Assembly: GCF_014334325.1 (NCBI RefSeq)
Contig: NZ_JACSET010000007.1
Span: forward strand, 62,001 to 126,000
Direction: 5' to 3'
DNA length: 64,000 nucleotides
Origin: Treponema sp. Marseille-Q4130
Lineage (GTDB): Bacteria; Spirochaetota; Spirochaetia; Treponematales; Treponemataceae
Below, in pieces: positions 1 to 64,000 of the stretch (position 1 is the first letter of the stretch; every line of letters begins with the position of its first letter). A program made the position numbers and the translations under genes. The notes under the pieces were generated by a model. It was not told where the DNA came from and ran no database searches. It worked only from the letters and a program-made list of their open reading frames with translations.

Positions 1-326
1 GAATACTCCGTCGAATTGTTTGCACTGCTCAACGCGGACGTAACGCTGCCGATCGATTCGTAGCGATTGTAGATTTTATAATAAACGGCCGTTCCTAAAA
101 AATCGAATGACGTGCTTATGCTCGAGTTTCCGGTTTCGTTCGTCACAAAATCGAAATATTTATTGTCATACGTCGTATCCGCATTCGGCGTGTTGTATAT
201 ACGAAAGGGCGCTTCGAGCACATAATACTCTTCCAGTCCGCAGCCGAAAAAACAAAGGCAGCACGCTGCAAGAAAAAACAATTCGTATACATGACAGTTT
301 TTCCGCATGCCGCCGCCCATTCTCAT
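1..326 (-). CDS. Putative lipoprotein, 3' end cut by window edge
   Basis: The reading frame is open from the left edge to ATG codons at 326, 320 and 308. The start at 308 gives MRKNCHVYELF followed by a hydrophobic stretch and a lipobox ending FFGC, which is a convincing lipoprotein signal peptide with Cys as the lipidated residue. The rest (EEYYVLEAPFRIYNTPNAD and onward) is rich in Tyr, Asn and Ser, as in exported proteins, and I do not recognise a family. It follows the TPR gene on the same strand by 30 bases. A TATAAT lies about 12 bases before the 326 start and no good ribosome site is visible. The exact start is uncertain. Confidence 0.6.
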   Translation of the reverse strand, partial: MRMGGGMRKNCHVYELFFLAACCLCFFGCGLEEYYVLEAPFRIYNTPNADTTYDNKYFDFVTNETGNSSISTSFDFLGTAVYYKIYNRYESIGSVTSALSSANNSTEY

Positions 327-356
327 GTAAAAAAAACAATTATATCGATATATTCG

Positions 357-1037
357 TTACTCGGTTTTGCCTTCTGCTTTCAGCGCGATAAGGCGCGTTT
401 CGGCAAGATTCGTCCACGCATCTCCGAGCGCGCCTGCACTGAGCTTCGCATACGCTTCCGCCGCTTTTTTATAATCGCCGAGCGTTTCGTAGGTGCGCGC
501 TTCGGAAAAACGCGCGTGAGACGCGAGCGGAAAATCCTTCACGTCCGCAGCTTTTCCGTAACTCGCCGCCGCATCGGAGAAGTTTCCGGTATTTTCATCG
601 CAGACGGCGATATTGTAATACGCAAGCGGCGCCGTATACGACTTCGCGCCCTTCGCTGCGGCAGCCGCCCAATAAGCTTTTGCCGCCGCATAATCCTTTC
701 GCCCGTACGCGATGCCGGCAGCGAGCATATTCGCCCTCACACCGACGATGCCGCCTTTCGAAAGATAAGGCGTAAGTTTCGTCATTGCATCGCTTCTTTT
801 TGATTCGATTTCCGCATCCGAAAGAGGATCCGAAGCGTTCATGAGATCGTATTCTACGGTATCGACAAATGAAATGCCTTTCGTCGTTGAAGATGAAACG
901 ACGGCGGCGGAAATGCCGTATACGACTATCGCACCGATGACGACGGCCGCCGAGATGATGATCTGCATACGATGGCGCAGCATAAACTGCGAAAGACGTT
1001 CGCCTGCAGTCGCTTTTTCAAATTTTTTTTCAATCAT
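357..1037 (-). CDS. Membrane-anchored tetratricopeptide-repeat protein
   Basis: A 226-residue protein. After a basic N-terminus (MIEKKFEKATAGERL) comes one transmembrane segment at about residues 26-50, then an alanine-rich helical region with TPR-like repeats (AYYNIAVCDENTGNFSDAAA, ARTYETLGDYKKAAEAY). The layout, one membrane helix plus periplasmic TPRs, resembles YfgM-type or outer-membrane-assembly helper proteins, but no exact family is claimed. The start at 1037 is preferred over an upstream ATG at 1067 because GGGAG stands five bases before it. It lies 46 bases downstream of the sigma-54 activator and is probably co-transcribed with it. Confidence 0.75.
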   Translation of the reverse strand: MIEKKFEKATAGERLSQFMLRHRMQIIISAAVVIGAIVVYGISAAVVSSSTTKGISFVDTVEYDLMNASDPLSDAEIESKRSDAMTKLTPYLSKGGIVGVRANMLAAGIAYGRKDYAAAKAYWAAAAAKGAKSYTAPLAYYNIAVCDENTGNFSDAAASYGKAADVKDFPLASHARFSEARTYETLGDYKKAAEAYAKLSAGALGDAWTNLAETRLIALKAEGKTE

Positions 1038-1083
1038 ATTTACTCCCGATAATCTCGCTTTTATCATACTCCCGTATTCATAT

Positions 1084-2631
1084 CTATTCCGACAGTTCTT
1101 CGCGGTCGCGAAGGTCGCTCAGCAGACGCGAAACATAGGTCCGCTGAATGCCGAGTATTTTTCCCGCTTTCGTTTTATTCCAAGCGGTCTCTTCCAAAAT
1201 TTTCCGCACATAGGCGCTTTTAAATTTATTGACCGCTTCTTTGAGCGAACGGTCGCCGCTCACGTCGGACGCGTATTCCTCCGCCATGCACTCGATTTCG
1301 TTTTTCCCGCTTCCGCGCTCTTCATAACCGATGCGGAGATCGAGCGCATTGATAAGAGGCGGCGTACCGAGCACGCATGCGCGTTCGATCGAATTTTCGA
1401 GTTCGCGGATGTTCCCCGGCCAATAATACGAATAAAGGGCATCCATAGCCGAACGCGAAAAACCGGTAAAATTCTTTTTCGTCTCTCCCGAAAACTTTTG
1501 CAAAAAGAAATCGGCAAGAGCGCCGATATCCTCTTTCCGCTCGCGAAGCGGCGGCACTTTTAAAGGTATGCCGCTCAAGCGAAAGTACAGATCGCTTCGG
1601 AACTTTTGCTCGCTCATCATCGCTTCGAGGTCGCGGTTCGTTGCGGCGACGACGCGCACGTCGACGGACACGGTTTTGCTCGATCCGACTTTTTGAAACT
1701 GCTTCGACTGTATGACGCGCAAAAGCTTCGCCTGCAGTTCGAGCGGCATCTCGCCGATTTCGTCGAGAAAGATCGTTCCGCCGTCGGCCGTTTCAAAGTA
1801 GCCCTTGTGATCGACTTTCGCGTCGGTAAACGCGCCTTTTACGTGCCCGAAAAGCTCGCTTTCGAGCAGCGAAGGAGAAAGAGCCGCGCAGTTGACCCGC
1901 ACGAAAGGCTTTCCCGAGCGATCGCTTCTTCGATGTATCTGTTCGGCGACAAGCTCTTTTCCGACACCGCTTTCGCCGGTTATGATGATCGAAAGATTCG
2001 TCTTCGCAATGCCGTCGATCATTTTCAGCAAATCCGAAATGACGGGGCTTTTTGCGATAAACGGATGATAATCGCTTCCCGATGAAATCGTATTTTGCAG
2101 CGCGAAGATTTTATTTTGCGCGGATTGATACTTCGCCGCATTTTTATACGCTATGCCCGCCTGATTGCACAGCATATTGAGTATTTCAAGATCGTCGTCA
2201 TCGAAATACAGTCCGCCCGCTTTGTTTATCAATTCGATGACGCCGATGCACTCGTCGCCCACGCACAGCGGGACCGCTATCATCGTTTTGGAAACGTAGC
2301 CGGTTTTATGCTGCACGTGATCGGAAAAGCGCGGATCGCGCGCGACATCCCGAAGGATGAGCGGCTGCCGATGAGCTGAAACCCAACCTGCAATGCTGTT
2401 TTTATCGACAGGGATGTCTTTCGCTTCCGCCCCTTTCGGCCCCAACGCGATGACGAATCGAAGCGTACCGTCGGCGTTTACGAGCAGCAGCGACGACGAT
2501 TCGCAGTGAACGAGACGCATCGCCGCTTCAAGAATGTATGCGAGCAGCGCGTCCAAATCCGCGTAATTCGAATTGATTCTGTTGTTGATTTCGATGAGCG
2601 TATTCAGTTCATCTAAACCAATCGAAGTCAT
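1084..2631 (-). CDS. Sigma-54-dependent transcriptional activator with GAF sensor domain
   Basis: A 515-residue activator with three parts: an N-terminal GAF domain (about 25-170), a central AAA+ sigma-54 interaction domain (about 195-425), and a C-terminal Fis-type helix-turn-helix (KTKAGKILGIQRTYVSRLL). Walker A is GESGVGKE and Walker B is GGTIFLDEIGEM. The sigma-54 contact loop reads GAFTDA instead of the canonical GAFTGA. There is no receiver domain, so control is probably by a small ligand on GAF rather than phosphorylation. It would hydrolyse ATP to open sigma-54 promoters. Its targets cannot be read from the window; the TPR gene follows closely on the same strand. Confidence 0.92.
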   Translation of the reverse strand: MTSIGLDELNTLIEINNRINSNYADLDALLAYILEAAMRLVHCESSSLLLVNADGTLRFVIALGPKGAEAKDIPVDKNSIAGWVSAHRQPLILRDVARDPRFSDHVQHKTGYVSKTMIAVPLCVGDECIGVIELINKAGGLYFDDDDLEILNMLCNQAGIAYKNAAKYQSAQNKIFALQNTISSGSDYHPFIAKSPVISDLLKMIDGIAKTNLSIIITGESGVGKELVAEQIHRRSDRSGKPFVRVNCAALSPSLLESELFGHVKGAFTDAKVDHKGYFETADGGTIFLDEIGEMPLELQAKLLRVIQSKQFQKVGSSKTVSVDVRVVAATNRDLEAMMSEQKFRSDLYFRLSGIPLKVPPLRERKEDIGALADFFLQKFSGETKKNFTGFSRSAMDALYSYYWPGNIRELENSIERACVLGTPPLINALDLRIGYEERGSGKNEIECMAEEYASDVSGDRSLKEAVNKFKSAYVRKILEETAWNKTKAGKILGIQRTYVSRLLSDLRDREELSE

Positions 2632-2651
2632 CTCGGTTTTCGGTAAAATTA

Positions 2652-5009
2652 TTAATCTTTTTTCTGCGTCTGCAGAAAGTCGCCGAACGTATACGCGCCG
2701 TCGTTTTCATCGGGCTTTGCGATATACTGCGAAATGGCCGCCCGCTCCTGCGCCTTTTTGAATTCGCGCACGGAAAAAGCGATCTTTTCTTTTTCGACGT
2801 TGACGTCGACGACGTACACATTGATTTTATCGCCGACTTTATAATTTTTTACCGCCTCTTCAAAAGGTACGTTGCGGTCTTCGCTCAAATTCGTTTTATT
2901 GACAAGACCTTCGATGCCTTCCGGCGCTTTGACGAAAATGCCGAATTCCGTGATCGACGTGATCTCGCCTTCGAGCGTCGAACCGGGTTTATGCGCGTCG
3001 GCAAAGAGCTTCCACGGATTGTCGGTAAGCTGCTTGATACCGAGCCGGATACGGTGGCTTTCCGCATCGTTTTCGATGACGACCGCTTCCACTTCCTGAT
3101 CCTGTTCGAGTTCGCTTCCGGGATGCTTGACTTTTTTCGTCCACGAAATATCGTCGCCGTGCAAAAATCCGTCGATGCCGTCTTCAAGTTCGATAAAGGC
3201 GCCCGCATTCGTGATCTTTACGACTTTGCCCTTTATGCGCGTGCCGACCGGATATTTTTCGCCGATCGTATCCCACGGATTCGCCGTGACCTGCTTTAAG
3301 CCCAGCGATACGCGGCCGGCTTGAATATCGTAGCCGAGGATCATGCATTCGACTTCGTCTCCGACTTTTACCATGTCGGACGGCTTGTTGACTTTTTTCG
3401 TCCACGAAAATTCGCTTATGTGCACGAGACCTTCGATGCCCTCTTCAAGTTCGATAAAGGCACCGAAATCGGTAAGCTTCGTCACTTTGCCCTTTACGAC
3501 ATCGTTGACGTGATAGGTATCTTCAAAGTGCATCCACGGATCTTCGGTAAAGTGCTTGAGCGAAAGGTTGATGCGCTTTTCGGCTTCGTCCATGCGGATC
3601 ACTTTGAGCTCGATCTCCTGCCCTTTTTTGACAAAATCTTTCGGGCGGGCGACATGCCCCCAGCTCATATCGTTTATATGAAGCAGACCGTCGAATCCGC
3701 CCAAGTCGATGAAAGCGCCGAAGCTTGTAAAGCTCTTTACGGTACCCTTTACCGTGTCGCCGATCTTTACGTTCGAAAAAAATTCATCGCGGGCTTTATC
3801 GATCTGCTCTTCGAGATATTTTCTGCGGTTGACGACAACGTTCGCTTTGTTGTCGGAGTACAGCCGTTCGATATACATTTTGCTTTCGGTACCGATGAGC
3901 GATTCGGGTTTTTCGACCTTTTGGCTGTCGGACTGGCTGATCGGCAAAAACGCGTGTATGCCGCCGCCCAAATCGACTTCGAAGCCGCCTTTCACGACCT
4001 TCGATACAGTGCCGTCTATAGGCGTTTTATCTTTGAACGCTTGGGTAATATCCTTCCACAAGCGCTTTTCATCGGCTTGCCGTTTGGAAATCTCCGGACC
4101 GTTTTTGCCGAATTTATTGACGAGTTTAACCGTAACCGTATCCCCGACTTCCGGCACCTTTGAGCCGAACTCCGATTTGGGGATTCTGCCTTCCGATTTG
4201 CAGTTTACATCGACAAATACGGTATCGTCGGTAACCGCGACGACCGTCCCGTCGACGAGCTGTCCGTTTTCCGGCGTGCTCAAACTGTTCAGAGATTCTT
4301 CTAATTGTGTCTGGAACTTATCCTTGGAGTCCTGGTTTTGTTCCTTTTCCACTTCCTGTGTTTCCATCTTTGACCCTTTTTCGTGAATTTGATTTAATAT
4401 TATCTCACAAACTTTCTCTATCGTCAAGGTGGATGTATCGATATATACGGCGTCGGGAGCAATGACGAGTGCGCCTTCTTTTTTGTTTTTATCGATTTCG
4501 TCGCGCTTCTTTATCGCTTCTTTGATCTCTTCGAGCGTCATGCCGCTCACGCCCTGTTTGAATCTCCGCTCGGCCTGCACGTCAAGCGACGCGTCAAGAT
4601 AGAATTTACAGTCGGCATCGGGAAATACGACGGTCGTCATATCGCGTCCTTCCGAAACGATGTCGAGCGATTTTGTTAATTCGCGAAGGCGAGCGTTGAC
4701 AAAACGGCGTACTTCGGGAAACGCGGACACGCCTGCCGCGTGAGCGCTCACTTCGTCCGCGTGCAGCAAGGATTCGACGTCATCGCCGTTTAGAATCAAA
4801 TGCGAATCGACGTAATCGAGTTTTTGTTTTTTGCAAAAATCGACGACAGCCCCTTCGTCATTCAAATCGATGCCGTTTTTTAAAAGCGCGAGCGTGAGCG
4901 CGCGGTAAAAGCTTCCGCTGTTTAAAAACGTAATGCCGAGCTTTTTCGCAATAAGAGATGCAATCGTGCTTTTACCGGTACCCGCCGGTCCGTCTATCGC
5001 AATAACCAT
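2652..5009 (-). CDS. cmk-rpsA: Fused cytidylate kinase / 30S ribosomal protein S1
   Basis: A 785-residue protein. Residues 1 to about 212 are CMP kinase (P-loop GPAGTGKS at 6-13; SEGRDMTTVVFPDA), which phosphorylates CMP/dCMP. Residues about 240-760 carry six S1 RNA-binding domains, seen as repeated G-x-V-x-x-x-T-x-F-G-A-F-I units. Fusion of the two is, from memory, typical of treponemes. The ATG at 5009 is preceded by GGGAGGATAT. An internal ATG at 4367 (METQEVEKE, residue 215) sits exactly at the junction and has its own AAGGG site six bases upstream, so free S1 (571 residues) might also be made. The S1 half would serve mRNA loading on the ribosome. Confidence 0.95.
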   Translation of the reverse strand: MVIAIDGPAGTGKSTIASLIAKKLGITFLNSGSFYRALTLALLKNGIDLNDEGAVVDFCKKQKLDYVDSHLILNGDDVESLLHADEVSAHAAGVSAFPEVRRFVNARLRELTKSLDIVSEGRDMTTVVFPDADCKFYLDASLDVQAERRFKQGVSGMTLEEIKEAIKKRDEIDKNKKEGALVIAPDAVYIDTSTLTIEKVCEIILNQIHEKGSKMETQEVEKEQNQDSKDKFQTQLEESLNSLSTPENGQLVDGTVVAVTDDTVFVDVNCKSEGRIPKSEFGSKVPEVGDTVTVKLVNKFGKNGPEISKRQADEKRLWKDITQAFKDKTPIDGTVSKVVKGGFEVDLGGGIHAFLPISQSDSQKVEKPESLIGTESKMYIERLYSDNKANVVVNRRKYLEEQIDKARDEFFSNVKIGDTVKGTVKSFTSFGAFIDLGGFDGLLHINDMSWGHVARPKDFVKKGQEIELKVIRMDEAEKRINLSLKHFTEDPWMHFEDTYHVNDVVKGKVTKLTDFGAFIELEEGIEGLVHISEFSWTKKVNKPSDMVKVGDEVECMILGYDIQAGRVSLGLKQVTANPWDTIGEKYPVGTRIKGKVVKITNAGAFIELEDGIDGFLHGDDISWTKKVKHPGSELEQDQEVEAVVIENDAESHRIRLGIKQLTDNPWKLFADAHKPGSTLEGEITSITEFGIFVKAPEGIEGLVNKTNLSEDRNVPFEEAVKNYKVGDKINVYVVDVNVEKEKIAFSVREFKKAQERAAISQYIAKPDENDGAYTFGDFLQTQKKD

Positions 5010-5021
5010 ATATCCTCCCAT

Positions 5022-5123
5022 AAAAACTTTTGCAGGAAATTAGAGCCTTCGGCTCGTTCTGCAAAGAACTGATTCTACGTGTCCGCTTTCGCGGACTTCG
5101 AATCAATTTCCGAAAAAGTTTTT
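5022..5123. repeat. Intergenic palindromic element, copy A
   Basis: An imperfect inverted repeat. The left arm at 5022-5040 (AAAAACTTTTGCAGGAAAT) pairs with the right arm at 5105-5123 (AATTTCCGAAAAAGTTTTT). Two smaller hairpins lie inside: GAGCC/GGCTC at 5043-5055 and GTCCGC/GCGGAC at 5081-5096. The outer arms recur at 38780-38822, upstream of the DksA-like gene. It sits just upstream of the cmk-rpsA start. It may be a small non-autonomous mobile element or a transcribed hairpin. Confidence 0.6.
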
Positions 5124-5162
5124 AACCGTGCGCACTGGCGCACAGCGTATATCCGCGCCTTT

Positions 5163-5909
5163 CTAAAATCGCTCCGTTCCCGAATTTTTGCACAGTGCGA
5201 GAAGACCGCGCACTTCGCCCTTCGTTAGATCGCGGAACTCGCCGCGTTTAAGTCCGTCGACCGTTACGTTTCCGATCCGCACGCGCTCAAGCGATTTGAT
5301 GCCGACTTGATAATATTCGAACACGCGCCTGATTTCACGGTTTTTGCCTTCGATCAAAACGATGTGCATTTTTCGTGCATTGTGTTCTTCGGCTTTGATG
5401 CAGCGGTAAAATACATTGTCTATGCGGATGCCCTTTTCAAAATCGGCTGCAAGCGTACGCGGGATATGCGTACTCGTTTCGACCGCGTATTCTTTTTCGA
5501 GTTCCGCCGACGGATGCGAAAGGGTTGCCGCAAAGCCGCCGTCGTTCGTAAAAATTATTAATCCCGTGCTGAACATGTCGAGGCGTCCGACATTGTACAA
5601 CCTTTCTGTATACGCGGATTTTAACAAATCGGATGCGACGGGTCTCCCCTTTTCATCGGAAAGAGAGCACACATAGCCTGCAGGTTTATTGAGGAGTACG
5701 TAGCGGAACTCTTTTTCGGGTGAAACTATTTTGCCGTCGAGGGCCACTTTATCGCCGGACGACACTTTCGTACCGAGCGCCGTAACGATTTCTCCGTTTA
5801 CCGAAACGCGGCCGGACGCGATGTACTCTTCCGACGCGCGGCGGCTTGCGACACCGGATCGAGCAAGGTATGCCTGCAGCCTCATCGGAAACGAAAAGTC
5901 AGCGGGCAA
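5163..5909 (-). CDS. rluB: 23S rRNA pseudouridine synthase, RsuA/RluB family
   Basis: A 248-residue protein from the TTG at 5909, or 240 residues from the ATG at 5885. The N-terminal S4 RNA-binding domain (LQAYLARSGVASRRASEEYI) is followed by the pseudouridine synthase core; NVGRLDMFSTGLIIFTNDG holds the catalytic Asp in GRLD. GKNREIRRVFEYY is the family C-terminal motif. It would isomerise a uridine in 23S rRNA. The TTG start has AGAGG seven bases upstream and overlaps the scpB stop by 11 bases; the ATG has no clear site, so the start is open. RluB beside scpAB is a common bacterial arrangement. Confidence 0.9.
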   Translation of the reverse strand: MPADFSFPMRLQAYLARSGVASRRASEEYIASGRVSVNGEIVTALGTKVSSGDKVALDGKIVSPEKEFRYVLLNKPAGYVCSLSDEKGRPVASDLLKSAYTERLYNVGRLDMFSTGLIIFTNDGGFAATLSHPSAELEKEYAVETSTHIPRTLAADFEKGIRIDNVFYRCIKAEEHNARKMHIVLIEGKNREIRRVFEYYQVGIKSLERVRIGNVTVDGLKRGEFRDLTKGEVRGLLALCKNSGTERF

Positions 5910-6438
5910 GCTCGAACCTCTCGGCTTCGTCTTCGTCGAGCTTCGGCAATTCGGATATGCTGTTCAAACGGAAAAATTTTAAAAATTCTTTTGTCGTGCC
6001 GAAGAGCACCGGTTTTCCCGGCACGTCTTTTTTGCCGACTTCTTTTATTAAATTTCGCTCCGAAAGCAGACGGATCATATTGTCGGCGGACACGCCTCTG
6101 ATCGCTTCGATTTCGCCGCGTGTGATCGGCTGCGAATACGCGATGATCGAAAGCGTTTCCATAGCCGAGCGCGAAAGCTTTCCTTCGCTTTTGGAACCGT
6201 AGCGTTCCCGCAGCGCTTGCCACAATTCTTTTTTCGGAACGAGCGACCAGCCGCCGGTGATCATCTGCAGTTCGATACCGCTCGACTTTTCGGCAAGGCG
6301 TTCTTTTAAAGCGTCGATACACTTTTTGACGACTTCGCTCGAAAGCTGCGAAATATTCGCAAGCGAACGCTCGCTCACGGGTTCGCTTTCGAGAAAGAGG
6401 ATCGTTTCGATCAATGCCGTTTCTTTTTCAAGCTCCAT
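5899..6438 (-). CDS. scpB: Segregation and condensation protein B
   Basis: A 179-residue ScpB, the winged-helix kleisin partner that joins ScpA and SMC in the chromosome-condensation complex. Tandem winged-helix motifs are visible, including the family hallmark LSIIAYSQPITRGEIEAIRGV and the late KPVLFGTTKEFLKFF. The ATG at 6438 (MELEKETALIE) was chosen over an in-frame upstream GTG because GGAAG precedes it and the GTG would lie inside scpA. It follows scpA by 10 bases, so translational coupling is likely. Confidence 0.95.
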   Translation of the reverse strand: MELEKETALIETILFLESEPVSERSLANISQLSSEVVKKCIDALKERLAEKSSGIELQMITGGWSLVPKKELWQALRERYGSKSEGKLSRSAMETLSIIAYSQPITRGEIEAIRGVSADNMIRLLSERNLIKEVGKKDVPGKPVLFGTTKEFLKFFRLNSISELPKLDEDEAERFELAR

Positions 6439-6448
6439 ACCGCTTCCG

Positions 6449-7270
6449 TCACCCCTGTACGCTTGCACTGCCGGCACCCGAAACCGAAGCCGCCGCGTGT
6501 TCTTCTTTCAGTCTGCATATCTTTATATCACCAAAGAGCCTGTTTTGGAAGACGGCGATCATCCGGTCTTTTACCGCTTCGAGCAGCGCCATAAACGAAC
6601 AGATGATATCCATTTCGTTTCCCGGCCTCGTGATCAAATCCGTAAACATACACTCGCCCGCCTCTTCGAGCTTTTCGTTCATGAGCGTGATCTTTTCGTT
6701 GATCGAAATCTCTTCGTACATGTTCAGTATCTTTTCGTTCGAATACTGAGAAACCATGTCGCGGAAAATCCGCTGCATCTGCTGAAGGAGATCCCACGTA
6801 TCGATCTGCTCCCAAATGCCGTCGTCTTTGTCGAAAGGCAGCACGCGCTGGATCTTCGCGCGTTCGAAATTCCACTCCGACGTATCTTCCTGATCTTCCA
6901 TCAATTGCGACAAGCGTTTGAATTTTTGGTATTCGATAAGGCGGTCGACGAGCTCCTGCCGCGGATCTTCGTCATCGTCGTCATACTCGATTTCAACGGG
7001 GAGCAGCATACGGCTTTTGATATAGAGAAGCTTCGCCGCCCAACTGTAAAATTCCGACAGATCGCCCAAATCGGTCTGCACCGCATAATCGAGATATTCA
7101 AGATATTGATCGGTGATCTCGGCTATCGGAATATCGTAGATATTGACTTTGCTTTCCCTGATAAGCGTCCACAATAAATCGAGCGGGCCTTCGAATTCGC
7201 CCGCCGTATAGCTGCGCTTTACTTTTGCCGTATCCGCCGTTTTTTGGAGTACCGACTGTTCTTCCGCCAT
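6449..7270 (-). CDS. scpA: Segregation and condensation protein A (kleisin)
   Basis: A 273-residue ScpA. The N-terminal kleisin motif is clear (FEGPLDLLWTLIRESKVNIYDIPIAEITDQYLEYL), followed by AAKLLYIKSRMLLP, an acidic linker (EYDDDDEDP) and the C-terminal winged helix that contacts the SMC head. The ATG at 7270 is preceded by GAGAGGC at the right distance. It is first in the scpA-scpB-rluB run, which suggests a chromosome segregation/rRNA modification operon. Confidence 0.95.
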   Translation of the reverse strand: MAEEQSVLQKTADTAKVKRSYTAGEFEGPLDLLWTLIRESKVNIYDIPIAEITDQYLEYLDYAVQTDLGDLSEFYSWAAKLLYIKSRMLLPVEIEYDDDDEDPRQELVDRLIEYQKFKRLSQLMEDQEDTSEWNFERAKIQRVLPFDKDDGIWEQIDTWDLLQQMQRIFRDMVSQYSNEKILNMYEEISINEKITLMNEKLEEAGECMFTDLITRPGNEMDIICSFMALLEAVKDRMIAVFQNRLFGDIKICRLKEEHAAASVSGAGSASVQG

Positions 7271-7553
7271 TTTATGCCTCTCGAAACATCAAACGCCTGC
7301 GAGGAAATTACCCCGCGTGTTCCGCTGTAAAGTATGGGGCGGCAGCGTGTATTAAAATAGCCGTCCCATAAAACAGCACAGCGAGTAAATCTTCAATTTG
7401 GGAGCTGTACATCCGTTTTCAGCGTACAGATTCCTTACCTCAACTATCGGCAAAACGGCATAAAATCTCAACCTCCGGAACAATAAAAAAAAATCAGGGA
7501 AATCGTCGGAAAATCGAAGCTTTCGGACAAGGAGAAAATTTAAAAAATTTTGC
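7271..7553. other. Intergenic stretch upstream of the 7.6 kb RNA
   Basis: No gene is supported here. The stretch should hold the scpA promoter on the minus strand, but I could not place it with confidence. Base composition shifts to A/T just before the RNA promoter (GAAAATTTAAAAAATTTT near 7533), which could act as an UP element for that promoter. Confidence 0.4.
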
Positions 7554-7581
7554 TTGCATTATTTGAAATCTGTGGTATACT
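7554..7581 (+). promoter_or_regulatory. Promoter of the 7.6 kb RNA, extended -10 type
   Basis: The -35 box TTGCAT (7554-7559) and -10 box TATACT (7576-7581) are separated by 16 bases. TGG just before the -10 makes it an extended -10 promoter. An A/T-rich tract lies upstream. Predicted transcription start is near 7588. Confidence 0.65.
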
Positions 7582-7664
7582 TACAAGCGGTGAAAGGGAC
7601 AGAGCGTGAGAAGCACGCCGGAACGGTTAGCGCCGTTGAGGACGAGCGGTAAGGAGGGCAGCCT

Positions 7665-7706
7665 ATGGTTGAAAATCCCCCGTACACAGCTGTCTTGGAT
7701 CACTGA
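7665..7706 (+). CDS. Possible 13-residue leader peptide
   Basis: The ORF encodes MVENPPYTAVLDH. AAGGAGG ends seven bases before the ATG, one of the best ribosome sites in the window. A second, weaker mini-ORF at 7723-7782 encodes 19 residues (MTAHEMKVGKR...). Either could be a real small protein or a regulatory leader; the composition gives no amino-acid bias that would point to attenuation. Alternatively the AAGGAGG is only part of an RNA fold. Confidence 0.3.
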   Translation: MVENPPYTAVLDH

Positions 7707-7789
7707 TATTCAGCCGGTCGGAATGACCGCGCATGAAATGAAGGTCGGCAAAAGAACGCATACAGCGCGCTTATTGCCGTGACCGCAAA

Positions 7790-7814
7790 TGCCGGCGTTA
7801 TGCCGGCTTTTTTT
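7790..7814 (+). terminator. Rho-independent terminator of the 7.6 kb RNA
   Basis: The stem GCCGGC (7791-7796) pairs with GCCGGC (7802-7807) around a five-base loop and is followed by a run of seven T. It separates the RNA from the gene starting at 7902. Confidence 0.85.
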
Positions 7815-7862
7815 ATTGTGTACGGAAACGAATAATCGCAACGGAGTAAACGCATCTCGTAA

Positions 7863-7891
7863 TCGACATTCGCTCCGATATAAAGTACACT
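7863..7891 (+). promoter_or_regulatory. Promoter placed for a near-leaderless mRNA
   Basis: TCGACA (7863-7868), a 17-base spacer, then TACACT (7886-7891). The ATG at 7902 follows after ten bases, so the predicted 5' leader is about four bases, and no Shine-Dalgarno sequence is present. Confidence 0.55.
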
Positions 7892-7901
7892 GGCAAGCGA
7901 T

Positions 7902-9644
7902 ATGTTGAAAAACGAAGCGTTCAACAATTCTTTCGATAAACTCGTCTCCGGTATAAGTGCGGAAGAACGGCGGTTTTTGCTTGAAAGGCTGAAACAGGAA
8001 ACTGCGGCTTTGCCTCCGCAGCCGCTTTCGGTTCCGGCAGAACAGGCATCCGACACGAGAACGCTCCAAGTCCGTATACAAACCGAATCGCCTTTGTATC
8101 GTTTCATTTTATGGCTGCGCGCGCTGCTTACGAATCAAAGCCGGGAGACGCTCTACAATAAAGACGTTATGGCGGATACGGCACGAAAAATCGCCCGTGC
8201 GCATCCGGGCTTGATCGATTTTCCGCACGGCGTATTGGAATCGATCTTTTACGAAAAACTCAAAGACATTCATGACTGCGCTTCTTTTTTCAAACCCTAC
8301 ATCGCCGCGGCATATGAGAACTCCGGCGAATTCTACGTTTTTTTAAGTACCTTCGTCGCGCCCGAAATCGCGGAACACATCGACAACGAAGCCGATCCCT
8401 ATGCGATCCCGTTCGACCGGCCGCTCACGAACGAATTGCGCGTTTCACTTGCACGCAAACTCGATGCGGCGATCCGCGACATTTCAAGCGAAGCAAAGGC
8501 GAATATGTACGAAGCGGTGCGCGCCGTAGAATGGCTGAGGCAGTTTACCGCTCTGCCGTATTTGCACTTTCTCGCGCAATTTACCGCGATCGCATCGAGC
8601 TCGCACACCTGTCCCTTCGGAAACGCGCACACCGATTACGCATCCTTCGCGCGAGTGCTGTCGAACGGGGTATCGATTTCAAACGAAGTGCTTGAAAGCC
8701 TCTTTTTCTTCGTTCAGCGAAAAGCGACGCGTACGCTCGCCCTCGATGCCGACTCCGAAAAAGCGCTGAAAGATTTTTTGAAAAAAGCGGCGGCGACGCT
8801 TTCAAGCATACGTATATTTATCGAAACGGTTCCGCTCGTTCCGATCGGGCGCATTGTCCACGCAAACTGTACGTGGCTTCCGGAGCCGTTCGGAGGTGCG
8901 GAAGATTGGTCGATAAAATTCCGCGGTCAATGGAAAGCGATCTTCGACGAGAGGTGGAATTCATGGCTCGCCGACAGAAAAAAACATCAGCTCGTCGATT
9001 CGCTTACCGTGCATTTCGGACTGGAGGAATTTCCCGAACTGCCGTACCGTCCGTGGGCATCGCTGTGGGGCGGCATTCCGTTCCGTTGTGAAATGACGGC
9101 GGGATTTTTAGCGTGGTTTGCTTCGAATAAATACGGAGAAGCGATGCCGACGCTTACGACGCTCATGCTTGAAGGCATCTTTCTAAAAAACGAAAACCGC
9201 ATCGAATTTTCCGAAGCCGTCAACGATTTTGCCTCGACAAATAAAAAAATCGAAGCGTTTACCGAATCGCTTGCCCCGCGCGGTACGAAGGGTATCGTAT
9301 TCGAAAGCATCGCATCCGAACATATTCGCTCGCTGAAAGGACAGGAGCGTATCGATTCGCTGATGCTCGCAATCGAAGCGGAAGTCCGTGAACTCGGCAG
9401 CGCATTCTGCAAAGAATGTCGTACGATCGAAAATATTTTTTCCGGCATTTTTAATGAAAGCAAAAGCGCAGACTACGATGCGCTGCAAAACCTTATGACG
9501 ATTCAAGGACGCGACAATCAGGATTTCAGAGATAAAATGCTCGAAGTCCGGAGTTTGCTGCAAAACGCGTTCAAGCTTCTCGCGGAAATCGAACCCTTCA
9601 ATTTGCCGCGCGAAGCCCCTTCCGATGCGGCGGCGGCAGAATGA
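7902..9644 (+). CDS. Spirochaete protein of unknown function (DUF5312-like)
   Basis: A 580-residue protein without signal peptide or clear membrane helix. It opens MLKNEAFNNSFDKLVSGISAEERRFLLERL and is mostly helical, with segments such as YFSQ-free charged helices and a PYRPWASLWGGIPFRCEMTAGFLAWFASNKYG stretch near residue 385. I believe it belongs to DUF5312, a family confined to spirochaetes, but that name is from memory. It begins a unit with pgeF, whose start overlaps its stop (ATGA). No catalytic motif can be pointed to, so no function is proposed. Confidence 0.75.
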   Translation: MLKNEAFNNSFDKLVSGISAEERRFLLERLKQETAALPPQPLSVPAEQASDTRTLQVRIQTESPLYRFILWLRALLTNQSRETLYNKDVMADTARKIARAHPGLIDFPHGVLESIFYEKLKDIHDCASFFKPYIAAAYENSGEFYVFLSTFVAPEIAEHIDNEADPYAIPFDRPLTNELRVSLARKLDAAIRDISSEAKANMYEAVRAVEWLRQFTALPYLHFLAQFTAIASSSHTCPFGNAHTDYASFARVLSNGVSISNEVLESLFFFVQRKATRTLALDADSEKALKDFLKKAAATLSSIRIFIETVPLVPIGRIVHANCTWLPEPFGGAEDWSIKFRGQWKAIFDERWNSWLADRKKHQLVDSLTVHFGLEEFPELPYRPWASLWGGIPFRCEMTAGFLAWFASNKYGEAMPTLTTLMLEGIFLKNENRIEFSEAVNDFASTNKKIEAFTESLAPRGTKGIVFESIASEHIRSLKGQERIDSLMLAIEAEVRELGSAFCKECRTIENIFSGIFNESKSADYDALQNLMTIQGRDNQDFRDKMLEVRSLLQNAFKLLAEIEPFNLPREAPSDAAAAE

Positions 9645-10447
9645 CTCGCATCACCCTCTCCTGTACGGAGCCGTATGCGGTACGTCCTTTTTACGCAGGC
9701 GGTAAGCCGCTCTTGCACGATGCGCCCTTTTGGGGCATGACGCTCAAAAAAGCGGGAAGCATGCGATTCCGCTGGAACGAAACGAATGGAACGCGCGATA
9801 CGCTGCTTAAAGAAATCACATCGGGCGGAAGCGCTTCGCAAAACGGTGCGCCGTGTGATCCCGTTCCGCTTGAACTCATCCATTCGAAAATCGTATACTC
9901 CGTCTCATCCGCCTCCGATACGTACGGCTTACAGGGCGACGGTATCGTGACCGATCGTACATCGCTCATGCCCGTCGTCACGGCGGCGGACTGTATGCCG
10001 ATATTTTTTTATGAACGGGAACGCGGCGTCTTCGGCGTCGCCCATTCGGGATGGAAGGGAACGGGAATCGTTACGGAAGCGATCGCCGTAATGCGGCGAA
10101 TATACGGAACCGATGTAAAAAACTTATCCGTCGCGCTCGGTCCGCATATACGAAGCTGCTGTTATATCGTAGACGAAGAGCGCGCATCGTATTTTAAAAA
10201 GAACTTTTGCGACGATTGCGTACGGGAATACGAAAGCGGATATGCAAATGCAAAGCGCTACCGGCTTTCGCTTGAAAAAGCAAATCTTTCACTCCTCGAA
10301 GCCTCGGGCGTCCGCGACGAAAATATCGCCGTATGCGATGACTGCACCGGATGCGACGAGCGCTTCGGATCGTTCAGGCGGGAAACGGGCGGCGACGTGC
10401 AAAAGCCTTTTACCGTACAGGCCGCCTTTTGCGGATGGATCCGCTGA
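9641..10447 (+). CDS. pgeF: PgeF/YfiH laccase-domain (polyphenol oxidase family) protein
   Basis: A 268-residue member of the YfiH/PgeF family. Motifs include QGDGIVTDR, VTAADCMPIFFY, GVAHSGWKGT and LGPHIRSCCYIV, which together supply the zinc-binding His/Cys site. Family members act on purine nucleosides or edit peptidoglycan precursors (PgeF in E. coli); the actual substrate here is not readable. It overlaps the preceding gene by four bases (ATGA), implying coupled translation. Confidence 0.9.
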   Translation: MTRITLSCTEPYAVRPFYAGGKPLLHDAPFWGMTLKKAGSMRFRWNETNGTRDTLLKEITSGGSASQNGAPCDPVPLELIHSKIVYSVSSASDTYGLQGDGIVTDRTSLMPVVTAADCMPIFFYERERGVFGVAHSGWKGTGIVTEAIAVMRRIYGTDVKNLSVALGPHIRSCCYIVDEERASYFKKNFCDDCVREYESGYANAKRYRLSLEKANLSLLEASGVRDENIAVCDDCTGCDERFGSFRRETGGDVQKPFTVQAAFCGWIR

Positions 10448-10575
10448 GTGCGCGCGTACAGCGGACAGCATAAAAAGTCGATTTTGAATTTCATAAGGCC
10501 GCTCGAAACGGCAGCGTCCGCTCTCTCTTTCACTCATTATCAATTTTCGTTTTTGCCGCGACATACAGTGCAACG

Positions 10576-10604
10576 TTTACAAAAGACTGTCCGCTCGATA
10601 TAGT
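10576..10604 (+). promoter_or_regulatory. nudC promoter, near-leaderless geometry
   Basis: TTTACA (10576-10581), 17 bases, TATAGT (10599-10604). The ATG at 10615 follows after ten bases with no ribosome site, predicting a leader of about four bases. Confidence 0.65.
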
Positions 10605-10614
10605 AAGCCTGTCT

Positions 10615-11361
10615 ATGGACTACTATATTTTCCGCAGCAACGACTTGCTCGTACGTAAAGATTCGCACGCGCTGCCCGACGAAAAAGCGTGGCACGCTTT
10701 GTGCGAATCGAAGTCCGTCCGCGATATGTTTTCGGAAACGCCGTACGCATACACAGCCGCCCTCCTTCAAGACGGCACAGTCGATGAAAATTACGAACTC
10801 ATCCCGATCCGAAGCTATTTTGCCGAACACGACGAAAGCGAAGGTACCCGTGCCGCACGCGCAAAGGGAATGCTCTCATGGCGCCTTTCGTATAATTTTT
10901 GCCCTTCCTGCGCCGCCCCTCTCACCGACGACGAAAAGCTTTCCGCGCGAAACTGTACGAATTGCGGCGCACAGTTTTTTCCGCGCATCGAACCCTGCGT
11001 CATCGTGCTGATAACAAAGGGCGATAAGCTCCTCCTCGCAAAACACCGAGGGCGCAATCAAAACATCCATACGTGTATTGCGGGTTTTATCGAAATCGGC
11101 GAAAGCGCGGAACAGGCGGTCGTACGCGAAGTACGCGAAGAAGTCGGCATCGAAATAAAAGACCTGCGCTATGTCGGAAGCCAGGGCTGGCCCTTTCCCG
11201 ACCAGCTTATGCTCGGCTTTCGCGCCGAATATAAAAGCGGCGACATACGCGTGCAGGAATCGGAACTCGTCGAAGCGAAGTGGTTTACGAAAGACGCGCT
11301 TCCGCCTTTCCCGAAACGGGGGAGCATGGGCTGGCGCCTCATCACGGGCGTATACGGCTAG
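10615..11361 (+). CDS. nudC: NADH pyrophosphatase / NAD-cap hydrolase NudC
   Basis: A 248-residue Nudix hydrolase. The four-Cys zinc ribbon (CPSC...CTNC) lies near residues 98-118 and is followed by the Nudix box GFIEIGESAEQAVVREVREEVGIE. Soon after comes SQGWPFPDQLMLGF, the SQPWPFPxS-type motif that marks the NADH-specific NudC group. It cleaves NAD(H) to NMN(H) and AMP and, in characterised relatives, removes NAD caps from RNA. It converges on the M16 gene, overlapping its stop by four bases. Confidence 0.93.
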   Translation: MDYYIFRSNDLLVRKDSHALPDEKAWHALCESKSVRDMFSETPYAYTAALLQDGTVDENYELIPIRSYFAEHDESEGTRAARAKGMLSWRLSYNFCPSCAAPLTDDEKLSARNCTNCGAQFFPRIEPCVIVLITKGDKLLLAKHRGRNQNIHTCIAGFIEIGESAEQAVVREVREEVGIEIKDLRYVGSQGWPFPDQLMLGFRAEYKSGDIRVQESELVEAKWFTKDALPPFPKRGSMGWRLITGVYG

Positions 11362-12842
11362 AATTTAATATTACCGATATCTTCCGTGCCGACGACGCAA
11401 AACCACCGGCCGCCGCCTGCAGCCCAATATTTTCGGAATGCGCGCAGTACATCGTCGGCGCTCACCGAAAAAAGTTCGGCAATTTTTTCGTCGTACGCAT
11501 ACGGGTCTCCGAACATGAGAAGGCTGTATGTGAGGCGTGAAGCGACGCCGGCGTTCGTCACGGACGAAGCGTAAAACGAATTGACGTATTGATTTTTATA
11601 GCCTCGAAGCCTGTCGGCGACGGATGAAAAAATATACGAGCCGTCATCGTTTTTTCCGTCGATCACTTTGCCCGATGCGAAAATCGCCTCCGCTTCTTTT
11701 TCAAAGCGCACGACATTCTCCAAATCGCTCGCCTTAAATATATACACGTTCGCAAGTCCCGCCCGCATCGGAGTGACGGATGCGCTCGGCGAATAGCACG
11801 CGCCGTATTTTTCCCGCACGACGTTGAAAAGCACTTGCGAATACATGGAAGCGGCGAGAGAAGCCGCAAGCATATCGTCATCAAAGATCGAGGGGCCGCT
11901 CATCGCTTTTTCAAGATAGCCCGTGCCGGAAGCGGCTTTACTTCCGATGACGATCGGGTCTCCCGATACGGTAAGCGGCGGTACGTCGGGGGAGCGAAGA
12001 TCGTACGATTGAGAGGGAATCGAACCGAAAGCGGCGTCGAGCTTTTTTAATAATTTTCTTTCATCGTAATTTCCGACTGCGACGATCATAATGCGCCGTG
12101 CGTCCGTATCGCGCTCATGGAGGAAGCGCATCGCTTCGACCGTAATATTGCCGATCGATTCGGGTTTTACCGACGAGCTTGCCGCATAGGGATGATCTTT
12201 AAAAATCGTCCGCGTCATCCGATAGGCGAGCATGCTTTCAGGATCGCTTTCCAAGCGCTGCATTTCCTGCGCGTAATCGGTCATAAGATTTTTATATTGC
12301 TGCGAATCATACGAAGGATGCAAAAACGCATCCGCAAAAACCGGCAGCACTCTGTCGAAATAATAATCGATACAGCTCATCGAAAGGACGGCTCCTTCAC
12401 GCGAAACCTGCGGCAGAATCGAAAATCCCGTTTCGTACGCGAGAGCGCGGAGTTCGTCGTATGTGTACTTTTCCGAACCGCGAGTCATCATATCGAAGAG
12501 CGCCTTTTCCAAACCGGACGTTTCGGGAGAGAGATAGGAAGTTCCGCCTTTGACGATGACGGAAAGAGAGAGTTTTCTGTTCGCAGTATTTTTTCGGACA
12601 TAGAGCGGGATGCCGTTCGAAAGGCGGAGTTGCCGCACATCCTTTCGGACGGAAACGGAGCCAGCGGCGGACTGCACAGTATCGGTTTTTACCGACGCGC
12701 ACGAAAGGATAAAAGCGGAAAACAGGAGCGCGCAGAGCGGAACCGATATCCGCCGAAAGAAAGCGTATCTCTCGCCGCCGCGCCGCGCGGACGCACGCAA
12801 ATCGAAACGATAAAAAAACGAACGCATATAAGATCCTTTCAT
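11358..12842 (-). CDS. M16-family lipoprotein lacking the zinc site
   Basis: A 494-residue M16 (pitrilysin/insulinase fold) protein. A long basic N-terminus precedes a hydrophobic segment and lipobox ILSC near residue 48. Where active M16 enzymes have HxxEH, this protein has GLEKALFDMM, so the metal ligands are missing. It should be the non-catalytic partner of the neighbouring HLYEH-containing protein, as in two-subunit M16B proteases. The ATG at 12842 has GGAGG seven bases upstream and overlaps the preceding stop; a second ATG at 12827 also has AAAGGA. Expected in the periplasm, lipid-anchored. Confidence 0.85.
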   Translation of the reverse strand: MKGSYMRSFFYRFDLRASARRGGERYAFFRRISVPLCALLFSAFILSCASVKTDTVQSAAGSVSVRKDVRQLRLSNGIPLYVRKNTANRKLSLSVIVKGGTSYLSPETSGLEKALFDMMTRGSEKYTYDELRALAYETGFSILPQVSREGAVLSMSCIDYYFDRVLPVFADAFLHPSYDSQQYKNLMTDYAQEMQRLESDPESMLAYRMTRTIFKDHPYAASSSVKPESIGNITVEAMRFLHERDTDARRIMIVAVGNYDERKLLKKLDAAFGSIPSQSYDLRSPDVPPLTVSGDPIVIGSKAASGTGYLEKAMSGPSIFDDDMLAASLAASMYSQVLFNVVREKYGACYSPSASVTPMRAGLANVYIFKASDLENVVRFEKEAEAIFASGKVIDGKNDDGSYIFSSVADRLRGYKNQYVNSFYASSVTNAGVASRLTYSLLMFGDPYAYDEKIAELFSVSADDVLRAFRKYWAAGGGRWFCVVGTEDIGNIKF

Positions 12843-14314
12843 TTTATCGCCTCCGTATCTTTATACCAAAATGCGGTATCGGCGGTGATTTCAGAAAAGC
12901 CGGCAGCGGCAAACGCTTCTTTTTGCTTTTCATACACGGCGGGATTGACGAGCACCGTAACGAGCGCGTTACGCTCCGAAACATATTCCGTCAAAAATCG
13001 GTCGATATCGTTTTTATCGATTTTCATCATATTGTCGAGATAGCGATAATAATAATCCGCATCCGCAGTGATCCACCAAAAACGGAGACTCGTCTTTACG
13101 CGCTCGGCCGTTTCGGCGTCGTCGATAAAGGTATCCTTTATCTTTTGATATACGCGCGAAAACTGCCGCGTCGAAAAAATCGCCGCATCGCCCCTAATGC
13201 GGCTCACGATATTTTCCGTAAGCGTCGTATAAAAAAGAGCTGCGCGCTGCGGCAAATCGTTTTCAGGCGAAAGAAGCAAAGCGCCGAACGACAGCGTACT
13301 CGTCGCGCGAGTGGTCATATAGCCTTCCCACACGTACTCGGAATCGGGAATGCCGAGCGCTTCGTTTTGCATCATCGTTCGAACGTAGATGCCGTCGGGA
13401 TCGTCGAAAAAGTAGCCGAGCATATCGGCGGCATAGGTCGCCTTTCTGGCATAGCCCGCATCGGGGCCTCGCCAGATGACGGACACTTGCGCCGTATCGA
13501 TCGAAATCCGGTCGTAAGGCATAACACGGAAGGTCGTGTGCGGAAGCGGATTGACAGGCTGTTGTTCGATCGGCGGAATCCACGGATCTTTTCCGCGTTC
13601 CCACGAACCGTACAATTCCTTTGCAAGCGCGTGTACTTCTTCAGGATTTACATCGCCTGCAATAAAGAGAGAAGCGTTGTTCGGTATGTAGTAGGTTTTT
13701 TGAATCGCGCGGATCTGATCGAGCGTCGCATTCCGCACGACAGCGGGAGAGCCCGCAGGATCGCATCTCCACGGATATTTCGGAAAAAGCGCCTTTTGAA
13801 TATCGTACCGGTAAATCGTGTTCGGGTCGGAAAGCCCTCCTTCGATTTCCGAAAGCACGACTTTTTTTTCGCGCTCGAATTCCGCTTCGTCCAAAAGCGG
13901 TGATCTGATCGCATAGCTCCAAAACTCCATCCCCTCTCGGAGCAGAGATGACGGCACCGTAAAATAATAATTGACGCACTCCGCGCCCGTCGTCCCGTTC
14001 CAATCGGGCACTCCCATATCGCTTATGGCGCGCTGCACGCTCGCGGCATTCGGATACTTCGCGTTGCCTTTGAACATCATGTGCTCGTAGAGGTGAAAGA
14101 GTCCCGCATTTTCGCTCGTCTGCGCGATGCCGCCCGCCTTTACCGCGATTTCGATATATGCAAGAGGTGCCGCATGATTTTCGACGACGTATACGTCAAG
14201 TCCGTTTTCAAGCTTATAGCGGTGTACGTTTTTGATCGGCGTCTTTTCCGCAAAAGAGAAAAAGGCTGCCGACAGAAAAAAGAGAGTAAACACGGTGCGT
14301 TTTAAAAAAGTCAT
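12839..14314 (-). CDS. Zinc metalloprotease, M16 family, catalytic partner
   Basis: A 491-residue M16 protease with an N-terminal signal sequence (MTFLKRTVFTLFFLSAAFFSFAE written in two parts: basic start, then hydrophobic core ending in AFFSFAE). The inverted zinc motif HLYEH occupies residues 74-78, and the distal Glu lies in EREKKVVLSEIEGG. The active half of an M16 pair; its substrates are probably periplasmic peptides. The start at 14314 was chosen because it gives the signal peptide directly and stands six bases after a good -10 box. An upstream in-frame extension has no signal character. Confidence 0.9.
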   Translation of the reverse strand: MTFLKRTVFTLFFLSAAFFSFAEKTPIKNVHRYKLENGLDVYVVENHAAPLAYIEIAVKAGGIAQTSENAGLFHLYEHMMFKGNAKYPNAASVQRAISDMGVPDWNGTTGAECVNYYFTVPSSLLREGMEFWSYAIRSPLLDEAEFEREKKVVLSEIEGGLSDPNTIYRYDIQKALFPKYPWRCDPAGSPAVVRNATLDQIRAIQKTYYIPNNASLFIAGDVNPEEVHALAKELYGSWERGKDPWIPPIEQQPVNPLPHTTFRVMPYDRISIDTAQVSVIWRGPDAGYARKATYAADMLGYFFDDPDGIYVRTMMQNEALGIPDSEYVWEGYMTTRATSTLSFGALLLSPENDLPQRAALFYTTLTENIVSRIRGDAAIFSTRQFSRVYQKIKDTFIDDAETAERVKTSLRFWWITADADYYYRYLDNMMKIDKNDIDRFLTEYVSERNALVTVLVNPAVYEKQKEAFAAAGFSEITADTAFWYKDTEAIK

Positions 14315-14320
14315 ACCGGC

Positions 14321-14349
14321 AGTATAACAAAGGATGCACGGGCGCGCAA
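14321..14349 (-). promoter_or_regulatory. M16 operon promoter, leaderless geometry
   Basis: On the minus strand, TTGCGC (14349-14344), 17 bases, TATACT (14326-14321). The ATG at 14314 begins after six bases, so transcription should start at the start codon itself. Confidence 0.65.
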
Positions 14350-14431
14350 CGACGGGATCAATATATGCTTCGGATAAAAGCGCATAATATTGCAACGTGC
14401 GCGATCGCAACTATGCACAAAAGCGCACGTG

Positions 14432-14440
14432 TGGTATAAT
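14432..14440 (+). promoter_or_regulatory. Extended -10 promoter of the MinD-like gene
   Basis: TGGTATAAT is a full extended -10 element. The ATG at 14447 begins six bases after it, which predicts a leaderless mRNA. No clear -35 box is seen, as is usual for this promoter type. Confidence 0.6.
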
Positions 14441-14446
14441 CGACGT

Positions 14447-15595
14447 ATGCAAATCATTCCCGTTGCGAGCGGAAAGGGCGGCGTCGGCAAAAGCCTTTTG
14501 TCGGCAAACCTTTCGATTGTGCTCGGTCAGGCCGGCAAAAAAACAGTGCTTGCGGATTTGGATTTAGGCGCATCGAATCTGCATCTCGCGATCGGTCAGC
14601 ACGTGGATCCGGCGGCAAGCCTCGGCGCATGGCTCACCGACAAAGGCGAATTTGAAGACATCATCGCGCCGACCGATTACGAAAACGTGAGCTTTATCGC
14701 GGGCGACAGTCAAATCCCCTGTCTCACCTCGCTCAAGCCTTTTCAAAAGGCAAAGCTCGTGCGCAGTTTTCAAAACATCGACGCCGATTACCTCATCCTC
14801 GACTTGGGAGCGGGAACGCATCAGATCATCCTCGATATGTTTTTGCTTTCCGCACAGGGCATCATCGTAACCGCCCCGACCGTTACTGCGACGCTCAACG
14901 GCTACCTCTTCCTCAAAAACGCCGTTTTCCGCCTCATGTACACGACGTTTAAAAAAGGAACTGCCGGATACGACAGACTCGAAGCGCTGCGCAAAGATTC
15001 GACGTCTCTCCAGCGGCTGTATATCCCCAAATTGCTTGAAACCCTCGATAAAGCCGACCCGGAAAACACCGCGCTCTTTTTGTCGCGCATGAAATCGTTC
15101 CGTCCGCGCCTCATCATGAATCTCATCGACGATCCGAAAGACGCGGACAAAGCGCAGCGCATACGCCGTTCGTGCAACCAATATCTCGGACTCGATATCG
15201 AATACTTGGGAATCATGTATCGCGATTCTCTGCAGGAAAAAGCGCTCGAATCGCAGCTGCCGATCATCGTATACAAACCGCAGGCGGTGCTTTCGCAGGC
15301 GATCTACCGCATCGCCGAAAAAGTGCTCGCATCGGAAACGCATACCTTCGATGACGCCTATTCTCCCGATACGGACGGTGCTGAAACCTTCCAAATGGCG
15401 GAAGAAGAAGCGAACGAAGATTACGACTACAAACTGTCGGTCATCGACGATTTGGTCGGAAGCGGTACGCTCACGGTCGGAGAGCTCGCCGAGACGATCA
15501 AAACACAGCAGTTCGAACTGACGCAGTTGAAAAAAGAAAACATATTGTTAAAATCGAAATTGGTGCAGGCTGCAGCCCAAGGCTTTAAGGTATAA
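14447..15595 (+). CDS. MinD/FlhG-like P-loop ATPase
   Basis: A 382-residue ParA/MinD superfamily ATPase. The deviant Walker A (ASGKGGVGKSLLSANLS) carries both signature Lys residues; switch and Walker B parts are LADLDLGASNLHLAIG and DYLILDLGAGTHQIILD. The family includes MinD (division site), FlhG (flagellar number) and other positioning ATPases; the match is closest in style to the FlhG/MinD group, but the exact role is not settled. The C-terminus is extended and ends in a coiled segment (QFELTQLKKENILLKSKL). It is followed three bases later by lgt. Confidence 0.85.
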   Translation: MQIIPVASGKGGVGKSLLSANLSIVLGQAGKKTVLADLDLGASNLHLAIGQHVDPAASLGAWLTDKGEFEDIIAPTDYENVSFIAGDSQIPCLTSLKPFQKAKLVRSFQNIDADYLILDLGAGTHQIILDMFLLSAQGIIVTAPTVTATLNGYLFLKNAVFRLMYTTFKKGTAGYDRLEALRKDSTSLQRLYIPKLLETLDKADPENTALFLSRMKSFRPRLIMNLIDDPKDADKAQRIRRSCNQYLGLDIEYLGIMYRDSLQEKALESQLPIIVYKPQAVLSQAIYRIAEKVLASETHTFDDAYSPDTDGAETFQMAEEEANEDYDYKLSVIDDLVGSGTLTVGELAETIKTQQFELTQLKKENILLKSKLVQAAAQGFKV

Positions 15596-15598
15596 GCG

Positions 15599-16588
15599 AT
15601 GTTTTTACCCTTGTATTGCAATTACCCGTCGTGGATCCGTCCTGAAATTTTTCCATGCATCCCCGTGCTCGGCCTTTTGCGCTGGTACGGTCTCATGTAC
15701 ATATTCGCGTTCGGCACGGCATTTTTCGTACTGAAAAAAGAAATGCTGGAAGGCGCGCTCGACAGCAAAAATTACAAAGCGACCGAAGACGACATATTCG
15801 GTTTTATCGCGACGGGGATCGTGTTTTTGCTCATCGGCGCGCGCATCTTTTCGACCCTCGTCTACGACACGAGCGGCATGTACCGCGAGCGGCCGTGGCT
15901 CATCTTTTGGCCATTCGACACGGTAACGCATAAATTTACGGGTCTTGCGGGTATGTCGTATCACGGAGGCCTTATCGGCGGTCTTATCGGTACGATTCTG
16001 TGGTGCAAGCGACACAAAAAAAACACGCTCCAATGGATGGATGCGATAGCGGTCGCGATCCCCGCAGGCTACACATTCGGCAGACTCGGCAATTTTTTAA
16101 ACGGAGAACTGTACGGAAGAATTACGACAATGCCGTGGGGGATCGTCTTTCCGCAAGCGGAAAAATTTTCTGCGAGCTTGAAATGGGTGCAGGATTTTGC
16201 GGCAAAGATATACATGGAAATTATGGGAGCCACCGTAAACCTTCCGCGCCATCCGAGCCAATTATACGAAGCGTTTTTCGAAGGCGTCGTACTGTTCGGC
16301 ATATTGTGGTTTATCAGAAAACGTAAAAGGTGGAACGGCATGCTTTCGGCCGCATACGTTTTCGGGTACGGCGCATTCCGCTTCGTCATCGAATATTTTC
16401 GGGAGCCGGATGCCGATTTGGGTTTCCGCATCGGAAAGGATACGGCGTCTTCCGTCTATATGAACGCTTCGCTCCTCAATTTTTCAACGGGGCAGATACT
16501 GTGTTTTTTGATGATGGTCTCAAGTATCGTCTTCGCCGTAGTTTCTTATTGTTACGCGAAAAAAATAGGAAAGGATAAGATACTGTAA
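15599..16588 (+). CDS. lgt: Prolipoprotein diacylglyceryl transferase
   Basis: A 329-residue integral membrane enzyme that transfers diacylglycerol from phosphatidylglycerol to the lipobox Cys, the first step of lipoprotein maturation. The Lgt signatures are present: GLAGMSYHGGLIGGLIG, FGRLGNFLNGELYGR and RHPSQLYEAFFEG, along with seven or so hydrophobic segments. It follows the MinD-like gene by three bases. It would process the many lipoproteins encoded in this window. Confidence 0.95.
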   Translation: MFLPLYCNYPSWIRPEIFPCIPVLGLLRWYGLMYIFAFGTAFFVLKKEMLEGALDSKNYKATEDDIFGFIATGIVFLLIGARIFSTLVYDTSGMYRERPWLIFWPFDTVTHKFTGLAGMSYHGGLIGGLIGTILWCKRHKKNTLQWMDAIAVAIPAGYTFGRLGNFLNGELYGRITTMPWGIVFPQAEKFSASLKWVQDFAAKIYMEIMGATVNLPRHPSQLYEAFFEGVVLFGILWFIRKRKRWNGMLSAAYVFGYGAFRFVIEYFREPDADLGFRIGKDTASSVYMNASLLNFSTGQILCFLMMVSSIVFAVVSYCYAKKIGKDKIL

Positions 16589-16668
16589 GCGATAAGCTTC
16601 GCTTACGAAACTTGCGCTGACAACAAGACGGGATATTTTGTTATCAAGCGCTTTCCGCTTTTTACAAA

Positions 16669-16697
16669 AAACCGCAGAGAAAAGCTCCCTGCGGTTT
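16669..16697. terminator. Bidirectional terminator between lgt and tkt
   Basis: AAACCGCAG (16669-16677) pairs with CTGCGGTTT (16689-16697) over an 11-base loop. Read on the minus strand (tkt side) the stem runs into six T; on the plus strand it is followed by AATAATTTTTATT. It suits the two convergent genes. Confidence 0.8.
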
Positions 16698-16801
16698 AAT
16701 AATTTTTATTAATCAAATCGAAATTGGTTTTATTGCCGCCTCGCAATTTTTACTTTGCGCTTTCAGCGTAAGCGGCTGCGCTTTCACCTGCGATACGACG
16801 C

Positions 16802-18772
16802 TCAGCGCTTCAGAATCTTTGCGAGATCGGAAGCGGTAAAGTGCAAATGCTCCGCAACTTTTTCCGCCGGCCCCGATTCGCCGAAGGTTTCGATGCTGAA
16901 GATATCGCTGCGATCTTTTACGAATCGGAACCACTCCGTACCGATACCCGCTTCCGCGGTGACGACGCGCTTTGCATTTCCGATGATTTTGCTTCGCGCC
17001 GCATCGTCCGCTTCGGAAAAGCGCTTCAAATCGATAACCGATACGATGCGTATCTTTTTTTCGGGAACGAGCTTCGCCGCTTCAAGCGCCGTATTCACTT
17101 CGGAACCCGATGCGAGAACGGTAATATCCGGAGAGGCGCTTCCTTCCTGCACGACATACGCGCCCGTGCGGATCGTCTTTTTCCAGTCTTTGTCGGCTTT
17201 TTCATATACGGCAAGTTTTTGCCGCGTCAGCGCAAGGCAAACCGGATGATTTTTGCTTTCGTAGGCCATCTTCCACGCTTCGACCGTCTCTTCGGCATCA
17301 CCCGGACGGAGCACTTGTACGCCGGGAATCGCGCGGAGAGAAGCGAGCGTTTCGACCGGCTGGTGCGTCGGTCCGTCTTCGCCGACGTAAATAGAATCGT
17401 GCGTAAAAACGTATATGACCGGCTGCTTCATAAGAGATACGACGCGCAGCGACGGACGGAGGTAATCGCTGAACACGAGGAAGGTCGCACAGAACGGGCG
17501 AAGACCTCCGTGCAGACTGATACCTGCGCTGATCGCCGACATCGCAAACTCGCGGATGCCGAATTCGATCATGCGCCCTTTTCGATTTTCGGCCGAATAA
17601 ACTCCGTCCAAGTCGTCGATTTTCGTTTTATTCGGCCCTGTCAAATCCGCCGAACCGCCGACGAAATTTCCGTAACGCTTTGCGATCATGACGATCGCTT
17701 TGCCGCTCGCATCGCGCGTTGCAAGGGAATCTCCGATTTTGAATGAAACGTCGGGAACGTCGTTCGTGGGAGAGTCGGTATGGAAAGCATCCCACTCTTT
17801 TCGAAGTTCGGGATTTTCTTCAGACCACGCTTCGAATTCTTTTTTCCATTCCGCTTCGCGCTCCGCATACGCCGCTTTTTTTGCGGCAAAATAATCGTAC
17901 GCTTCGGGGAATACGTAAAAGTCTTTGTCGGAAGGCAAACCGATCGCTTCTTTTGCAGCCTTTACGCCTGCTTCTCCGAGGGGAGCGCCGTGTACGTCGG
18001 GCGTGCCCTGCTTCGGCGCGTATTTTCCGATGACCGACGTAAGCATGATGAGCGTCGGTTTGTCGGTGCATTGTTTCGCTTCTTCGGTCAATTTAATAAT
18101 TTTTTCCGGTTCGTACATCGAACCTTTCAAAACCTGCCAACCGTACGCTTCGTAGCGCTTTGCGATATCGTCGGTAAAAGCGATATCGGTCGAACCGTCT
18201 ATGCTGATTTTATTTTCGTCGTAAAATACGATGAGCTTTCCGAGCTTCAAGTGTCCCGCAAGGCTCGACGCTTCGGACGCAACGCCTTCTTGGAGACAGC
18301 CTTCGCCGACGAGCGAATACGTATAGTGATCGACGATTTTACGAGAAGCCGTATTGAATCGCGCGGCAAGCATCGTTTCCGCGATTGCCGAACCCACCGC
18401 CATCGCCACACCCTGTCCGAGCGGGCCGCTCGTATTTTCAACGCCGTCCGTCGCGCCGTATTCGGGGTGCCCCGGACATTTCGAGCCGACTTGGCGGAAA
18501 CTCTTTATGTCGTCGAGCGTCACTTTGTAGCCGGCAAGGTGCAAAATCGCATACAGCCACATAGAACCGTGTCCCGCAGAAATCAAAAAACGGTCGCGGT
18601 CTGCCCATTTCGAGTCGGCGGGATTGTGTTTTAATATGTCGCCGTAGAGAACGGCCGCCAATTCCGCAGCTCCGAGCGGAATACCCGGATGCCCCGAATT
18701 CGCCTTTTGAATGGCATCCATCGAAAGGCCGCGCACGCTCGCTGCAATCGCTTCAATCGCTTTTTTGTCCAT
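16802..18772 (-). CDS. tkt: Transketolase
   Basis: A 656-residue transketolase, thiamine-diphosphate dependent, moving two-carbon units in the non-oxidative pentose phosphate pathway. Seen: the N-terminal [16 protein letters not shown], ThDP-binding [14 protein letters not shown]...[10 protein letters not shown], and the pyrimidine domain with [20 protein letters not shown] and [18 protein letters not shown]. The ATG at 18772 has AGGAG at a good distance; a TTG six codons upstream is less likely. Monocistronic, with a terminator after it. Confidence 0.97.
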
Positions 18773-19040
18773 AATCGCTCCTATTAACAATAATTAATAA
18801 TCTGTTCAATTTCGAGTTTGCTAGAACTCAAAATTTTCCGTCCATTTTGCTCATCAACCGAATGACGGTTTCAAAAAATAAAATTATGCTTACGGCGAGG
18901 TTCCGGCTGCGTGCCTTTTCGAGCGTCAGGCTTACGGAAGCCTGCCCCTAAAAGCTCGACCGCGGCTAAGCGGACGGGTTCTCGCTGAAAGCATCGCTTT
19001 GTTTAGAAATACTTTCGAAACTCGTCATTCGACTTAATTA

Positions 19041-20498
19041 TCATTTTACAACGACAAACCCGCTGCCGCTTTCCGATTTGACGGCATCGGTAAGTTCGCC
19101 GCTGATATCTTCAAAATTACATTCCATACCGTCGAGCGATGCCGCAATCTCATCGACGTCTTCAGCTGCAGCGGCAGGCTCGCGTTCGATCATCTCCAAC
19201 ATGCGCAAAACGTGATTATAGATCTGCGACAGGATGACGAGCTCCTGCTGCGGATAGCGTTCAAGGTTTGCGGCGGATCGATCGATTTCCAGCACGAGCC
19301 GACTCGCTTTCCGGTACAGTGCAAGCGCGCGACGACGCAACGGCCCGATATGAAAATCGGCAAACCAATTGTAATCCTTTTTTATTATAGCGTGGCACGA
19401 ATCGATATGCAATAAAAGAATTTTCCGCTCTTCGGGTTTTAAATGAACGCCGTCCGGCAAAATCCGGTCGAGGATGAGATCGGGATCGTATTTTTTTTCG
19501 AAAAGCTGATCTTCGATATACGCGTCGAAAACAAAATCCGGAGCGGCCAGATCTTCGAATATCTGATCGCCTGAATCCGTATCGATGTTTAAAAAATTAT
19601 TCCACGTGCCGACGGCGGGAACTTCTTCGCCGGCTTTCCATAAGCGCGTTTCCACACCAAAAGGCTCGTAGGCGACTTTACGGCTTTGCAGGAGGAACTC
19701 TTCGACCGAACCGCAGTGCTCCGTACACAGCGCGTCGGCGTCGTCGAGAAAAATGCAGGCGAGCTGCTCTTCGATCGATGCGCAGGGACCGGCAACTGCG
19801 AAACTTTCGAGAAAATCGGATTCGAGCCTCGCGTACCAATTTTGCCGATCGAGATCGTCTGCTTGCATACGCATCGGATTTTCATCACGCTTTACCGGCA
19901 CGACTTCGATGCGGCCGTAATCCCAATCGACGACACGGCACAAAATACGGTCGCCGTATTTGAAGGCGCAGTATTTGACGAGCGGCTCAAGGGAATTGAC
20001 CGTAAGATGCACTTCGGACGGCAGCTCAAAATCATGGGCGGCCAAATCCAAGCCCTCGTTTGCGGGATCGGCGGCGATATATTGAGATGCGAATTCCGAA
20101 CCGTAGAGCGCAAAGAGATCTGCGGCATGGGGGCTTGCAAAAGTCACAATCTTAGGCGGGAGTACTTCGCCTTTATATGTAAAAGTGAGCGATGACGGAA
20201 GCATTTCGGGATCGACGAAGGGCATACACCTCGCACCCGCGGCAAAACACTTATGTTCGACTTCGTAGCGTGTCGGCTTAAAGCTGAAAAAGCGGTTCGA
20301 AAACGCGCCCGCCCGTGTGATATACAGTCCGTCGTCGATCATAAAAACGCAATCGCTTGAAACAAGGTAATCTTCGCACATTGTACGCGTCGCGCGCACC
20401 CCCATTTTGCCGAGTATGCGCGCAAAATCCTTATCCGAAAAAACTTCGCGGTAGGTTCTGAGAAATCTGTCGATAAGCGTTTTCGCTTGTGCTTTCAT
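19041..20498 (-). CDS. Protein of unknown function
   Basis: A 485-residue soluble protein I do not recognise. It opens MKAQAKTLIDRFLRTYREVFSDKDFARILGKMG, which looks helical and could be a DNA- or protein-binding head; the middle is mixed (VDWDYGRIEVVPVKRDENP), and residues about 370-440 form long amphipathic helices (LRRRALALYRKASRLVLEIDRSAANLER). No signal peptide, membrane helix or catalytic motif is evident. It is transcribed alone between tkt and the CBS gene, from a promoter with leaderless geometry. Probably conserved among spirochaetes, but that would need a database search. Confidence 0.7.
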   Translation of the reverse strand: MKAQAKTLIDRFLRTYREVFSDKDFARILGKMGVRATRTMCEDYLVSSDCVFMIDDGLYITRAGAFSNRFFSFKPTRYEVEHKCFAAGARCMPFVDPEMLPSSLTFTYKGEVLPPKIVTFASPHAADLFALYGSEFASQYIAADPANEGLDLAAHDFELPSEVHLTVNSLEPLVKYCAFKYGDRILCRVVDWDYGRIEVVPVKRDENPMRMQADDLDRQNWYARLESDFLESFAVAGPCASIEEQLACIFLDDADALCTEHCGSVEEFLLQSRKVAYEPFGVETRLWKAGEEVPAVGTWNNFLNIDTDSGDQIFEDLAAPDFVFDAYIEDQLFEKKYDPDLILDRILPDGVHLKPEERKILLLHIDSCHAIIKKDYNWFADFHIGPLRRRALALYRKASRLVLEIDRSAANLERYPQQELVILSQIYNHVLRMLEMIEREPAAAAEDVDEIAASLDGMECNFEDISGELTDAVKSESGSGFVVVK

Positions 20499-20505
20499 CT
20501 TTTAT

Positions 20506-20534
20506 AAAATACTGACAGTCCGCCGCAAAGGCAA
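20506..20534 (-). promoter_or_regulatory. Promoter with leaderless geometry
   Basis: Minus strand: TTGCCT (20534-20529), 17 bases, TATTTT (20511-20506), then seven bases to the ATG at 20498. No ribosome site. Confidence 0.5.
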
Positions 20535-20550
20535 ATCTTTGCGCTCTCGG

Positions 20551-21195
20551 TCACACGACGCGGATATCTTCGACGGAAACGCCGCAGTCCGAAAGCACCG
20601 ACTCCATCCGATCGAGCGTTATATCGGTCGCTTTTATCGTAAGGCGGCGTACGCCGGGTTCTTTCAGTTCGTCGGTGACGACGGAAACGATATTGCCGTT
20701 GAGCGCCGCGATCTTTTCGGCGATCTTTGCGAGCTGACCGGGTTTGTCGGCGCTGCTTATCGTCACGCGCACGCCTTCGTGTCGGGCGCCGAACATATTC
20801 GTAAACAGGTGAAAAAGATCGCTTTCCGTCACGATGCCGATGAGGATATCGTCTTTCATAACAGGGAGACATCCGATTTGATTGTCGACCATGATGCGCG
20901 CCGCTTCTTCGACGATTTCGTTTTCAGAAACCGTTACGACTTTTTTCGTCATAACTTTTTCGACGGTAAGTTTGGAAAGCAGATAGCCGATTTCATACAT
21001 GTCGAGAGTGGTCGCATCGGACGGACCGGCTTTCGCCAAATCGTTTTTTGTGATGATGCCGGCAAGTCTGTCGTTTTTGTCGATAACGGGCAGCTTGCTG
21101 ATGGTCTTTTTCGTCATAAGCGCTTTGGCTTCCGTGAGCGTCGTTTCCGGAGAAACGTACACCGGGTTTCGCGTCATCACATCCTTTACAATCAT
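20551..21195 (-). CDS. CBS-domain pair protein with C-terminal ACT-like domain
   Basis: A 214-residue protein. Two CBS motifs (MIVKDVMTRNPVYVSPETTLTEA and VEKVMTKKVVTVSENEIVEE) form a Bateman module that binds adenosyl nucleotides. The C-terminal part (VRVTISSADKPGQLAKIAEKIAALNGNIVSVV) has the form of an ACT domain, a small-ligand sensor. It resembles AcuB-type regulators. The ATG at 21195 is preceded by AGGAGG and is clearly the true start. It lies downstream of livF on the same strand, so a link to amino-acid supply is possible but unproven. Confidence 0.85.
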   Translation of the reverse strand: MIVKDVMTRNPVYVSPETTLTEAKALMTKKTISKLPVIDKNDRLAGIITKNDLAKAGPSDATTLDMYEIGYLLSKLTVEKVMTKKVVTVSENEIVEEAARIMVDNQIGCLPVMKDDILIGIVTESDLFHLFTNMFGARHEGVRVTISSADKPGQLAKIAEKIAALNGNIVSVVTDELKEPGVRRLTIKATDITLDRMESVLSDCGVSVEDIRVV

Positions 21196-21599
21196 ACAAA
21201 TCCTCCTGCACCCCAAGGCAACCGAGCCGGAAACTATGTATCTAAAAAATAACGTGTAATGTAAAAAGCGGCTGCACTCCCGGCAGCAGCCCTGCCGTTT
21301 GCGCGGGGAACTTCGCGCTCCGCGCTCGTTGCAAGTGCCGCGGCAGACCGTAATCGGAATCGGACAGCGCAATCTTTTTTATAAAAAAGATTGCTTGCCA
21401 TCGGTCTGAGCGGCTCGGCGGCAGTTCCGCTGCCTCGCGTTCCGCCGCGTTTTATGTACCCGCATACACTATTTTCATACCTAATACATTTCCGACTCGG
21501 TTGCCCTGTTCTGCATTTCCTTAGTATTATAACACATTCCGCGCGATTTTACCGCCATGCTGCGATTTTTTTATCGGCCGCCGTTCGCGCGTGATGATT
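21196..21599. other. Gene-free stretch with nested inverted repeats
   Basis: Four hundred bases with no supported gene between the CBS gene and livF. It is G/C-rich with many short inverted repeats around the 26-base palindrome listed separately. CAGACCG (21344-21350) and CGGTCTG (21402-21408) flank that palindrome nearly symmetrically. It probably holds the liv terminator and the CBS promoter, but I could not place either firmly. Confidence 0.5.
21369..21394. repeat. Perfect 26-base palindrome
   Basis: GCAATCTTTTTT (21369-21380) meets its exact reverse complement ATAAAAAAGATTGC without a spacer. It could extrude as a cruciform or act in RNA as a hairpin with A/U pairs ending transcription in both directions. 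Confidence 0.8.
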
Positions 21600-22313
21600 T
21601 CAGCCGCCGAGGTAAGCCGCTTTTACTGCGGGATCGGCAGCGAGGTCGGAAGCCTTTCCGCTCTTCGATATTGCGCCCGTTTCGAGGATGTACGCGCGGT
21701 CGGCAACGGAAAGCGCTTTATACGCATTTTGTTCGACGAGCAGGATCGTCGTCCCTTCCGCGCTGATTTTTTTAATGATCGAAAAGATTTCGTCGACGAG
21801 GATCGGCGCAAGCCCCATAGAAGGTTCGTCGAGCAAAAGCAGTTTCGGAGAAGCCATAAGTGCGCGGCCCATCGCGAGCATCTGCTGCTCGCCTCCGGAA
21901 AGCGTTCCCGCATTTTGCTTTACGCGTTCTTTTAACCGCGGAAAAAGCTCGAACACTTTTTCCGTATCGCGCCGGATTTCCGCCTTGTCGCGCCGCAAAT
22001 AGGCGCCGAGTTCGAGGTTTTCGCGTACCGAAAGATTTTGAAAAATACGCCGGCCTTCCGGCACCTGAATCAAACGGCGCTCGACGATTTTGTCGGGCGC
22101 GCAATCGGTGATGTCTTCTCCGTCGAAAAAAACGCTTCCCGCATCCTTTTTCAAAATATTCGAAACGGCGTGCAGCGTCGTCGTCTTACCCGCGCCGTTC
22201 GATCCGATCAGCGTGATGACTTCTTTGTCTTCGACCGAAAACGAAATATCGTGCAGCGCTTTGATCGCGCCGTATGAGACGGTGAGATTTTTAACTTCGA
22301 GCAGCGTACCCAT
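21600..22313 (-). CDS. livF: Branched-chain amino-acid ABC transporter ATPase LivF
   Basis: A 237-residue ABC ATPase. Walker A is GSNGAGKTT, the signature is LSGGEQQMLAMGRALM, and Walker B is LLLLDEPSMGL, with the LivF-type EGRRIFQNLSVRENLELGAY stretch. It energises uptake of Leu/Ile/Val or related amino acids together with LivG. Last gene of the liv run, 39 bases after livG. Confidence 0.95.
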   Translation of the reverse strand: MGTLLEVKNLTVSYGAIKALHDISFSVEDKEVITLIGSNGAGKTTTLHAVSNILKKDAGSVFFDGEDITDCAPDKIVERRLIQVPEGRRIFQNLSVRENLELGAYLRRDKAEIRRDTEKVFELFPRLKERVKQNAGTLSGGEQQMLAMGRALMASPKLLLLDEPSMGLAPILVDEIFSIIKKISAEGTTILLVEQNAYKALSVADRAYILETGAISKSGKASDLAADPAVKAAYLGG

Positions 22314-22352
22314 CGTACCCCCATATAAAAATTAATAAAAATCGATTCTCGT

Positions 22353-23150
22353 TTACGACGCGTCCCGTCCGAGATAGGCTTTAATGACCTGCGGATTCGT
22401 CCGAATCTCTTCCGGTTTTCCTTCCGCGATAACGCGGCCGTAATCGAGCACCATGATGTGTTCGCAGATTCCCATGACGAGCTTCATATCGTGTTCGATG
22501 AGTAAAATCGTCAAATCGAATTCCTTTCTGATAAAATCGATCATGCGCATGAGTTCCGCCGTTTCCTGCGGATTCATTCCGGCAGCAGGTTCGTCGAGCA
22601 AAAGGAGTTTCGGCTTCGATGCAAGGGCGCGTGCGATTTCAAGTTTGCGCTGTTCGCCGTACGGCAGATTGCGCGCAAGTGAGTCTTTTTTGCCGTCGAT
22701 TTTAAACAGCTGCAAAAGATGCATCGTCCGTTCGCTCATCATTCTTTCGTCACGGCGGAACTTCGGAGTACGCAGCAGTACGTCGAGAGGGGAAACCGTG
22801 CGCGACGAATGGAGCGCAATGCGCACGTTGTCGGACACCGAAAGATTTCCGAAAAGCCTGATGTTTTGAAAGGTGCGCGCAATGCCGATCGCGTTGAGCC
22901 CCGCAGGCTTCATCTTGTTGATGATGCGGACTTTACCGCTTTTATCCCAAAACGAAAGCTGTCCCGAAGTCGGCGTATAGATACCGCTGATCATATTGAA
23001 CAGCGTCGTCTTTCCCGCGCCGTTCGGACCGATCAAACCGTAGAGCCTTCCTTCACGCAGTTCGCATGAAAAATCGCTCACCGCACACAAACCGCCGAAA
23101 ACGATCGAAACGTCGCTCGCTTCGAGCACGAGTTTTTTTTCATCAGCCAT
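22353..23150 (-). CDS. livG: Branched-chain amino-acid ABC transporter ATPase LivG
   Basis: A 265-residue ABC ATPase with GPNGAGKTTLFNMISGIYTPTSG, the LivG marker GIARTFQNIRLFGNLSV, signature LPYGEQRKLEIARAL and LLLLDEPAAGMNPQE. The ATG at 23150 (MADEKKL) has GGAGG six bases upstream and overlaps the livM end by eight bases; a longer in-frame start at 23201 lies inside livM and is unlikely. Confidence 0.95.
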   Translation of the reverse strand: MADEKKLVLEASDVSIVFGGLCAVSDFSCELREGRLYGLIGPNGAGKTTLFNMISGIYTPTSGQLSFWDKSGKVRIINKMKPAGLNAIGIARTFQNIRLFGNLSVSDNVRIALHSSRTVSPLDVLLRTPKFRRDERMMSERTMHLLQLFKIDGKKDSLARNLPYGEQRKLEIARALASKPKLLLLDEPAAGMNPQETAELMRMIDFIRKEFDLTILLIEHDMKLVMGICEHIMVLDYGRVIAEGKPEEIRTNPQVIKAYLGRDAS

Positions 23151-24138
23151 TGCGCGCCTCCGTTTTTTTGCCGCGACAGAGCGCCGAAGCGATTTTATCA
23201 AAGGTGCGGACGAACGAAAATTCTTTCATACCCATAAGTCCCTGCGGGCGGAATATCATCACGATGATGAGGATGACAGGATAAATGAGCAGGCGATAGT
23301 TTTGCAAAAAACGCAAAAACTCCTGCACATAAGTGAGCACAAAGGCCGCGAGCACGCTTCCGGTCGTCGAACCCATGCCGCCGAGCACGACGAAGATGAG
23401 ATAATCGATGCTCTTCGTAAACGACGCCTGGTCGGGTTTTACGAATCCGATAAAAGGCGCGTAGAGCGCCCCTCCTATACCCGCGACAAAAGAGGCGACG
23501 ACGAAACCGAGCATCTTATATTTAAACACATCGATGCCCGCAGCGTTTGCGGCAATTTCGTCTTCGCGTACGGCGAGGATCGCGCGTCCGTAAGTCGAGC
23601 GTATAAAGTTCTGAAGCAGAATAATGAGGGCGACGAGGGTTCCGACGATGACCGTATACGCGAGCGCGGGATCAAGTGTCAGCACCGTCGGAAACTGTTT
23701 ACCGTTGGGGCCTCCCGTCCATCGTTTGAGATTTACAAGTACGACGCGGATTATTTCGCCGAAGCCGAGCGTTACGATCGCAAGGTAATCGCCTTCGAGT
23801 TTGAGCGTCGGAAAGCCGATGAGAAATCCGAAAAACGACGTAAGGATACCGGCGAAAACGATCGAAAGGGGCAGCGGCACGTGCGCATTTGTCGAAAGCA
23901 AAATCGTCGCATACGCGCCGATCGCCATAAAGCCCGCCTGTCCGAGAGAGAGCTGCCCCGTGATGCCGCAAATCATATTGACGCTGAGCGCCATGATCGC
24001 GTTGACCGCCGACAGCGTGAGTATCTGCGCGGTATACGCATCGATGATTTCCAAGCGTATGAGAAGGGCGGGAAGCGCGACGGCAAGCAGCGCGCACACA
24101 CCCGGAACAAGCATATTTTTCAGCAGTGTATTTTTCAT
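23143..24138 (-). CDS. livM: Branched-chain amino-acid ABC transporter permease LivM
   Basis: A 331-residue permease with about eight to ten membrane segments. The family signature GICGQLSLG-type stretch is present (ICGITGQLSLGQAGFMAIGAY), as is the EAA-like loop (GRAILAVREDEIAANAAGID). It forms the membrane channel with LivH. Fourth-from-last in the livJHMGF order, with close spacing to livG (overlap). Confidence 0.95.
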   Translation of the reverse strand: MKNTLLKNMLVPGVCALLAVALPALLIRLEIIDAYTAQILTLSAVNAIMALSVNMICGITGQLSLGQAGFMAIGAYATILLSTNAHVPLPLSIVFAGILTSFFGFLIGFPTLKLEGDYLAIVTLGFGEIIRVVLVNLKRWTGGPNGKQFPTVLTLDPALAYTVIVGTLVALIILLQNFIRSTYGRAILAVREDEIAANAAGIDVFKYKMLGFVVASFVAGIGGALYAPFIGFVKPDQASFTKSIDYLIFVVLGGMGSTTGSVLAAFVLTYVQEFLRFLQNYRLLIYPVILIIVMIFRPQGLMGMKEFSFVRTFDKIASALCRGKKTEARNG

Positions 24139-24191
24139 AATTAATAATAACTCCTATGCGATGCGAAAGCCGTATTCCTACGCTTGGCGCA

Positions 24192-25115
24192 TCACACTTT
24201 TACCGTGCGGCTCTTTCCGAATATGCCCGACGGCTTTACCAAAAGGACGATTATTAAAATCGAAAACGAAATCGCATCCGCGTACTGCGAAGAGAGAAAG
24301 CCCTTCGTGAGCGTTTCCGCGATGCCGAGAAGGATACCGCCGAACATCGCACCGGGGATCGAACCGATGCCGCCGAGAACAGCCGCGATAAAGGCTTTGA
24401 GACCGGGCATATACCCCATCATCGGATCGATTTGCGGATAAGCGGTCGCATACAAAACGCCGCCCGCACCCGCGAGGATCGAGCCTATGACAAAGGTAAC
24501 CGCGATGATGCGGTTGACGCTGATCCCCATGAGCGAAGCGGCCTGCATATCGAACGAAACGGCCTGCATCGCTTTGCCCGTCTTCGTCCTGTTTACGATA
24601 TAATTTAAAACGATCATCAAAAACGCACTCGATGCGATGACGATACACTGGATATTCGATACGGCAAGAGAGCCGAATAAAAAGTTTTTTACCGCAATCG
24701 TCGGAAACTGACGCGGATCGGGACCGACAAAGGGCAGCACGCGCATCGTATTTTGCAAGATGAGTTCGACCGCGATCGCCGTGATGAGCGAATTGAGGCG
24801 GGGAGCCGAGCGGAGCGGACGGTAGGCAAAGCGTTCGATGACGAGCGAAAGCATGGCGCAAACGACCATAGCCGCGGCGAATGCGAGCACGAGGCTTACG
24901 GGAGTGACGCTTGCCGCGACCGAAGGCGCAGATCCGAGCGCGACAAGCACGAAGTAGCCCGCGTACGCTCCCATCATGACGACGTCTCCGTGAGCAAAAT
25001 TGATAAGTTTTACAATACCGTAGACCATCGTATAGCCGAGCGCGATGAGAGCGTAGATGCTGCCGAGCGAAAGCCCGTTGATGAGCTGCTGTAAAAACAG
25101 TAAACCGTTATTCAT
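24192..25115 (-). CDS. livH: Branched-chain amino-acid ABC transporter permease LivH
   Basis: A 307-residue permease. The N-terminal LINGLSLGSIYALIALGYTMVYGI and INFAHGDVVMMGAY are diagnostic for LivH; further hydrophobic segments and the loop GKAMQAVSFDMQAASLMGI follow. Pairs with LivM in the membrane. AGGA stands seven bases before the ATG. It is separated from livJ by 170 bases containing a terminator. Confidence 0.95.
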   Translation of the reverse strand: MNNGLLFLQQLINGLSLGSIYALIALGYTMVYGIVKLINFAHGDVVMMGAYAGYFVLVALGSAPSVAASVTPVSLVLAFAAAMVVCAMLSLVIERFAYRPLRSAPRLNSLITAIAVELILQNTMRVLPFVGPDPRQFPTIAVKNFLFGSLAVSNIQCIVIASSAFLMIVLNYIVNRTKTGKAMQAVSFDMQAASLMGISVNRIIAVTFVIGSILAGAGGVLYATAYPQIDPMMGYMPGLKAFIAAVLGGIGSIPGAMFGGILLGIAETLTKGFLSSQYADAISFSILIIVLLVKPSGIFGKSRTVKV

Positions 25116-25230
25116 ATTCGATTCCTAAACCTTTTCCATTTCCTGTATTAAACGGTAAGTTTTACAGTACCATATCCGCGCCGATTATTCAACAAACAAA
25201 CATTAATAATTTGCATACCGCGTACAAATG

Positions 25231-25267
25231 AAAAAAGGCGCCGGCTTCGCAAAGGAAGGGGCGCCTC
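25231..25267 (-). terminator. Terminator between livJ and livH
   Basis: On the minus strand AGGCGCC and GGCGCCT enclose a 17-base loop and run into six T (25236-25231). It stands inside the liv gene run, after livJ and before livH. Confidence 0.8.
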
Positions 25268-25285
25268 TTGCCGTGCAAAAAAACC

Positions 25286-26431
25286 TTAGGGATTGACTGT
25301 CGTCTTATATACGCTCGTCAATTTTCCGTCCGCTCCGCGCACGAGTTCGAGCATGACCGCGGACTTGACGGGATTGTGCCGGGCATCGAAAGTCAAGTGC
25401 CCCGTAACGTAATCGCCGTCCGTCTGCTCAAGAGCCGAGCGGACGGAAGCGACATCGAGGTTTCCGGCTTTTACGATCGCGTCGCGCAGCATATACACGC
25501 TGTCGTAGCCGAGAGCCGCAAACGCATTGGGCGCGGAATTGTATTTTGCCTTAAAGGACGAAACGAATTTCTGCACTGCAGGAACTTCCGAATCGACGGC
25601 ATAGTGATTCGAATAAAATCCGTTGAGCACTTCGTCGCCTGCGTTTCCGGACAGTCCGTCCCATCCGTCCCCGCCGACGATGGGCGTCGTTATGCCCTGC
25701 ATGCGAAGCTGGCGCGCGATGAGCGCGACCGTACCGTAGTAATCGGGAATATAGACGACAGCGGGTGCCGCGTTTTTGATTTTCGTAAGCTGCGCGTTGA
25801 AATCCTTATCACCGGTCGAATACGATTCGCGCGCGACGACCGTTCCGCCGCCGGCTTCAAATGCTTTGACGAAATTTTCTTCGAGCCCGACGGAATAATC
25901 GTTTTGAATGTCGTACAAAACGGCGGCGCGCTTTGCACCGAGCGTTTCCGTTGCGAATTTTCCGCCGACCGTTCCCTGAAAAGGATCGATAAAACACGCG
26001 CGGAAAATATAATCGCCCGCATCGGTGATTGCGGGAGACGTAGCCGCCGGCGCGATTTGGATGACGCGGCTTGCCTGAGCGAGCGTCGTTACGGCCTGCA
26101 CGCAGCCTGACGTAAGCGAGCCGACGATGAATTTCACTTTATCTTTCGTCGTCAATTTTTTGAACGCATTGACGCTTTTATCGGGTTTGCCTTCATCGTC
26201 TTCTCCGATGAGCACGATTTTTTTACCGTTTACGCCGCCTGCTTCGTTGATTTCACCGATCGCAAGGTCGATGCCTTTTTTGCATTCGACGCCGTATACG
26301 GCGACGTCGCCCGACAGCGGAAAGATGCCGCCTATCGCAATCGTATCGCTTTCGCTTTTGGAACAGCCCGCCGCAAAAAGCGCCAAAGCCGCAACAAGCA
26401 CAAAACCTGCGTATTTTCCGAGCATTTTCAT
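25286..26431 (-). CDS. livJ: Branched-chain amino-acid binding lipoprotein
   Basis: A 381-residue periplasmic-binding protein of the LivJ/LivK type (type I fold). The signal peptide ends in the lipobox FAAGC (Cys about residue 23), so it is lipid-anchored. Typical features are IGGIFPLSGDVAVYGVECKKGIDLAIGEINEAGGVNGKKI and the later VGSLTSGCVQAVTTLA. GGAGG lies eight bases before the ATG. First gene of the liv run with its own promoter. The ligand could be Leu/Ile/Val or another amino acid. Confidence 0.93.
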   Translation of the reverse strand: MKMLGKYAGFVLVAALALFAAGCSKSESDTIAIGGIFPLSGDVAVYGVECKKGIDLAIGEINEAGGVNGKKIVLIGEDDEGKPDKSVNAFKKLTTKDKVKFIVGSLTSGCVQAVTTLAQASRVIQIAPAATSPAITDAGDYIFRACFIDPFQGTVGGKFATETLGAKRAAVLYDIQNDYSVGLEENFVKAFEAGGGTVVARESYSTGDKDFNAQLTKIKNAAPAVVYIPDYYGTVALIARQLRMQGITTPIVGGDGWDGLSGNAGDEVLNGFYSNHYAVDSEVPAVQKFVSSFKAKYNSAPNAFAALGYDSVYMLRDAIVKAGNLDVASVRSALEQTDGDYVTGHLTFDARHNPVKSAVMLELVRGADGKLTSVYKTTVNP

Positions 26432-26468
26432 ATCGAATACCTCCGGGGTATGATCTTAAACATGAGTA

Positions 26469-26498
26469 AATATATTCAAAAATATTAAAGGTTGTCAA
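26469..26498 (-). promoter_or_regulatory. liv operon promoter
   Basis: Minus strand: TTGACA (26498-26493), 18 bases, TATATT (26474-26469). It leaves a leader of about 30 bases with a GGAGG site. Confidence 0.65.
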
Positions 26499-26587
26499 GC
26501 GCGCCGCAAATGCGTTTTACAACGATCCGACAGGGCGTGCATACGCGCTAGGGCAGGCTGCATTCGTCATACTCGGACTTCGATTCC

Positions 26588-26616
26588 TTTAAAAATTTTA
26601 AAACATATGTTACAAT
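26588..26616 (+). promoter_or_regulatory. Promoter of the ON-phase lipoprotein
   Basis: TTTAAA (26588-26593), 17 bases, TACAAT (26611-26616). The sequence around the -10 (ATATGTTACAATAATAA) matches the promoter of the second poly-G lipoprotein (ATATGTTATAATAATAA) at all but one position. Confidence 0.6.
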
Positions 26617-26710
26617 AATAATTATGAATATTTTATTTTAAAAATTCCGATCAAAAAAGCGGCACTTTTGATATGAATATTCAAAATTATTTTTATCACG
26701 GAGGTATATG

Positions 26711-28075
26711 ATGGACAAAGCAAAACCTATGCATTCGTATAGGGGGGGGGTATTCGGTAAAGCTCTCTTTTTAAAATTAACAATTTTATTTTTCGGTATC
26801 GTGCTGACTGCCGTATCGATGGCAAGCTGCGCGAACGGATCCTCGGACACCGGCGGAACGACGATCCCGACGATACATCCCGACGAACAATGGGTCAATG
26901 AGGCCATAAGTAAAGCGGGTGCGGCTCCTACATTCATCGTAGGCACGGGAAAAACGATTACCCTTTCAGGAGACGGCTTAACGTGGACGTCAAATAACAC
27001 CGCCATCATAAACGTCGCAGGCTCACCTTCCGGAGCATACGATGTTACGCCGCCTGAAGGGAAAGCCGATGTAACCTTAACGGCAAAGGCGAAAAAGGGT
27101 GCATTTTCAAAAGAAAGAAAGTTTACCGTCGTCGTACACAAAGACTCATCGACGGTGACAGTCGCCGATCTTATAAAAAGCATCAACCTGCCTTCGGAAA
27201 CGGAAACCGACATAAACCTTCCTGCAACTATTCCGGGAGTTTCCGGCGCAAGCATAACGTGGACTTCGGATAAACCTTCCGTAATAGCCGACGACGGCAA
27301 AATAGATCCTGAAAAGCGGGATTTGCGCGACATACCCGTAAAACTTACGGCGACGCTTACTTATAACGGTACGGCGACGAAAGACTTTACCGTCGCCTTA
27401 AAGCGTCTTACGGAAATATCGGAAACTCGTACCAAGGACGGCAATACCACTACTACAAAGTGGATTTTTACCGATACCGAAATATGGTATACAAGAACAC
27501 AGACTTCAAGTTCAGAGACGAATACGTACGGCAGAAAATTTATATACCAAGACATCGATACGACTACAAAAAAACTTAAAATGCTGCGGCAAACACATGA
27601 TATGCTGAACGGAAAGTCGTACGAAATCGGCAGCTCCGAACACAAAGCTTTAGCGATAAACTCTGGAATGTCTGAAGCCGAGTATGCGGAATACGTGAAT
27701 AGGAATAAAACACCCAGACTCTGTACCTACAGCATTCGGTATCACACGACCGAAAAAACATACGTTTTTTATATAAAGGAGACGTACGACAGTTCGAAAA
27801 AATGGTTTGAACAAAGCGGCAGCTATCGGTACGACACATCGCCTTATAAATATATACGGATTGAAAAGGAAATGGGATCGGACTATCGTTTTTCGTATGA
27901 TGATAAATCCTACGTCGGAACAATAAACGCGGAAGGCACCGTCTTTACCGGCAAGGAAAAAGATAACAACGCAGACACGATTACTGTAGACATCACCGAC
28001 AATCTTGACGGCACCGTTTCGATAAGAGTCGCAGGTAGTACATATACGCTCTACTTTTACGGCAGGTATCTATAA
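26711..28075 (+). CDS. Phase-variable Ig-like-domain lipoprotein, tract in ON frame
   Basis: A 454-residue lipoprotein. GGAGG lies six bases before the ATG at 26711 (another ATG abuts it at 26708). Codons 11-14 (RGGV) are written across nine Gs, then GKALFLKL and a hydrophobic core lead to the lipobox SMASC. Residues about 60-230 contain two bacterial Ig-like modules with the TWTSNN and TWTSDKPS strands. The C-terminal half is Tyr/Thr-rich and beta-like, with no family recognised. Likely displayed on the periplasmic or outer surface. Its 5' end is homologous to the gene at 38.4 kb. Confidence 0.85.
   Translation: MDKAKPMHSYRGGVFGKALFLKLTILFFGIVLTAVSMASCANGSSDTGGTTIPTIHPDEQWVNEAISKAGAAPTFIVGTGKTITLSGDGLTWTSNNTAIINVAGSPSGAYDVTPPEGKADVTLTAKAKKGAFSKERKFTVVVHKDSSTVTVADLIKSINLPSETETDINLPATIPGVSGASITWTSDKPSVIADDGKIDPEKRDLRDIPVKLTATLTYNGTATKDFTVALKRLTEISETRTKDGNTTTTKWIFTDTEIWYTRTQTSSSETNTYGRKFIYQDIDTTTKKLKMLRQTHDMLNGKSYEIGSSEHKALAINSGMSEAEYAEYVNRNKTPRLCTYSIRYHTTEKTYVFYIKETYDSSKKWFEQSGSYRYDTSPYKYIRIEKEMGSDYRFSYDDKSYVGTINAEGTVFTGKEKDNNADTITVDITDNLDGTVSIRVAGSTYTLYFYGRYL
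26742..26750 (+). repeat. Poly-G tract (nine G) in coding sequence
   Basis: Nine consecutive Gs near codon 12 of the lipoprotein gene. With nine the signal peptide is read in frame; gain or loss of one G shifts translation to an early stop. Confidence 0.9.
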
Positions 28076-28096
28076 CAGCAAAGTTTTTCCGCTCGT

Positions 28097-28120
28097 GCCG
28101 CTGCTGCAAACGGCAGCGGC
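28097..28120. terminator. Strong hairpin after the lipoprotein gene, no T-run
   Basis: GCCGCTGC (28097-28104) pairs with GCAGCGGC (28113-28120) around an eight-base loop, 22 bases past the stop. No T-run follows on either strand, so it may only stabilise the mRNA end or assist Rho-type termination. Confidence 0.4.
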
Positions 28121-28234
28121 AAAAATCGCCGGTCGACGGATAAGCAGACTGCAAACACGGACGGTCGTATCTGTAAACGGCGACGCGTCATGCAGATTGC
28201 ACGCATCCCGCCGCAGCAATCCCCGCCGCGCGCC

Positions 28235-30265
28235 CTACACGCGTTTTGCCGATTTTTTTGCGGCGGGCTTCGACGCGTCTTGGATCGCTTTTGCATGCGC
28301 TTCGGCTTTGACGATCTCTTCGAATTCTTTGCCGTCCATCGTTTCTTTTTCGAGCAAGTACTTCGCGATGTATTCGAGCAACTCGCGGTGCTTTTTCAAA
28401 AGAGCGACGACGGATTTGTAGCGCTCGGCCATAATGCGGGCTATCTCTTCGTCGATATATTTTTGCGTTTCTTCCGAATACTCGCGCACGAGCTGCGGTT
28501 CGGCAGCCCCGTATCCCTGTCCCGATTTTCCGAGCGTAACGTTTTTAAATCGGTCGCTCATACCGTAAGCAGTGATCATTTTGCGGATCGTATCGGTTGC
28601 CCGTTGGATATCGTTTGCGGCTCCGGTCGAAATCTCGTCGAAGATAACCTGTTCGGCAGCTCGTCCGCCGAGTAGCACGTCGACTTCGTTGATCAAATCG
28701 CGTTTCGTCTCCAGTGTCTTTTCTTCTTCTTCGCGATACTGCGTAAAGCCGCCGATACCGTGAGAGCGCGGAACGACGGTGATCTTGTTGACCGGCGGAT
28801 AGTCGGGCGTAAAAGCGCCGACGAGCGCGTGTCCCGTTTCGTGGAACGCGACGATGCGCCGCTCTTTTTCGTTTTCCTTGCGCGTCTTTTTTTTGAGACC
28901 GATGCTCACTTTGTCGATCGCGTCGTTAAAATCGGACATCGTCACTTTTGCGTGCCCGTTGCGTACGGCGAGGAGAGCCGCTTCGTTTACGACGTTTGCG
29001 AGGTCGGCCCCCGCGAAACCTATCGTGCCGTGCGCAAGAGATTCGAAATCGACGTCGGAATCGAGTTTGACGTTTTTCGCGTGGATGCGCAAAATCTCTT
29101 CCCTGCCCTTGACGTCGGGACGTTCGACGGGCACTTGGCGGTCAAAGCGGCCGGGGCGCAAAAGCGCAGGATCGAGTATGTCGGGGCGGTTCGTCGCCGC
29201 TAAAATGATCAATCCTTTTTCGTTATCGAAGCCGTCCATTTCGACGAGGAGCTGGTTGAGCGTCTGTTCGCGTTCGTCGTTGCCGCCGAGGTTGTTCATG
29301 CGGCTTTTGCCGATCGCATCGAGTTCGTCGATAAAGATGATGCACGGCGCTTTTTCCCGCGCTTGGCGGAAGAGGTCGCGCACGCGGCTCGCACCGACGC
29401 CGACGAACATTTCTACGAAGTCCGAACCGGAAATGCGGAAAAAGGGCACGCCCGCTTCTCCCGCGACAGCGCGCGCAAGGAGGGTTTTACCCGTACCCGG
29501 AGGTCCGACGAGCAGCACGCCCTTCGGGATCTTACCGCCGATGTCGGTATATTTTTTCGGCTGCTTTAAAAAATCGACGACTTCGATAAGCTCGTCTTTC
29601 GCTTCGTCCACGCCCGCAACGTCGGAAAAGCGCGTTTTCACTTTCCCCTCTTCGACGGCTTTCGCGCGCGACTGCCCCGCGCCGAAAATGCTTCCCATAC
29701 CGCCGCCCATGCCGCTTCCCATCTTTCGAAGCACTAAAAAATACATGATAAAAATAAAAACGATCGGTATCAAATTAACAAGGATCGGAAGCAGGTAATT
29801 GTTTTGCCGGAGCACGAATTTATAATCGACGCCCTTTTCGTTCATCAGTTCGATGAGTCCTTCGCTTAGGCCCAGTACGCCGAGCGTTTTGTATTCCTGC
29901 CGGCTGCGCGTTTGAACGGGAAAAAGCATATAGCCTTTCGCGCTCTGCTCCGAAGAAACTGCGCGCTCGGGACCGTAGCCCGTAAAATAGGTTTCGCCGA
30001 GTTCGACCGAAACGATCTTTCCGTCTTCGATGAGGCGGCGGAATTCGGAAAAATCCACGAGGTTGTCGGGCTTGGACATGACGAACATATTGACCAGCGC
30101 AAGCACCGCAAGCACGAGGAGCATAAGCGCCCACAGCGGAAACCGCGAGCGGTTATTGTCATCGTCTTTTTTCTTTTTATCGTTGTTGTCCGGCCCTGCA
30201 AATTTAAAAAAATTGTACGGATCGTCTTTATTGTCGTCTTTTTTATCTTTGATTTCATCGCTCAT
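28235..30265 (-). CDS. ftsH: ATP-dependent zinc metalloprotease FtsH
   Basis: A 676-residue membrane AAA+ protease. After a charged Lys/Asp-rich N-terminus, two membrane helices (about residues 42-60 and 155-180) frame the periplasmic part. Then come the AAA domain (Walker [20 protein letters not shown], the second region of homology) and the M41 zinc motif HETGH. It degrades misfolded membrane and regulatory proteins. GAGG precedes the ATG at 30265; a start nine codons upstream lacks a site. It ends in a Lys/Ala-rich tail. Confidence 0.97.
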
Positions 30266-30360
30266 CAAAAACCTCACTGGAATACGTTTCACTCATTTAA
30301 ATATACGCAATATCGCCGCCTTTGTCGACACAAAAACGCTTGCGCCGAATGAATTTCGTA

Positions 30361-30387
30361 TAAAGTTCCGTTTTCAAATACCGATAC
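30361..30387 (+). promoter_or_regulatory. Sigma-28 (FliA) flagellar promoter for fliS
   Basis: TAAAGTTC (30361-30368), exactly 11 bases, ACCGATAC (30380-30387). This matches the consensus TAAAGTTT-N11-GCCGATAA at 13 of 16 positions. It points to the fliS gene at 30451, a late flagellar gene. Confidence 0.7.
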
Positions 30388-30450
30388 TCATATACGGATG
30401 ACTGTTATCCCGACGAAATATCCCGCCGCATGGGTACACGGAGGTTGAAC

Positions 30451-30891
30451 ATGGGCTACAATCAAGCGTATAATGCATATAAAAATACGAATATCCGCAC
30501 GGCAAGTCAGGGGCATCTCATCGTGTTGCTCTATGAGGGAGCGGTACGCCAGCTCACGGCAGCAGCCGATATGTTCGATTCGGCAAACGCCATAAAAGCG
30601 CGCGATATCGAAAAATTCAATAACTGTCTGCAAAAAGCGCAGGCGATCATCACGGAGCTGCAAGTATCGCTCGATATGGACAGGGGCGGCGAAATCGCAA
30701 AAAATCTCATGTCGCTGTACATATTTTTCAATAACGAACTCATGTCGGCCAACATCAACCGCGACAAAAAAAAGGTCGATTTTGTGCTGTCGATGCTGAC
30801 GGAACTTTCCGACGCGTGGCGGCAGGCGGCAAGCAGCACGGCAAATGCACCGGCGGCGACGGTCGCAAACTCGCTGAATATAGAAGGCTGA
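30451..30891 (+). CDS. fliS: Flagellar export chaperone FliS
   Basis: A 146-residue helical chaperone that binds flagellin C-termini in the cytoplasm and prevents early polymerisation. The family start GYNQAYNAYKNTNIRTASQGHLIVLLYEGAVRQL is plain. GGAGG stands six bases before the ATG at 30451; an in-frame ATG at 30430 is upstream of that site. It is followed by a FlgN-like chaperone gene. Confidence 0.95.
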   Translation: MGYNQAYNAYKNTNIRTASQGHLIVLLYEGAVRQLTAAADMFDSANAIKARDIEKFNNCLQKAQAIITELQVSLDMDRGGEIAKNLMSLYIFFNNELMSANINRDKKKVDFVLSMLTELSDAWRQAASSTANAPAATVANSLNIEG

Positions 30892-30905
30892 ATCGAGGAA
30901 AACTC

Positions 30906-31385
30906 ATGCATAAACTTTCACAAAACGAAATAGACGAACGGGTCGCCGTACTCAAACGCTTTAAAACGCTACTCGTACAGCAGCGCGATAAATTCCGCGA
31001 ATACCTCTTAGTGCTCGAAAAACAGCAAACGTCGATCACGGAAGAAAACACCGACGCCCTCATCGCGCATACGGAGCTCGAACAGCAAGTCGTTTCGAAT
31101 ATCGCCGGTCTGCAAAAAGTGATCGTACCGATGTCGGAAATGTATTCGTCGATCAGGAGTTCCGCCGAGGCCGACGAAACCCGCGCCCTCGAATCGATTC
31201 AAAAAGACCTTGCACACTTACAGTCCCAAGTCCTCGCCCAAAACGAAAAGAACCGCAGCCTGCTCCGAGTCCACATCGCAAACATTCAAACTCAGATGGA
31301 GCGCATTAAAAATCCGTACCGCGGAAGCAGGAGCGTGTATGCGCAAAAGCAAAGCGTCGGAAGTTTCGTCGAAGTGCAGGCGTAA
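30906..31385 (+). CDS. FlgN-family flagellar chaperone
   Basis: A 159-residue, almost wholly helical protein. It has the FlgN pattern: LVQQRDKFREYLLVLEKQQTSITEENTDALIAHTELEQQVVSNIAGLQK, then a second long helix and a basic tail (NPYRGSRSVYAQKQ). FlgN escorts hook-associated proteins FlgK/FlgL. GAGGA precedes the ATG at 30906, 14 bases after fliS, so the two are co-transcribed. The family assignment rests on pattern and neighbour. Confidence 0.8.
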   Translation: MHKLSQNEIDERVAVLKRFKTLLVQQRDKFREYLLVLEKQQTSITEENTDALIAHTELEQQVVSNIAGLQKVIVPMSEMYSSIRSSAEADETRALESIQKDLAHLQSQVLAQNEKNRSLLRVHIANIQTQMERIKNPYRGSRSVYAQKQSVGSFVEVQA

Positions 31386-31391
31386 GAGGGC

Positions 31392-31910
31392 ATGATCGCA
31401 CTCATCGCGGCATACGCAAAAAACCGCGCGATCGGAAAAGACGGAAAGCTCCCGTGGAAATTAACAAAGGAACTGCATCATTTCCGCGATGTGACTTCGG
31501 GCAATGTCGTCGTCATGGGACGAAAGACGTTCGAATCGCTCGGAAAACCGCTTAAAGGCAGAACGACGATCGTCCTTTCGAAAAGTAAAATCATTTCCGA
31601 AAGACAGATGCCCGACGCAAAGCTCTACGGAGCGAGAAGCATAGACGAAGCTCTTTTTCTTTCGGAAACACTTGCAACGAAAAGCGATCCTCCCCCCGAC
31701 ATCTTTTTTGCCGGCGGCGAAGCGGTCTACGCCGAAGCGCTGCCGTTTTGCAGCGCACTTTACATAACGGAGATCGACGCATACGTCGACGGCGACGCCT
31801 TTTTTCCGGACTTCGACGAAGCGCTCTTCGACAAAAAAATTATCAAAAAGATAAGCGACGATACCCTGCCCTACACATACATTCTGTACACGAAAAAAGC
31901 GCGCGATTGA
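31392..31910 (+). CDS. folA: Dihydrofolate reductase
   Basis: A 172-residue DHFR that reduces dihydrofolate with NADPH for thymidylate, purine and Met synthesis. Seen: MIALIAAYAKNRAIGKDGKLPW (active-site Trp and loop), VVMGRKTFESLGKPLKGRTTIVLS and FFAGGEAVYAEALPF. It is six bases downstream of the FlgN-like gene and so seems to ride on the flagellar unit. Confidence 0.95.
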   Translation: MIALIAAYAKNRAIGKDGKLPWKLTKELHHFRDVTSGNVVVMGRKTFESLGKPLKGRTTIVLSKSKIISERQMPDAKLYGARSIDEALFLSETLATKSDPPPDIFFAGGEAVYAEALPFCSALYITEIDAYVDGDAFFPDFDEALFDKKIIKKISDDTLPYTYILYTKKARD

Positions 31911-31966
31911 CCGTCCGAACAAACAGGCGCAGCGGATTCCGCGCTCTCCTGTAGGCATACACACAC

Positions 31967-31999
31967 AAAAAAAAGCGCAAAAAAAAAGCGCAAAAAAAA
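31967..31999 (+). repeat. A-tract direct repeat upstream of response-regulator promoter
   Basis: A8-GCGC-A9-GCGC-A8, a 13-base unit repeated, ending four bases before the -35 box at 32003. It could act as an UP element or bent DNA, and its length may vary by slippage. Confidence 0.75.
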
Positions 32000-32002
32000 T
32001 GC

Positions 32003-32029
32003 TTGTCAATTTATATATTTGCGTATAAA
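32003..32029 (+). promoter_or_regulatory. Promoter of the response-regulator/kinase operon
   Basis: TTGTCA (32003-32008), 15 bases, TATAAA (32024-32029). The ATG at 32041 follows after 11 bases, with no ribosome site. A second -10-like TATAAT (32034-32039) abuts the ATG but is too close unless translation begins further in. Confidence 0.5.
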
Positions 32030-32040
32030 ATGATATAATT

Positions 32041-33288
32041 ATGAAGAATGTTCTGCTGATAGATGCATCCCCCCTTTTTAGAGAGTTTTTGAAGGACAAA
32101 CTTTCTGCAGAAAAAGTTTCGGTTACGGTGACGCAGGGAAAACGCGACGCCTTTATCAAAATGATTTCGATCCTGCCCGATCTCATCATCTATGAAATAC
32201 AGGACGATTTTTCCGAATTGTTGCGCTTTTTGGAAAAAAAACGCGCGGATCCGAATGCCGTCCGCATTCCGATGATCGTCTCAGGTCCCGTCGCCGACCG
32301 TACTAAACTCTCGCAGTTTGCGCAGTTCGGCGTCACCAAATATTTTACCAAACCGATAAAATTCGATATTTTTTTCGAAGCGGTCGGACAGATCCTATCT
32401 CTCGCGTTTTCCATGGATACGACCCAGTGCGTACTCGACATCCACCGAAACGGCGATATCATCTTCATAGAAATCGCCGACGGGTTGAATCGGGAAAAGC
32501 TCGCGCTGCTCAAATATAAGCTGACGGAGATGATCGACGCGGGACAACTGGATGCTCCGAAGATAATCCTGATGCTGACGAATCTCGATCTTTCTTTCGT
32601 CGACGGATCGAATATCGAACTGCTGCTGGACAATGTGCTTGCCGACCCGAAAGTGCAGCCCAAAAACGTGAAAGTGCTTTCGCTCAATTCTTTTATCCGC
32701 GAGCTGATTGCGGGGCATCCCCAATACGACGGCATCGAAGTCGTAACCGAACTCTCTCACGTCCTCAATTCGCTCATCGACAGCAGCGCGGGTTCAAGCG
32801 TTTCCGAATTGGTCGAGGAAAAACTTTTGACGCCGATGCGCGAGCCGTCGCAGGATTCCATCGATACGCGTTTTTATTCCGACTTGGGTGTCGAACAGGA
32901 CGACAGCGAAACCGTCGGAAACGTTTTGCGCATCGCGCTCGTGGACGACGACGCTGTCGTTTTGAAGCTTTTGGAAAGCGCGTTCAGAGCCGTAAGCGCG
33001 ACCTGCGATCTGTATTCCAGCGGAGCGGAGTTTTTAACGGGCATCAACAAACACCGCTATGATCTCGCCGTCGTCGACATACTGATGCCCGGTATTTCGG
33101 GTTTCGATATTTTGGCGCGATTGGGCAACACCGCACACGGCGTTCCGATCATCATCTATTCGCAGACGACAAAGCGCGAAGACGTCATACGCGCGCTCAG
33201 CCTCGGCGCAAAGCACTATCTAGTAAAACCGCAAAAACCCGAAGTCATCGTACAAAAGGCGATAGAGCTGCTCCATGGAAAAATCTAA
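32041..33288 (+). CDS. Double-receiver response regulator with central STAS-like domain
   Basis: A 415-residue protein in three parts. Receiver 1 (1-120) has D8 and K104, but the phospho-acceptor Asp is replaced by Glu (E52 in LIIYEIQDD), so it may be locked or non-phosphorylatable. The middle (about 125-240) looks like a STAS/anti-sigma-antagonist-type fold (VLDIHRNGDIIFIEIADGLN...LTNLDLSFVDGSNIELLL). Receiver 2 (about 297-412) is complete (LVDDDAVV, VVDILMPG, YLVKPQ). No DNA-binding domain is present, so output is probably by protein contact. It overlaps the kinase gene by 14 bases. Confidence 0.8.
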   Translation: MKNVLLIDASPLFREFLKDKLSAEKVSVTVTQGKRDAFIKMISILPDLIIYEIQDDFSELLRFLEKKRADPNAVRIPMIVSGPVADRTKLSQFAQFGVTKYFTKPIKFDIFFEAVGQILSLAFSMDTTQCVLDIHRNGDIIFIEIADGLNREKLALLKYKLTEMIDAGQLDAPKIILMLTNLDLSFVDGSNIELLLDNVLADPKVQPKNVKVLSLNSFIRELIAGHPQYDGIEVVTELSHVLNSLIDSSAGSSVSELVEEKLLTPMREPSQDSIDTRFYSDLGVEQDDSETVGNVLRIALVDDDAVVLKLLESAFRAVSATCDLYSSGAEFLTGINKHRYDLAVVDILMPGISGFDILARLGNTAHGVPIIIYSQTTKREDVIRALSLGAKHYLVKPQKPEVIVQKAIELLHGKI

Positions 33289-35254
33289 TATCGATCCCGA
33301 CCAGCGATTAACGTTTCTTGCGAACACCGTACACGAAATCCGTACGCCGGTGCAGACGATCATCGGCACGCTCGAACTGCTTTCCGATACGAAGCTCAAC
33401 AACGAACAGCAGGAATACGTGCGCCAAATTCAATTCAGCACGAATGTTCTGCTCTCGCTCGTCAACGACATACTCGATTTTACGAAAATCAAATCGCGGC
33501 AGATCACCCTCGAATCGATTCCGTATGATGTCGTCGCTCTCACCGAACAGGTCGTCGACCTCGTCAGTATGGAAGCGTTCGGCAAAGGCATAGAGCTCGT
33601 CGTCGATTCCGACTACAAACTGCCGCAGCTTATCGTCGGAGATCCGACGCGCATTCAGCAAGTACTCCTCAATATTATTAAAAATGCCGTCAAGTTCACG
33701 CAATCGGGCTATATTCACGTAGCGCTTAAGTGCAAAGATAAAAAAATGCTGCTCTTTGAAATAGCGGATACCGGCATCGGCATTCCGAAAGAAAAACAGG
33801 GGCAGCTTTTTACCGATTATTATCAGGCGGAAACCTCGACGACGCGCAAGTACGGCGGAACGGGTTTGGGACTGGCGATATGCAAAGGACTCGTCACGGC
33901 GATGAACGGCGACATAGGCGTACGCACGAATCCCGACGGCGGCTCCGTTTTTTGGTTTACCGTTCCCTTTGCCGCGGCACAAAATCTGCCGGTTCCGAAC
34001 ACGATAGTCGCCGCCCCTCCGAATACGCGCATCCTAATCGTCGACGACAGCCTCCTCGCGGTAAACAGCATGCGCCAAAAATTCAATTCGTTCGGTTTGC
34101 ACAATATCGCCCATGCAAAAGACGCGGCGGAAGCGCTGCTGAAAATGAAAAACGCAAACCACCTCGGAAAACCCTTTTCACTCGTTTTTATCGATATGAG
34201 TTTGCCGAAAGTGGACGGCTGGCACCTCGCATGGGAAATCAAAGAGTGCAATTTTACCGACACAAAATTATATCTGCTCGTTCCCGAAGGTCAGATGGGT
34301 GCCGAAGCGAAGATGAAGCTCATTAATCTGTTCAACGGCTATCTCTACAAACCGGTGAAACGCCATCTCGTGCAGTCACTGCTCAACGACATTTACGACG
34401 TACCGACCGACCTCGAAACCGTCGACGCAAAACAGACGAAGGCGAGCGAAGCGGCCGTCCCTGAAAATGGAACAAACATCACAGAGGGCATCACGGTGCT
34501 CGTCGCTGAAGATCATCCGCTCAACAGAAAACTGATCATAACGTTCTTAACAAAATTGGGTGCGCCGGTCATCGAAGCGGAAAACGGAAAGCAAGCCGTT
34601 GAAGCCGTCGAAAAAAACCGCGCGATCAATATGATCTTTATGGACATTCAAATGCCGATCATGGACGGCATCGAAGCGTCGAAAAAAATCAGAGCAAGCG
34701 GTTATACCGGCATCATCGTCGCGTGTACGGCAAACAACGATGAAGACGATTTCGATCTGTACCGCAAAATCGGCATGAACGACATCCTTGTCAAACCTTT
34801 TAAAAGGGACGATATAAAAACACTTATCGAAAAATGGCACACGGTTATCGAACTGCCCGTCGCGCCGAAAATCACGATGCTCGACAGCATGATGGCGCCG
34901 ACGAATACCGCGTGGAATCAAAAAGACTTCGAAGACACGATCGGCGGCGATAGGACGCTCGGCAGGGAACTCATTGCCGAATACCGCAAACAGCTTGCCG
35001 CCCTTTTGCACGACGCGGAAAAAGCCGTCGCCGAAAAAAACTTCGACGAACTGCGCCGCATCGGTCACACAATCAAAGGCAGCTCCGCCGCGATTTCCGC
35101 GAACGCGCTCGCAAACAGGGGCGCGCGCATCGACGAAGATGCGAAAAGGCACGACATCGAAAACGTGCAAAACGATTTTTCGGCGTTGAAAGACGAATTG
35201 ACGGTTTTCGAAATCAATTCGGATATATGGCAGCACGAGCGCACCGAAAACTAA
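33275..35254 (+). CDS. Cytoplasmic hybrid histidine kinase with two receivers and Hpt
   Basis: A 659-residue kinase without membrane helices or an evident sensor domain. Order: HisKA with H20 (LANTVHEIRTPVQT), HATPase (NIIKNAVKFTQSG, DTGIGIP, GGTGLGLAICKGL), receiver 1 from about 250 (LIVDDS, VFIDMSLP), receiver 2 from about 407 (VAEDHP, IFMDIQMPIMDG, LVKPF) and an Hpt domain (RRIGHTIKGSSAA, His near 596). A full phosphorelay on one chain, with the adjacent regulator as likely partner. With no sensor of its own it may depend on a partner protein. Confidence 0.9.
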   Translation: MEKSNIDPDQRLTFLANTVHEIRTPVQTIIGTLELLSDTKLNNEQQEYVRQIQFSTNVLLSLVNDILDFTKIKSRQITLESIPYDVVALTEQVVDLVSMEAFGKGIELVVDSDYKLPQLIVGDPTRIQQVLLNIIKNAVKFTQSGYIHVALKCKDKKMLLFEIADTGIGIPKEKQGQLFTDYYQAETSTTRKYGGTGLGLAICKGLVTAMNGDIGVRTNPDGGSVFWFTVPFAAAQNLPVPNTIVAAPPNTRILIVDDSLLAVNSMRQKFNSFGLHNIAHAKDAAEALLKMKNANHLGKPFSLVFIDMSLPKVDGWHLAWEIKECNFTDTKLYLLVPEGQMGAEAKMKLINLFNGYLYKPVKRHLVQSLLNDIYDVPTDLETVDAKQTKASEAAVPENGTNITEGITVLVAEDHPLNRKLIITFLTKLGAPVIEAENGKQAVEAVEKNRAINMIFMDIQMPIMDGIEASKKIRASGYTGIIVACTANNDEDDFDLYRKIGMNDILVKPFKRDDIKTLIEKWHTVIELPVAPKITMLDSMMAPTNTAWNQKDFEDTIGGDRTLGRELIAEYRKQLAALLHDAEKAVAEKNFDELRRIGHTIKGSSAAISANALANRGARIDEDAKRHDIENVQNDFSALKDELTVFEINSDIWQHERTEN

Positions 35255-35276
35255 CGCAGGATACGGCAGGAAAGCG

Positions 35277-36110
35277 ATGAAAACAAATTACCACATGCAC
35301 ACGACATTTTGCGACGGGAGCGATACGGTCGAAGCGATGGCTCTGGCTGCATTCGAAAAGCGATTCGACATAATCGGATTTTCAAGCCACAGCATGTACC
35401 CCTTTGCCGGCGACTGCCACATAGCTCCGCGAGAATTTAATAATTACGTAAACGCTGTGCGGAACGCGGCAAAAGCATACGAGGGACGCATGCGGATTTT
35501 GCTCGGCTTCGAAGTCGAATATATGCCCGGGCTTTCGATTCCGCGCATGAGCGATTATGCCGCTTTTCAGCCCGACTATCTCATCGGCTCGGTGCACTAT
35601 CTCATAACGGAAAACGGAACCTTTTCCGTCGACGATAAAACCGAAAACGTCAAAGAGGGACTCGAACGTTTTTTCAACGGCAACGCAAAAGAAGCGGTGT
35701 GTATGTATTTTTCGCTGCAGCGCGAAATGCTGCAAAAGGGCGATTTTCTCATCTGGGGACATCCCGACGTTATCAGAAAAAGAAACGGCATCCTGCATTT
35801 TTTCGACGAAAACGAAAGCTGGTACCGAAGCGAACTCGTCGCGACGGCGAATTCGGCAAAGCATGCCGGCGTCATCGCCGAAATCAACACGGGCGGCATT
35901 GCCCGCGGCGCGATCGACGACGTCTATCCGTCCGCAGATTTTCTTTCGCTGCTCCATACCTCGGGCGTTCCCGTCATGATCAACTCCGATGCGCACAAAG
36001 CGGCAGACATCGACTGCGCGTTCGACAGAGCCGAAGCAGCGGCGAAAAAAGCGGGCTACACCGAAGTTTCGTTTTTGGATGAAGGCGTTATAAAGCACAG
36101 AAAGATCTAG
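35277..36110 (+). CDS. PHP-domain histidinol-phosphatase (HisK type)
   Basis: A 277-residue PHP phosphoesterase. The metal ligands are visible in YHMHTTFCDGSDT, GFSSHSMYPF, GFEVEYMPG, GSVHYL, WGHPD and NSDAHK. Relatives (HisJ/HisK) hydrolyse histidinol phosphate, but no other his gene is in the window, so another phosphate ester may be the substrate. AGGAAAG precedes the ATG. It follows the kinase by 22 bases and may share its transcript. Confidence 0.85.
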   Translation: MKTNYHMHTTFCDGSDTVEAMALAAFEKRFDIIGFSSHSMYPFAGDCHIAPREFNNYVNAVRNAAKAYEGRMRILLGFEVEYMPGLSIPRMSDYAAFQPDYLIGSVHYLITENGTFSVDDKTENVKEGLERFFNGNAKEAVCMYFSLQREMLQKGDFLIWGHPDVIRKRNGILHFFDENESWYRSELVATANSAKHAGVIAEINTGGIARGAIDDVYPSADFLSLLHTSGVPVMINSDAHKAADIDCAFDRAEAAAKKAGYTEVSFLDEGVIKHRKI

Positions 36111-36168
36111 GCTGAATAAATAAGTTGCAATGACTTAATTTCAAACATGGCATAATAGCTGTCCAAAT

Positions 36169-36203
36169 TAATTGGTAATTGGTAATGTGTAATTTGTAAT
36201 TGA
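36169..36203. repeat. Five heptamer tandem repeats
   Basis: Five units of the form TAATNNN: TAATTGG, TAATTGG, TAATGTG, TAATTTG, TAATTGA. It lies in the 264-base gap between the PHP gene and the OFF-phase lipoprotein; nothing else but the terminator is seen in that gap. Confidence 0.8.
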
Positions 36204-36305
36204 GTTACCCATTAGCCATTGAAATTACCGTAAGCCGCATTTCGGCGCAGCCTTGCAGCGCGGGCGGTTCGTCCGATATCCCCGACGACTTTTTCAGCCT
36301 TCCGT

Positions 36306-36357
36306 AAAAAAAGGCCAAAACCCGTGTATACGGGACACGGATGTCCTATATACACGG
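36306..36357 (-). terminator. Terminator of the OFF-phase lipoprotein gene
   Basis: Minus strand: CCGTGTATA and TATACACGG (36357-36349 with 36330-36322) enclose an 18-base loop, followed by GTTTTGGCC and seven T. Confidence 0.7.
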
Positions 36358-36374
36358 CGGCGCTTTTGCAGCGT

Positions 36375-38418
36375 TTACAATTCAAAGTCCGGAGAGTAAC
36401 ACCATACGTATGAAAATACTTTTCCGCTATTGTAGTAGTCTATATCATTGTGTATGTCGTTCCCTATTTTCCATGACTGTCCGTTTACCGTGACGGTAAT
36501 GTCTGTTGCTGTTGTCGGAAGCCGGTACGTTTTACTGTCGGGCAGCTCGATTCTCATCTGTGTGTCTATGTAGTATTTTTTCCCAGATTCGAAAGTGCCG
36601 CTTGCATTTTCCCACCCGGTGCCGTTCCACACCCGCCATATGTAGGGAACGAGATACAACAGCTTTGCGTGACTGTCTGCACTGTAGGTATATGTTATAG
36701 AATTGGGTATCGGGTTTCCTACTACAGGAGGATCCATCGTTGCCGTAAGCGCGGTTATTGGCGTGCGGTTATCACTCCAGCGCGCATACAGCGTCATGTG
36801 ATCCGTTACCGGTTCAGAAAAGTCCCATGTGCCCCAAGCCTCCGTACCGTAGCTGGCATAATATTCGGAAGTACACCATGTGGAAAACGTCCAGTACGAA
36901 TTGACGGCTGCGGGAGCGGCAGGAGGGGAAATCAGCTGTCCCGAATCGGCTTCAATCGCTAGGGGGACGGCACGTCCGCGCCAGCCGACGACAAAGGTAA
37001 CGAGCTTTTTATCGACTATGCCTTCCGTACAAAAGACGTCGATAAACTTTTCTGCAGGAGGCGAAGCCTCATCGTATACCCTAATCTGCGCAATGCTTGC
37101 CGTTTGCCCCGCCTGCGCTGCTTCAGGAGTGCCTGAAATTACGCCGTCTTCTCCAAGCGAAAGACCTGCGGGAAGCGCTCCCGAGGTAATGCTAAAATGA
37201 TACGGACGCGTACCGCCGCTTACCACTGAAGCGACATCAACTTCGGTTATCGGCTTTCCGACATAGGATTTGGGAACGAATACGCTGCTTTGGCTGAGCG
37301 TAAGAGGATTGCTGCTTGAGACGTGGTGTTCTTTTGAAGCAACGGATGCATATGAATAACCGGCATAGTTGTTTGGCGTCGAAACGCTCCACTCTTCGTA
37401 AGAATTGCCGTCATCGAAGCTTACAAATACTTTTATATCGGGAGAAAGCATATACCGTGCGTTGTCGGGGCTGTCTATGCGCACTTGCGTTTGTATTTGG
37501 TAGATTCCTTCCGTACAAGGCGAGCCTGAAACGTTGCTCCATTCCAGTCCGTCCTTTTTTTGCCAGCCGTATGTAGAATTATTCGCAATAAGTTTTGCAG
37601 GCTCTCCCACTACGCCGGAGGGCTCATAGTCCGTATATGTATAAGAAATGCCGCTGGGTATTGTTTGCCCCAATACAAGCGGTGCTGCTTTTGCGCGCAC
37701 TTTGGTAATGGCAATTCGTTCTCTTACAAAGCTCACTTTCACGTTTACCGCTTTGGTAACGGCGAGGTCATAAGTGGCTGCTATGTTGCTTATAACAACA
37801 TCGTCTACCTTCCATTCTTTTAGTTCATAGCCCGTATCCGGTACAGCGGTAAAGGTTACGGTTTTGCCTTTTTCGACATTTATAGGGCTCACATCCGTTT
37901 CCGTAACGCCGTCCGCCTTTGCTTTAAGCGTACCGTGCCCGCCTTCCACGCTGAAATTTACGGTATACTTGGGCAGCGGTGTACTGTCGCTTTCAAAGCT
38001 CACCTTCACGTTTACCGCTTTGGTAACGGTAAATGAATAAGAATTATTCGTGCCGTTTACGGTGTTGCCGTCAAGCGTCCAGCCCTTTACCTGGTAGCCC
38101 GTCCCCGGCACCGCGGTAAAAGTTACTGTTTTGCCTTGTTCGACGCTTATGGGACTTGTTGCCGTTTCCGTTATACCGTCCGCCTTTGCTTTCAGCGTGC
38201 CGTTTGTGCCGTCCACGCTGAAATTTACCGCGTGCTTGGGTGTGGGCGTAGGCGGAGTGCCGCCGCCCGAATCGCCTCCGTTGGAACAGCTTGTAAAAAC
38301 GAGCGCTGCGGCAAACAGCAAAGCGCCGGCCGCTGCAATCGGTATTTTTTTTAAAAGGACTTTACCGAGTACCCCCCCCCCTATACAAACGTACAGGGTT
38401 CATCTTTCTTTCGTTCAT
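36375..38418 (-). CDS. Phase-variable InlB-repeat lipoprotein, tract in OFF frame
   Basis: GAGGAGG is followed by ATG at 38418 (MNERKMNPVRLYRGG). With the ten Gs present, the frame hits TAA seven codons on from the tract. With nine Gs it would read on as RGGVLGKVLLKK and a hydrophobic core to the lipobox FTSC, giving 680 residues. The open part (from about 38321) carries two divergent InlB-type repeats (HAVNFSVDGTNGTLKAKADG; YTVNFSVEGGHGTLKAKADG), a putative Ig module (PAGLSLGEDGVISGTPE) and a third B-repeat (FSTWCTSEYYASYG). Likely a surface lipoprotein, silent in the sequenced cell line. Confidence 0.85.
38372..38381 (-). repeat. Poly-G tract (ten G on minus strand) in coding sequence
   Basis: Ten Gs at the same place in the gene as the nine-G tract at 26742. 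One unit too many for the signal peptide to be read in frame. Confidence 0.9.
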
Positions 38419-38459
38419 CTAAACCTCCTCGTCAACGGGATAAACCGCTGTTTGTTATT

Positions 38460-38488
38460 ATTATAACATATTTCATCGCTTTTAACAA
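38460..38488 (-). promoter_or_regulatory. Promoter of the OFF-phase lipoprotein
   Basis: Minus strand: TTGTTA (38488-38483), 17 bases, TATAAT (38465-38460). The -10 region resembles that of the ON-phase gene. Confidence 0.7.
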
Positions 38489-38574
38489 CTTTTATTAATT
38501 ATTAATTATTGTTTTCAAGGTGATCGTAGAAGATCGGAGATACGACAAATTGTTGCCGCGTGAGACGGCTCGAC

Positions 38575-38772
38575 TTACAGCTGTTCGACTTCCGCTTCGG
38601 TGAGACCGGTCGCTTGTGCGATAATACTGATGGAAACTCCAAGTCGTTTGAAATTTGCCGCGTCTTGCAGTGCTTTTTGATATGAGCCTTCTTTCAGTGC
38701 GATTTCTCTTTCTTCTTCCCGCTATACGGCGATATCCACGTCATAGTCATATTCGGCAATTAACATATTCAT
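38575..38772 (-). pseudogene. 3' remnant of Rpn/PD-(D/E)XK transposase-nuclease family
   Basis: Sixty-six codons from an ATG with GAGGAG upstream: MNMLIAEYDYDVDIAV, an in-frame TAG at 38724-38722, then REEEREIALKEGSYQKALQDAA and NFKRLGVSISIIAQATGLTEAEVEQL before TAA. The AEYDYDVDIAV element and the closing LGVSISIIAQATGL are, from memory, typical of the C-terminus of Rpn-family (transposase_31-like) proteins. The catalytic domain is missing. The rest of the 515-base gap (38419-38933) holds only the promoter and the palindromic element. Confidence 0.7.
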
Positions 38773-38779
38773 TCTCCTC

Positions 38780-38822
38780 AAAAAACTTTTGCAGGAAGTT
38801 ACAACGTCCGAAAAAGTTTTTT
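38780..38822. repeat. Intergenic palindromic element, copy B
   Basis: AAAAACTTTTGCAGGAAGTT (38781-38800) and CCGAAAAAGTTTTTT (38808-38822) repeat the outer arms of the element at 5022-5123, but without the inner hairpins. Both copies are followed by CCGT and a CGC-rich tail. It abuts the transposase remnant. Confidence 0.6.
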
Positions 38823-38933
38823 CCGTACGCGCGAGCGCACACGTACTAAAGAAGTGTATAATCCGACTATCGAGTTTGCCCGACAAACTCGAAGTATAAT
38901 CGCGCCGCTTGAAAAAGGCGAAGTGCCGTGCGC

Positions 38934-39290
38934 TCAGCGGCGCTTGCGCTCTTCTTCCGATGCACAGGTCACACACATAAGTGCATACGGAAGCGCCTTT
39001 AAACGTTGCTGCGGAATGTCTTTACCGCACTTGACGCACTTCCCATATTTTCCCTGACGGATGCGGTCAAGCGCATTGTCCACAAGTTGCAGGCGCGCCG
39101 CATCCTGAGAGCCGAGCGAATCGAGCAGCGTACGGTCGATCGCATCGGAGGCAACATCTATAACGTCGCCTGCGGCAACGGTCTTTACCAATTTTTTCAT
39201 ATCGTCGCTCTGCTCCGCAAGAGAGGCAAGGATAGTCTGCCGACGTGAGAGCAAATCTTTTTTCATACTTTCGATAAATTTTTTATCCAT
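38934..39290 (-). CDS. DksA/TraR-family zinc-finger protein
   Basis: A 118-residue protein. An N-terminal coiled coil (residues 1-75) leads to the TraR/DksA four-Cys finger (GKCVKCGKDI...LMCVTCASEEER). Family members reach into the RNA polymerase secondary channel and adjust transcription with ppGpp. The coiled-coil tip lacks the usual DxxDxA, having DVIDVASDAIDR, which may serve. The ATG at 39290 gives the normal length; GGAG stands ten bases before it. Confidence 0.85.
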   Translation of the reverse strand: MDKKFIESMKKDLLSRRQTILASLAEQSDDMKKLVKTVAAGDVIDVASDAIDRTLLDSLGSQDAARLQLVDNALDRIRQGKYGKCVKCGKDIPQQRLKALPYALMCVTCASEEERKRR

Positions 39291-39430
39291 AACCGATGAA
39301 CTCCGTGCAATGAACCTCGCCCGTGTTGACAAGCGAGGGGATTTTATACATACTGAACAGTATACGACCAAATCGGAATAAAAACAAGGTTTAAATTGAA
39401 CATCTGAAATAGCTCCGTTCAATTTAACTT

Positions 39431-39452
39431 CGAGTTTTCTTTCGAAAACTCG
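39431..39452. other. Perfect hairpin upstream of infA
   Basis: CGAGTTTTC and GAAAACTCG form a nine-base stem with a four-base loop (TTTC centre). It lies 110 bases before the infA start and 140 after the DksA-like start on the other strand. It may be an mRNA leader hairpin. Confidence 0.5.
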
Positions 39453-39562
39453 CCCATATACGTGTGCACGATCGCGCACGAATGCAGCATTTTTGAAAAT
39501 TGATATTTTCTGCAATGCCGCATTTTAAAGATTTTTTTATTCGATTACGCAGCGGAGGAACT

Positions 39563-39781
39563 GTGGCTAAAGAAGAAGCTATCGAAGTGGAAGGCGTTGT
39601 AAAAGAGGCGCTCCCCAACACAACGTTCAGAATCGAGTTGCAAAACGGACATCTCATCCTTGCGACGCTGTCCGGAAAAATGCGGAAACACTACATCAGA
39701 ATCGTGCCGGGCGATACGGTAAAGGTTGCGCTTTCACCGTACGATTTGAACCGCGGCCGAATCATCTTCCGACAACGCTAA
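39563..39781 (+). CDS. infA: Translation initiation factor IF-1
   Basis: A 72-residue IF-1, the standard family length, starting with GTG at 39563 ([19 protein letters not shown]). GGAGG lies four bases upstream and decides this start over a longer in-frame ATG. The S1-like OB fold motifs are present: [38 protein letters not shown] and RGRIIFR. It occupies the ribosomal A site during initiation. Confidence 0.97.
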
Positions 39782-39836
39782 AGCACTTTTCGACGCCGCA
39801 CGATTTACGCGCCAGAGGATTTGCGGCGTTTCCGTT

Positions 39837-40406
39837 CTATTTCCGACTTCCCAATTTAATAAGCGCGACGGCGGATTTTACCGCACCGATGACGCCGTTG
39901 ATCGTGATAAAGAGACATAAGAGCCCGAACAGCGGGAAAAAGCCGAATATGCTGCTCGCGATGATGCCGAAAAACGCCTGCCCCAATTTCGAATAGAGCT
40001 GAGAGCGGAGCGCTTCTCGCGTATCACGTCTCTTTTCGTTTGTCCACGTATAGGTATAGCGCCTACCGGCATTTTGCCTGCCTTCGTAATTACTGCCGAA
40101 CCATTGCCAAAACATATCTTCGTCGCTGAAGCGGGAATCGGCGTAGGATCCGTATGCATACTGCGCATTCTGCTGCCGAGCGTATGAGTATTCCGCCTGT
40201 CCGAAACGGTCGTACTGAGAACGCTTCGTTTCATCCCCGAGCACATCGTATGCGGCGTTTATGGCTTTGAATTTTTCTTCGGCGCTTTTATCGCCCGGAT
40301 TTCTGTCGGGGTGATATTTGAATGCGAGTGTGCGGTACGCTTTTTTAATTTCATCGGTGCTTGCCGTTTTCGCGACTCCGAGCACCGCATACAAATCCTG
40401 TTCCAT
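39837..40406 (-). CDS. J-domain membrane protein
   Basis: A 189-residue protein. An N-terminal J-domain ([32 protein letters not shown]) has the HPD motif that stimulates DnaK. A Tyr/Gln/Arg-rich linker follows, then two membrane helices at the C-terminus (about 135-175). It lacks the zinc finger of true DnaJ, so it would recruit DnaK to the membrane. The ATG at 40406 stands seven bases after a -10 box. Confidence 0.88.
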
Positions 40407-40413
40407 CAAGTAT

Positions 40414-40442
40414 AAAATAGCCGTTTCGGACAAATGTTACAA
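40414..40442 (-). promoter_or_regulatory. J-domain gene promoter, leaderless geometry
   Basis: Minus strand: TTGTAA (40442-40437), 17 bases, TATTTT (40419-40414), then seven bases to the ATG at 40406. No ribosome site. Confidence 0.6.
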
Positions 40443-40517
40443 GTGCTTGCCGCACGAAAGCGGAAGCGAGCAAAAATACGCGACCGCTCCGAGCGGAGGT
40501 CGATCGCGTACGAAATT

Positions 40518-41393
40518 CTAAAACAGCGTGATCGAAAAGGATTTTTCAAAAACGTCGGAAGGGGCAAGCTCGTTACCCCATTCGCGTTCGCTCAATTCGC
40601 CCGAAAAGCCTGCGCGGTCGCAGCGACCGTACCACGGTTCGATGCACAAAAACGGAGCGCTCCTTTCCTGCGGTGACCACAAACCGAAAATATCCGTGTC
40701 GAAGTCCACGCGCACGAATTCTTTTTTCGATTTGTCAAGCAATGTGACTGCACGGATACCGCTGTTTTCGAAGATGAGCGCGTCGTGCGAAAACATATCG
40801 GCGGTAATCCGCATTTCGCCGTCGGAAAGCGACAAGGAATCCGTCTTCTCCTGCACAAGACCTGCGGCGTTTATCGTACGTGCGGTGACCCGCTCTATTT
40901 TTTCAGCGCCTGAAAGCCGGATCGAACAGTCGGTAAGTTTTCCGCCCTGCACCGGACACACGAAGCCCGGATGTGCGCCGAGAGAAAAATACATCGCCCG
41001 TTTTCCGGTGTTCGTCACGCGCCAGGTCTGTGTCAGCGTGCTTCCCGTAATCGTATATGTGATTTCGAATAAAAACGGAAACGGATAAACCTTCAGTGTT
41101 TTGTCCGTATCGGAAAGCGTAAACTGCAGATACGTATCCGTACACTTCGAAAGCGTGAACTCGACGTCGCGTGCAAATCCGTGCGGCGTCATAGGATAGG
41201 TTTTCCCTCCATAGCGATAGACTCCTCCGTTCAATTTTCCGACAAACGGAAAGAGGTTCGGCGCCGAACGATTCCATACGGCGGGATCGGCCTGCCACAG
41301 ATATTCGATATCGCCCTTTTTGAGCGATACGAGTTCGGCTCCTTTTAAAACCGCCGCTATTGAAATAACGCCGTTTGAAATTTCGTATTGCAT
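40518..41393 (-). CDS. Aldose 1-epimerase family (LacX-like) protein
   Basis: A 291-residue member of the galactose-mutarotase fold. Seen: SAPNLFPFVGKLNGGVYRYGGKTYPMTPHGFARD with the conserved PHGFAR, and SLGAHPGFVCPV carrying the second His. These supply the catalytic and binding residues for sugar anomer interconversion; the sugar is unknown. GGAGG lies before the ATG. It follows the Smr gene in the same direction, with a hairpin between them. Confidence 0.9.
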   Translation of the reverse strand: MQYEISNGVISIAAVLKGAELVSLKKGDIEYLWQADPAVWNRSAPNLFPFVGKLNGGVYRYGGKTYPMTPHGFARDVEFTLSKCTDTYLQFTLSDTDKTLKVYPFPFLFEITYTITGSTLTQTWRVTNTGKRAMYFSLGAHPGFVCPVQGGKLTDCSIRLSGAEKIERVTARTINAAGLVQEKTDSLSLSDGEMRITADMFSHDALIFENSGIRAVTLLDKSKKEFVRVDFDTDIFGLWSPQERSAPFLCIEPWYGRCDRAGFSGELSEREWGNELAPSDVFEKSFSITLF

Positions 41394-41422
41394 ATATGCC
41401 TCCGTATCAGTAAAGACTGCCG

Positions 41423-41445
41423 CTAAAAACTTCGTCGGTTTTTAG
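41423..41445. other. CTAAAAAC hairpin between smr and epimerase genes
   Basis: CTAAAAAC (41423-41430) pairs with GTTTTTAG (41438-41445) over seven bases. The same arms form the palindrome at 56792-56819. It stands 12 bases after the Smr stop and 29 before the epimerase start. Confidence 0.6.
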
Positions 41446-41457
41446 GGTACATCGATA

Positions 41458-42000
41458 TTAATTTTTCAAAAATACCCACGTAGCGCCGCTGCCGCCCATG
41501 CGCCGGTCGGGATGACCGGAACGGCCGCAGCGTCTATCCTGTTCGATAAATTTTCTCACTTCCTCTCCGAGTACCGGATCGCTTCCCGTCGTGTGGATTC
41601 CCTTTCCGTGCACGATGAGGATTTTACGAAGTCCGCGTTTTGCGCATTCACCGACGAAAATCGTAAGCCTGTTCCGCGCTTCCTCGCGCGTAAGGCCGTG
41701 CAAATCGATGCGCGCTTCGATCGGAAGATCTTTTACATAGAGCTGCGAGCGTGTTCGATTACGCTCGGCTTCCTCGGCCGCGATTTTATCTTTATCGACG
41801 ACGCCGTAACGGCGGAGCCACGCTTCCTGCGGATCGATGCGCTTTGTAAAACCGTTTTCATCTTCCGAACGATTCGACGACGCTTTGTTTTTTTCAGGTG
41901 CATTCGCTTTTTTACCCGAAACCGGATTTCCCGTCCGCGCTTTCCGCTTCGCTTCTTTTTGCATTTTATCCCATTCATCGAGTACCGTACCGAAATCCAT
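41458..42000 (-). CDS. Smr-domain protein
   Basis: A 180-residue protein. The first half is charged and probably disordered (KRKARTGNPVSGKKANAPEKNKASS); the second is an Smr domain (IDLHGLTREEARNRLTIFVGECAKRGLRKILIVHGKGIH...GGSGATWVFL) with both the DLHG and HGKG motifs. Stand-alone Smr proteins act as nucleases on branched DNA or on mRNA of stalled ribosomes. GGAGG precedes the ATG. Likely the head of a unit with the epimerase. Confidence 0.9.
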   Translation of the reverse strand: MDFGTVLDEWDKMQKEAKRKARTGNPVSGKKANAPEKNKASSNRSEDENGFTKRIDPQEAWLRRYGVVDKDKIAAEEAERNRTRSQLYVKDLPIEARIDLHGLTREEARNRLTIFVGECAKRGLRKILIVHGKGIHTTGSDPVLGEEVRKFIEQDRRCGRSGHPDRRMGGSGATWVFLKN

Positions 42001-42043
42001 AGTTCCTCCGCATTACCGATTATTACTTATTAATTATTAATTT

Positions 42044-43474
42044 TTACCGTATGGCGGCAACAGACGATGACGCAGCCCAGCCGCCTGCGGTACCGTATTG
42101 AATATACACCCATTTGCCGGCAGCCTCTTCAACGCGGACACGCTCGCCGCTTGCTATCGGAGAAACCAAACCCGATGACTCGTCGGGCACGAGCCGTATT
42201 TCACCGCCTTTAAAAATACCGTATGTTCCCGAAAGGCGTATTCCCGAAACTACGGCAAACGCAAAAACGATCATGGCGCAGCCTAAAAACGCGTATGCGC
42301 CTGCGCGTTTTTTCAGCACAAACAATACGGCGCACAAAAGTGCGAGCACAAATGCTGCCGACGCAAAAAATATGCACGCGGCAACGCTCGGTTCGGCTTT
42401 ACCGGCTGCGATGCCGAGCTTTGCCTCAAATGCGCGCCTGGCGGATACCGCTTTCCACGGAAAAAAAGCGTGCCTCTCGGCGCTCCGCAGCATCGCAAGC
42501 GTCTCGCAATCGGATTCGGAAACGGCGCGTACCGTATGTTCGCTTTCGGAATTGTCGACTTCCGAAAAAGCATAAGAAAAATAGCTTTCGTTGCTGTCGC
42601 TCTCATCGGAAGGAGAGGAAAGTGCGGGTACGACGCGGATCGACGCCGGAGGCGGCGAAAGCTTTACACGGGCGCCGCTGTATGCGCTTACGGTAAGCTC
42701 CATGTCGGGGATGGGCGCATTCCCGCTGACGAGAGGTTGCCACTCGAAGAGAGCGACGGGAATCGGGTCTGTCGTAAAAAGCGACGCGCGCGGAGCACCT
42801 TCGGCGATTTCATAGCGCCACAACTCCGTCAAAAGCGCATTTTTCGGAGCCGCCCACGAAAAACGTAGCGCCTGTACGACGTACTGCACGTACAGCGTAA
42901 ATAAAATTTTTTCACCGGCAGGCAGGGTAAACAGCGGTTCATCGTTCGCCGCGCCCTCCGCGAGTTCCGTTCCGTTTTCGAATTTAATAATCAAGCGAGG
43001 AAAAGTCGATGCGGGATTCTGTTCGATATTGACATCGGAAAAAGGAATATCATAGGGACGCCCTTTGATGCGCACGCGGAGCGACGGCAGCATATAGATG
43101 CGCGCATCCCGGAACGAAAGCCAGATATCGATTTCGGTACCGGACTGCATACCGCTCTCTGTATAATCCGTCTTCCGCATCGATACGACGCTGACGCCGG
43201 GCGGCATTACGGGACTGTCGGCTTGGACGTCGGAGGGTTTTACATCGGGTATGATGAGAGAAAACATATAGTCCGTTCCGGAATACAGCGCGCCGACGGG
43301 AGGCGTTACCCGGAGTTTTTGCAGATCGGACGGCGAAGAGGCATAGAGCGCCCCGATATCGAACGAAATTAATAAAAACAATATCGCAAAAACCGTTTTA
43401 CCCGGTATTCGAAACAGCATTGCGGATTCCGCATTTTTCAAAAGTCGAAGTGCTCCGATCATTTCGTTTTTCAT
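42044..43474 (-). CDS. BatD-like membrane protein with C-terminal SH3-like domain
   Basis: A 476-residue exported protein. A signal peptide (VFAILFLLISFDIGALYA) leads to beta-rich domains as in BatD oxygen-tolerance proteins (RVTPPVGALYSGTDYMFSLII). Two membrane helices lie near residues 365-410, and a bacterial SH3-type end follows (VRVEEAAGKWVYIQYGTAGGWAASS). It is the last gene of the Bat cluster, 17 bases after the batB-like stop. The BatD label rests on position and beta content; the start at 43474 is less sure. Confidence 0.7.
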   Translation of the reverse strand: MKNEMIGALRLLKNAESAMLFRIPGKTVFAILFLLISFDIGALYASSPSDLQKLRVTPPVGALYSGTDYMFSLIIPDVKPSDVQADSPVMPPGVSVVSMRKTDYTESGMQSGTEIDIWLSFRDARIYMLPSLRVRIKGRPYDIPFSDVNIEQNPASTFPRLIIKFENGTELAEGAANDEPLFTLPAGEKILFTLYVQYVVQALRFSWAAPKNALLTELWRYEIAEGAPRASLFTTDPIPVALFEWQPLVSGNAPIPDMELTVSAYSGARVKLSPPPASIRVVPALSSPSDESDSNESYFSYAFSEVDNSESEHTVRAVSESDCETLAMLRSAERHAFFPWKAVSARRAFEAKLGIAAGKAEPSVAACIFFASAAFVLALLCAVLFVLKKRAGAYAFLGCAMIVFAFAVVSGIRLSGTYGIFKGGEIRLVPDESSGLVSPIASGERVRVEEAAGKWVYIQYGTAGGWAASSSVAAIR

Positions 43475-43491
43475 CCGAGTCGGCAATAAAA

Positions 43492-45132
43492 TTAATAATC
43501 GACGGAAGAATTCGATTCCGCCGTCCGTTCGCTGTTTTTCCATTGCTTTTGATCATTCTCCCGTATCCGTTGGTATATAGCACTTTCGACAGCTGAAATC
43601 GCATCCGTATCCTCGACAAGCGGCACCGATTCCGTTTCCTTTTCGTGCGCTTCTTTGACGGTCTGCTGTCTGCGCGCGATTTCAAGGTTTTCTTTCGCCG
43701 CCGTCTTCGTGCCGTCGATCTTCAGCGCTTCCCGAAAGCATGCGACGGCTTCCGTGTAATTACCGCCCCGGTACGCAATAATCCCCCTATTGTAACAGGC
43801 TGCAAAGCGAACGTGCGCAGGCGAAGAGAGGTCGATGTTTTTCAAACACGAAAGAGAAGCCTCATATTCGCTCTGCATGATATAGGTCGCCGCAAGATTG
43901 TACTCGGCGTACTGTTCGGAAAGCGCGTCTCCGTTTTCGCCCGCTCTTTCTCCGACACGCAAAAAACCCGCGATCGCGCTCCGATAATTTTTCCGGTACC
44001 ACGCCCACGAACTTACCGCTATCTCCTGTGCGTTTGCGATTCGAGCGGTACACGAGGAAAACAAAATCGCTGAAACACAGAGGAAAACGGCGACCGCCTG
44101 ACTTTTGTGGAAGAGCCTCCGATAATTTTCAAAATCGAACTCGGCAACGGCGAAACTCAACACAAAAGCCGCAATCGCTAAAATCAAAAACAGCGTATAC
44201 CGCTCTACGGGCTTTACTTCATACGAAACGGTGAGCGCGGTTTCGCTTTTGAGCGGTTTTAACAATTCGAGCGCCGAACCTGCTTCGGTCGCATCGATGT
44301 ACCGCGCCGCAGCGGAATAATTATAGCGCGCGGCATAGTGAGAAGCCTGTTCGGCCGCTTTTTTCATCTGCTCCGAACGGAGAGCGGTCATCACTTTCGT
44401 CTTTCCGTCACCGGCATTTATCTCGACTTCCCGTTCCGTTCCGAATCCGATAAGTGAAACGTGCACGCCTTCTTTTACGCAAGTTTCGAGAGAGGCGGCG
44501 AGCTGCCCGTCGGTTTCGTCTCCGTCGGTAAAAATCCAAATGCGCTCCGCCTGCGCCGAGTCGGACGGAAACGAGCGGAGCGCAGCTTCGATGCCCTTGC
44601 CGAGCGACGTGCCGGCGGCGCTCATGAGATTCGGCGAAAGCGTTTCCAAAAGCGAGCGCACGATCGCCGTATCTTCCGTAAGCGGAACGACGATCACGCC
44701 GTCGCCTTTTGCCAAAACGACGGAAACGGACACGCCGTCCATGCGCGACAAAAGCATATCCGCATAGCGCGACGCCGCTTTGAGTCGCGTCAATCCGCCG
44801 GGCGCATCGTCGGCGGTCATGCTGTATGAAATATCGAATACGAACGAAACGGCGCTTCCGCTTTTCTGTACGGGCACTTCGTAAGTACCCCACGAAAATC
44901 CCGCATACGCGAAGACCAGCATAATCCATGCAAAGCAGCGGAACAATGTCCGTACGATGAGCGTACGAGAAAGATTGCGCATACGTTTTGATTCCGGAAG
45001 ATTCGTATCGATGACGGCTGTCCGCTTCGAATATGCAATGATCCCGCGATATCTGTGAAATGCGGCGACGAGAGCCGGAATAATCAATATAAAGCCGTAA
45101 AAGGCGTAGGGACGTTCACAGGAAATCATCAT
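43492..45132 (-). CDS. BatB-BatC fusion: VWA domain plus TPR repeats
   Basis: A 546-residue protein. Two N-terminal membrane helices precede a von Willebrand A domain (about 90-290) with MIDAS DISYSMT and FTDGDETDG. A further membrane helix lies near 315-335, a lipobox-like FSSC near 360, and then TPR repeats (NRGIIAYRGGNYTEAVACFREALKIDGTKTAAKENLEIARRQQ). In Bacteroides-type clusters BatB (VWA) and BatC (TPR) are separate. It would assemble a membrane complex with BatA and BatD. Confidence 0.85.
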   Translation of the reverse strand: MMISCERPYAFYGFILIIPALVAAFHRYRGIIAYSKRTAVIDTNLPESKRMRNLSRTLIVRTLFRCFAWIMLVFAYAGFSWGTYEVPVQKSGSAVSFVFDISYSMTADDAPGGLTRLKAASRYADMLLSRMDGVSVSVVLAKGDGVIVVPLTEDTAIVRSLLETLSPNLMSAAGTSLGKGIEAALRSFPSDSAQAERIWIFTDGDETDGQLAASLETCVKEGVHVSLIGFGTEREVEINAGDGKTKVMTALRSEQMKKAAEQASHYAARYNYSAAARYIDATEAGSALELLKPLKSETALTVSYEVKPVERYTLFLILAIAAFVLSFAVAEFDFENYRRLFHKSQAVAVFLCVSAILFSSCTARIANAQEIAVSSWAWYRKNYRSAIAGFLRVGERAGENGDALSEQYAEYNLAATYIMQSEYEASLSCLKNIDLSSPAHVRFAACYNRGIIAYRGGNYTEAVACFREALKIDGTKTAAKENLEIARRQQTVKEAHEKETESVPLVEDTDAISAVESAIYQRIRENDQKQWKNSERTAESNSSVDY

Positions 45133-45133
45133 A

Positions 45134-46135
45134 TCAAATCAGCTCCTGCAGATAAAGCCTGCGTATAAACAGGGCAAGCGCGAATAAGATTACCGCCGCG
45201 ACGATCAATCTGTCGTAATATCGTGTACTTTCGGTGCGCAAATGATACGTCTGCACGACGTTCACTTCCCTGCCGATCGACGAAAGCACGTTTGCCAAAT
45301 CACCGGTCGTCTGCACGCCGTAATATTTTCCGCCGGAAAGGGAGGCGATGCGTTCGAGCGGTGCCGGATCGAAATCGGATTGCAGATAACCGGAATACAC
45401 GCGCCCCGTTTTCGGATCGACGTAATCGAGCGGAGCCGCTCCCTTCGTACCGATGCCGAGCGCATAGACGGCAATGCGATTTTTTTTCGCCAGCTCGGCG
45501 GCCGTTTCGGGATGGATCGAACCGGCATTGTTTTCACCGTCGGTAACGAGAACGATGCATTTTTTCGGAGAAGCCGAAGAGCAAAGGTGATAGACCGCCG
45601 TGCTCAATCCCGTACCGATCGCACTCCCGTCGCCGAGATTCCCGATCGCAAGAGAGTCGAGCCGTGAAAAAAATACGGCACGGTCGATTGTCGGCGGTAC
45701 GACGAGCGCAGCTTCAGTCGCCATCGCGACAAGGCCGAAGGACATGCCGCCGGTTTCCGAAGAGAGTGTACGTATCGCTCTGCGCGCAGCATCGAGCCTC
45801 GTCATATTTGCGATATCCTTTACCGCCATCGACGGACTCGTGTCTACGACAAAGAGGATGTCGGCACCGCGAGACGTATACACCCGCTCCTGATAATAAA
45901 CGACGGGATCGGCAAGGGCGGCAACCGTGAGCGCAAACGCCGCTATGATAAAGATGCGGGAAATAAAAGATGCGGCGCTGCGCAGTCTGCCTTTCCATTC
46001 GAAGGTTTTGCCGCCCCAATCCGAAAGCGTTGCCGGAAACGCCATGCGTGTAAACAAGCCGCACGCTCTCAATATAAAAAGAAAGGGAACGAGCAGGAGC
46101 AAAAAAAACGCCGCAGGATTTCGAAAATCAGGCAT
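45134..46135 (-). CDS. batA: BatA: membrane-anchored VWA protein
   Basis: A 333-residue protein. N-terminal hydrophobic segments (AAFFLLLLVPFLFIL and IIAAFALTVAALADP) frame a VWA domain with intact MIDAS (VVDTSPSMAV...LVTDGENNAG, and the T in GLSTAV region). A final helix lies near the C-terminus (LIVAAVILFALALFI). It overlaps almost exactly with the next gene, batB-like, one base apart. The pair likely form one complex controlled by the MoxR ATPase. Confidence 0.9.
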   Translation of the reverse strand: MPDFRNPAAFFLLLLVPFLFILRACGLFTRMAFPATLSDWGGKTFEWKGRLRSAASFISRIFIIAAFALTVAALADPVVYYQERVYTSRGADILFVVDTSPSMAVKDIANMTRLDAARRAIRTLSSETGGMSFGLVAMATEAALVVPPTIDRAVFFSRLDSLAIGNLGDGSAIGTGLSTAVYHLCSSASPKKCIVLVTDGENNAGSIHPETAAELAKKNRIAVYALGIGTKGAAPLDYVDPKTGRVYSGYLQSDFDPAPLERIASLSGGKYYGVQTTGDLANVLSSIGREVNVVQTYHLRTESTRYYDRLIVAAVILFALALFIRRLYLQELI

Positions 46136-46289
46136 AGGAAGCGCTCCCGAAAAACCTATCGCTTATTCGTGCGGAGCGTTCAATACTCCGCTGCCGCTTG
46201 AAGCTTCGCTGCGAGTCTTCGACAAGGTTGTTCATCAATTCGATTTTAATAAAATGCAAAATAAAATTTATTATTTTTTTGCTATTCAT
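46128..46289 (-). CDS. Possible 53-residue small protein
   Basis: AAGGA stands five bases before the ATG at 46289. The ORF reads MNSKKIINFILHFIKIELMN then a basic Arg/Ser-rich end, and its stop overlaps the batA start by eight bases. It fills the otherwise unexplained 185-base gap in a tightly packed cluster. The first codons are very A/T-rich, unlike its neighbours. No family is recognised; it may be only a translational-coupling ORF. Confidence 0.35.
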   Translation of the reverse strand: MNSKKIINFILHFIKIELMNNLVEDSQRSFKRQRSIERSARISDRFFGSASYA

Positions 46290-46320
46290 TTTATTCCTTT
46301 TCCGAAATCCATACCGCATT

Positions 46321-47322
46321 TCAATCCCGACGGGCGGCACCTTCAAAGCGTTCGACGGCATCGCGCACGATCCTGATAAGAGATGCGCGTTCATCCGTTT
46401 TGAGATCCGCCGCAAACTGCTCTGCAGGCTCCTTTTTCGAATCGATCGAATCGCGGGCGTAGCGCACGTAATCGGTACGCCGCAAAACCGCCGCAAGCGA
46501 CATAGCGCCCGATTGGCTTTTTTCCGACATCGTGCCGGCCGTAATCTTTTCAAAGGTATCCATAATCGCGGAACTCGACACGGCGCTGAATCGATAGCCG
46601 AAGCGGAAATCGAGATAGCGCCTGATAAGCTGCTGCAGTTCCGTGCAAAATTCCGCATCGTTTATTTTATTTCCCGCCCGCTCAAGCCGCTTCAGCCGCC
46701 GGTACGATTCTTTTGCGTTTTTCGCATACGCGCGAAGCAGTTTCCGCGTCGCATAGGCTTCGCACACGGACTGCCATTTTACGATGAGGTTGATCAATGC
46801 GATCAACAGAATGATTGAAAGGACTGCCGCGATGTAGAGCGCGTACATCGTTCCGGGAAGCAAAAGCGGTCCCATGCTTGCGCGCAGCTGCGCGTCGTCC
46901 TTGTCCTGCAGGATCGACGAAACTTCGACACGCAGCCCTTTGATGATAAAGGGAGCTGCCGCACCTCCGTATACGGCGGCGGAAATATCGAACATTGGAA
47001 AATCGATCGCACCGGTATTCCACGGGATAAAGACAAGACGAAACGTATAGAGGAGACCGTTCCGTTCGAGCGACGCATTCAATATCGTATAATCGTCGGT
47101 ATCGGTTTGAAAGGGAAGCGACTTCAACGCAAGTTCACGGGAAAGGACAGCATCGCCCATATCGGCAAAAAAATCGACGGCGGAACGAAACGTACAGCGC
47201 AGTTCGGCCGTATCGCCGACATAGATCGTTTTCGGCATGACTATCTGAGTCGTATCGTCTTCGGCAAAACCGACGGCATGTGCGCTTATCGCAATGCATA
47301 AAAAAATTAATAATTTTTTCAT
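46321..47322 (-). CDS. Bat-cluster membrane protein of unknown function
   Basis: A 333-residue protein with a signal peptide (MKKLLIFLCIAISAHAVGFA). The periplasmic part is beta-rich (IVMPKTIYVGDTAELRCTF). One membrane helix near 185-210 (YIAAVLSIILLIALINLIV) leads to a cytoplasmic helical domain (RRYLDFRFGYRFSAVSSSAIM). The position between DUF58 and BatA matches the gene I recall from Borrelia (BB0174-like). The ATG overlaps the DUF58 stop (ATGA), which fixes the start. Confidence 0.8.
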   Translation of the reverse strand: MKKLLIFLCIAISAHAVGFAEDDTTQIVMPKTIYVGDTAELRCTFRSAVDFFADMGDAVLSRELALKSLPFQTDTDDYTILNASLERNGLLYTFRLVFIPWNTGAIDFPMFDISAAVYGGAAAPFIIKGLRVEVSSILQDKDDAQLRASMGPLLLPGTMYALYIAAVLSIILLIALINLIVKWQSVCEAYATRKLLRAYAKNAKESYRRLKRLERAGNKINDAEFCTELQQLIRRYLDFRFGYRFSAVSSSAIMDTFEKITAGTMSEKSQSGAMSLAAVLRRTDYVRYARDSIDSKKEPAEQFAADLKTDERASLIRIVRDAVERFEGAARRD

Positions 47323-48215
47323 TGTCCCCGCCCCTTGTACGAAAAGAAATTCGAAAGGACGCGGACGATCTCGTCGTCGGTTGAAAGCGCAAGCGGTACG
47401 GCTCCGTGGCGGATGCACGATTCCTGCCAATGCATAAAGCGGCGGCGATTGTCGCTTCTCCATGCGTTTCGAAAGGATGATGACGAAGACGGCAGTACGA
47501 GGCGCACAGCCGTTTCGCTGTCGATAAAGGGCACCGTTCCGATTTCCGGAAGTTCGTTGTCGATCTCATCGACAATGCGCACCGCAACGACATCGTTTTT
47601 TTGTGCGAGAGAAGCGAGGGAAGTAATCCATCCGACCGTCCGGAAGTCGGAAAAGACAAAGACGAGCGACCGCTTTTTTAATAATTTTCCCGCACCCGTA
47701 AGCGCGCTTTCCAGAGCCGAACCGGCAGTGCCGTATTCATCGACTTCATCGAGGCGCGCAAGCAAAAGCATCGTTCGCTTCCGTCCGCTTTCGGGCGCGC
47801 ACGAAAATTGTATGTCGCCGTCGAAAAAAACGGCGCCGATGCTGCTCGCATTTATCTCGGCCGCCATCGCGACAAGGGCTGCCGCTTCGGCTGCCGTGCG
47901 GTAACGCGTTCTGCTTCCCGTACCGCTAAACATCGAAAACGAACGATCTACGACGATAAAGATCTGGAGCTCGCGCTCTTCTTCGAAAAGCTTTACATAG
48001 GGCTTTCCCATGCGCGCGGTGACGTTCCAGTCGATGGCACGCACGTCGTCGCCGCGAAGGTATTCGCGCACGCCGCTGAATTCGATGCCCTGCCCGCGGA
48101 AGAGAGAACGGAAAGAACCCGTTTTAAAACTGTCGGCGAGAGACGCGGCGGTGAGACGGAGCAGAGCCGCCTGTTTTGCGAGCGTTTCCCTGTTGACGGC
48201 GAGCAGGTGTTTCAT
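47319..48215 (-). CDS. DUF58-family protein
   Basis: A 298-residue protein. It carries the DUF58 core motif EFSGVREYLRGDDVRAIDWNVTARMGKPYVKLFEEERE, followed by a degenerate VWA domain (IVVDRSFSMFSGTG). No membrane helix is seen. DUF58 proteins are constant partners of MoxR ATPases and are thought to act as their adaptor or substrate. Three bases separate it from moxR, and its stop overlaps the next start. Confidence 0.93.
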   Translation of the reverse strand: MKHLLAVNRETLAKQAALLRLTAASLADSFKTGSFRSLFRGQGIEFSGVREYLRGDDVRAIDWNVTARMGKPYVKLFEEERELQIFIVVDRSFSMFSGTGSRTRYRTAAEAAALVAMAAEINASSIGAVFFDGDIQFSCAPESGRKRTMLLLARLDEVDEYGTAGSALESALTGAGKLLKKRSLVFVFSDFRTVGWITSLASLAQKNDVVAVRIVDEIDNELPEIGTVPFIDSETAVRLVLPSSSSSFRNAWRSDNRRRFMHWQESCIRHGAVPLALSTDDEIVRVLSNFFSYKGRGQ

Positions 48216-48217
48216 CG

Positions 48218-49210
48218 CTAGGGAACCGGCACGAAATCGAGGATTCGGGAAATGATTTCATCGGCGGTGACGGAATCCGCGGCGGCTTCGTAAGAGAGCA
48301 CGAGGCGGTGACGCATGACGGCGGGAGCCGCAAGCTTAACGTCTTCGGGCAGCACAAACGATCGCCCTTGAAAGAGAGCTGCCGCTTTCGCACACTGTAA
48401 AAGCGCGATGCCCGCACGCGGAGAAGCGCCGAAAGCGATATAGCGCGTAATGTCATGTACGGACGCTTTTTTATCGGGATCGGGGCGCGTTACCGCTGTA
48501 AGCGAGACGATGTATTCGATAAGCGCATCGTCGCACACGATTTTCGAAAGCAATTTTCGAAGCAGGGCGATATCGCTCGAAGTCAAAATCCTGCGTACCG
48601 GAACGGAAGCTGCCGCTCCCCCCGTCTTTACGACGGCGAACTCCTCTTCGGCTTTCGGATAGGGCACGACGATCTTCAGCAAAAAACGGTCGAGCTCCGC
48701 TTCGGGCAAATTGTATGTGCCTTCCTGCTCGATCGGATTTTGCGTCGCAAGCACGAAAAAAGGCTCCGGCAGCGCATACGACGTTTCACCGATCGTCACC
48801 TGCCGCTCTTCCATCGCTTCAAGCATGGCGGACTGCACTTTCGCGCTTGCACGGTTTATCTCGTCGGCGAGTACGACGTTCGCAAACACCGGCCCCTTGC
48901 GCACGGAAAATGTCCCCTTTCCCTGCTCATAGATAAGCGTGCCGGAAACATCGGCGGGAAGCAGATCGGGCGTAAATTGAATGCGTTTAAAATCGAGTCC
49001 CGAAATTTGCGCAAAGGTTTTGACGGCAAGCGTCTTTGCAAGACCCGGCACGCCTTCGAGCAGCACGTGTCCGCCCGCGATAAACGCCGTCATGATACCG
49101 TCAAACAAGACATCCTGACCGATAAGACGTTTGTGCGCTTCAGTACGACATGCTTCGATCAGTGTGCGGCATGCTGCAAGTTCCTCTCCGCCCGCACTGT
49201 ATTTTTCCAT
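48218..49210 (-). CDS. moxR: MoxR-family AAA+ ATPase
   Basis: A 330-residue AAA+ ATPase with Walker A EGVPGLAKT, the MoxR feature FKRIQFTPDLLPADVSGTLIY, Walker B VLADEINRASAK, sensor ATQNPIEQEGTYNLPEAELDRF and the C-terminal lid (FGASPRAGIALLQCAKAAAL). It likely remodels VWA-protein complexes using ATP. It heads the Bat cluster. GAGG lies seven bases before the ATG. Confidence 0.95.
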   Translation of the reverse strand: MEKYSAGGEELAACRTLIEACRTEAHKRLIGQDVLFDGIMTAFIAGGHVLLEGVPGLAKTLAVKTFAQISGLDFKRIQFTPDLLPADVSGTLIYEQGKGTFSVRKGPVFANVVLADEINRASAKVQSAMLEAMEERQVTIGETSYALPEPFFVLATQNPIEQEGTYNLPEAELDRFLLKIVVPYPKAEEEFAVVKTGGAAASVPVRRILTSSDIALLRKLLSKIVCDDALIEYIVSLTAVTRPDPDKKASVHDITRYIAFGASPRAGIALLQCAKAAALFQGRSFVLPEDVKLAAPAVMRHRLVLSYEAAADSVTADEIISRILDFVPVP

Positions 49211-49249
49211 CTCACAACCTCAAGCCTGCATGCATTGCATTGTTATAAT

Positions 49250-49277
49250 TGACAATCTCACCGTATTTCAGAATAAT
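49250..49277 (+). promoter_or_regulatory. Aminotransferase promoter, near-leaderless geometry
   Basis: TTGACA (49250-49255), 16 bases, AATAAT (49272-49277). The ATG at 49288 follows after ten bases, with no ribosome site. Confidence 0.55.
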
Positions 49278-49287
49278 CTATTTTATC

Positions 49288-50589
49288 ATGTTGAACCCTT
49301 TAGCACAAGAATTAAACGAATGCTTAAAAGACACCGTTGCGGGAAAGTTGCTTTCGGACGAAGGATCGCGGATGTATTTTCCGAAAGGGATAATCGCGCA
49401 GAGCGAAGAAGCGAAAAAGGGGGCGTCCAAAGCGAACGGAACGATCGGCATGACGATCATTAACGGAACGCCGGCGATTCTTCCGTCGATTCAAAAAAGC
49501 GTTCCGTCCTTTGACGCCCGTTCTCTTGTCGCATACGCGCCGACGGCAGGGCAAAAAGAGTTCCGCACGATTTGGCAAAAACAGATAATCGACAAAAATC
49601 CGCTTTTAAAAACGAAAAAAATATCTCTGCCCGTCGTCGTACCCGGTCTTACCGCAGGTCTTTCCTATATCGCAGACCTGTTTATAGACGAGACGAAACC
49701 GCTTCTTGCGCCGGATCCGTCGTGGGACAATTATGCGCTCATAGTAGAAGCGAGACGGGGAGCGGAACTGCACCCATTCAATTTCTTTGACAGCGGCAAA
49801 ATCGACACGGTCTCACTTAAAAACGCAGTCAAAAAAGAAGCGGCTTCTTACGGTTCGGTACGGCTCCTGTTCAACTTCCCGCAAAATCCGTCGGGCTACA
49901 GTCCGACGAAAAACGAAGTTGCCGAACTCTGCCGCATCATACGCGAGGCGGCTTCCGGCGGCACAAAATTATTAATTTTATGCGACGACGCGTACTTCGG
50001 TCTCAACTATGAAGACGACATCGAAGCGCAATCGCTCTTTGCTCACATTGCGGACATCCACGAAAACGTGCTCGCCGTAAAAATCGACGGACCGACAAAA
50101 GAAGACTTCGCGTGGGGATTCCGCTGCGGCTTCGTCACCTTCGCTTCAAAAAATTTCAGCGACGAACACTACGATGCGCTTATCAAAAAACTCATGGGTG
50201 TCATACGTTCGTCCGTTTCGTGCAGTGCAACTCCTTCGCAGTCGCTGCTCATACACTCCTATAGCGACCCCGAAAACGAGGTGCAAAAAATCGCATTCCG
50301 AAAAATTCTCGAAGCGCGCTATCGCGCCGTAAGAAGCTTTGTCGATACTCACGAGTCGGGCGCGATCGAAGCACTGCCGTTCAATTCGGGCTATTTTATG
50401 AGCTTCCGCCTCAAAGGGATCGATGCGGAGACATTGCGCAAAAAGCTGCTTTCGGAAAGGGGCATCGGCACGATATCGATCGACGATCGGACGCTCCGCG
50501 TCGCATTCAGCAGCATAGACGAAGATAAAATCGAATCGGTGTATGCCGACATATACGCCGCAGCCGACGAGATGTACCGTGCCCTCTGA
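49288..50589 (+). CDS. PLP-dependent aminotransferase, class I/II
   Basis: A 433-residue fold-type I aminotransferase. The substrate/cofactor motifs are FNFPQNPSGYSPTKNE (the NP-x-G loop), LLILCDDAYFGLNYED (Asp and Tyr for PLP) and AVKIDGPTKEDFAWGFRCG, where K is the Schiff-base Lys and R the phosphate contact. Ends FNSGYFMSFRLKG...LRVAFSS. The substrate amino acid is not clear. It runs divergently from moxR. Confidence 0.9.
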   Translation: MLNPLAQELNECLKDTVAGKLLSDEGSRMYFPKGIIAQSEEAKKGASKANGTIGMTIINGTPAILPSIQKSVPSFDARSLVAYAPTAGQKEFRTIWQKQIIDKNPLLKTKKISLPVVVPGLTAGLSYIADLFIDETKPLLAPDPSWDNYALIVEARRGAELHPFNFFDSGKIDTVSLKNAVKKEAASYGSVRLLFNFPQNPSGYSPTKNEVAELCRIIREAASGGTKLLILCDDAYFGLNYEDDIEAQSLFAHIADIHENVLAVKIDGPTKEDFAWGFRCGFVTFASKNFSDEHYDALIKKLMGVIRSSVSCSATPSQSLLIHSYSDPENEVQKIAFRKILEARYRAVRSFVDTHESGAIEALPFNSGYFMSFRLKGIDAETLRKKLLSERGIGTISIDDRTLRVAFSSIDEDKIESVYADIYAAADEMYRAL

Positions 50590-52009
50590 ATCGACCGCCG
50601 CCCGCGCACTGCCGACGGAACGAAACACCGCTTCATCGTGCAGCGGACTTTCCGCAACAAGCGCCGTTGCATCGTTCTTTTTCCGACCGCTGCCATACGC
50701 TTCATCCCGTACGAGAGCTGTCGGCAACTGTACGGCGCAGGCGTGTAAAAAAATCCTGTGCTACCTTTGCGTTCTTTTTTTATTTACAATATTTTTTGCA
50801 GGCTGTTCACTCAAGCGCGAAACGCTCATCACGATATGGACAAATATCCCCGAATTTACCGAATATGGGGAACTTTTCAACGATACGCACGGCAAAAAAA
50901 AAGTGATCCTCGTCTATAAAAAAAATCCCTCGGAAGCGATCGCATCGAAAGCGGAAAAAAATCCTCCCGACATCGCCGTCGGCCCCTGGCTCCGCACCGA
51001 TAAAACGAGCCGTTTTTTCCGATCAATCGACACGATATTCGACGGGAACGGTATAACGCAATCGATTTTCTATCCCCAGCTGCTTGAAGCGGGAAAGATA
51101 AGACAGGCGTACTACCTGCTACCGGTGAGCTTCAATCTGCCGGCCGTCATCTTTTCTCGAGAAAACGCGGCGGCAGTCGAAGACAATTACACGCTGTCGA
51201 TCGAACAGATAAAAGCGGCGGGAGCCGCATTCAACGTACAGCAAAAAAACGGCGTCTATACGCGCATCGGATTTGCCCCTCAGGCGGGTAACAGCTTTCT
51301 TTATTTTACGGCGAAAGCGAAAGGCGCGCAGTTCCGCGAATATAAATCGTCGTTTACGTGGAACGCCGACAAACTTTCCGACGCAATCGCCTACCTCAAA
51401 AACTGGTCGAAAACCGTAAACACTTCTTCGGAAGCGGAACGGGATTTCACGTATAAATACCTGTCCGTGCCGAATTTCAAACGTGTCACGTCCGGACGCA
51501 CGCTGTTCGCATACATCACGAGCGATGCGCTGTTCAGTCTCACGCCCGAACAATCCGAAATGCTCGACTACCGTTGGATCTACGACGGAAACAAAATACC
51601 GATCGAAGATTCCTTCGTCACGCTCGGAATTCCTAAGGGCGCAAAACACCCGAACGCCGCATACGATTTTATTGTATGGTTTTTGAGTGCGGAAACCCAG
51701 CGCGCCATACTTGAACGCAAAGCGAAACAAAACCTCGACATACACCAATTCGGTATCGCAGGCGGTTTTTCTTCGATCAAAGAAGTGAACGAACACATCC
51801 TTCCGCTGTATAAAACGATGCTTTTGACAAATACGCCGCCAACCGATATGCTCGGCGTACCGGAAAAGCTGCCTGCCGATTGGGAAATTATTAAAGAGCA
51901 GATCATCGTTCCGTACCTCAGGGACGAAGTGCAAAACACGGGCGGTGCACCCGTCGCCGATTTGCCCTCACGTATCGCAAACAGGGCGAAACCGAGCTAC
52001 GAACAATAG
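50543..52009 (+). CDS. Extracellular solute-binding lipoprotein, start unclear
   Basis: The mature part begins after KKILCYLCVLFLFTIFFAGC, a good lipobox signal core at about 50749-50808. It continues as a type-II solute-binding protein (ETLITIWTNIPEFTEYGELFND; FVTLGIPKGAKHPNAAYDFIVWFLSAETQRAIL), suiting sugar or polyol uptake, although no permease genes adjoin it. In this frame the only ATG/GTG starts are at 50543 and 50579, inside or at the end of the aminotransferase gene, giving an odd N-terminal extension of about 60-70 residues. See the finding on the seven-A run at 50746. Confidence 0.75.
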   Translation: MPTYTPQPTRCTVPSESTAARALPTERNTASSCSGLSATSAVASFFFRPLPYASSRTRAVGNCTAQACKKILCYLCVLFLFTIFFAGCSLKRETLITIWTNIPEFTEYGELFNDTHGKKKVILVYKKNPSEAIASKAEKNPPDIAVGPWLRTDKTSRFFRSIDTIFDGNGITQSIFYPQLLEAGKIRQAYYLLPVSFNLPAVIFSRENAAAVEDNYTLSIEQIKAAGAAFNVQQKNGVYTRIGFAPQAGNSFLYFTAKAKGAQFREYKSSFTWNADKLSDAIAYLKNWSKTVNTSSEAERDFTYKYLSVPNFKRVTSGRTLFAYITSDALFSLTPEQSEMLDYRWIYDGNKIPIEDSFVTLGIPKGAKHPNAAYDFIVWFLSAETQRAILERKAKQNLDIHQFGIAGGFSSIKEVNEHILPLYKTMLLTNTPPTDMLGVPEKLPADWEIIKEQIIVPYLRDEVQNTGGAPVADLPSRIANRAKPSYEQ

Positions 52010-52011
52010 AA

Positions 52012-53007
52012 TCAATAGCGTATGCTCGCTGCAATGGGCAAATGATCGGAATAGCCCTTTCCCGTGTACATCGCATACCGAACCGGGATGCCTTCTTCGT
52101 CCGCCCACGGTCCGTCCGTTTCCGCCGCAAACGAAAGGACTTTAGCTTGTCCCGCCGTAAAAAAATGATCGATGCGCTCCCCTTTACCCTCGTAATAATA
52201 GCTGTACATCCCGCACGCATTTTCCGAAAGCCACGGCGATTTGACAAGCGCTTCCGATACGGTACCGAAACCCGCCCCATACAAAACGACAGCGTCCCCT
52301 TCGCCCCCCTTCGAAAACTCGCCGATATCGCGATTGAAGTCTCCGCAGGCGACGGCGGCGCTTCCGTTCGTCTCAAGCAGCAATCGGGCAAGGACGGATT
52401 CCTGCCAGCTCCGCCACAGAGCGCTTTCTTTTTCTCCTCCCAATTTCGACTTCCAGTGATTGACACAGAGCGTAAGAGAGCGGGAGCCTTGCAGCACGGA
52501 CACACAGATGACGGGACGCATGCGCGGTTGTTTTGTATGAGTGCGGATATCGAGGGTATGAACGGTCATCGCGTGAAGCGGCCGGCGGGAAAGCACGGCA
52601 CATCCGAGCGCGTCGCCATGCGCCTTTGCAAAACATACATAGCTCCAATTTTTTTTAGCATCCCACGCGCCGCCTGCCAGCATATTTGCGATATCGTACA
52701 TAACGCCTTCGTTTTCGATTTCTTCGAAAACGTATACGTCCGCGTTGAGGTTTTTAATCGCACCGCAGAGACGGCCGAGCCGGGCGGTATATTCGTCCCT
52801 TCCCCACTTCGATTTAGGCGATTTGAATTCGGCGTATTCGCATCCGTCCGCGTTCGCATCGAAAAAGGTCTGTACGTTCCAGTTTACGATGCGGATCGTC
52901 CGGACGCCCTCTTCCCGTTCTCTTTCCTTCGCACCTTCGGCGGACACCGCGCAGCCCGCGCCGAACAAAAAGAGCGGTAAAAAACACGCGATCGTTATTT
53001 TTTTCAT
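52012..53007 (-). CDS. Endonuclease/exonuclease/phosphatase-family lipoprotein
   Basis: A 331-residue exported EEP-fold protein. Signal peptide MKKITIACFLPLFLFGAGC ends in a lipobox Cys at 19. The fold markers are RIVNWNVQTFF, VYVFEEIENE (metal Glu), CVNHWKSKLGGE, ACGDFNRDIG and the closing YSDHLPIAASI (catalytic SDH). Such proteins cleave nucleic acids or phosphoesters outside the cytoplasm, perhaps to salvage nucleotides. GGAG lies eight bases before the ATG. It converges with the solute-binding gene. Confidence 0.9.
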   Translation of the reverse strand: MKKITIACFLPLFLFGAGCAVSAEGAKEREREEGVRTIRIVNWNVQTFFDANADGCEYAEFKSPKSKWGRDEYTARLGRLCGAIKNLNADVYVFEEIENEGVMYDIANMLAGGAWDAKKNWSYVCFAKAHGDALGCAVLSRRPLHAMTVHTLDIRTHTKQPRMRPVICVSVLQGSRSLTLCVNHWKSKLGGEKESALWRSWQESVLARLLLETNGSAAVACGDFNRDIGEFSKGGEGDAVVLYGAGFGTVSEALVKSPWLSENACGMYSYYYEGKGERIDHFFTAGQAKVLSFAAETDGPWADEEGIPVRYAMYTGKGYSDHLPIAASIRY

Positions 53008-53166
53008 AGAGCTTCTCCGTGCGTCGATTTCGACTTCACCTTATAATCGTCGACGTTTTGCATTTTTACGCGGGTTTTGCGGAAAAGATTTTGCGGAAAA
53101 ACGTCATAAAAATCGCATTACAGCTCGATACCGGACAAGCGTTTTCTACAAAGATTGCCCGTACAC

Positions 53167-53195
53167 TTTCCCTTACGGGGGAAATCATCTATACT
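53167..53195 (+). promoter_or_regulatory. dnaE promoter, leaderless geometry
   Basis: TTTCCC (53167-53172, weak), 17 bases, TATACT (53190-53195). The ATG at 53202 follows after six bases, with no ribosome site. Confidence 0.5.
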
Positions 53196-53201
53196 GACGG
53201 T

Positions 53202-56777
<3,576 letters not shown>

Positions 56778-56791
56778 ATATTGTAAGAGGA

Positions 56792-56819
56792 ACCTCTAAA
56801 AACTGCAGTTTTTAGAGGT
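56792..56819. repeat. Perfect 28-base palindrome between dnaE and yggT
   Basis: ACCTCTAAAAACTG (56792-56805) meets its exact complement. The inner arms CTAAAAAC/GTTTTTAG are shared with the hairpin at 41423-41445. It lies 14 bases after the dnaE stop and 24 before the next ATG. Confidence 0.8.
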
Positions 56820-56843
56820 AACTTTGAAAATGCGAGGATACAC

Positions 56844-57440
56844 ATGGTAAGATATGTTATCGCGACGCTTATACGGCTCATCAATATCTATTCGTTTTTG
56901 TGTTTTATACGGATAATACTCACGTGGATTCCGGGCGCACAGTATTCGGCGCCGGGCAGGATTTTGTCGGCGCTGTGCGATCCGTTTTTAAATATATTCC
57001 GCGGCACGAGGTGGATGCAGATCGGCTCGCTCGATTTTTCCCCCGCGGTTTCGATCGGACTTTTGTACGCGATTTCCTATATTCTCCAAAATATTTTGAT
57101 GACCGGACGTCTGTACCTCGGCGCCGTTCTTGCAATCGTTATCGGTATGGCGTGGTCTATCGTCAATTCACTTGCATTGTTTTTGCTCGTTTTGCTCATC
57201 ATCAGATTTATCGTCATCCTTTCGCAAAAGCGGGCGAACTACTACGGCTCGCTTTGGTCGCAGCTCGATTACGCGCTCGAACCCTTTGTACACCGCATTT
57301 CCCGCATATTTACGGGAAATAAATTCGTCGGCTATAAAACCTCTCTCGGCATCACGATCGCCGCGCTCATCGGTATTTTGGCGGGCGGCCATTACCTTTT
57401 CAAATGGCTTATAAAAATCGTACAGCAGCTGCCGTTTTAA
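56844..57440 (+). CDS. YggT-family membrane protein
   Basis: A 198-residue protein with two YGGT units. Each has a paired hydrophobic stretch with the ILTWIPGAQYSAPGRILSALCDPFLNIFR-type motif (present in full in the first unit; the second is YALEPFVHRISRIF). Four membrane helices are expected. Family members have been tied to osmotic shock resistance and division-related membrane organisation in other phyla. GAGGA lies before the ATG. It is followed by recG after three bases. Confidence 0.88.
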   Translation: MVRYVIATLIRLINIYSFLCFIRIILTWIPGAQYSAPGRILSALCDPFLNIFRGTRWMQIGSLDFSPAVSIGLLYAISYILQNILMTGRLYLGAVLAIVIGMAWSIVNSLALFLLVLLIIRFIVILSQKRANYYGSLWSQLDYALEPFVHRISRIFTGNKFVGYKTSLGITIAALIGILAGGHYLFKWLIKIVQQLPF

Positions 57441-57443
57441 ATA

Positions 57444-59891
57444 ATGAAACTCGGCGATATACGCAATTCGATAACGACTCTTCCGGGCGTCGGGCCGGCG
57501 GCGGCAAAGCTTTTCGCAAAATTGAACGTATTTTCCGTAGCCGATTTGCTCACGCTGTATCCGAAACAATACGACGACCGCACGAAGCGTATACCGCTTT
57601 CCGCATTCCGCTCATCGAAAGTGCACTGCGCCGCCATCGTCACTTCCCACGAATGGTTCGGTTACGGCAGGATGAAAACGCTGAAGCTCATCATCTCCGA
57701 CGGAGAGGCGGAAGCGGAACTCGTCGCCTTCAATCGGCCGTTTTTGGAAAAACAATTTCCCGTCGGAACGATCATATCCGTAACGGGCGCTTTCGATGTA
57801 AAATACGGCAAGCTCCAAAGCACTTCATTCGAAATTATTAAATTGAGCGAAAGCGGCGATCTTTCCGATTATAAAAAGACGGCGCTTCCCGACTCCCGCG
57901 TCCTCCCCGTCTATCCGCTCACCGAAGGACTCAATCAAAAAAACGTACGGAAAACGATCCTCGCCGCTCTCCGCGAATACAGCGCGGGAATCGAAAACGA
58001 ACTGCCCGATTACATCATGGAAAAGCACAAACTCCTTTCAAAGCGCGATGCGATCCGGGCGGTGCACGCACCCGAAAGCCTTTCGCAGGCCGAAAAAGCG
58101 CGGCGAACGCTCATCTACGAAGAGCTCTTTCATTTTCAATGCGTCATAGCAAAGCGCGCGTGGGAACACAGGGGCGCAGTCCCCGATGCATCGCTTTCGC
58201 TCTCTCCGTTTGAAAATACGGAAGAACGCGGAGCGAAAAACGGAAGCGGAAAAAGCCCTTCCGCCGGCACGGATGAAAGCGGCGCGGCGGACGGAATATC
58301 CGCAGGCAGCATCGCTCCCGAAATCGGAGCGCCCGACGGTGCAGACGGCGGCATATACGACGCGACACGGCAGATATTCATCGATTCGCTTTCTCCTCTG
58401 CAAAGGGCGCTTTACGATCGCCTCCTGTTCCGCCTCACGCTCGATCAGATGAACGTCATCATGGAAATGGATGACGATCTCGACAGGGGCTATCGGGAAC
58501 GCGAACTCGTCGCAAACGATGAAAAAAAAGCTCCGGCGGAACGCGCGGAAAACGAGCGGCCTCCGGTGTTTACGATGGCGCGGCTTTTGCAGGGAGACGT
58601 CGGATCAGGCAAAACGCTCGCCGCTTTTTTCGCATGTCTTCGCGTCATCAGCTGGAAAGGACAGTGCGCGTTTATGGCTCCGACGGAACTGCTCGCCAGG
58701 CAGCATGCGGAAAACGCTTCGCGCATGCTCGCGCCGCTCGGCATACGCGTCGCATTTCTCACCGGAAACGTAAAAGCAAGCGGCAGAGCGGAATTGTTAA
58801 AACAGCTTAAAGCGGGCAATATCGACATCGTGATCGGTACGCACGCGCTTTTTTCCGAAGCCGTACAGTACAACGACCTCCAGCTCGCCGTCATAGACGA
58901 ACAGCACCGCTTCGGCGTTTTGCAGCGTCAAGCGATAATCGAAAAAGGCAGAAAGATTGCAGGTACTTCGTCCTACACGCTCCATCTTTTGATGATGAGC
59001 GCGACGCCGATCCCGCAGACGCTCGCACTCACCGCTTTCGGCGACTTGGACGTTTCGCTTTTGCGCACGCAGCCCGAAGGAAGAAAGGCGGTGAAAACAT
59101 ATCTCGTGCGGGAAGGAAACGAAGCGAACGCATACGAAGCGGTGCGTAAAGAACTCGAGGCGGGACATCAGGCGTATTTCGTCTATCCCGCAATAGAAGG
59201 CGACGGACGGCAAACGGACGGAGCGGACACGGACGGAAACGGCGACAACATGGAATCCGTCGGATCGGCGTATGTGGGATCGGGGGCGGAGGCAAAAGCG
59301 GCAGGTGCAAAGCGGACGCGGAACGTGCAGTTTCCGCTTTTGTATGCAAAAGAAAAATCCGCAGCAAAGGCGGCGGAAGAGATGTTCGCGTTTTTATCCG
59401 AGCGCGTGTATCCCGAATTCTCCTGCGCGCTCATCCATTCGCGCATCGATGAAGACGAGCAAGTGCGTATTCTCCACGATTTTCAAAAGGGACGCATACA
59501 AGTGCTCGCCGCGACGACCGTCATCGAAGTCGGAGTGGATGTACCGAATGCGACGTGCATCGTCATCGAACGCTCAGACCGCTTCGGACTCGCGCAGCTG
59601 CACCAGCTGAGGGGCAGGGTCGGGCGCGGAGATGCGCAGTCGTATTGCTTTTTGATCTACGGAAAAAACATCACGGAAACGGGGATCGAGCGGATGAAAG
59701 TATTGCGCGAAAGCACCGACGGATTTTTTATTGCGGAACGGGATTTAAAACTGCGCGGCCCCGGCGAAGTAACCGGAACCGCACAATCGGGAGACCTCGA
59801 ACTCGGCATCGCGGACATCCGCCGCGACGGAGAAATCCTCGTCGAAGCGAGAAACGACGCCTTCGAATATATGCGAAGCGTTTTGCGCTGA
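57444..59891 (+). CDS. recG: ATP-dependent DNA helicase RecG, with low-complexity inserts
   Basis: An 815-residue RecG that reverses stalled forks and moves Holliday junctions. Seen: the wedge/OB domain (TTLPGVGPAAAKLFAKL, LYPKQYDDRTK), Walker A LQGDVGSGKT, the DEQHRFG box (RecG-type DEQH), MSATPIPQTLALT and RGRVGRGDAQSYCFLIY. It is about 120 residues longer than usual because of two Gly/Ala/Asp-rich inserts at residues about 246-307 and 588-630. It lies three bases after yggT with no ribosome site of its own, so it is likely coupled. Confidence 0.95.
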   Translation: MKLGDIRNSITTLPGVGPAAAKLFAKLNVFSVADLLTLYPKQYDDRTKRIPLSAFRSSKVHCAAIVTSHEWFGYGRMKTLKLIISDGEAEAELVAFNRPFLEKQFPVGTIISVTGAFDVKYGKLQSTSFEIIKLSESGDLSDYKKTALPDSRVLPVYPLTEGLNQKNVRKTILAALREYSAGIENELPDYIMEKHKLLSKRDAIRAVHAPESLSQAEKARRTLIYEELFHFQCVIAKRAWEHRGAVPDASLSLSPFENTEERGAKNGSGKSPSAGTDESGAADGISAGSIAPEIGAPDGADGGIYDATRQIFIDSLSPLQRALYDRLLFRLTLDQMNVIMEMDDDLDRGYRERELVANDEKKAPAERAENERPPVFTMARLLQGDVGSGKTLAAFFACLRVISWKGQCAFMAPTELLARQHAENASRMLAPLGIRVAFLTGNVKASGRAELLKQLKAGNIDIVIGTHALFSEAVQYNDLQLAVIDEQHRFGVLQRQAIIEKGRKIAGTSSYTLHLLMMSATPIPQTLALTAFGDLDVSLLRTQPEGRKAVKTYLVREGNEANAYEAVRKELEAGHQAYFVYPAIEGDGRQTDGADTDGNGDNMESVGSAYVGSGAEAKAAGAKRTRNVQFPLLYAKEKSAAKAAEEMFAFLSERVYPEFSCALIHSRIDEDEQVRILHDFQKGRIQVLAATTVIEVGVDVPNATCIVIERSDRFGLAQLHQLRGRVGRGDAQSYCFLIYGKNITETGIERMKVLRESTDGFFIAERDLKLRGPGEVTGTAQSGDLELGIADIRRDGEILVEARNDAFEYMRSVLR

Positions 59892-59917
59892 CGCCCTAAG
59901 CTTACCGTGCGAGCGGG

Positions 59918-59952
59918 AAAAACGCCGGCCGCACATCGGGCGAAACGCCGGC
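59918..59952 (-). terminator. Terminator of the sigma-factor gene
   Basis: Minus strand: GCCGGC (59952-59947) and GCCGGC (59929-59924) enclose a 17-base loop and run into G plus five T. It lies 18 bases past the sigma-factor stop and also ends recG-side transcription weakly. Confidence 0.6.
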
Positions 59953-59970
59953 ACGGCTCGGGCAAAACGA

Positions 59971-60810
59971 CTATGCGATGTAAGCTTCGAGGCGCTGCAT
60001 GCGTCTCGGATGGCGCATACGCACGATGGCGTGCTTTTCGATTTGACGGATGCGCTCTTTGGTAAGATTGCACGTATCGCCGACTTCTTTCAGAGACATG
60101 GGGCGGGTACCGTTCAAACCGTAGCGAAGCGACAGCACTTTCGCTTCGTTCGGCTTCAGCGTGTTCAGCACGTCTCCGATATCGCGCTTCATTGCATTCG
60201 AAATCGCTTCCTCGTCGGGATTGTCGTAGCGCTCGTCTTCGATAAAATCGCTCACGGACGTGCGGTCGTTGTCGCTCGAAGCGACCTGCGCGTCGAGGGA
60301 AATCATATCGCGCGAGATATTCACCATTTCGCGCACGTGCTGCTTGTCCATCTTCAACATACGCGCAACTTCGGCGAATTCCTGCTCTTCGGTTTTATCG
60401 CCCGTCATAAGCTTTCGCGCGTGTTCGATCTGCACGAGTTCGTTCGCACGGTTGAGCGGGAGACGAATGGCGCGGCTCTTTTCGCAGATCGCTTTTAAAA
60501 TCGCCTGGCGGATCCACCACACCGCGTATGAAATAAAGTGATAGCCCTTCGATACGTCGAATCTGTCGACCGCCGTCAAAAGACCGATATTGCCTTCGCT
60601 GATCAAATCGGGCAAATCGAGTCCGTGATTTTGATACTTTTTCGCAACGTTGACGACAAAACGCAGATTCGCGTTGACGATTTTGTCTTTCGCAGCCTTG
60701 TCGCCCGCCTTCGCTTTCAGCGCCAAATCGGTTTCCTCGTCGCGCGAAAGCAGAGAAACTTTATTTATATCTTTCAAGTACATTGAAAGGACGTTTTCAT
60801 CGTTTGTCAT
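59971..60810 (-). CDS. Sigma-70-family RNA polymerase sigma factor (group 2, RpoS/RpoD-like)
   Basis: A 279-residue sigma factor that starts directly with region 1.2 (ENVLSMYLKDINKVSLLSRDEE). Region 2 is intact (NLRFVVNVAKKYQNHGLDLPDLISEGNIGLLTAVDRFD, YAVWWIRQAI), as is region 4 with its helix-turn-helix (SLKEVGDTCNLTKERIRQIEKHAIVRMRHP). It lacks region 1.1 and the large non-conserved insert of primary RpoD, so it is an alternative factor; a similar gene is known in T. pallidum. GGAGG lies seven bases before the ATG at 60810. Confidence 0.92.
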   Translation of the reverse strand: MTNDENVLSMYLKDINKVSLLSRDEETDLALKAKAGDKAAKDKIVNANLRFVVNVAKKYQNHGLDLPDLISEGNIGLLTAVDRFDVSKGYHFISYAVWWIRQAILKAICEKSRAIRLPLNRANELVQIEHARKLMTGDKTEEQEFAEVARMLKMDKQHVREMVNISRDMISLDAQVASSDNDRTSVSDFIEDERYDNPDEEAISNAMKRDIGDVLNTLKPNEAKVLSLRYGLNGTRPMSLKEVGDTCNLTKERIRQIEKHAIVRMRHPRRMQRLEAYIA

Positions 60811-61101
60811 AGATACACCTCCAAGCCGGCACAAAACCGTATACGTAAATTATTGCAATATCTATGCCAATAACGAGGAAGAGGGAAAATCGTTACGATA
60901 ATATTTTGTTAGAATCGTACATCATTTTTAATTCTTTATAATACAATAAATTAAAAAAAGATGTTTTTTTATCGTTTCGAATGACGATCGATTTTTCTTG
61001 ACTTTCGGTAACATTTTGAGTAAATTTATGTCGAATTTACTCACCCTCATAAAAATACACTGAAATTGTGTCATTTTGATACTTTTTTTATATCGATTTT
61101 C
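60811..61101. other. A/T-rich gap with inverted repeat
   Basis: A strongly A/T-rich region, unlike its surroundings, with no gene. GAGTAAATT (61018-61026) and AATTTACTC (61034-61042) form a nine-base inverted repeat with a seven-base spacer, a plausible repressor site. It separates the sigma-factor gene from the DNA-glycosylase gene, so it should hold both control regions. Confidence 0.5.
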
Positions 61102-61130
61102 TTGACGTGCGGAATGCTTGTTATTACTAT
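61102..61130 (+). promoter_or_regulatory. Glycosylase promoter, leaderless geometry
   Basis: TTGACG (61102-61107), 17 bases, TACTAT (61125-61130). The ATG at 61137 follows after six bases, with no ribosome site. Confidence 0.65.
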
Positions 61131-61136
61131 ATAAAT

Positions 61137-61670
61137 ATGCACACCGTAAATTCCGCCGCCGCTTCCCGAATCGACCATCCCTTTGCGCCGGTATACGATT
61201 CGAAAAGCCGCGTCCTCGTTCTCGGCACGATGCCTTCTCCGCGTTCCCGAACGGCGGGTTTTTACTATATGCACGGGCAAAACAGGTTCTGGCCGGTTAT
61301 CGCCTCTCTTGCAGGAGAAAGGCTCGGCTATGCGAACGATGCGGGAAGCAAAGCCGTCGATGAACGGAGAGCGCTTGTGCTCCGGCACGGCATCGCGCTG
61401 TGGGACGTACTCGCTTCGTGCGATATACGGGGAGCGGCCGACACAAGCATAAAAAATCCCGTGCCGAACGATTTTTCAAAACTGCTTGTATCGTCTCATA
61501 TCGACCGTATATATTGCACGGGGCAGACTGCGTATAAGCTCTACACAAAGCTGTGCGAAGAGGCGACACACATAGGTGCCGTATGCCTCCCGTCGACGAG
61601 CAGCGCAAACCGCGGGCGCTGGCCGCTCGATGCACTGATTGAGGCGTATCGCTGTGTATTTGAGCGGTGA
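61137..61670 (+). CDS. DNA-deoxyinosine (hypoxanthine) glycosylase, UDG superfamily
   Basis: A 177-residue UDG-fold glycosylase that removes deaminated adenine (hypoxanthine) from DNA. The family-6 pattern is visible: VLVLGTMPSPRSRTAGFYYMHGQNRFWPVI, GIALWDVLASCDIRGAADTSIKNPVPNDF and LPSTSSANRG. The Asn in NRFW and Ser in PSTS are expected active-site residues. It is followed by the YkvA-like gene after three bases. Confidence 0.9.
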   Translation: MHTVNSAAASRIDHPFAPVYDSKSRVLVLGTMPSPRSRTAGFYYMHGQNRFWPVIASLAGERLGYANDAGSKAVDERRALVLRHGIALWDVLASCDIRGAADTSIKNPVPNDFSKLLVSSHIDRIYCTGQTAYKLYTKLCEEATHIGAVCLPSTSSANRGRWPLDALIEAYRCVFER

Positions 61671-61673
61671 GCG

Positions 61674-62735
61674 ATGAACTTTCAAAAAATCAATAAAAAA
61701 GCGATTAAAAAAGCGGACGAACTCGGAAAGGCAGCCGGAAGACTTGAAGTAAAAAAGGTCGGCTCGCACTTGGAAAAAATGAAACGCGGTCCGATCGCGG
61801 ATCTGTGGCATATCGTCGAAGCGCTGTGGGCGGGCTTTAAATCGCCGGAAATTCCTATCGAAACAAAAGTCATGATAATCGGCGCGCTCGTCTACCTCGT
61901 CAGTCCTTTCGATATCGTGCCCGATTTTTTACTGCCCGGAGGTTTGCTCGACGATGCCGCGGTCATCGCATTCGTCTACGCGCAGTGCAAAGACCTCATC
62001 ACCGAAACGATCCCGAAAATATCCGAACAGGTAAAAAACGGCATCCGCGGCATAGGAGACGCGGCGTCGGAACAGATACGGCGCATCACCGAAGACACCG
62101 TGTCCGCTGCGGTCGGAAAACAGTTTCAACGGTACTGCACGCGATTTTTTTTCAACTCGCTTGTGAAGCTCGCCCTTTTTGCCGCGTCGATGCTGCTCCT
62201 TGCCCTTTCAAAACCTGCATGGGCGCCCGGCATAATCGCAGCGTCCGTTCTGCTCATAAGCGCGAGCCTCTGGTTTGCCCTCTCCGCCGCCGCCTCCTGC
62301 ATCTCATGTTTTAAATTTCTTAATAATTTTTTTCCGGCGTTGAAACAAATCCGCACGCGGGAAACACAAAATGCGCTTGCAAATCCGCGCTATAAAAAAT
62401 TGCGGCGGCAGGAAGTGTTCGCCGAAGCGCTTTACACCGCGACAGCCGAAGGCATCCCTTGCGGATCGCCGGCAAAAAAATCGTTGTACGCGTTTTTTTT
62501 CCGCGCATGGAACGAAGGCAAACTGCCCGCATGGATTCCGCGAAAGCGCGCTATGGCGGAACACGTGTGGAATGCGCTCAAAACCCGCATCGTCATCCTT
62601 ATCGGCTCCATTACCGGCTACTTCGTCGTGTACAATGTGCTCGTGCGGAATTTCGTGCTGCCGGCCGTCACGGATTATACGCTGCCTGAGCTGCTCGCCT
62701 ACCCTTTCATATACGTTTGGAATTTTCTGCGCTGA
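61674..62735 (+). CDS. YkvA/DUF1232-domain membrane protein
   Basis: A 353-residue protein. Near residue 50 is the DUF1232 motif IPIETKVMIIGALVYLVSPFDIVPDFLLPGGLLDDAAVIAFV, a hydrophobic hairpin. Two long membrane segments follow (LVKLALFAASMLLLALSKP and IIAASVLLISASLWFALSAA), then a cytoplasmic basic stretch and a last helix near the C-terminus. The role of DUF1232 proteins is not well established. It is co-transcribed with the glycosylase. Confidence 0.85.
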   Translation: MNFQKINKKAIKKADELGKAAGRLEVKKVGSHLEKMKRGPIADLWHIVEALWAGFKSPEIPIETKVMIIGALVYLVSPFDIVPDFLLPGGLLDDAAVIAFVYAQCKDLITETIPKISEQVKNGIRGIGDAASEQIRRITEDTVSAAVGKQFQRYCTRFFFNSLVKLALFAASMLLLALSKPAWAPGIIAASVLLISASLWFALSAAASCISCFKFLNNFFPALKQIRTRETQNALANPRYKKLRRQEVFAEALYTATAEGIPCGSPAKKSLYAFFFRAWNEGKLPAWIPRKRAMAEHVWNALKTRIVILIGSITGYFVVYNVLVRNFVLPAVTDYTLPELLAYPFIYVWNFLR

Positions 62736-62789
62736 CGATGCCGTACATCCGCACACACGATCGGCGCGACAACGGTACGCAGCGGTATG

Positions 62790-64000
62790 TCAGCTTTGCG
62801 CTTTTGCCCGTTCCGCGCTTTCGGCGACCTTCTCCCATTCTTCGCCGAGCGCAGTAAGACGCGCTTCCGTATCCGCGAGGCGCTTTTGTACGACACGTGA
62901 TTTTTCTCCCGACGAATACACTTCGGGCTTTGCAAGTTCGTTTTCACATTCGGTCTTTTGCGCTTCGAGCGCGGCGATTTCCGCTTCAAGCCGTTCGACT
63001 TCGCGTTCGAGTTTGCGCTGTTCGGCTTTTCGCTTTTTCGCTTCTTCCCACGAAAGCTGTCCTCCCGCGAGTACATCGTTCGTACCGGAAAGATTTTCGC
63101 TCATGACCGAGCCTGCCGTACGAGAAACGGATTGCGCCTTTCCGTCGGCCGAAGATGCAAAAGACATACCGGCAACCGTTCCGTTTTTTTCCGCTTCGAT
63201 GCGCTCAAGATAATACGCATAATCGCCCGGAAAAATGCGAAAGCGCCCCGCTTCGAGAGCGAGCACGCGCGTTGAAAGCCCTTCGATAAAACCGCGGTCA
63301 TGGCTCACAAATACGACGGTACCGCCGAAATCTTTGAGCGCCTGCATAAGCACGTCTTTCGAATGCATATCGAGATGATTCGTCGGTTCGTCGAGCACGA
63401 GAAAATTGACCGGCGCGAGCAAAAGCTTTAAAAGAGCGATGCGATTTTTCTCCCCGCCCGAAAGCACGTCCAAACTTTTAAATACGTCGTCTCCGCGAAA
63501 CAAAAACGCACCGAGCATGTCGCGCACTTTCGGAATCATTTCAAGCGGAGAGACACTTTCGATATAATCGATGATGCTTTCGCTGCCGGAGATTTCTTCC
63601 GAACTGTCCTGCGAAAAATAGCCCGTGCGCACACCGCTTCCGAATATGAGCTCGCCCGAAAAAGAAGTATCTTCCCCCGCGATGATCCGAAGGAGCGTCG
63701 ATTTGCCCGCTCCGTTATGACCCGCGACCACGAGCCGATCCCCGTTTTCGATCGTTACGTCGAGCTTATCGAGTACATTGTGCTCTCCGTCATAGCTTTT
63801 CGTCACACCGTTTATGCGGAGCACGAGCTTTCCCGCATGAGGCGCGGGCGGAAAGGTAAAGCGGATTTTCTTCATCGATTCGGGGATCTCGATACGCTGT
63901 ATTTTATCGAGCTGCTTTTGCCGCTCCTGCGCTTGAGATGCCTTTGTCGCTTTTGCGCCGAAGCGCCTGATAAATTCTTCAAGGTGACGGATTTCCTTTT
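62790..64000 (-). CDS. ABC-F family ATPase, N-terminal half cut by window edge
   Basis: The frame is open from the right edge. The linker between the two ABC domains is plain (FIRRFGAKATKASQAQERQKQ, the P-site-tRNA-interacting part), followed by ABC2 with Walker A GHNGAGKST, signature LSGGEKNRIALLKLLL, VLDEPTNHLDMHS and FVSHDRGFI. A C-terminal coiled coil (KRKAEQRKLEREVERLEAEIAALEAQK) ends it. ABC-F proteins act on ribosomes, not in transport, some giving antibiotic resistance; the subtype cannot be set without the missing half. Confidence 0.92.
   Translation of the reverse strand, partial: KEIRHLEEFIRRFGAKATKASQAQERQKQLDKIQRIEIPESMKKIRFTFPPAPHAGKLVLRINGVTKSYDGEHNVLDKLDVTIENGDRLVVAGHNGAGKSTLLRIIAGEDTSFSGELIFGSGVRTGYFSQDSSEEISGSESIIDYIESVSPLEMIPKVRDMLGAFLFRGDDVFKSLDVLSGGEKNRIALLKLLLAPVNFLVLDEPTNHLDMHSKDVLMQALKDFGGTVVFVSHDRGFIEGLSTRVLALEAGRFRIFPGDYAYYLERIEAEKNGTVAGMSFASSADGKAQSVSRTAGSVMSENLSGTNDVLAGGQLSWEEAKKRKAEQRKLEREVERLEAEIAALEAQKTECENELAKPEVYSSGEKSRVVQKRLADTEARLTALGEEWEKVAESAERAKAQS

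What the first reader, a model, noticed from the sequence alone, without database searches (positions are those of the whole stretch)
26742..38418. Two phase-variable lipoprotein genes, one ON and one OFF
Seen: both genes have a similar promoter (ATATGTTAYAATAATAA, 17-base spacers), a GGAGG site, and a short coding lead that crosses a G-run within codons for RGGV(F/L)GK before the signal peptide. The plus-strand gene has nine Gs and reads through; the minus-strand gene has ten and stops after seven codons. Taking out one G gives a complete lipoprotein signal (RGGVLGKVLLKK...FTSC) joined to the open body. Known: G-runs of 8-12 change length by slipped-strand pairing. Inferred: an on/off surface-display system, with the two proteins differing beyond the shared leader.
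Basis: partly seen in the sequence, partly recalled or inferred. Interest (0 to 1): 0.88.

Follow-up and report, generated by a model that had tools for sequence, protein, structure and literature searches.

The report
Poly-G on/off switches on spirochaete lipoproteins
A relative of the oral spirochaete Treponema socranskii has several lipoprotein genes that start with the same short segment holding a run of G bases, so that small changes in the run would switch each gene on or off; the kind of switch is known from other bacteria, this gene family seems not to have been described.

Summary
The only two G/C runs of 7 or more in the 64-kb window (G9 at 26742-26750; G10, minus strand, at 38372-38381) both lie in the signal-peptide lead of a lipoprotein-like gene. 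Gene A is in frame (455 aa). Gene B's lead stops after 18 codons; its 664-codon body is open in another frame.

The leader is a real gene family: 12 copies in three related genomes (own 4, G007 6, T. socranskii ATCC 35536 2), none comparable in the other 271 family genomes searched. Two of 12 copies read through end to end. Both resolved orthologous leader pairs differ in tract length. The out-of-frame G007 bodies stay open, with dN/dS 0.39-0.59 and mosaic similarity. The leader fronts unrelated bodies; A's site is empty in both relatives, and B's site in G007 keeps leader and flanks but has another body.

Best reading: translational phase variation by slipped-strand changes of poly-G in the signal peptide, Opa-like, with body exchange. 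No switching was observed. Two copies with interrupted tracts are out of frame yet keep open bodies, which simple switching does not explain.

The parts
26562..28201 (+). segment holding gene A with promoter; absent at this site in both relatives
   Evidence: G021 joins window 26561 to 28202; G007 has 73 bases between 26506 and 28221
26588..26616 (+). promoter-like site of gene A (TTTAAA-17-TACAAT)
   Evidence: motif ATATGTTAYAATA shared by 8 of 12 family members
26708..28075 (+). gene A, 455 aa, in frame; signal peptide about codons 1-40, Cys41; aBig_2 domain
26742..26750 (+). G9 tract of gene A
38460..38488 (-). promoter-like site of gene B (TTGTTA-17-TATAAT)
38362..38418 (-). lead of gene B, 18 codons then stop
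38372..38381 (-). G10 tract of gene B
36375..38369 (-). body of gene B, open for 664 codons in a frame other than the lead's; two InlB B-repeats (Flg_new_2) and He_PIG

Best explanation
Genes A and B are members of a small paralogous family of lipoprotein genes in Treponema socranskii and its closest relatives. Each has a G-rich tract, usually an unbroken poly-G run, inside the N-terminal part of its signal peptide. Slipped-strand mispairing at replication would change the run length, so that the ribosome either reads on into signal peptide and body (as in A) or meets an early stop (as in B). Each locus would switch on its own, giving cells with different lipoprotein sets. The promoter and leader have been duplicated and the bodies behind them exchanged by recombination. 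Shown: anatomy, family, frames, tract-length differences between orthologues, open and constrained bodies, a slot with the same leader and another body. Inferred: slippage, on/off expression, surface display, benefit to the cell.
For: Tracts far above chance and the only G/C runs of 7 or more in the window. Twelve leaders in three genomes at E 1.4e-17 or better, next best match 1.8e-9; five of the 12 were not rows of the profile. Lead length before the tract is 34, 37 or 40 bases in 10 of 12, that is, whole-codon differences. Copies A and C read through, B does not, D reads across the tract but has a later stop. Both resolved orthologue pairs differ in tract length: B G10 against L077 G8, D G9 against L084 G8. 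Six out-of-frame G007 bodies are open over 650-660 codons, dN/dS 0.39-0.59 in 21 of 21 pairs of seven G007 bodies. Poly-G tracts in T. pallidum vary in length: 76% of 17 targets (PMC7864442, passages).
Against: No reads or second isolate were available, so no length change was seen within a strain. L076 and L082 have interrupted tracts, are out of frame and keep open bodies. Only 2 of 12 copies read through end to end, none of 6 in G007 and none of 2 in G021. D has a stop outside the tract. Constraint measured between paralogues may predate the loss of frame. The residue three before the lipid Cys is Met in A and Phe in B, so the lipobox is not canonical.
Confidence: 0.8

Rival explanations
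1. Out-of-frame copies such as B are silent rather than switched: decaying genes, or an archive that donates body segments to expressed copies by gene conversion.
For: Two out-of-frame copies have interrupted tracts. G007 bodies are mosaic: L081 matches L078 at 0.98 in one block of 40 codons and L076 at 0.99 in another. D has a stop outside the tract. In B's slot the body has been replaced in G007.
Against: Nine or more open bodies without stops are not expected for decay: in a neutral simulation on two bodies, 10% change gave 6.5 and 6.8 stops on average and no stop-free run in 300, 5% gave stop-free runs in 5% and 3%, 2% in 24%, so only recent decay would fit. Ten of 12 tracts are unbroken runs of 8-11 G.
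Confidence: 0.12
2. The out-of-frame state is partly bypassed: RNA polymerase or the ribosome slips on the G-run, so that some B protein is always made.
For: Polymerase slippage at poly(A) tracts rescues frames in Buchnera (PMC2831843, passage). Bodies of out-of-frame copies stay open.
Against: By arithmetic the out-of-frame copies fall in both other frames, so no single programmed shift serves them; the interrupted tracts of L076 and L082 offer little to slip on.
Confidence: 0.06
3. The tract lengths are sequencing or assembly errors and the genes are constantly in frame.
For: Runs of 8-16 G are error-prone; four contigs of G021 end at G-runs and one of G000 begins 22 bases from one. No reads were seen.
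Against: Out-of-frame copies occur in three separate assemblies, two of them with short, interrupted tracts.
Confidence: 0.05

Closest known systems
Neisserial opa genes
   Same: repeat in the leader-peptide coding region sets the frame; several loci per genome; bodies reassorted by recombination (PMC3960869, passages)
   Different: CTCTT pentamers instead of G; outer-membrane barrels of one family instead of lipoproteins with several kinds of body; no sequence relation is claimed or was tested
Poly-G phase variation of Treponema pallidum (tpr genes, TP0126, tprL)
   Same: poly-G tracts of about 8-12 in genes for surface candidates of the same genus name; length varies within isolates (PMC7864442, passages)
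   Different: there the studied tracts lie in promoters and change transcription; here the tract is in the coding region of the signal peptide
5' homopolymer switches such as Listeria inlA or Mycoplasma vaa
   Same: homopolymer near the gene start, frame shift gives a short peptide (PMC2831843, passages)
   Different: poly(A), single genes, other phyla
BspA-type LRR and InlB B-repeat lipoproteins
   Same: LRR_5 in C, L076, L077, L080; Flg_new_2 in B, C, L076, L077, L080, L082
   Different: A has aBig_2 only; the domains say nothing about the switch

Membership tests
Simple-sequence contingency locus, translational | long homopolymer or short tandem repeat within the coding region near the start | tested here: met
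   G9 and G10, 34 and 37 bases after the ATG
Simple-sequence contingency locus, translational | repeat number decides whether the downstream body is in frame | tested here: met
   A and C in frame, B and others not, bodies open; L076 and L082 have interrupted tracts
Simple-sequence contingency locus, translational | tract length differs between related loci or strains | tested here: met
   two of two resolved orthologue pairs differ, between species
Simple-sequence contingency locus, translational | reversible length change within a clone, with change of expression | not testable with these tools
   no reads, no cultures
Neisserial opa | CTCTT coding repeats and Opa barrel protein | tested here: not met
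   tract is G; bodies match aBig_2, Flg_new_2, He_PIG, LRR
T. pallidum promoter poly-G type | tract in the promoter | tested here: not met
   tracts of A and B lie after the ATG
Bacterial lipoprotein | n-region with basic residues, hydrophobic core, lipobox Cys | tested here: inconclusive
   pattern visible in the aligned leaders, Cys invariant in 7 of 7 rows; -3 residue Met (A) or Phe (B); that spirochaete lipoboxes are relaxed is recalled; no predictor was run

The most novel reading that the evidence does not exclude
The promoter plus poly-G signal peptide is a portable switch: chromosomal slots keep the switch while different lipoprotein bodies are exchanged behind it, and copies with interrupted tracts form a silent archive that feeds mosaic bodies. 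On/off switching and antigen reassortment would then be coupled in an oral spirochaete.
Probability: 0.3. Interest if true: 0.72.

Novelty: new member of a known kind. Interest (0 to 1): 0.52.

Why it matters
If confirmed, Treponema socranskii and its relatives randomise part of their lipoprotein set by contingency loci in the coding region, a different layout from the promoter tracts studied in T. pallidum. Antigens or adhesins measured in one culture would then not describe the population. In the paper library only one paper holds both 'socranskii' and 'phase variation', a Fusobacterium paper seen as a listing; the searches listed no title or abstract start that describes such a switch in this species. 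The library lacks most subscription journals, so absence from print is not proved.

Tried and rejected
A scan of named genomes with A's protein found no relative. A scan with the B/L082 body alignment gave 8 loci: T. socranskii 2, T. parvum 1, T. vincentii 3, two distant MAGs. A degenerate DNA pattern searched in 200 genus genomes matched 29 places in 24 genomes; 8 of the 29 (G000 4, G007 3, G021 1) have the leader and a lipoprotein body, the other 21 look like chance. A single-sequence structure model of A was poor (mean pLDDT 46.1) and no fold search was made. NCBIfam gave only matches below its cut-offs for A, B, C and L076 (none for A).

A fixed programmed frameshift was set aside because the out-of-frame copies fall in both other frames. 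The 5' element TGCAAAAGTTTTTATAGGAGG was considered as part of the switch and dropped: it precedes many unrelated genes and is not directly before A or B.

The low share of readable copies (2 of 12) was considered as a sign of selection for the off state and not claimed; with one frame in three expected, it is not a clear departure.

Full report
WHAT IS THERE. Gene A (plus strand) starts at 26708, crosses G9 at 26742-26750 and runs in frame for 455 codons. Gene B (minus strand) starts at 38418, crosses G10 at 38381-38372 and stops after 18 codons; a body of 664 codons is open in another frame. Both have promoter-like hexamers with 17-base spacers and a GGAGG site. Since the scans find about as many sites as shuffles do, at least around B (4 against 3.9; 7 against 3.2 around A), the promoter case rests on the shared motif: ATATGTTAYAATA lies within 140 bases upstream of 8 of 12 family members.

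CHANCE. The window has two G/C runs of 7 or more, and they are these tracts. A first-order model expects 0.019 G and 0.036 C runs of 9 or more. The tract codons are not the usual choice: in 15 long ORFs that I picked, GGG is 52 of 559 Gly codons and AGG 27 of 438 Arg codons.

ORGANISM. The window lies in an unnamed 2.79-Mb genome of 18 contigs. Contig G021:C28 has the length (86,723 bases) of NZ_AVQI01000028.1 of T. socranskii subsp. socranskii ATCC 35536, returned for the same gene, so I take G021 to be that strain. The window stretch 24000-40500 matches G021 at 89-96% in its four best-scoring matches. G007 is a third relative in one 2.8-Mb contig, unnamed.

THE LEADER FAMILY. A profile of seven leaders was searched in 196 genus genomes. 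Matches at E 1.4e-17 or better number 4 in the own genome, 6 in G007 and 2 in G021; the next is 1.8e-9. At E 0.01, 151 of 196 genomes have a match; these look like ordinary lipoprotein signal peptides, but I did not inspect them one by one. In 274 family genomes, matches at E 1e-7 occur in 6; besides the three, the other three genomes have one each at 3.7e-8 to 9.9e-8. Seven of the 12 leaders were rows of the profile; D, L075, L076, L077 and L082 were not.

STATE OF THE 12 COPIES. Own genome: A, G9, in frame; B, G10, out; C (C2:14623), G9, in frame, 523 aa; D (C1:48074), G9, in frame across the tract but with a stop five codons behind it. G007: L075 G11, L077 G8, L079 G8, L080 G8, L081 G8, and L076 with an interrupted tract, six of six out. 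G021: L084 G8 and L082 with an interrupted tract, two of two out. So 2 of 12 are readable end to end. The lead before the tract is 34, 37 or 40 bases long in 10 copies and 36 in the orthologues D and L084; whole-codon differences among the ten suggest that the lead is translated.

BODIES. The leader fronts different architectures: aBig_2 (A), InlB B-repeats with He_PIG (B, L082), InlB B-repeats with BspA-type LRR (C, L076, L077, L080) and a short LRR body (L084) (L075, L079 and L081 were not scanned but are 74-78% identical to L076 or each other). The six out-of-frame G007 bodies are open over 650-660 codons. Among seven G007 bodies, these six and the tract-free L078, dN/dS is 0.39-0.59 in 21 of 21 pairs; B against L082 gives dN 0.219, dS 0.461. 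In a neutral simulation on two bodies (300 runs each), 10% change gave 6.5 and 6.8 stops and no stop-free run, 5% gave stop-free runs in 5% and 3%, 2% in 24%. So old decay is unlikely and recent loss is not excluded. Similarity is mosaic: in blocks of 40 codons L081 is closest to L078 (0.98) in one and to L076 (0.99) in another. L078 carries a related body behind an ordinary signal peptide without a tract.

SLOTS. At A's site ATCC 35536 joins window 26561 to 28202 with nothing between, and G007 has 73 bases between 26506 and 28221. A with its promoter was gained here or lost twice. At B's site G007 keeps the PHP-domain gene on one side and the gene at window 38934-39453 on the other (DksA-like by recall, not searched), and a promoter-leader stretch alignable to window 38293-38774 at 70-74%, but has a BspA-LRR body (L077) and further genes, one of them (in L109) an Rpn-family recombination-promoting nuclease by NCBIfam. 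In G021 the contig that matches one side ends near this site, so it is unresolved.

TRACT LENGTH BETWEEN ORTHOLOGUES. B (G10) and L077 (G8) share a slot; D (G9) and L084 (G8) share about 2 kb at 91% and 1 kb at 87%. Both pairs differ. A tract before an ATPase-like gene is G9, G8 and G9 in the three genomes.

POLY-G IN THE GENOME. Runs of 9 or more G or C: 13 in the own genome, 4 of them in this family. Runs of 8 or more: 19, 15 and 12 in G000, G007 and G021, of which 4, 5 and 1 in the family. So most long runs lie elsewhere, some at other plausible switches (see noticed items).

MECHANISM. Replication slippage in a G-run inside the N-region of a signal peptide would decide whether the ribosome reaches the body. 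Length change of poly-G within isolates and in 76% of 17 targets is reported for T. pallidum (PMC7864442, passages). The nearest working model is Opa of Neisseria: leader-peptide repeats, several loci, reassorted bodies (PMC3960869, passages). I call it alike in working, not related in descent.

WHAT DOES NOT FIT. L076 and L082 have interrupted tracts, are out of frame and keep open bodies. They may be newly broken, may serve as donors for gene conversion, or may be read in a way I did not find. No reads were available, so switching was not seen. Surface exposure rests on domain types and lipoprotein-like signals only; no signal-peptide predictor was at hand.

VERDICT. The kind of switch is known; the family appears undescribed as far as the listed searches reach.

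Noticed in passing
L015 (G000:C11:148654) and L144 (G007:C1:2682870): G11 and G13 tracts lie between a -35-like and a -10-like hexamer (spacers 15 and 17) before ORFs with signal-peptide-like starts; looks like the promoter type of poly-G switch known from T. pallidum.
   Followed up: partly
L013 (G000:C10:1-1782) and L155 (G007, near C1:448688): Relatives of A's body (35% and 34% identity) with ordinary signal peptides stand behind a C16 or C11 tract; in G007 the tract directly follows a -10-like box, and a terminator-like hairpin was seen by eye between tract and gene.
   Followed up: partly
L019 (G000:C17:93053): G11 tract just after the lipid Cys of another lipoprotein-like ORF (207 aa), in frame.
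   Followed up: no
L018 (G000:C15:189944): G13 tract directly before a hexapeptide-transferase-like open frame.
   Followed up: no
L128 (T. vincentii OMZ 806), position 4121: G15 in a lipoprotein with InlB-type repeat; the frame from the start ends shortly after the tract.
   Followed up: no
G000, G007, G021, e.g. L093-L120: The 21-base element TGCAAAAGTTTTTATAGGAGG (up to 3 mismatches) occurs 40, 40 and 22 times (reversed control 1 each), often right before unrelated ORFs; a common 5' leader of unknown origin.
   Followed up: partly
window 39386-39531: A stretch of about 145 bases matches more than 20 places in G007 and G021 at about 75-88%; a dispersed repeat of unknown nature.
   Followed up: no
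G007:C1:626478-627290 (L109): Rpn-family recombination-promoting nuclease gene in the slot of gene B, absent there in the window.
   Followed up: partly
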